Both the position numbers and the translations under genes were made by a program. 20,237 bases of DNA from positions 1 through 20,237 of the IMG/VR virus record IMGVR_UViG_3300013137_000137; one strand, 5' to 3'. The notes beneath the pieces are model-generated. The model did no database searches. It saw only the letters and a program-made list of their open reading frames with translations, and was not told the origin of the DNA. This document shows, piece after piece, positions 1 to 20,237 of the stretch (position 1 is the first letter of the stretch; the number at the start of each line of letters is the position of its first letter). Source of the stretch: a virus.

Positions 1-2808
1 AAACAACTCATTGATCAGATCAAGGAGCGTGGGATTGACGTAAGTCACGAAGAGAATACCTGGGAAGAACGGGACCGGGCAGCCGGAAAAAACCGCCACT
101 TCATTGAGCAGTTCAATGACCAGTACAAGGATCCGATGATAAAAAGTATCGAAAACCTGATCAAGCAGAAAGGTGTGACCTATGCTGAGGTATCAGCTTA
201 TCTGAAGGCTAAACACGGGATTGAGCGTAACATCCGGTTCACTGACAATAATCCACGGAAAGAGCCTGTGATTGCCTCCGGGATTCCGATTGCCCTGCAA
301 CAGGAACTCGGGTATAAAACCAACAAGGAGGCCCGTGCCAATATTTCCTATCAGCAAGTGATGGACCACTTTAACCAGGTGGTTACCTCCTTTGAATCCA
401 AGGCTGGACAACCGTTAACCGATGATCTCTGGAATAAGATCCGGTTGGCGACCTCCTTTACTGTGGACCGCTGGCACAAGGATGGTATTATCTCCACCGA
501 TCAGTGGCTCACCATGACAGGCCCTACCGGGTACCGATACTATGTACCACTCAGAGGATGGAAAGGGGAAACCGCAGAGGATGTATTTGAATACCTGGAC
601 GGACAGCTGGGCGGGGCTTTCAACCCAAACAAACGGGCCCTCGGACGTATGAGTGAATCCGATGATCCGATTCCGTACATTGTCTCGATGGGACACAGTG
701 CGGTAGTGGCCGGAGATAAGAATCGGACGAAACTTACCCTGCTGAACCTGGCTAGGACGCATAAGGATAAGATCAGCGACCTAATAAAAGTACAGTATGA
801 ATATGAGGTAAAAGATGCTCAGGGAAACTGGATCAATGTAGGCACAGAGAAACCAGAGGATTTTACTGACCTCTATAAAAATAAGATGGCCCGGATCTTC
901 AAGGATACCAGTCTCAGGGAACGTAATACTAAAGGAAATGCGGCTCAACATGAGATCCATGTATTCGAGAACGGACAGCGGTATGTTCTGCTGACCGATC
1001 CGCAAGTAGCCGCAGCCGTGAATGGTACCAATATAGTACGCTCGGATATCCTTTCCAATACCATCGGACAGTTCACCCGTTTTTGGGCCGCTCTGACCAC
1101 TAGTAAAAACCCGGCCTTCTTTATCCCGAACACCATCCGGGATGCTCGGTTCGCTTTCCGGGGTATGTGGGTAGAAAACGATGCAAAAATGGCCTTACAG
1201 TTTGTCAAGAACATGAGTAAGGCTTCGGGAGCGATCACCCGTAAATTGAACGGAAAAGCCCCGAAAAATCAGTACGACAGGATGCTCGCAGACTTCTACG
1301 CTCAGGGAGCCGCTACCGGATATGTCCAGCTTCAGAAGATTGACGATCTGAAAAGGGAGATCCGTAAGGATGTACGTCACCTGAATCAGATTGACCGCAA
1401 GGCCAACCCGATGCGCTACCTCCGGGCCCTGATCATGTTTGAGGATAAGATGACGGGCAAACTGGCTGATTGGAGTGAGACTGTTTCCAGGTTCTCCACC
1501 TATATTACCTATGTGGAAAACGGAGCCTCGAAGGCTGATGCCGCTACCCGTGCCAAGGAATCCACTGTGAACTTCGACCGCAAGGGAACCATGAGCGGGG
1601 TACTAGGAAGTATTTATGCCTTCTTTAACGCCCGTGTTCAGGGGATCATGCGTTACACGGATCTTTGGAGGGGTAACCCGAAAAAGATGGCCCTGTTTGC
1701 CGCAGCCGATCTGACCGCAGGATTCCTGGCCATGATGCTGATGAACTGGTGGTGGGGAGATGATGAGGATGAGGAAGGGACCAAGCAGTACGATAAAATG
1801 AACCCGTTCCTTCGCAGGAATTACCTGACCATCCCGATCCCTGGCACCGAGGATGCCGTCTCGATACCGAATATTCACGGATTCTCCATGTTCTACACCC
1901 TGGGTGCAACCACCTTTGATGTACTGACCGGAAGATCCTCGGGAAAACAGGCAGCCGGAGCCACCGCAGATGCGCTGTTCAATAACCTGTTCCCGATTGA
2001 TATGGGAGGGATGGTGGATAAGGACGGAAAACTGACCATACGCCCGTTTGTGCCCACCTTTGTCGTTCCGATGTATGACATTCAGAAGAACCAGGATTTT
2101 GCCGGACGGTATATCTACCGGGAACCTTTTACCAAGGAGATGGAGAAAACCGCAGCCCAAAGCCAGCTTTACAAGAAGGGCACCAATAAGGTTCTGGTGA
2201 ATATCACCGACTTTTTGTTCGAGCTCACCGGAGGAGATAAGGACCTGAATACGAACTATTACATTGGAAAAGACGGCAAACGTCATAAGGTAGCCCTGGA
2301 TATCAACCCCTCGAAGATCGAACACTATCTCGAAGGATATCTTTCTGGCAAAGGGCAGTTCTACAACCAGCTCTTTAAGACCACCCTCGAGCCCACCGTC
2401 AGTGTGGCAAGGGATATGGTCAATGGCGATCAGACCGTAAAAGAATCACTCAAGGCTGCTTATGAGGATGTGGGTACCTGGGATATTCCTATCGCCAACC
2501 GCTTCCTCCGGGGAGCCAGTCAGGATCCCGTGTTCGATGAATACCGGGCACAGAAGGAGCTGAGTGAGCAAATCCTGGGCGATCTTAAAAAGTACAAGAG
2601 TGCCGGAAGGTATCTAGAGGGAGTACAAAAAGTAGGTGTGAAAGACCGCAGGAGTGCCGAACAGGTGCGGATGATCCAGCAGAAAATTGACGATGTGGAT
2701 GAGAAACTGACCAGTGAACGGCTCTCTCCGCAAGTCCGGGAGACCCTGATGGAGCGCAAGCGTTCCCTGATGAGACAAATCAATGAGATTTCTTTTGATA
2801 CAAAATAA
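1..2808 (+). CDS. Large polyvalent protein, C-terminal part, with LPD38-like domain (5' partial)
   Basis: The frame is open from base 1, so the ATG at 136 is probably internal and the window holds only the last 935 residues of a longer protein. In window numbering, residues about 370-390 (NPAFFIPNTIRDARFAF) and 521-550 (STVNFDRKGT followed by FFNARVQGIMR) match the pattern I know from Large Polyvalent-associated Domain 38, found at the C-termini of phage polyvalent proteins. A hydrophobic segment (about 563-583) ends in WWW and an acidic DDEDEEG turn. The C-terminus (about 860-935) is charged and probably coiled coil. Polyvalent proteins are very large multidomain phage proteins thought to be packaged and delivered with the genome; the upstream domains that would show an enzymatic activity are outside the window. 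The portal gene starts 8 bases downstream, suggesting a virion or ejection role. The domain call is fairly firm, the role is inferred. Confidence 0.8.
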   Translation, partial: KQLIDQIKERGIDVSHEENTWEERDRAAGKNRHFIEQFNDQYKDPMIKSIENLIKQKGVTYAEVSAYLKAKHGIERNIRFTDNNPRKEPVIASGIPIALQQELGYKTNKEARANISYQQVMDHFNQVVTSFESKAGQPLTDDLWNKIRLATSFTVDRWHKDGIISTDQWLTMTGPTGYRYYVPLRGWKGETAEDVFEYLDGQLGGAFNPNKRALGRMSESDDPIPYIVSMGHSAVVAGDKNRTKLTLLNLARTHKDKISDLIKVQYEYEVKDAQGNWINVGTEKPEDFTDLYKNKMARIFKDTSLRERNTKGNAAQHEIHVFENGQRYVLLTDPQVAAAVNGTNIVRSDILSNTIGQFTRFWAALTTSKNPAFFIPNTIRDARFAFRGMWVENDAKMALQFVKNMSKASGAITRKLNGKAPKNQYDRMLADFYAQGAATGYVQLQKIDDLKREIRKDVRHLNQIDRKANPMRYLRALIMFEDKMTGKLADWSETVSRFSTYITYVENGASKADAATRAKESTVNFDRKGTMSGVLGSIYAFFNARVQGIMRYTDLWRGNPKKMALFAAADLTAGFLAMMLMNWWWGDDEDEEGTKQYDKMNPFLRRNYLTIPIPGTEDAVSIPNIHGFSMFYTLGATTFDVLTGRSSGKQAAGATADALFNNLFPIDMGGMVDKDGKLTIRPFVPTFVVPMYDIQKNQDFAGRYIYREPFTKEMEKTAAQSQLYKKGTNKVLVNITDFLFELTGGDKDLNTNYYIGKDGKRHKVALDINPSKIEHYLEGYLSGKGQFYNQLFKTTLEPTVSVARDMVNGDQTVKESLKAAYEDVGTWDIPIANRFLRGASQDPVFDEYRAQKELSEQILGDLKKYKSAGRYLEGVQKVGVKDRRSAEQVRMIQQKIDDVDEKLTSERLSPQVRETLMERKRSLMRQINEISFDTK

Positions 2809-2816
2809 CACACGAT

Positions 2817-4799
2817 ATGGCAACGAACTATCTTAAAAACCTACACTCAGCCAGTTACCTGGTACCTGAGAAGGCTGCCAAAAAGGCTCAGGCCAGTGTC
2901 CTGGAAAAACTGAACAGTGACTCCGATAAGAACCGGGAGAACCGGACCCTTCTTGAGATCTGTCAGATGCACTGGAATAACATGAGCGACTACCGGGACC
3001 GAAGAGCCCGTGCCAGGAATTATGAACGGGGCAAACAGTGGTATGAACTCACTGAGGATGCCAACGGGGATACCCTTACGGAAGAGGAACTGATCCTCTC
3101 TCAGGGCAGACTCCCGTTAAAACAGAACATGATCCGGCAGTTGGTCCGTAACCTGATGGGCCAGTACCGGAGTAACCCTGTGAAAAGTGTGGTGATGAGC
3201 CGCACTCGTGAGGATCAGAAACTCTCGGAGATGATGAGTAACGCCATGCAAGCCGCCAAAGATCTGAACCAGGTAACCGAACTGGATGCACAGCTCTTCC
3301 ATGAGCATATCCTCTCAGGGTTCCCGATCCAGAAGGTAGGATTTAAACACTGGAAAACCCTGAACCGGAGCGACCTGTTATTACAGAATATCAACCCGTC
3401 CAGACTTTTCTACAATACCGACATGGCTGACCTCCGGGGATTCGACATGAACCTGATCGGGGAGATTGTGGATACCGATATCGAGTATCTGATCAGTCAG
3501 TTTGCTAAGACCCAGGCTGATGAGGAGTGGCTAAAAAACGAGTATGCGATCCGCAGACAGTTCAATCTCTCACAACCCGAGGGCATGAGCGCAGATTATG
3601 TGGACGGTATGGACTTTTATACCGCACCAGAAGGCAAGTGCCGGATCTTTGAGATATGGTACTTGCAAGGGGAATGGAGACTCTATGCCCATGATTACGC
3701 AACTGGTGAATATCGGTTTTACCCACTGGAACAGGAGGAACTTCTTAGGATTGAGAATGACAACCGTATCCTTCAGGCTGCTCAGTACGGAATCCTCCCG
3801 GAGGAAGTACCACAGATCGAGATGGAAAAGAAATACGAGCAAGTGTGGTACGTCAAGATCCTGACTCCATCGGGTAAATGTTTGTACGAAGGGGAGACTC
3901 CGTATGAACACGAGGAACATCCCTACACGATCAGCCTCTATCCGTTCATTGACGGGGAAGTATGGGGACTGGTAGAGGATATCATTGATCAGCAACGGCA
4001 GATCAACCGCCTGTTCTCGATGCTTGACTATATCATGGGAACGGATGCTAAAAATACCCTGGTGGTAGCCGAAGAGGCTATCGGGGATATGAATATCGAG
4101 GAATACGCAGAGAATTACGTCAAAGTAGGCGGAATCATCACCTACCGTTCCAAGAGCGGAGTACCCCCACCCTCGATCCTGTCCTCCAACAGCCGGAGTA
4201 TTACTGCCAGTGAGATTCTGGGCCTTCAGATGCACCTGATTAACCAACTTACAGGGCTCAACCCGGCCATTCAAGGTCAGAGTGCTCCTTCGGGCAAGGC
4301 TGCTAGTTTGTATGCCCTCGAGTCTCAGAACTCCGCTATTAACATCCGGGATATCATGGATTCGTTCTCCTCCTTTATGAAGAACCGGGACATGAAGATC
4401 CTAAAAGTGATCAAGCAGTTTTACAATGAACGGATTTACCTGGCTACCTCCGGAAAGAGTTATGCCGAAGAGGCCAAGGTGTACGACCCGATGGCCGTCA
4501 AGGATATGGAATTTACGAGCAGTATCGCACAAGGGATGGATACCCCGGTGTACCGTCAAATGGTGGATGAAACCCTGATGAATTTGTTCCAGGCTCAGGC
4601 CATTGACGTTATGACCTTACTCGAGAACTCTTCCCTGCCACAGGCTGATAAGATTATCGAAGGGATCAAGCGCAGACAGACCGAACTTCAGGAGCAAGCC
4701 GGACAGTCCGGGATGATGCCACCCGAGGCCATGCAGGAAGCCGGGATGCAGACCGGAGGCCCTCAGCCGCAAAACAGATTTTCTCCACCTCAAGAGTAG
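2817..4799 (+). CDS. Portal protein
   Basis: This 660-residue protein forms, by family, the dodecameric ring at the capsid vertex through which DNA is packaged and ejected and to which the tail attaches. The sequence shows the usual portal layout. An N-terminal helical, charged region is followed by RLPLKQNMIRQLVRNLMGQY near residue 100. A wing/clip region around 190-350 contains the segment NPSRLFYNTD. A conserved stem-region segment, GEVWGLVEDIIDQQRQINRL, lies near residues 380-400 and is typical of P22-like and gut-phage portals. The last 35 or so residues are Met/Gln/Pro/Gly-rich and likely disordered or barrel-forming. It follows the polyvalent gene by 8 bases, and the leader (cacacgat) has no Shine-Dalgarno motif, as is common in Bacteroidota. 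It is separated from terminase by an 11-kb inverted block, which is an unusual position. Confidence 0.9.
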   Translation: MATNYLKNLHSASYLVPEKAAKKAQASVLEKLNSDSDKNRENRTLLEICQMHWNNMSDYRDRRARARNYERGKQWYELTEDANGDTLTEEELILSQGRLPLKQNMIRQLVRNLMGQYRSNPVKSVVMSRTREDQKLSEMMSNAMQAAKDLNQVTELDAQLFHEHILSGFPIQKVGFKHWKTLNRSDLLLQNINPSRLFYNTDMADLRGFDMNLIGEIVDTDIEYLISQFAKTQADEEWLKNEYAIRRQFNLSQPEGMSADYVDGMDFYTAPEGKCRIFEIWYLQGEWRLYAHDYATGEYRFYPLEQEELLRIENDNRILQAAQYGILPEEVPQIEMEKKYEQVWYVKILTPSGKCLYEGETPYEHEEHPYTISLYPFIDGEVWGLVEDIIDQQRQINRLFSMLDYIMGTDAKNTLVVAEEAIGDMNIEEYAENYVKVGGIITYRSKSGVPPPSILSSNSRSITASEILGLQMHLINQLTGLNPAIQGQSAPSGKAASLYALESQNSAINIRDIMDSFSSFMKNRDMKILKVIKQFYNERIYLATSGKSYAEEAKVYDPMAVKDMEFTSSIAQGMDTPVYRQMVDETLMNLFQAQAIDVMTLLENSSLPQADKIIEGIKRRQTELQEQAGQSGMMPPEAMQEAGMQTGGPQPQNRFSPPQE

Positions 4800-4828
4800 G
4801 TGTTTTTCATAGTGTTTTGGTTAAGCAG

Positions 4829-4858
4829 AAAGCCCGGAGTCAACCGGGCTTTTGTGTA
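4829..4858. terminator. Bidirectional intrinsic terminator between convergent operons
   Basis: A nine-pair stem AAAGCCCGG / CCGGGCTTT (4829-4837 and 4844-4852) closes a six-base loop. On the plus strand it is followed by a short T-rich run (TTTGTG), and on the minus strand by TTTCTGCTT. It lies between the portal stop (plus, 4799) and the epimerase stop (minus, 4898), exactly where two converging transcripts need ending. The T tracts are short on both sides, so efficiency may be moderate. A weaker 5-bp hairpin (AGGTT/AACCT) overlaps the epimerase stop. Confidence 0.75.
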
Positions 4859-4897
4859 AGGTGAAAAGGTAATAAAATGTAAAATCAGGAGGTTGAA

Positions 4898-6001
4898 TTA
4901 ACCTAATAATACCCCTGCAAGTCTTTTAACAATCTTTTCCGATGCCTTCCCATCACCGTGTTGATACTGCATTGAATTAAGCGAGTTTCCTTTATTAACA
5001 AACTCATTCAATTTGGCCCATCCGTTTAAGATAGAGAGCCCCGTCTTATCCATAAGTTTCCGGACAGACCATTCACAGGAAGTCCGAAGGGCGATCACGG
5101 GTTTTTCAGCCCAGGTTCCCTCCCGGACCAATCCTCCGGAATCACTCATCACTCCGATACAGTTTTGAACGAGCCATAAGCTCTCGAGATAAGAGACAGG
5201 TTTAATGGGAATCACATCATTGGCCATGCAGAGGGTTTTGATCCGGGCCAGATCAAACCTTGGGTGAACGGGCCAGACAGCCGGGAGTCCGATAAAGTCA
5301 ATCGCCTTTAATACCTCCCGGATAAACTCATCCGTCACATCCGCCCGGTGCAGGGTCAGATAGATAAATTTCTCCGTAGGCCCCACTCCTTCCAGTTCCT
5401 TGGGTACTCTGGCCTGGTCCTTAAACATCAGGAAGGTGTCCAATAGGATATCGCACCCAAACACAGTCTTGGGTGAATAATTAACAGAGGATATCCTTTC
5501 TGAATATATTCCAACTCCCGTATCATAAGTATATGAGGACTGGTATTCCAGGTTTTGTGTGGCTGCAAAATGATGTTCAGCGATCTCGTCCACCAGGATC
5601 CGGTTCATCTCCTCCGGTTGGCTCCGGTCAAAACTCCGGCAATAGGCCTCGATATGGCCCACCGGAATATTGAGTTTCATGGCTGACAATGCCCCTGCCA
5701 GCGTAGAATCCGTGTCCCCTACCACCAATACCAGATCCGGGGAGAGGTTGAGCAGTTCATCCGTGATCCGGAGAATCATTGAAGAGAGCCGAGCCCTGTT
5801 ATCCGGAGGGCAACTCAGTGTCCGAATTTCCGGGAGGTTCAGTTCCCGGATCAGGTCCTCATCCATCTCCTTGGAGTAGTGTTGTCCGGTATTGATCAGG
5901 GTGTACCGGATCTGGTCACTTACTTTGTTGAGCTCCTTGCAGAGCGGGGCCAGTTTAATGACTTGTGGCCTGGTCCCGAAAATGATGGCGATATGTTTCA
6001 T
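4898..6001 (-). CDS. UDP-N-acetylglucosamine 2-epimerase (non-hydrolysing), divergent
   Basis: By family this 367-residue enzyme interconverts UDP-GlcNAc and UDP-ManNAc (WecB/MnaA family), the entry step to ManNAc-derived sugars, in the cytoplasm. Seen in the sequence: the N-terminal motif FGTRPQVIKLAP (residues 8-19; GTRPE in most members), TGQHYSKEM (38-46), GDTDSTLAG with Asp96 (95-103), HIEAYCRSFDRSQPEEMNR (116-134) carrying Glu118 and Glu131, LTLHRADV with His218, and a C-terminal SDSGGLVREG nucleotide-binding loop. These match the catalytic Asp/Glu/Glu/His set of WecB. The usual EAGLRS is EAYCRS here, so fine specificity could differ; UDP-N-acetylated uronic acid epimerases (WbpI/WlbD-type) belong to the same family and are an alternative. 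Its ATG overlaps the stop of the upstream 75-residue ORF (ATGA), and it is the last gene of the minus operon, followed by a terminator. Confidence 0.88.
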   Translation of the reverse strand: MKHIAIIFGTRPQVIKLAPLCKELNKVSDQIRYTLINTGQHYSKEMDEDLIRELNLPEIRTLSCPPDNRARLSSMILRITDELLNLSPDLVLVVGDTDSTLAGALSAMKLNIPVGHIEAYCRSFDRSQPEEMNRILVDEIAEHHFAATQNLEYQSSYTYDTGVGIYSERISSVNYSPKTVFGCDILLDTFLMFKDQARVPKELEGVGPTEKFIYLTLHRADVTDEFIREVLKAIDFIGLPAVWPVHPRFDLARIKTLCMANDVIPIKPVSYLESLWLVQNCIGVMSDSGGLVREGTWAEKPVIALRTSCEWSVRKLMDKTGLSILNGWAKLNEFVNKGNSLNSMQYQHGDGKASEKIVKRLAGVLLG

Positions 6002-6225
6002 TGTATCTGATTTAAATAGTCCTCAAAACTTTGCTCCGGATCATGGTTAAAGTGAACCATCCGGGCGTTATACTTGGCTGCTATCCAGGTTTCCCTCATT
6101 AACCGGATCACCTCCGAATTTCTCAATAGGGTGTTTCTCCGGCTCTTCCTTGAGAACAGGGGAATCTTCAGCAGACTCAATCCCTTTTCGTAACTTTTTC
6201 TCACACGCTCTGTCATATCGTTCAA
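5998..6225 (-). CDS. Small protein of unknown function overlapping the zincin-like gene
   Basis: A 75-residue ORF whose first 158 bases overlap, out of frame, the 3' end of the upstream zincin-like gene. The N-terminal half is strongly basic (RKSYEKG, SRKSRRN). The C-terminal half, coded by unique sequence, looks like a normal folded protein (ETWIAAKYNARMVHFNHDPE, acidic at the end). Its TGA overlaps the epimerase ATG by four bases (ATGA), the junction type used throughout this operon, which supports translation up to this point. The ATG at 6225 gives the long overlap. No good later start exists except Met43, which would leave about 33 residues. Alternatively, this segment could be reached by frameshifting from the upstream gene. 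No family recognised. Confidence 0.55.
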   Translation of the reverse strand: MNDMTERVRKSYEKGLSLLKIPLFSRKSRRNTLLRNSEVIRLMRETWIAAKYNARMVHFNHDPEQSFEDYLNQIQ

Positions 6226-6580
6226 TAGATTTATAGACTAATCGTACTAAATGACCCACCAGGTAGGCTTGCGCCTCATTATTCTCAGCGTTCATTTCTA
6301 CCCCGGCATCCGAGAGGATCTTCCAGGAGGCATGAACAGCCTCATGGGCTACCTCATCCGGATCTGAATCCGGGCAGACATGAATCAGGGTGAAATAGGA
6401 GATCGAAGTATCCTCGTCGAAAATGTTCAGAAAGAACGCACTAGCCCCAGCTACCTGAGAGGAAAAAGAGATTTTCAGATATTTCTCAATCTTCTTATAT
6501 CCATCCTCTCCCTCATCCGATACCACTATCATCAGGTTCCGGCCATAAGGCTCAATCGTATGCCATTTCTTTTGAATCAT
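6068..6580 (-). CDS. Putative zincin-like metalloprotein (HEAVH motif)
   Basis: A 170-residue protein with the HExxH motif HEAVH at residues 79-83 and a downstream acidic segment NEAQAYLVGH (101-110). Glu102 sits where a third zinc ligand would be in a gluzincin-like fold. The preceding part (about 10-78) reads as alternating beta strands, including YFTLIHVCPDSDP. The C-terminal 45 residues are charged, Pro/Glu-rich and probably disordered, and coincide with the out-of-frame overlap with the next ORF. I associate proteins with HEAVHA plus a downstream EAxAYLVG with the structural regions of Bacteroidota phages, without knowing a substrate. Its ATG overlaps the stop of the 122-residue gene (ATGA). 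Peptidase activity is inferred from the motif alone; an inactive or structural zinc protein is possible. Confidence 0.7.
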   Translation of the reverse strand: MIQKKWHTIEPYGRNLMIVVSDEGEDGYKKIEKYLKISFSSQVAGASAFFLNIFDEDTSISYFTLIHVCPDSDPDEVAHEAVHASWKILSDAGVEMNAENNEAQAYLVGHLVRLVYKSIERYDRACEKKLRKGIESAEDSPVLKEEPEKHPIEKFGGDPVNEGNLDSSQV

Positions 6581-6945
6581 TTCTCCCCTCCGTATCCAAA
6601 GTGATCCCTGAGTAGTTGCAGATTATACAACTCATTCCCGTACTCGAGAAAGTATGCCAGGTAGTGTTTTAATTCCGGGTAGAGTTCCAGTTTCTTAATC
6701 AGTCGGTTGGCTGCCTGACGAGGCGAGATAAAGTCCGGGATCAGGGTGTTGGCCAGTGAGTACCATTTCTTCTCTTCCTCTAGGATCAGGTTCATAAAGT
6801 CTGCACTGACTCCCGGTCCCTGTCCGCTCTCATAGTAGTTGAAGGACCGTACCCCGTGAGGCATCAGGTGTTCCTTGAACCGTTGCACCCCGCCATAATG
6901 GGAGATACTCTTGACAATCCGTTTATAGAGCTGGTTTTTGTTCAT
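6577..6945 (-). CDS. Conserved-looking phage protein of unknown function
   Basis: A 122-residue, mostly helical, slightly basic soluble protein that I do not recognise. The N-terminus (NKNQLYKRIVKSISHYGGV) suggests a helix-turn element. Residues about 30-50 hold a glycine-rich turn (YYESGQGPGVSADF). The C-terminal half is amphipathic helices ending in a GYGGEK tail. No signal peptide, membrane segment or metal motif is visible. It has four-base ATGA overlaps at both ends, with the Stealth-like gene upstream and the zincin-like gene downstream, which strongly supports expression as part of the operon. No function can be assigned. Confidence 0.7.
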   Translation of the reverse strand: MNKNQLYKRIVKSISHYGGVQRFKEHLMPHGVRSFNYYESGQGPGVSADFMNLILEEEKKWYSLANTLIPDFISPRQAANRLIKKLELYPELKHYLAYFLEYGNELYNLQLLRDHFGYGGEK

Positions 6946-7670
6946 GCCAGTAAGGTTTTCAGATATTTCTTTAAATCCTCGGTGTATCCCTTGTTGTCAT
7001 AGTTCAGAAACAGGTGTCCTGGGATATACTTCTCAATCCAACTTTTGATATGAGGTTCATACAGCCCAATTTTGACAGTCGGATTCTCGGCCAAGGTTTC
7101 ATACGGGGCCAAAAAGAAACGGTTGAAATAGAGGGTAGGAATCATCCGTGGCTGAGTTAACAGGTGAAACTCGTCCAACAGGATCCTCATGTTCTCCTTA
7201 TTGAATACCCTCGGTAGGTGGGTCTCGTAATTCCATAACGCAAGTTTGCGGCTTTTAAGGTCGTTAATTGTTGCATTGAATACCGTGGTCCACTGGGAAG
7301 AGGGTTTGCGTTTGCCGTTCCAGTAGGTACTGGGATCACTGATGTGGTCCTGGGCCCGAACTACCGAGAAATCATCAAAGGTTGCTTTCCTCAGCAGGAT
7401 GATATCATCGTACATATACACAAAGTCCTCGGAAATCTCCTTGTAATTACAGATCAGCTCGAGTTTGCGTGAGGCATCCAGGGCCTTGGGGAAACGGTTG
7501 TCCGTTACCCTGTTAGCCGGGATATGCCGGACTCCGGGTATCCTGGGATTATCCCCTACCACAAAGATCCGGTGCTCTCCCTGAAAGAATTTTCGGAGAC
7601 TACGGACACTGGATTCTATCTCCCCTCCCATGATCCCCATCCGGGAATAGACAAATACGAAGTCAATCAT
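6942..7670 (-). CDS. Stealth-like glycosyl- or sugar-phosphate transferase
   Basis: About 242 residues from the ATG at 7670. A GTG one codon earlier at 7673 is also possible, but the ATG fits better. The protein begins IDFVFVYSRMG and contains FVYMYDDIILL (about 84-94), an aromatic-hydrophobic stretch with Asp-Asp at 89-90. This resembles the conserved YxNDDxF-type segment of Stealth family proteins (capsular hexose-1-phosphate transferases) and the DxD region of GT-A transferases. Later His and Trp-rich motifs (THLPRVFNKENM, HIKSWIEKYIPGH) also fit a sugar-transferring enzyme. It lies between a GT4 gene and small ORFs in the glycan cassette. The start overlaps the 50-residue upstream ORF by 8 bases, and the end overlaps the next gene with ATGA. 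The family link is distant, and donor and acceptor are unknown. Confidence 0.6.
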   Translation of the reverse strand: MIDFVFVYSRMGIMGGEIESSVRSLRKFFQGEHRIFVVGDNPRIPGVRHIPANRVTDNRFPKALDASRKLELICNYKEISEDFVYMYDDIILLRKATFDDFSVVRAQDHISDPSTYWNGKRKPSSQWTTVFNATINDLKSRKLALWNYETHLPRVFNKENMRILLDEFHLLTQPRMIPTLYFNRFFLAPYETLAENPTVKIGLYEPHIKSWIEKYIPGHLFLNYDNKGYTEDLKKYLKTLLA

Positions 7671-7815
7671 CACAACAGGCTCCTAAATCTTTGATATACT
7701 GAGCAAATCCCCACAAAGGCAAATGTCCGTTGTGGAAATAGAATCTGAGCCGGGTTTTCTTGGACAGCCGCCCAATCACCTTGATCACGCAGCAGGGGAT
7801 GAGGGTTTTTTTCAT
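7663..7815 (-). CDS. Small 50-residue cysteine-containing protein
   Basis: This ORF fills the otherwise empty 138-base space between the GT4 and Stealth-like genes. Its ATG (7815-7813) forms an ATGA overlap with the GT4 stop, and its TGA (7665-7663) lies just inside the start of the next gene, so it is a coupled link in the operon. The product is basic in the first half (RLSKKTRLR) and has two Cys pairs, CC at residues 8-9 and 47-48, as well as an aromatic/His patch (FYFHNGHLPLWGF). The spacing does not make an obvious zinc finger. No family recognised. Support comes from gene packing, not homology. Confidence 0.55.
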   Translation of the reverse strand: MKKTLIPCCVIKVIGRLSKKTRLRFYFHNGHLPLWGFAQYIKDLGACCDD

Positions 7816-8813
7816 ATTGTTAATAGGGTTTGAAATCGTTTTACACTCTCAGGGATACTGTAAAACCTGGACCGCTCGGAGAGTGTCTTGCTGAAATAGG
7901 GTTTCGTATGAATCGCATACTGGATCTTGTTGACCAGTTCCTCCGGACTCCCGTTGATAATATCCTTCATAAAGAGCGGATAGTCGTCTCCGAGCATTTC
8001 CCTTCGGGCCGGAGAGTCCTGACAGATAATCGGGATTCCGCAAGCCATGGGTTCCAGGGTTTTCAGGTTTCCACAAAACTCCCATTCCACTCCCCGCTGG
8101 CTGACAATGATCACATCACAGGCATTGTAGACATAGGGCATCAGGGTATTACTGAACTGGCACTCCCGGATAGCGGGATGTTTGGGTAAGGGAATCGAGT
8201 TTTTTCCTTTGCCGGATCCTACCAGTATCACAAACTCATTCCCGAATTTCTCCTGAAGCATCCTGAGACTCTTCATCAGCAAGGTGGGATAAGTGCTCTT
8301 AACCACCCGGCCAAAGAGTCCGATCACCACCTTCTTATCCAGTGTGTCCTGGATCTTTTTGGTATCCGGGTGCAGGGGAAGTGGCATCAGCCCCGGCATC
8401 AGGGTTTGATAGAACGGGACAGCGTGTGGCCACCTCTCTCCATCGGGATTTAATGGCCCGAGTTTCTTCCCCTCTCTCAAATACGTTGACCACACGCCTG
8501 TAAATGCCCCGATCAGATCGGCCTTGGAAAACATCTCCCTGTCAAACGGACTGCTCACCCACACCCGTTTTCCCTGGCACTTTAAAAACACCTTTCGGTT
8601 TGCCCGGATGATGGACCAGTTGGCTGGCACCACCCGGATCTCCCCTTCATACTCCTTTAACCCATAATCAGGCAGTTCCGGACGGAACCGCTGACCAGCG
8701 TAATATACCTCTGCAAACCTCGAGAGGGCCATACAGTGACCGATCTCGTTCACACGGTCCCCTTCTAAAGGTTCCAGGGTTTTTAAGGTGCTGTATTGAT
8801 AATAGATCCTCAT
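7812..8813 (-). CDS. Glycosyltransferase, GT4-type (GT-B fold)
   Basis: A 333-residue protein with the Rossmann-type C-terminal half of family 4 glycosyltransferases: VVIGLFGRVVKSTYP (162-176), VILVGSGKG (195-203), and the donor-binding segment EWEFCGNLKTLEPMACGIP (243-261), in which LEPMACG matches the conserved LEAMACG signature. The N-terminal domain (1-155), which normally binds the acceptor, is divergent and lacks a clear glycine-rich loop at the start. No signal or membrane segment is present, so it should act in the cytoplasm. Such enzymes transfer a sugar from an NDP-sugar to a glycan, lipid or protein acceptor with retention. It is joined by ATGA overlaps to the class I methyltransferase upstream and the 50-residue ORF downstream. 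The donor may be made by the cassette's own sugar-nucleotide enzymes. Confidence 0.85.
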   Translation of the reverse strand: MRIYYQYSTLKTLEPLEGDRVNEIGHCMALSRFAEVYYAGQRFRPELPDYGLKEYEGEIRVVPANWSIIRANRKVFLKCQGKRVWVSSPFDREMFSKADLIGAFTGVWSTYLREGKKLGPLNPDGERWPHAVPFYQTLMPGLMPLPLHPDTKKIQDTLDKKVVIGLFGRVVKSTYPTLLMKSLRMLQEKFGNEFVILVGSGKGKNSIPLPKHPAIRECQFSNTLMPYVYNACDVIIVSQRGVEWEFCGNLKTLEPMACGIPIICQDSPARREMLGDDYPLFMKDIINGSPEELVNKIQYAIHTKPYFSKTLSERSRFYSIPESVKRFQTLLTI

Positions 8814-9394
8814 CGGATTACTCCTTCACTGAGCCACATGATTTTTTTATTACCAAAGGCATGGATCCGTTGGAATACCAACAGGTCTCCATAGCGTTCC
8901 AGTACGGACATTTTCGAGGGGAATACCCTGACATGGCCCGTACACTTGTAACTGGGTACCGAAAAGATTACCCGTTGTCCACGGGGAAGGTTCCGGAATA
9001 CCCGTAAGTCGTTCTCTATATGCTCCAATACCTCAAAGGAGGTTACAAAGGAGCTGGGTACTAACCATGGATAAGGGACCTCATTCAAATCTTGCCGGGA
9101 GAACTGTCCGGAGTGATCCTTCATTCTCTCCTGACACATATCAATCGCCTCCTGGGAGAAGTCAATCCCACCCATGACCATGATCCCGCTCCGGTGAGCC
9201 AGGTCCGCAAACTGACCGGGACCACACCCGATATCAAACACGGTATGTTTCAGGGGAGAATCCTTAATCCACTGCACGGCCATACTCCACATGGGAAAAT
9301 ACTGGCTCTCTTCTGCCGGAAGGAAATACCGCTCTTTCTTCTCACGGTCTCCCCGGTAGATATCATCATAATAGGTAGCTGGTTTTTCGTTCAT
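8810..9394 (-). CDS. Class I SAM-dependent methyltransferase
   Basis: A 194-residue protein with a clear class I S-adenosylmethionine fold: motif I VFDIGCGPGQF (52-62), the acidic ribose-binding end of strand 2 in GIDFSQEAI (76-84), QDLNEVPYP (101-109), and the post-III signature SFEVLEHIEND (119-129). This pattern is usual in methyltransferases acting on sugars and other small or glycan substrates (UbiG/Methyltransf_11-12-like), not on DNA. It is flanked by two glycosyltransferase genes and overlaps both by four bases, so O-methylation of a glycan residue or its terminal cap is the natural guess, though a protein substrate cannot be excluded. It is short, with no added acceptor domain. Confidence 0.85.
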   Translation of the reverse strand: MNEKPATYYDDIYRGDREKKERYFLPAEESQYFPMWSMAVQWIKDSPLKHTVFDIGCGPGQFADLAHRSGIMVMGGIDFSQEAIDMCQERMKDHSGQFSRQDLNEVPYPWLVPSSFVTSFEVLEHIENDLRVFRNLPRGQRVIFSVPSYKCTGHVRVFPSKMSVLERYGDLLVFQRIHAFGNKKIMWLSEGVIR

Positions 9395-10902
9395 AACTGT
9401 ATCAGGTTTTTGTGATGGGTAAGTAATTTCTCCCGGAGCTCGGTATTGATCCGGATCTTTTCAGGGTCCTTCTTGCGCTGGATATGCTGACTGTTCTCAT
9501 CCACCCGGTAGAACCATTCCACTTTCCGGTTGTAGACAAATACATTTCCGAGTTTTTTATAGATTCTCAGCCACAGATCCCAGTACGCATGATTACCCCA
9601 CTTCAGGTCAAAGGGCGTGAACTGGTCCACGATACTCCGGTGTATGGTAGCGCAGTCGTTAACAAAGTTCCCCTCAAGGTGACGTTTAATATCGTAGGGA
9701 TGGAAATGGTGGGTTCTTCCTGGATTCAGTCTGGAGTCCACCCGCATAAAGTCTGAGTAGCACACCAGTTTTTTCTCCCGTTTGCAGAGCTGAGTCTCGT
9801 CATACATTTTGGTCGGAGAGGCCAGATCATTCCCGGAGGCATAGGCAAACCAGTCGCCCTGAATATAATGGAGGGCATGGTTTAACTGCTCGTAAATTCC
9901 TTTGGCCGGAGAGATACTCAGGGTTAGATTCTGTTCCTTGGCCAATAAGATAGAAGGATCCCCTGGAATGGTGGAGATAATGATCTGCATAAACACTCCG
10001 GTCTGATTCTGATAACTCTTGACGGCATCCCGAAGGATGGCCGGATCCTCATTGATGGTATTGATAATAACCGTACAGTATTCAGGGCTCATATTCTCTT
10101 CTTTTTCATTGATCACACCCCAGGGTTTCAGGGAGAACTTGTTATCCATCTCCATCCAGTCCTCGGGTAGGGTAATAAACTCCTTCATTCTTTCAGCCAG
10201 TTCATTATCCGTGGTTCCAATCTTCTCTCTCTCATCCTCAATAGACCGGACAATAGAATCCACATCGGTATAAGGGACTGCATTAGGGGCCTCTCCGTTC
10301 CACACCACTCTTCTCCCCATTAACCCCAACTCCACCACTGTATTACTCATCCCGTCATGCGGGGTTAAGCGAAGCCCCATAAAGCAGTCTGTATAATGTT
10401 TAACCAAATCACTCTTACTGTATACACCCATTTTGGCCAGTACAAACTGCTGTTTGGGCAGCCGGGTCCGTACATGGTCAATCAAATCCCCTCCGTAAAA
10501 AGTTCGTTGCGCCTGGTCTTTATCCGGTAGATACACATAGATTTTCTCTCCCAGTGGCGCAGCGGAAAACTCCGGATAAGTGAACGGGGTAATCGGGAGC
10601 CTCCGGTATTCGAGCCCGTACCGTTCCATGTCCCTGGCAATAAAGTTGGAGATAGCCACATGAAACACGCCCCGTTTCATTTTCAGCATCTTGACAAACT
10701 CCGGGGGTAGTCTCCAGGCATCCCCTCCGGACCATACAATCACCGCCCCGGCCTTATGGTCCATAATCCTATGCCACTGGCTCTGGTACAGACCAAAGAA
10801 CACGGCTGGCTCAAATCGGTTGTGATAGTGTTTAAATCCAAACTTCCTGAGAAATGGCTCCCGGAAATTCTTGCAACCAACAAAAGCCTGGGTGATTCGC
10901 AT
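9391..10902 (-). CDS. Two-domain glycosyltransferase: GT-B-like N-terminus plus GT2-like C-terminus
   Basis: A 503-residue protein that reads as two transferases in one chain. Residues 1-255 resemble a GT-B fold: AGAVIVWSGGDAWRLP (51-66), VFHVAISNFIARDM (79-92), then a donor-site-like segment GLRLTPHDGMSNTVVELGLM (176-195) with Glu191 in the usual position. After a charged linker (about 256-272), residues 273-503 look like a GT-A/GT2 domain: TVIINTINEDPAILRDAVKS (277-296), GIYEQLNHALHYIQGDWFAY (335-354) and GNDLASP (357-363), where GND replaces the DxD-type motif. Met271 (10092-10090) lies at the junction and might allow separate translation of the second domain. The upstream small ORF ends 2 bases before this start, and the methyltransferase start overlaps this stop (ATGA). 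A bifunctional enzyme adding two sugars is likely; substrates are unknown. Confidence 0.78.
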   Translation of the reverse strand: MRITQAFVGCKNFREPFLRKFGFKHYHNRFEPAVFFGLYQSQWHRIMDHKAGAVIVWSGGDAWRLPPEFVKMLKMKRGVFHVAISNFIARDMERYGLEYRRLPITPFTYPEFSAAPLGEKIYVYLPDKDQAQRTFYGGDLIDHVRTRLPKQQFVLAKMGVYSKSDLVKHYTDCFMGLRLTPHDGMSNTVVELGLMGRRVVWNGEAPNAVPYTDVDSIVRSIEDEREKIGTTDNELAERMKEFITLPEDWMEMDNKFSLKPWGVINEKEENMSPEYCTVIINTINEDPAILRDAVKSYQNQTGVFMQIIISTIPGDPSILLAKEQNLTLSISPAKGIYEQLNHALHYIQGDWFAYASGNDLASPTKMYDETQLCKREKKLVCYSDFMRVDSRLNPGRTHHFHPYDIKRHLEGNFVNDCATIHRSIVDQFTPFDLKWGNHAYWDLWLRIYKKLGNVFVYNRKVEWFYRVDENSQHIQRKKDPEKIRINTELREKLLTHHKNLIQL

Positions 10903-10904
10903 GG

Positions 10905-11108
10905 TTATTCTAATGTTTTTTGATATTCGTCATACCCTACCCTGAAGGCCTCAACCACCGCCTCGAGATCTTTGAAGGTGATAGTGAACGCATGGATCCC
11001 GATCACCATATCCAAAAAGTTCAGGTTATTCAGGTGATTATTCGTGAACGTGATACTGACAGGCTTATCCCTGGTATCCACATCGGCCTCAATGATCATC
11101 TTTGGCAT
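10905..11108 (-). CDS. Small protein of unknown function (67 residues)
   Basis: A 67-residue acidic protein that I do not recognise. It starts with a beta-strand pattern (MIIEADVD, KPVSITFTNN), passes through an Asn/Leu-rich turn (NNHLNNLNFLD) and ends in a helix (DLEAVVEAFRVGYDEYQ). No Cys, signal or membrane segment. It is packed tightly between the 107-residue gene (2 bases upstream) and the two-domain glycosyltransferase (2 bases downstream), so it is almost certainly co-translated with them. Small proteins like this are common near terminase genes in Bacteroidota phages, and the glycan genes around it may simply have been inserted beside it. Confidence 0.65.
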   Translation of the reverse strand: MPKMIIEADVDTRDKPVSITFTNNHLNNLNFLDMVIGIHAFTITFKDLEAVVEAFRVGYDEYQKTLE

Positions 11109-11110
11109 GG

Positions 11111-11434
11111 TTACGCTTGTTTTGGGTGTAAATCCTCGTAGGTTTTCCGGATCAGGGGATTGGTGGTACTGATATAACTGGCCGTTTTCAGGATGTTGTA
11201 GATCGAAACTTCCTTGCGGAACACTCCACGGGATTTTAACAGGTCAATATCTCGGGTAGAGAGGATCATAAACCCGCCCTTTTTCTCAATCACATACCGG
11301 GTTTTCCGGTCACCGAGGGTCAGTTTGTCGGACAGCTTACAGGCACGGGTAAGCCTCCGGGCTTTCCGTTTGACTTCCTGGGTCTCCATCAGGTAGCCCC
11401 ACCACTCTTTCAGGTCGTTAAATAGTCTTTTCAT
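11111..11434 (-). CDS. Small basic protein of unknown function (107 residues)
   Basis: A strongly basic 107-residue protein with an N-terminal amphipathic helix (LFNDLKEWWGYLMETQEV), a Lys/Arg-rich helix (KRKARRLTRACKLSD), a short beta hairpin ending in GGFMILSTRDIDLL and a C-terminal helical tail. This helix plus beta-hairpin layout reminds me of small proteins found in structural regions of gut phages, but I cannot name a family. The start at 11434 overlaps the upstream dehydrogenase by 17 bases. Met16 (11389) would remove the overlap and leave a 28-base gap. The basic helices could bind nucleic acid, which is speculative. Confidence 0.65.
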   Translation of the reverse strand: MKRLFNDLKEWWGYLMETQEVKRKARRLTRACKLSDKLTLGDRKTRYVIEKKGGFMILSTRDIDLLKSRGVFRKEVSIYNILKTASYISTTNPLIRKTYEDLHPKQA

Positions 11435-12200
11435 AATGGTCTGGATCGAATTTTTTAATCATATCAAGTGCCGAGGAGTCTGTAATCTGAGACAGGATCC
11501 GTTGATTCGGAGTGATACAGTGGCCGCCCAGTGGCATAGTCAGGTTCGGGAAGTAAGGCCGGGTAACATTACTCATCCCGAGAGCCTGATAGCCCTGATT
11601 ATAGGCCTTGAGATACTCCACCCAGGTATCATATCGGCATCCGTTTTCTTCGAGCATCTTGCGTACCTCGGCATTGATGGCCAGGCAGTTCCCGTAATAA
11701 GTGGTATCCCATACCTTCATGATCTCGGTTTGGGCCGCAGGGGTTACCACCCGGCAGTCAACATGGATACTGGAAAAGTGGTCGGAAATATTCTTAGCCA
11801 TTTCAAAATCATCCTGCTCGCATCCGATCCACTTGGTAAAGGTCAGAATCCCATCAGCGAGGTTGGGATGGACTCCGATCACCGGGGAGTGAACAACTAC
11901 GGGATCCATGTCAAGTAGTTCCATAATGTCCTTCCTCAGCGTTTCCGTAGTCCCAGGTTGTACGGTTGAGTGAATTACAATAAAGTCAGGGATAGACTCC
12001 TCTACCTCTTCAATCACGGAATCCACAAAATCAGCCATTCCTGTAAACGGGATACACACATGAAGGATATCACACTGCTCCGGCCCTTCCTGCCCGTTCA
12101 AATCCTTCCATGCCACTCCTTCCCATCCGGCCCGTTTATACACCTCATGTACACCTCTCCCGATCTCTCCATAACCCAAAATCTTCACTTGTGGTTTCAT
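11418..12200 (-). CDS. NDP-sugar 6-dehydrogenase-like protein, lacking the C-terminal domain
   Basis: A 260-residue member of the UDP-glucose/GDP-mannose/UDP-ManNAc dehydrogenase family. Seen: the NAD-binding loop GYGEIG (9-14), HSTVQPGTT (77-85), SPVIGVHP (105-112), a central helix KVWDTTYYGNCLAINAE (162-178) in the position of the dimerising core helix, and GGHCITPN (225-232) with Cys228 where WecC-type enzymes have the catalytic Cys of GGHCIPVDP. Full enzymes run to about 400-450 residues with a C-terminal UDP-binding domain; here the chain ends about 30 residues after the Cys. The chain ends at a normal stop, overlapping the next gene, so it looks like a compact form and not a recent break. 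It could oxidise UDP-ManNAc from the epimerase, or be a dehydrogenase-like protein with altered chemistry. Its start is 1 base after the Gfo/Idh/MocA stop. Confidence 0.8.
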   Translation of the reverse strand: MKPQVKILGYGEIGRGVHEVYKRAGWEGVAWKDLNGQEGPEQCDILHVCIPFTGMADFVDSVIEEVEESIPDFIVIHSTVQPGTTETLRKDIMELLDMDPVVVHSPVIGVHPNLADGILTFTKWIGCEQDDFEMAKNISDHFSSIHVDCRVVTPAAQTEIMKVWDTTYYGNCLAINAEVRKMLEENGCRYDTWVEYLKAYNQGYQALGMSNVTRPYFPNLTMPLGGHCITPNQRILSQITDSSALDMIKKFDPDHYEKTI

Positions 12201-12201
12201 C

Positions 12202-13017
12202 TTATTGCTGTTTAGTTGCGTCTAATTGTTTCTGAATCTTAAACACGGTCTCCATGATCTGAATGGTATCCTTGAACCCGTTGACCCGGCAGGGTATTTT
12301 CTGATCCACGCACCGGATGAACATTTCCAACTCCTCCTTGAGAAGGTTTGGCCTGTTCCAGTTATCCGGACGAACAGCCAGTTTCTCCCCGTTGCTTTTG
12401 ATGAATACGGTATCCCGGAATCTCACTTTGCTCACGGATACCGCATACAGGTCCACCTGTTTATTTCCACTGACCAGGGTAGCCCTGAGTTCGTGTTTGT
12501 TACCCTCGGCATGGACACACTCAAAGTTTTTTTCATTCAATGTATAGTGAGCCAGTGCGATATCATGAACCATCAGGGAGAGCAGGGCTCCTTCTTCCCG
12601 TGGGATTCCTCCGGCACGCATGGAGTTCATATAGACCACATCCCCGGAGGTTGACAGAAGGAACTTCCCGATCTCATCCATAAATACCAGTTGGTGCCCG
12701 GACATGAAAATGGAGTCTCCAAATACCTTAGTGAAATATTTTAACTGCCCGAGTTGCCACTCCTGTAAGAGCACGGGTTTTTCGCAGAATACCGGAATCC
12801 CATGTTGAATCATGTAAGACAGGATTGGAAAGTGGTTGACGGAAGATGTAGTGATAAGGACTGCATCCACGGGCCTCTTAGCATTTTCGATACGGTATTC
12901 TTTCACAAAATCCCATCCAAGGTCAATATCCAGCGTGGTTACTTTATGCCCGAGCTCGCCCAATATTCGCTTGTGGTTCTGGCCCCATTTCCCATCACCG
13001 AATTGTAGTATGTTCAT
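12202..13017 (-). CDS. Gfo/Idh/MocA-family oxidoreductase
   Basis: A 271-residue NAD(P)-dependent oxidoreductase. Seen: an N-terminal Rossmann motif in FGDGKWGQNHKRIL (6-19, Gly7/Gly9/Gly12), ITTSSVNHFPI (55-65), the hallmark CEKPVLL (78-84) with Lys80, and MVHDIALAHY (149-158), corresponding to the conserved Asp/His region of the C-terminal catalytic sheet. Family members oxidise sugar hydroxyls; WbpB/WlbA, for example, act at C3 of UDP-GlcNAcA. It is shorter than the usual 320-380 residues, as the C-terminal sheet domain is reduced. The neighbours are an NDP-sugar 6-dehydrogenase-like gene immediately downstream and a 36-residue membrane protein upstream (ATGA overlap), so a nucleotide-sugar substrate is likely. 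The exact substrate cannot be read from sequence. Confidence 0.83.
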   Translation of the reverse strand: MNILQFGDGKWGQNHKRILGELGHKVTTLDIDLGWDFVKEYRIENAKRPVDAVLITTSSVNHFPILSYMIQHGIPVFCEKPVLLQEWQLGQLKYFTKVFGDSIFMSGHQLVFMDEIGKFLLSTSGDVVYMNSMRAGGIPREEGALLSLMVHDIALAHYTLNEKNFECVHAEGNKHELRATLVSGNKQVDLYAVSVSKVRFRDTVFIKSNGEKLAVRPDNWNRPNLLKEELEMFIRCVDQKIPCRVNGFKDTIQIMETVFKIQKQLDATKQQ

Positions 13018-13124
13018 TTTTTATCCTTTCTTTTTCCGTCCTTTAACCATGCGTACAGAACCACTAGCAGGATTCCGCTGAATCCCAAAATGATGTATAG
13101 GTATCCAAAGAGTAGTGGTGTCAT
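13014..13124 (-). CDS. Small single-span membrane protein (36 residues)
   Basis: A short ORF in the 103-base gap between the DNA methyltransferase and the Gfo/Idh/MocA gene. The ATG (13124-13122) overlaps the methyltransferase stop and the TGA (13016-13014) overlaps the next ATG, so both junctions are ATGA. After MTP the product is a continuous hydrophobic span (residues 4-26, including YIILGFSGILLVVLY) followed by a basic tail (KDGKRKDKK). By the positive-inside rule this gives an outside N-terminus and a cytoplasmic C-terminus. Possible roles include a membrane anchor for the glycan enzymes, a holin-like or superinfection-exclusion peptide, or a regulator; none is shown. Perfect overlaps at both ends and the clean membrane topology make chance unlikely. 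Confidence 0.7.
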   Translation of the reverse strand: MTPLLFGYLYIILGFSGILLVVLYAWLKDGKRKDKK

Positions 13125-13732
13125 GTGAATAATCTTAGTTGTCGTTTATGCCAATCGAACCGTTTTTTTGCGGCCTCAAAATATTCCTTGTCAAGTTCGC
13201 ACCAATCCAAATCAAAGCCCATGTTGTGACAGGCAATACAGATAGAGCCTGATCCGCCGTGGGTGTCAAGAATTTTTTGGCCGGGATCAGCGAAAGTGTG
13301 TAAGACCCACTCGTAGAGTTGAACGGGTTTCTGAGTAGGGTGAATCTTATCTCCGGTCCGGTTATCGAACCGGTATAGTTTAGCAGGGTAGTCAAAAGAG
13401 GTCCATGCAAACTCAACCTGAGAGAAATTCTCCCATGGCTGCACTTTATCCCATGAGATAAAACAGCGTGTCGGCTCGAGGTTAAAGTAATTGCCCCCCC
13501 ATATAATACGATTTTTTGATACCCTTTTCAATTCGTTAAAGTATTCCTGATCAGGAACAACATCCCACTTCTCAAGGCTTCCATTATTAAGTATTCTGTT
13601 TTTAAGTTTACCCCTACCATGTGTTGAATCTTTAGGCATCCCATACGGCGGATCTACAATAGCCAAATCATAGAACTTGTCCGGTTTATCTGCCATCCAT
13701 TCCATGCAGTCTATGTTTATCATATTGACCAT
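13121..13732 (-). CDS. DNA adenine/cytosine-N4 methyltransferase (N6/N4 amino-MTase)
   Basis: A 203-residue enzyme with motif IV DPPYG (27-31) near the N-terminus, HPTQKPVQLY (131-140) and motif I DTHGGSGS (156-163) near the C-terminus. This permuted order is typical of beta-class amino-methyltransferases (N6_N4_Mtase family). The DTHxGSGS form of motif I, in place of DPFxGSGT, is frequent in phage methylases. Acting on phage or host DNA, it would transfer a methyl group from S-adenosylmethionine to adenine N6 or cytosine N4. The segment between motifs IV and X is short, so target recognition must be compact. No restriction endonuclease gene is nearby, so it is an orphan, probably protecting phage DNA from host restriction or marking it for packaging. 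The start overlaps the terminase stop by 1 base (TAATG); Met4 is an alternative start. Confidence 0.9.
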   Translation of the reverse strand: MVNMINIDCMEWMADKPDKFYDLAIVDPPYGMPKDSTHGRGKLKNRILNNGSLEKWDVVPDQEYFNELKRVSKNRIIWGGNYFNLEPTRCFISWDKVQPWENFSQVEFAWTSFDYPAKLYRFDNRTGDKIHPTQKPVQLYEWVLHTFADPGQKILDTHGGSGSICIACHNMGFDLDWCELDKEYFEAAKKRFDWHKRQLRLFT

Positions 13733-15723
13733 TACAAACTTGCCTCCGTCCGTTTTACTTTCCTGGTCGCCCGCTCCCGCTCCTTCACTTCAACACATGG
13801 ATCCATGGCTGAGTACATAGCCCACACGCCAATAGCAGTCGGCATCACCAAATCATCATGCGCTCCTTCCACGGCTCCCATCGTTCCATCGGGCTTGTGT
13901 TCAAACTGATCAGCCTCATCAATCACCCGGATATCCTTCTCGATATACATCCCATCCCGGAAGGCAGCGTTTAGCGCATCAATCACCATCGGTTTGGTTT
14001 GCTTGTTGGTATGGAATCCGTATTGCGTGGGAACTCCCTGCCGAACCTGTTCAGGCCGGGTACGGGTATATAAGTTTTGATATACACCGGAAATTTCATC
14101 CAGGATGGTCAGGTAATGTTCTCCTTCGGTATCCTCCTGAGAACTCCGGAGTGAGTTACTCTCAATAATCAACAGGGCCTCACCGTACCAGTAGGCTACC
14201 TGAGCAGCCAACCAGGCAAACAGATCCTGATCCAAATGACCCCGCCAGGTGGCCACCGCCTCCGGTACTCCTCCGTCACTCATCCAGTAACGGTCAAATA
14301 CCCGGATGGTGGAGTAGTCGGCTCCTTTACTCTTGCCTCCGATATCACAGATCACCACATAGCGGTTCTTGACTTTCAGGGTAGTATCCGGTTCCTCCCA
14401 TATCCACAATTCCCCACCTACCCTAGGCCTGAAAACAATGTTTTTAAAGGCATCCTTGCCCTTAATGGCATCGGCATAGAGTTGGCCCTTACTCACAGGT
14501 TCTGTACAGGTTTTTGAGGCCCGTTGGGTGTAATAAGGATTGAATACCCGTCTGCCGGATACCGTAAAGCTCTCCTCAGCCGTGGACGGGAACTCCTGGT
14601 TCATTTGTAAGTCCGAGTAATTCTCCCCGGCCTTAAAACTTATATACCAGTTAATCCCTTCGAGCGTGGCTCCCAGTTCCCACAACCACCTGTAATACTC
14701 GTTATCCTTAACTACATTCAGGTAAAATTCTTCCAGGTTATCCAGTTTCTTCCAATATAGGTCAATCTCCCACCACGAAACAAAACAAGCCCGGTAGGCA
14801 CTTCTCCCCTCAATGGCAGCCATCCATTCCCGGTGAAATAGATTACCCCGTCCCATGGCCGTGGATTCCAGTACCACCATGGACATGGATACATTCGGTA
14901 CGGTGGACCGGAGAGACTGAACCAGTTTATTTGCGTTCTTCTTGGTGGTCTGACTGTACATAGCCACCTCCGAGAGGTGGATCATGGCATAGTTGTAGGA
15001 GCGGAACTGATCCGGATTCTCCACCGAACCCACTCCGATTATACATCCCCGCTCCTTACAGATCACGTTCTTTCCGGATTTCTCATAAGGAGCCAGTGTG
15101 ATGGTTCCTAAATCTGCCGGATATAACTGAGCGGCACGAGTGTACATTCCCCGGATATTCCGGGCTGCATCATCCAAATGGGCGCAGATAGCCGAGTGCC
15201 AGTTGGTTTTCAGCCGTTGCTGAATCCACATCATATAAATCTGGGTAAGGGTAGAACCTCCCCACTGACGGGCTTTATCCACCACTTCCCGGATCGGCTG
15301 ATTGGCGAGTCGCTGCTCTTCGTAATCTTTCAGGAGTTTCCGCTGGGCTCCACGGCATACAAACGGGATTTCCTCGAGCGTCTCCTTATCCTGGATCTTA
15401 ATACACACGGCTGCCCAGTATTCAAAGTCATGATCCATCCGGATCTCACTGAGAGCGGCCATGAATATTTTCGTGTTTTCGTCAATGTTTTTTCGCAGTT
15501 CGTCAAATAGTTCGAGATATTTTTTTACACTCCCCGCTTTGATAACATTTTGAATTTCCTCGATACCCTCCATTGACTTAGGCAGATAGATCACCGTGTT
15601 CTCGTCCACGGCAAAGGGAAATCGCTCAATCGGGCTCCCGATCCCGGTCAGGGGATCATACGGAGCGTGCAGCAGAGCATTTCGCTTTTCGTTTTCTATT
15701 AATATATTGTCTAATTCTACCAC
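13732..15723 (-). CDS. Terminase large subunit (packaging ATPase and nuclease)
   Basis: This 663-residue motor cuts concatemeric phage DNA and pumps it through the portal. ATPase domain: the adenine/Walker A region KARQWGGSTLTQ (150-161), a Walker B-like stretch YAMIHLSEVAMY (245-256) in which Glu252 is the likely catalytic carboxylate and Ser replaces the usual Asp, and the coupling motif ESTAMGRGNLFHREW (286-300). Nuclease domain (RNase H-like): YVVICDIGGKSKGADYS with Asp460, LLIIESNS with Glu521, and GAHDDLVMPTAIG with Asp623/Asp624, giving the expected acidic triad. The start is a GTG 9 bases after the candidate small-subunit stop, as no in-frame ATG occurs before residue 51. The C-terminal tail is basic (RATRKVKRTE), the part that contacts portal or DNA in other phages. 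It is on the strand opposite to the portal and capsid genes. Confidence 0.93.
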   Translation of the reverse strand: MVELDNILIENEKRNALLHAPYDPLTGIGSPIERFPFAVDENTVIYLPKSMEGIEEIQNVIKAGSVKKYLELFDELRKNIDENTKIFMAALSEIRMDHDFEYWAAVCIKIQDKETLEEIPFVCRGAQRKLLKDYEEQRLANQPIREVVDKARQWGGSTLTQIYMMWIQQRLKTNWHSAICAHLDDAARNIRGMYTRAAQLYPADLGTITLAPYEKSGKNVICKERGCIIGVGSVENPDQFRSYNYAMIHLSEVAMYSQTTKKNANKLVQSLRSTVPNVSMSMVVLESTAMGRGNLFHREWMAAIEGRSAYRACFVSWWEIDLYWKKLDNLEEFYLNVVKDNEYYRWLWELGATLEGINWYISFKAGENYSDLQMNQEFPSTAEESFTVSGRRVFNPYYTQRASKTCTEPVSKGQLYADAIKGKDAFKNIVFRPRVGGELWIWEEPDTTLKVKNRYVVICDIGGKSKGADYSTIRVFDRYWMSDGGVPEAVATWRGHLDQDLFAWLAAQVAYWYGEALLIIESNSLRSSQEDTEGEHYLTILDEISGVYQNLYTRTRPEQVRQGVPTQYGFHTNKQTKPMVIDALNAAFRDGMYIEKDIRVIDEADQFEHKPDGTMGAVEGAHDDLVMPTAIGVWAMYSAMDPCVEVKERERATRKVKRTEASL

Positions 15724-15732
15724 CTAACAGAA

Positions 15733-15990
15733 TTACGCTTTATGAATTGGTTTGGAATTGGCCCGTTTTTGGGCCAGGATCTCGTGGACAATCTTGGCCA
15801 CATAGCTACTCGCATACCCTGTCCGAATACTTACCTCATCATACAGGGTGCTTTTTCGTATCTCCGAGGCAAACCTCCCATGTTCGTGGTTTAATTCTTC
15901 CACCACCCGCTCATACTCTTCCCATACCTTCTGCTTACGCTCGAAGGTCTGAGGTCGTTTGTTGAGCTCGCTCCCCTCTTTACCACTCAT
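15733..15990 (-). CDS. Small HTH-like protein, candidate terminase small subunit
   Basis: An 85-residue charged protein located directly upstream of the large terminase gene, the classic small-subunit position. Residues about 20-40 form a helical charged segment (KVWEEYERVVEELNHEHG). Residues 48-72 (LYDEVSIRTGYASSYVAKIV) read as a helix-turn-helix: a helix, a Gly turn, then a recognition-like helix. A basic C-terminus (KRANSKPIHK) follows. Small terminases recognise the packaging site through such N-terminal HTH domains, but most are longer (about 120-200 residues), so this could be a minimal form or a transcription regulator of the operon. The leader carries AAAGGAAC, a plausible Shine-Dalgarno motif 5-7 bases before the ATG, which supports this start. 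Confidence 0.6.
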   Translation of the reverse strand: MSGKEGSELNKRPQTFERKQKVWEEYERVVEELNHEHGRFASEIRKSTLYDEVSIRTGYASSYVAKIVHEILAQKRANSKPIHKA

Positions 15991-16148
15991 GTTATGTTCC
16001 TTTTATTGGTTACTCCGATAAAAGTAACACACTCGATCTTATTTCTCCAAATATCAATCCTATTCAGATGAGTAATCAACAGGTCGTTACATAGTTTTAC
16101 CTCATGTTTCACCTGTAAAATAAGACATCAAGGGGAGAGCACATATTT
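15991..16148. promoter_or_regulatory. Divergent intergenic control region
   Basis: This 158-base A/T-rich space is the only sizeable gap between divergent genes: the minus terminase/glycan operon to the left and the plus scaffold/capsid operon to the right. It must hold promoters for both. Besides the minus candidate at 16019-16051, the plus strand has TAGTTTTA (16092-16099) as a TAnnTTTG-like box, but its upstream TTTG partner is poor (GATG). The scaffold leader carries AAGGGGAG about 11 bases before the ATG. No clear operator palindrome or terminator was seen. Confidence 0.55.
16019..16051 (-). promoter_or_regulatory. Candidate Bacteroidota-type promoter for the minus-strand operon
   Basis: On the minus strand, TTTG (16051-16048) is followed after 21 bases by TACTTTTA (16026-16019), which matches the Bacteroidota primary-sigma consensus TTTG / TAnnTTTG at all but the last base of the downstream box. 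Initiation about 8 bases further would leave a roughly 20-base leader before the candidate small-terminase ATG at 15990. The position, just upstream of the first gene of an 11-kb operon, fits. The call rests on pattern only. Confidence 0.4.
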
Positions 16149-17054
16149 ATGAACAAAGTTGAAACGGTAAAGGAATCCGTGGCAGAAGAACCGATCCAGG
16201 AGCAGACTGAGCCACAGGAGCCCGAAACCCAGGAAGAAGAAACTCAGGAGCCGGAAGAGGAAACCGATCCGGAACCCGAGCAGGAAGAGGAGCAGGAGCC
16301 CGAAGGTGAAGAGGAAACCGGGAAACCGGAGTCTCAACCACAGGGCGAGTTCTTTGAACTACTGAAAGAGACCTACCCTTCGCAGTCATTTGACAGTGAA
16401 GAGGACTACCTCAAGGCAGCTACCCAGTACATGAAGGATAATCTCGAGGCCAACCGGGTGATCGGTGAGGCTTTTGAGAATAACCCGCAACTGGGCGACA
16501 TTATCATGGACATGACCAAAGGGGCCTCCTTTATGGAAGCCCTTGCCCGGAACGTGGACATGGAGGCCCTCGAACCACAGCCCGGAGATCCGGACTACAA
16601 AAAGTGGAAAGAGGCCAAGGCAGAACGGGAGGAGCGAAAACAGAAAGCCCGTGAGGCCATGATCGAGCAGGAGAAAGCCCGCAATACCAGCCTTGAGACT
16701 ATCGAGAAATTCCGAACCGAGAAGGGCATGACCCCGGAGGAACGGGATCAGTTCGCCACTTCGATTGCCAAGATCCTGGATAAGGTGGTGATTGAAGGCC
16801 GGGTAGAGCCTGACTTTCTCGAGTTAATGTATAAGGGACTGGCCTTTGATCAGGCGATTGACGAAGCCCGTAAGCAGGGCGAGGTCCGGGGAAAGAATGA
16901 GGCGATCATTCAGAAGAAGGCCAAGAAGGCCACTCCCGGAGACGGACTCCCACTGGTGGTCCCCTCCAATGCTCCCGAGGTGAAGAAACCTGTAACTAAT
17001 CCTATTGCAGCAGAGATGGTCCGATGGGCCAAATCGAAACAACGATTCAAGTAA
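16149..17054 (+). CDS. Capsid scaffolding protein
   Basis: A 301-residue protein immediately upstream of the major capsid gene. Residues 13-57 are almost entirely Glu/Pro/Gln with short EPE and EEE repeats, and so disordered and very acidic. Residues 65-230 are predicted helical and charged (QYMKDNLEANRVIGEAFENN; a Lys/Glu/Arg-rich coiled-coil stretch about 152-200). The C-terminus (about 250-301) is basic and includes KKAKKA and ends WAKSKQRFK. An acidic N-terminus, helical rod and basic C-terminal capsid-binding end, with capsid gene adjacency, is the standard scaffold pattern: it guides procapsid assembly and is then removed or degraded. There is no Ser-His-Asp protease motif, so no fused protease. 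The start at 16149 is supported by an upstream AAGGGGAG. No scaffold family can be named from sequence because these proteins diverge quickly. Confidence 0.8.
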   Translation: MNKVETVKESVAEEPIQEQTEPQEPETQEEETQEPEEETDPEPEQEEEQEPEGEEETGKPESQPQGEFFELLKETYPSQSFDSEEDYLKAATQYMKDNLEANRVIGEAFENNPQLGDIIMDMTKGASFMEALARNVDMEALEPQPGDPDYKKWKEAKAEREERKQKAREAMIEQEKARNTSLETIEKFRTEKGMTPEERDQFATSIAKILDKVVIEGRVEPDFLELMYKGLAFDQAIDEARKQGEVRGKNEAIIQKKAKKATPGDGLPLVVPSNAPEVKKPVTNPIAAEMVRWAKSKQRFK

Positions 17055-17079
17055 AAACCACTTTTAATCAGATAATCAA

Positions 17080-18438
17080 ATGAGAAAATTCGCAACTTAC
17101 CTTTCGTATGCAACTACCCTCCTGGTGTGTGTGGTTGCTGTCCTGGGGCTGACCGGGGTCATTGACCTGGGTACCCTGCTGGACTCTGTACTGGGTAACG
17201 GTGGAGTGATATGGGCCGTGGCTGGTGCCGGGGTTATTGTAACTTCTGAACCTGTTACCACGGACAATGCCACTACGGCATCCTCCGAGCTCTTAATGAC
17301 CGAGATTGACAAGGCCATTACCATTATGCGCCCCGATCTCTACCCACTGGACACCCTGCTGAGAATGGCAGGAGGCGCAGAAAAAATAAGCGCATGGGAG
17401 TATGAATGGTATGCCACCGATTACCGTGGCTATGCCGATACCCTGAGAACTGCCTTTGACAAGGATCTCTCGAGCACGGGCGTTCATACCATCTATGTCA
17501 ACAACATCCATTTCTGGACGGTCCATGACACCATCCTGATCCCGGCCTATACGGACGCTAACAGCGGCCCGATTATGTGCCTGGTGGTAGCTAAGAATAC
17601 TTCCTCCAATGCACTGACCGTAATTCCGGCCAACTGCACCAGCGATCTGCTCCCGGACATGATCCAGGGAACCGTTCTTCTGAGGATGGGTTCGGCTAAA
17701 AACGAACTGGATGCTCAGACCAGCCAGTATGCTGTATTCCCGCAGAAAGATTCCAACTACTGCCAGTATTTCATGCAACAGGTTGAGGAATCCTTCTTTG
17801 AGAAAGCCCACAAAAAAGAGGTTGAATGGAACATTGACGACCTGAAGGCTGCCTCGCTCGAAGATCTCCGCAGGAGTATGGAGCTGACTGCATGGTTCGG
17901 ACGGAAAGAAAAATTCTATGACACCGAGGCTGAGAACTACAAGTATGCTATGAACGGGGTCACCCGCTATATTACTAATGCAGTTCCTTACGAAGCCTCT
18001 CCGGCCAATACCAATGCTGCTTTCTTGCAGATCACCAATCAGATTTTCCGTGGTAACGCTGGTAGCAAAACCAGGTACCTCTTTGGTGGAGCCGAGTTTA
18101 TGGAGTGGCTGAGTTCCGTGGATACTGTCACCCGTCAGAGGGATGCTGGTTCCGTGAAAGAAGAGTTCGGTATTGAGTTTGAGCGGATCCGCACGATCTA
18201 CGGTACCCTGAACATTCTCTATCACCAGCTCTTTGATGATGCCGGATATTCCGACAAGGCCGTGGTTCTGGACATGAACAACATTTACAAGAAAGTCTGG
18301 AATCCACTGGATGTAAGAAAAATCGAACTGAAAAAGTCAGGGATCAAGAACGCTGATGCGTATGCGATTGACGAGACCTCAACCATTGTGGCCAAGTACC
18401 CGCTTACCCATGCGATCCTGTCCCCGGCTAATAGCTGA
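17080..18438 (+). CDS. Major capsid protein, SU10/DUF5309-like, with hydrophobic N-terminal extension
   Basis: A 452-residue protein that should form the head shell (HK97 fold). Residues about 64-110 (ATTASSELLMTEIDKAITIM, then RPDLYPLDTLLR) match the N-terminal arm pattern I know from SU10-type and DUF5309 capsid proteins, and the C-terminal part (TRYLFGGAEFMEWLSS, EEFGIEFERIRTIYGTLNIL, KYPLTHAIL) also fits. Ahead of this lie about 60 unusual residues: MRKF, a hydrophobic span (8-28), then a second (about 42-54). They look like a signal peptide or membrane helices, which is not expected for a cytoplasmically assembled shell. The leader is A-rich with no Shine-Dalgarno motif, and the alternative start at Met73 would remove part of the arm. 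The extension may be cleaved during maturation. A strong terminator follows the gene, in keeping with high expression. Confidence 0.87.
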   Translation: MRKFATYLSYATTLLVCVVAVLGLTGVIDLGTLLDSVLGNGGVIWAVAGAGVIVTSEPVTTDNATTASSELLMTEIDKAITIMRPDLYPLDTLLRMAGGAEKISAWEYEWYATDYRGYADTLRTAFDKDLSSTGVHTIYVNNIHFWTVHDTILIPAYTDANSGPIMCLVVAKNTSSNALTVIPANCTSDLLPDMIQGTVLLRMGSAKNELDAQTSQYAVFPQKDSNYCQYFMQQVEESFFEKAHKKEVEWNIDDLKAASLEDLRRSMELTAWFGRKEKFYDTEAENYKYAMNGVTRYITNAVPYEASPANTNAAFLQITNQIFRGNAGSKTRYLFGGAEFMEWLSSVDTVTRQRDAGSVKEEFGIEFERIRTIYGTLNILYHQLFDDAGYSDKAVVLDMNNIYKKVWNPLDVRKIELKKSGIKNADAYAIDETSTIVAKYPLTHAILSPANS

Positions 18439-18469
18439 TAATATGCCTCTCTTCTTCGATTAACCCAAG

Positions 18470-18508
18470 CAAGGTGTAGGCGGGGATTCCCTCGCCTCAC
18501 CTTGTTTT
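18470..18508 (+). terminator. Intrinsic terminator after the major capsid gene
   Basis: CAAGGTG (18470-18476) pairs with CACCTTG (18498-18504), AGGCG (18478-18482) with CGCCT (18493-18497) and GGG with CCC, leaving single bulged T residues at 18477 and 18492 and a three-base ATT loop. TTTT follows directly. A long GC-rich hairpin plus U tract is a clear rho-independent terminator. The following gene starts only 14 bases later, with no recognisable promoter, so some read-through is likely and the site may set the capsid to downstream-gene ratio. Confidence 0.85.
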
Positions 18509-18521
18509 AATAACAAAACCC

Positions 18522-19049
18522 ATGATTGTAGAATATGAAAGTTTACGGTACTGCCAGGAAGGTGTACTGTTAAACGTGGATGGAAAGACAAAAAAAATTC
18601 TCTTTACCGGAGGAGTACCCGGCAAGAGGTTTAAAGGGGGGAGATTCTGCACATCAGATCCAAAGATTCAGAAACTTCTGGAATCCCGCAGTGATTTTGA
18701 CAAACGGTTCAAAGTGATCTTCCGGGACCACACCGAGAAGGAGGCCGAAGAGAAGGCCATTAAAGACCTCGAGGATCTCCGTCAACTGATTGTACCCAAA
18801 GAGACGGTACCTGTCATACAGGTGCCTGAAACGGTTCCGGTTGAACCTGAGCCCGTGGTAACCAAGCCCGCAGAGGTTGTATCCGAGGAACCCGTAGACG
18901 AGTCCCTGCTGGAAGTAACCAACGCACAAAAGGCTAAGGATTACCTGGTTCAGAAAATCGAAGGGCTGACCTATCGCCAGGTGCAGAATAGGGCTATGAT
19001 CCTTTCGGTTGCAGAACGTAACCATATTAAATTTCCAAACTGGCAGTAA
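18522..19049 (+). CDS. Putative virion-associated protein of unknown function (175 residues)
   Basis: A 175-residue protein between the capsid gene and the adaptor gene. It has three visible parts. The N-terminal small beta domain (1-60) includes GKRFKGGRFCTSDPKIQKLL; the GGRF-T-DP pattern recurs in small N-terminal domains of phage head proteins. A charged helix (65-92) leads into a Val/Pro/Glu-rich linker (about 93-128). The C-terminal helical domain (130-175) includes AKDYLVQKIEGLTYRQVQNRA. The location suggests head decoration or head-tail joining, but no family is identified. It starts 14 bases after the terminator, and its stop is followed directly by the ATG of the next gene. Confidence 0.6.
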   Translation: MIVEYESLRYCQEGVLLNVDGKTKKILFTGGVPGKRFKGGRFCTSDPKIQKLLESRSDFDKRFKVIFRDHTEKEAEEKAIKDLEDLRQLIVPKETVPVIQVPETVPVEPEPVVTKPAEVVSEEPVDESLLEVTNAQKAKDYLVQKIEGLTYRQVQNRAMILSVAERNHIKFPNWQ

Positions 19050-19670
19050 ATGGACAGAGCACAGATCATTGACAAGATTAAACTCCGGATTGACGAGTTC
19101 GGCCCCTTTGAGGAAGGGGAAGTGTTCGGATCTGAACAGGTAGAAGTCCTGCTGGATGATGCCGTCAATCAGTTCTTGCTGCTGATCCCCTCCCATCTTC
19201 AGACTCCGGAATCCTTTGTGGATGCAAGTTCGTCCACCGGAGGAGCCGTACCCCTTGATACGGCTACGGGCTATGTACCCCTTCCGGCAGGATACCTTAA
19301 ACTGGTCTCCTTTAAGATGGACTGCTGGCAACGGGCCGTCACGGTCTCGATCACCGAGGACTCACCCGAATATGCCTTACAGAAAAATGAATATGTCCGT
19401 GGCGGCCCTTCCCGTCCGGTGGTAGTGGAACGCTACGAACCGGGAATTGGAAAGATCCTTGAGTATTACTCCGTAACGGACAATAACCATGATGTCGAGA
19501 AGGCCTTGTGCCTGATTGAACTGGTAGCTGAAGAGTTGGATGATGATCTGGTGGATCCGTTCACCTGGTTTGCAGCCTATCTCTTACTGGACAGCAAACG
19601 GGAAACGGCCCCGGCTGATGCCTGTCTGAAAAAGACTATGAACTGGATCGCCCTTAAAACCAGAAGGTAA
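19050..19670 (+). CDS. Putative head-tail adaptor (gp4/gp6-like head completion protein)
   Basis: A 206-residue protein that begins directly after the previous stop. The helical, acidic N-terminus (DRAQIIDKIKLRIDEFGPFE; QVEVLLDDAVNQFLLLIPSH) and the beta-rich middle (YVPLPAGYLKLVSFKMDCW; then RPVVVERYEP) lead into a final helical region (DLVDPFTWFAAYLLLDSKRE). This helix-beta-helix plan with a long C-terminal helix is that of adaptor proteins which sit below the portal and join it to the tail, for example P22 gp4 and HK97 gp6. Position soon after the capsid gene supports this. The family call is by layout, not by a diagnostic motif. The stop and the start of the next gene overlap by 1 base (TAATG). 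Confidence 0.6.
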   Translation: MDRAQIIDKIKLRIDEFGPFEEGEVFGSEQVEVLLDDAVNQFLLLIPSHLQTPESFVDASSSTGGAVPLDTATGYVPLPAGYLKLVSFKMDCWQRAVTVSITEDSPEYALQKNEYVRGGPSRPVVVERYEPGIGKILEYYSVTDNNHDVEKALCLIELVAEELDDDLVDPFTWFAAYLLLDSKRETAPADACLKKTMNWIALKTRR

Positions 19671-20035
19671 TGATTGACGTACTGCAAGGAGCCAGTGTAA
19701 AACTGGCCGTCACATTGAAGGATAGTCAGGGAACCACCATTGACCCCGCCTCTTCTTCCAGTGGTCCGGATAATGTACTGATTGAACTGTACCCGGAGAA
19801 GAGCCACGAGGTACTGGCCCGGTATGCAATTACGGATCCACAGGATGGAAACACCTACGGGAACGCAGCAATCAACGGGGACGAGATCAATGTATTCATT
19901 GACGGAGCCGATACCGCAGGGATGCCTATTGGCAAGATCGTGGGAAAGTTCATTGTAACCTATGCAAATGCCGATTTTTCTTCCGGGTACGAAACCCTGA
20001 TCAGCCGTGGAGTGGTTCTGAATGTATTACCCTAA
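19670..20035 (+). CDS. Small beta-rich virion protein of unknown function (121 residues)
   Basis: A 121-residue acidic protein with repeated beta strands (GASVKLAVTLKDSQG near the N-terminus; VLIELYP; IGKIVGKFIVTYANADF; GVVLNVLP) and Ser/Gly loops, giving an immunoglobulin-like or BppU-N-terminal-like sandwich impression. It shares the TAATG junction with the adaptor gene and is followed 15 bases later by another partial ORF. Head-completion, stopper or tail-tube attachment roles are all compatible with its place after the adaptor; none can be proved from the sequence. No signal peptide or Cys. Confidence 0.6.
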   Translation: MIDVLQGASVKLAVTLKDSQGTTIDPASSSSGPDNVLIELYPEKSHEVLARYAITDPQDGNTYGNAAINGDEINVFIDGADTAGMPIGKIVGKFIVTYANADFSSGYETLISRGVVLNVLP

Positions 20036-20050
20036 TAATCCCATAAGTGA

Positions 20051-20237
20051 ATGGTCCAGAGAATCATCGTACAGGATGCAACGGGTCAGGGACCTGTCGA
20101 AGTTACGGGCTCCGGACGAGTAGCCCAGGCTTACATTGAGCGGATCCCGCTCTCGGAAGTTGACGTTACGAATGATTCCTCCGGAGTAGTCATCTCCTTT
20201 ACTCCGGCAGATACCAATCCTACCACAGAAATAGTGA
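20051..20237 (+). CDS. Putative virion protein, 3' truncated by the window end
   Basis: An ORF begins at the ATG 15 bases after the previous stop and stays open for 62 codons to the last base of the window. The start of the product (VQRIIVQDATGQGPVEVTGS) and the segments YIERIPLSEVDVTN and VVISFTPAD read as beta strands with Thr/Ser/Asp loops, as in the small structural proteins upstream. Same strand and short spacing place it in the head-completion or tail operon. Too little is present for a function. Confidence 0.5.
   Translation, partial: MVQRIIVQDATGQGPVEVTGSGRVAQAYIERIPLSEVDVTNDSSGVVISFTPADTNPTTEIV

Follow-up and report, generated by a model that had tools for sequence, protein, structure and literature searches.

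Gene content of the portal–terminase slot

The window is a 20,237-bp viral fragment (IMG/VR record IMGVR_UViG_3300013137_000137), and absences given below therefore hold for the sequenced record only. Between the portal gene (2817..4799, plus strand; PHROG 156, 1.9e-61; 32–35% to Bacteroides phage portals) and the gene of the terminase large subunit (13732..15723, minus strand; PHROG match and relatives), the phage encodes a compact minus-strand operon at positions 4898–13017. The minus-strand run begins at the terminase gene, includes, ahead of the cassette, a gene for a DNA methyltransferase (13121..13732; PHROG 67, 1.1e-36) and has start/stop overlaps of 4–17 bp or gaps of 1–138 bp. The preliminary description, which placed three sugar enzymes in one operon and proposed a phage-borne glycan cassette, is supported on both points.

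All cassette genes lie on the minus strand. Adjacent to the portal is a 367-aa non-hydrolysing UDP-sugar 2-epimerase (4898..6001), followed by a 170-aa PHROG 1365 protein with a HEAVH motif (6068..6580), a family that L055, a related phage contig, also has at this slot position, and by a 122-aa protein (6577..6945) that gave no match in family searches. A Stealth-like sugar-1-phosphate transferase of 243 aa (6942..7673) precedes a GT4-like GT-B glycosyltransferase of 333 aa (7812..8813; Pfam Glycos_transf_1, 1.1e-9; 46% to the L028 homologue), a 194-aa class I SAM methyltransferase (8810..9394; Pfam Methyltransf_23, 2.3e-9) and a 503-aa two-part transferase (9391..10902). The latter, conserved with L055 and L028, combines an N-terminal domain without a family match with a C-terminal GT2 domain (Pfam Glycos_transf_2, 0.002, below cutoff). 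Next come a 67-aa open reading frame (10905..11108) and a small conserved protein of 107 aa (11111..11434) with homologues in L055, L096 and L126, its position being occupied in L028 by a 124-aa protein. A short sugar-dehydrogenase-like protein of 260 aa (11418..12200) and a short Gfo/Idh/MocA oxidoreductase of 271 aa (12202..13017) complete the cassette. Family searches thus recovered the three transferase proteins and one methyltransferase described earlier. Searches with positive controls found no DegT aminotransferase, hexapeptide acetyltransferase or UDP-binding domain UDPG_MGDP_dh_C (PF03720) anywhere in the record, as had been stated for the first two; aminotransferase, acetyltransferase and full-length sugar dehydrogenase are absent from the window phage and its sister phages.

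Relatives were found in IMG/VR by alignments or a DNA motif; like the window, most are fragments. Portal and terminase lie on opposite strands in all relatives with both genes measured (59/59), and the slot spans 95–9161 bp among relatives and 8.9 kb in the window. Overlapping versions of the cassette occupy the same slot in four relatives (L055, L028, L096 and L126), and partial cassettes adjoin the portal in L125 and L023. The three enzymes are not an obligate set and are separable between relatives: L055 has the epimerase and Gfo protein without the dehydrogenase, L096 has the Gfo protein and dehydrogenase without the epimerase, and L126 has only the epimerase. Epimerase and Stealth protein co-occur in the window, L055, L028, L125 and L126; L096 also has the Stealth protein.

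Scans of IMG/VR with single sequences of the portal and of each of the three enzymes gave no match, as the peptides used came from variable regions. Among cultured phages, tblastn turned up only generic epimerase matches and no relative for any of the dehydrogenase, Gfo and Stealth proteins. An Acinetobacter record with an epimerase match was rejected as looking like host DNA from its cellular gene neighbourhood, and L091 was discarded since the motif match there encodes no relative. In the literature, nothing relevant turned up on 2-epimerases carried by phages or on phage Stealth proteins, which is not proof of absence.

Enzymes of the cassette

The assignment of the first enzyme to the UDP-GlcNAc 2-epimerase family was confirmed by Pfam Epimerase_2 (6.8e-56; 190 bits, cutoff 30.6) and TIGR00236 (3.1e-57), although its 194.4 bits fall below the equivalog cutoff of 210.15 for wecB (NCBIfam TIGR00236). 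Every catalytic or allosteric residue checked is in place (R11, K16, D96, E118, E131, H218, R219, S288, E294, R306 and E310), including the catalytic Lys, Asp, Glu, Glu, His and Arg of Epimerase_2 (K16, D96, E118, E131, H218 and R306), and the enzyme is catalytically intact as judged by these residues. In UDP-GlcNAc 2-epimerases a conserved Arg binds the C3 hydroxyl, and the UDP-GlcNAc3NAcA epimerase has Trp, as part of a specificity set of Ala18, Tyr96 and Trp307 (PMC10622841). When mapped against that work, the specificity positions of the window epimerase are Q13, L17, V94 and W311. The Arg of the WecB type is replaced by W311, the one position of three that matches the WbpI set; L17 is the UDP-GlcNAc form and V94 is neither. 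None of the five phage epimerases has the UDP-GlcNAc-type Arg: four carry Trp there and one carries Tyr. At the position that is Glu in the compared cellular 2-epimerases, all five have Gln. In L028 and L125, epimerases of the Tyr96 type adjoin a genuine WbpB. The equivalence to WecB or WbpI proposed earlier stands in part: Gln13 and Trp311 in place of Arg lean towards WbpI, and the missing Arg and the score below the wecB cutoff speak against WecB. As Trp311 replaces Arg but the other two specificity positions are not of the WbpI type, WbpI is the better guess from the residue pattern, though unproven.

The 260-aa protein belongs to the UDP-sugar dehydrogenase superfamily (TIGR03026, 1.3e-8; 34 bits, cutoff 190), and its profile has the UDP-ManNAc dehydrogenase 4R16 as best PDB match. 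It comprises a Rossmann and a middle domain, and the chain stops shortly past the GGHC motif. Its relatives form a coherent family of 33 proteins of 233–281 aa from phages and Patescibacteria, with 50–56% identity between the window protein and those of four other phage contigs; in L095 it adjoins a DNA methyltransferase and replication-type genes. K162, H227 and C228 are kept in 34 of 34 alignment rows, while the canonical Asn is T166 and the canonical Asp is N232, both changes being shared by 31 of 34 rows. The Asn and Asp positions were placed from the motif spacing and the Streptococcus pyogenes enzyme. The catalytic Lys and Cys of WecC and WbpA are therefore present (K162 and C228), but the Asn, the Asp and the three-domain build with UDPG_MGDP_dh_C are not. 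A short family without a UDP-binding domain and with two catalytic residues replaced is by definition not WecC, and the description of this protein as a WecC-like 6-dehydrogenase is not confirmed. An origin by frameshift or truncation was rejected because every member is equally short and the third domain is absent nearby. In the structure model, confidence is low at the catalytic loop (pLDDT <50 at 224–230). It is conceivable, at rather long odds, that the protein stands for a sugar oxidoreductase family of its own, shared by phages and Patescibacteria, that would act on a substrate without UDP recognition, oxidising the glycan after transfer and not at the nucleotide-sugar stage. Examples of such substrates would be a sugar on lipid, protein or phosphodiester.

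The second oxidoreductase is a Gfo/Idh/MocA Rossmann protein (Pfam 1.4e-6), as described before, and carries E79-K80-P81; its His151 is Gln in L096. Its profile matched 22 Gfo-type chains in the PDB, none of them WbpB. At 271 aa and without a match to WbpB structures it is not WbpB, and with the dehydrogenase lacking its UDP-binding domain the proposed one-to-one mapping to WecC/WbpA and WbpB is not supported. Genuine WbpB is found in the corresponding slot of the sister phages L028 and L125 (L028 versus 3O9Z, 5e-94). No close solved relative was found for either short oxidoreductase.

The 243-aa transferase has invariant D89-D90 and YETHLPR (H152) motifs in the alignment. Four homologues match Pfam Stealth_CR2 at sub-threshold level (5.4e-4 to 1.4e-5): the window protein, with 21.5 bits against a cutoff of 39.4, and those of L055, L028 and L096. 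A Stealth-family sequence profile retrieved zero PDB entries, the relationship being visible by fold alone: with the AlphaFold model (pLDDT 91.3), the top PDB matches in Foldseek were CpsY (8J2N, 1.7e-9) and the GlcNAc-1-phosphotransferase GNPTAB (1.5e-8). By its predicted fold the protein is a putative Stealth-type sugar-1-phosphate transferase, an identity overlooked in the preliminary description. Members of the stealth family are described as hexose-1-phosphate transferases (PMC5974469).

Proposed host precursors and role of the cassette

In a Bacteroidetes metagenome-assembled genome (MAG) holding L096, a WbpB gene (61% to that of L028) precedes the gene of a full-length sugar dehydrogenase of 438 aa, and a DegT aminotransferase gene precedes that of a hexapeptide acetyltransferase. 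This MAG encodes WbpA and WbpB as well as candidates for WbpD and WbpE. The earlier alternative that the host supplies the aminotransferase and acetyltransferase is thereby supported; the link rests on one binned contig (L096). Wbp-type sugars serve in Porphyromonas gingivalis and Tannerella forsythia as the linking sugar for type IX secretion cargo (PMC7468200). The virus is one of bacteria, with a probable host among the Bacteroidota.

From the gene content, the slot, the families, the predicted folds of two proteins and the residue patterns, we infer substrate, product, order of steps, target and host as follows. The favoured reading, with a probability of about 0.45, is a late glycan cassette that draws on host Wbp-type precursors and targets the virion. 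The phage sugar would not be built from scratch; host UDP-sugars would be used, most likely Wbp-type 2,3-diacetamido-glucuronate precursors, and the epimerase with its WbpI-like C3 pocket would flip C2 to the manno form. The two glycosyltransferases and the Stealth-type transferase may then build a short glycan or phosphoglycan, which the methyltransferase may cap. The two short oxidoreductases probably oxidise a sugar along the way, without recognising UDP in the manner of WecC and WbpB. The cassette is a minus-strand cargo of the variable slot, and co-location with the terminase suggests late expression and hence virion glycosylation rather than a change of the host surface. Against this reading counts that two of the three specificity positions of the epimerase are not WbpI-like. 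The single binned contig behind the MAG link, the fragmentary state of the window and most relatives, the distance of both oxidoreductases from any solved structure and the weak catalytic loop in the dehydrogenase model also weigh against it.

The most serious competitor, still less probable, is that the cassette remodels the host envelope, so as to mask receptors or exclude superinfecting phages. In Bacteroidota, Wbp-type sugars belong to the cell surface (PMC7468200), and the partial pathways of the relatives are sensible only with host metabolism. Nevertheless, family searches recognised no flippase, polymerase or membrane glycosyltransferase, and the position in the terminase operon suggests late expression. 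The pairing of epimerase and Stealth-fold protein in the window and four relatives would also suit a route like that of the meningococcal serogroup A capsule, where CsaA and CsaB are the parallel pair: UDP-ManNAc would be made and ManNAc-1-phosphate transferred to give a phosphodiester-linked glycan, with the oxidoreductases as accessories. This is unlikely, given a C3 pocket that is not of the UDP-GlcNAc type and a Stealth protein without epimerase in L096.

It is more doubtful again that both short oxidoreductases persist as mere remnants, degenerate or without catalysis, leaving only the transferases and the epimerase to matter. The dehydrogenase has lost one domain and two catalytic residues, and the Gfo histidine is replaced in L096, but the strong conservation across phages and Patescibacteria, with three residues constant in every row, and the identity of the window protein to those of four other phage contigs argue otherwise. 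The pathway as first written, in which WecB-like and WecC-like enzymes make UDP-ManNAcA from UDP-GlcNAc with a WbpB-like 3-oxidation, has become improbable. It has the correct superfamilies within one operon, the constant Lys and Cys and the match to 4R16 in its favour; it is contradicted by the absent UDP-binding domain, the two replaced catalytic residues, an epimerase without the UDP-GlcNAc-type Arg, a Gfo protein that is not WbpB and enzymes that are separable between relatives. Modification of DNA bases, rather than proteins or envelope, is very improbable: a DNA methyltransferase gene shares the operon, and the short dehydrogenase of L095 has a similar neighbour, yet no gene for hypermodified-base synthesis was seen in family searches of the window and no Stealth enzyme is known to act on DNA.

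Comparison with known systems

Phage glycan cassettes are already known; the one described here brings together a phosphotransferase of the Stealth type, two families of short oxidoreductases and a 2-epimerase whose C3 site is WbpI-like. Because the cassette sits in a defined, swappable slot, the versions carried by sister phages make up a natural series from which gene-by-gene roles can be worked out. The short dehydrogenases of phages and Patescibacteria constitute an unassigned enzyme family that is directly testable. Given the importance of Wbp-type sugars at Bacteroidota surfaces, a phage tapping this pathway would, if true, be of interest for host recognition.

By score, the closest solved relative of the epimerase is the Thermus thermophilus UDP-GlcNAc3NAcA 2-epimerase of the WbpI type (8SXV and 8SXY, 8e-44; PMC10622841), with the Methanocaldococcus jannaschii UDP-GlcNAc epimerase 4NEQ almost as high. 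The T. thermophilus enzyme shares the catalytic set, the Trp replacing the C3-binding Arg and its Gln14, but it is distant, and its Ala18 and Tyr96 are Leu and Val in the window. UDP-sugar 6-dehydrogenases such as WecC (4R16, 3OJL and 1DLI) share the Rossmann and middle domains, the catalytic Lys and the GGHC cysteine with the 260-aa protein, which differs in lacking the C-terminal UDP-binding domain, in its Asn-to-Thr and Asp-to-Asn changes and in having HSPxxGxHP for the usual SPE motif. WbpB/WlbA (3O9Z and 3OA2) has the superfamily and the EKP motif in common with the window Gfo protein, which is shorter and does not match it. The Stealth transferases CpsY (8J2N) and GNPTAB (7S6N and 9BGG) share the fold and the DD and HxP motifs with the window protein; the latter is shorter, with about 15% identity and a sub-threshold Stealth_CR2 score, and the likeness covers the DD/HxP motifs. 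At the level of the virion, the window resembles the Bacteroides phages BS-TP4, BKO1-TP3 and BF1-TP2 in portal, terminase, scaffold and major capsid, and sequence comparison relates its lineage to BS-TP4 and BKO1-TP3. These two have the four genes in the same order and strand as the window, but their slot holds only two small genes in place of the glycan cassette.

The epimerase and its C3 site

The cassette epimerase (4898–6001, minus strand; 367 aa) gave a strong family match and, when aligned to the UDP-GlcNAc3NAcA epimerase of T. thermophilus, retained all of the catalytic residues checked. In enzymes acting on UDP-GlcNAc, a conserved Arg sits at the C3 hydroxyl; the T. thermophilus epimerase has Trp307 instead, alongside replacement of Leu/Met by Ala18 and of His/Gln by Tyr96 (PMC10622841). 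The corresponding residues of the window epimerase are W311, but L17 and V94. Those of related phage contigs are W, L, F (L055), W, V, Y (L028), W, L, Y (L126) and Y, A, Y (L125). The three cellular 2-epimerases compared (L116, L146 and L147) carry Arg at the C3 site, and Glu rather than Gln at position 14. Judged against the published rule and these cellular enzymes, the phage epimerases share an altered C3 site, and the window protein is a mixed case.

The short dehydrogenase and short Gfo protein

The short dehydrogenase (11418–12200, minus strand; 260 aa) showed weak matches to generic sugar-dehydrogenase models, and a PDB search with its sequence alone gave no match. A profile of five short dehydrogenases matched the UDP-ManNAc dehydrogenase 4R16 best (3.9e-7). 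The structural model reached pLDDT 81, with poor confidence near the catalytic loop, and resembled both beta-hydroxyacid and sugar dehydrogenases. No UDPG_MGDP_dh_C domain was detected in the window and 15 related records, with controls giving matches.

A motif search and genome scan returned 33 proteins of 233–281 aa. Besides the window protein, five come from other phage contigs and 27 from cellular ones, the last nearly all labelled as Patescibacteria groups; as two peptide patterns were used, this is a sample and no census. The protein is common in Patescibacteria glycan loci (L097–L123), frequently with PseB-like, DegT, cytidylyltransferase or NeuB-like genes close by. In the 34-row alignment (L028 and L089 are one gene, the L028 row being cut by the locus end), Lys162, His227 and Cys228 occur in every row. 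T166 and N232, found in 31 rows, replace Asn and Asp of canonical enzymes, as mapped from motif spacing and the known residues of the S. pyogenes enzyme. The phage proteins cluster together in an unrooted tree (88/87), five of them at 100/99. Because a DegT aminotransferase-like gene lies near the cellular members at 12 of 27 loci and a PseB-like dehydratase at 10, a sugar role is likely.

The short Gfo protein (12202–13017, minus strand; 254–271 aa across the window, L055 and L096) matched solved Gfo/Idh/MocA proteins in its N-terminal half only, and WbpB was absent from its 22 solved-protein matches. By contrast, an L028 protein matched WbpB at 5e-94, so the method can detect WbpB where it is present.

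Cassette content among related phages

The L055 cassette (portal 53%) carries an epimerase, a Stealth-like protein, a fused transferase (9391–10902, minus strand, in the window), a homologue of the small 107-aa protein (window 11111–11434, minus strand) and a short Gfo, with no dehydrogenase. That of L096 (portal 56%; contig binned in a Bacteroidetes MAG) has a short Gfo, a dehydrogenase, a 107-aa homologue, a Stealth-like protein and other transferases, with no epimerase. L028 combines a genuine WbpB, a dehydrogenase, a fused transferase, a GT4, a Stealth-like protein and an epimerase; L126 a methyltransferase, transferases, a Stealth-like protein and an epimerase; and L125 a Stealth-like protein, an epimerase and WbpB. 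A DHH phosphoesterase gene also lies within the L028 version (13380–14321). The Stealth-like protein is the component that recurs most consistently, and the "pathway" enzymes (epimerase, dehydrogenase and Gfo) are separable between relatives. The WecB/WbpI, WecC/WbpA and WbpB pathway proposed in the preliminary description was only partly right: a phage epimerase with an altered C3 site stands, while the dehydrogenase lacks UDPG_MGDP_dh_C, the Gfo does not match WbpB and the enzymes do not travel as a set.

The genuine WbpB genes (L028 12082–12957; L125 4469–5383) occupy the portal-adjacent phage slot and are 53–61% identical to that of one Bacteroidetes MAG. In G030, the MAG containing L096, WbpB is 61% identical to that of L028 and is followed, 0.5 kb downstream, by a 438-aa dehydrogenase; a DegT aminotransferase gene is followed by a 195-aa hexapeptide-type acetyltransferase, assigned by reading its sequence. 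None of the three Epimerase_2 genes of G030 is WbpI-type, as two retain the Arg and the third aligned poorly; this is at least consistent with phage supply of the missing epimerase. The tie between L096 and G030 is one of binning and no proof of host. A three-gene transferase/methyltransferase block is 62–88% identical between phage contigs L092 (1033–2800) and L096 (5124–7365), suggesting that glycan modules are exchanged.

The AlphaFold model of the Stealth-like transferase (6942–7673, minus strand; 243 aa), built from ten homologues (pLDDT 91.3), matched CpsY phosphotransferase and GlcNAc-1-phosphotransferase best in the PDB (TM about 0.6), other GT-A enzymes ranking lower. D89-D90 and YETHLPR are invariant, and Pfam Stealth_CR2 was sub-threshold in all Stealth-like members scanned. 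Small HExxH-motif proteins, possibly small metallopeptidases, recur next to the cassette or within the slot it occupies: window 6068–6580 (HEAVH), L055 14270–14713, L096 4832–5143 (HETIH) and L125 6576–6932 (HEALH). Those of the window and L055 match PHROG 1365.

The interval between portal and terminase

The 20,237-bp viral record is a fragment, opening with the C-terminal portion of a very long protein (1–2808), then the portal (2817–4799, plus strand); scaffold, major capsid and small head genes occupy its right part (plus strand). ORFs of >3000 aa end immediately ahead of the portal in relatives. Between portal and scaffold runs a reverse-strand block of an 85-aa gene, the large terminase (13732–15723), a DNA methyltransferase gene (13121–13732) and then the cassette, from 13017 to 4898. 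Its overlaps of 4–17 bp or gaps of 1–138 bp suggest that cassette and terminase form a single transcript. The methyltransferase gene, also in the terminase block of L096 (3360–4058) and L015 (12566), is common to part of the relatives only. The cassette is genuine and makes biological sense.

An alignment-based scan gave 80 IMG/VR relatives, and portal and terminase lay on opposite strands in all 59 loci where the portal and a near-full terminase were both measurable. In the 58 loci with terminase after portal, the gap between them had a median of 1138 bp (range 95–9161 bp), and it is 8933 bp in the window. This interval is a slot for cargo, which in the window is the cassette. The Bacteroides phages BS-TP4, BKO1-TP3 and BF1-TP2 have portals 32–35% identical to that of the window. 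The terminase of BS-TP4 and BKO1-TP3 is annotated there as "tail spike", yet matches the window terminase at 38–39%. Both phages share with the window the order of giant gene, portal, reverse terminase block, scaffold and capsid, but their portal–terminase interval holds just two small genes.
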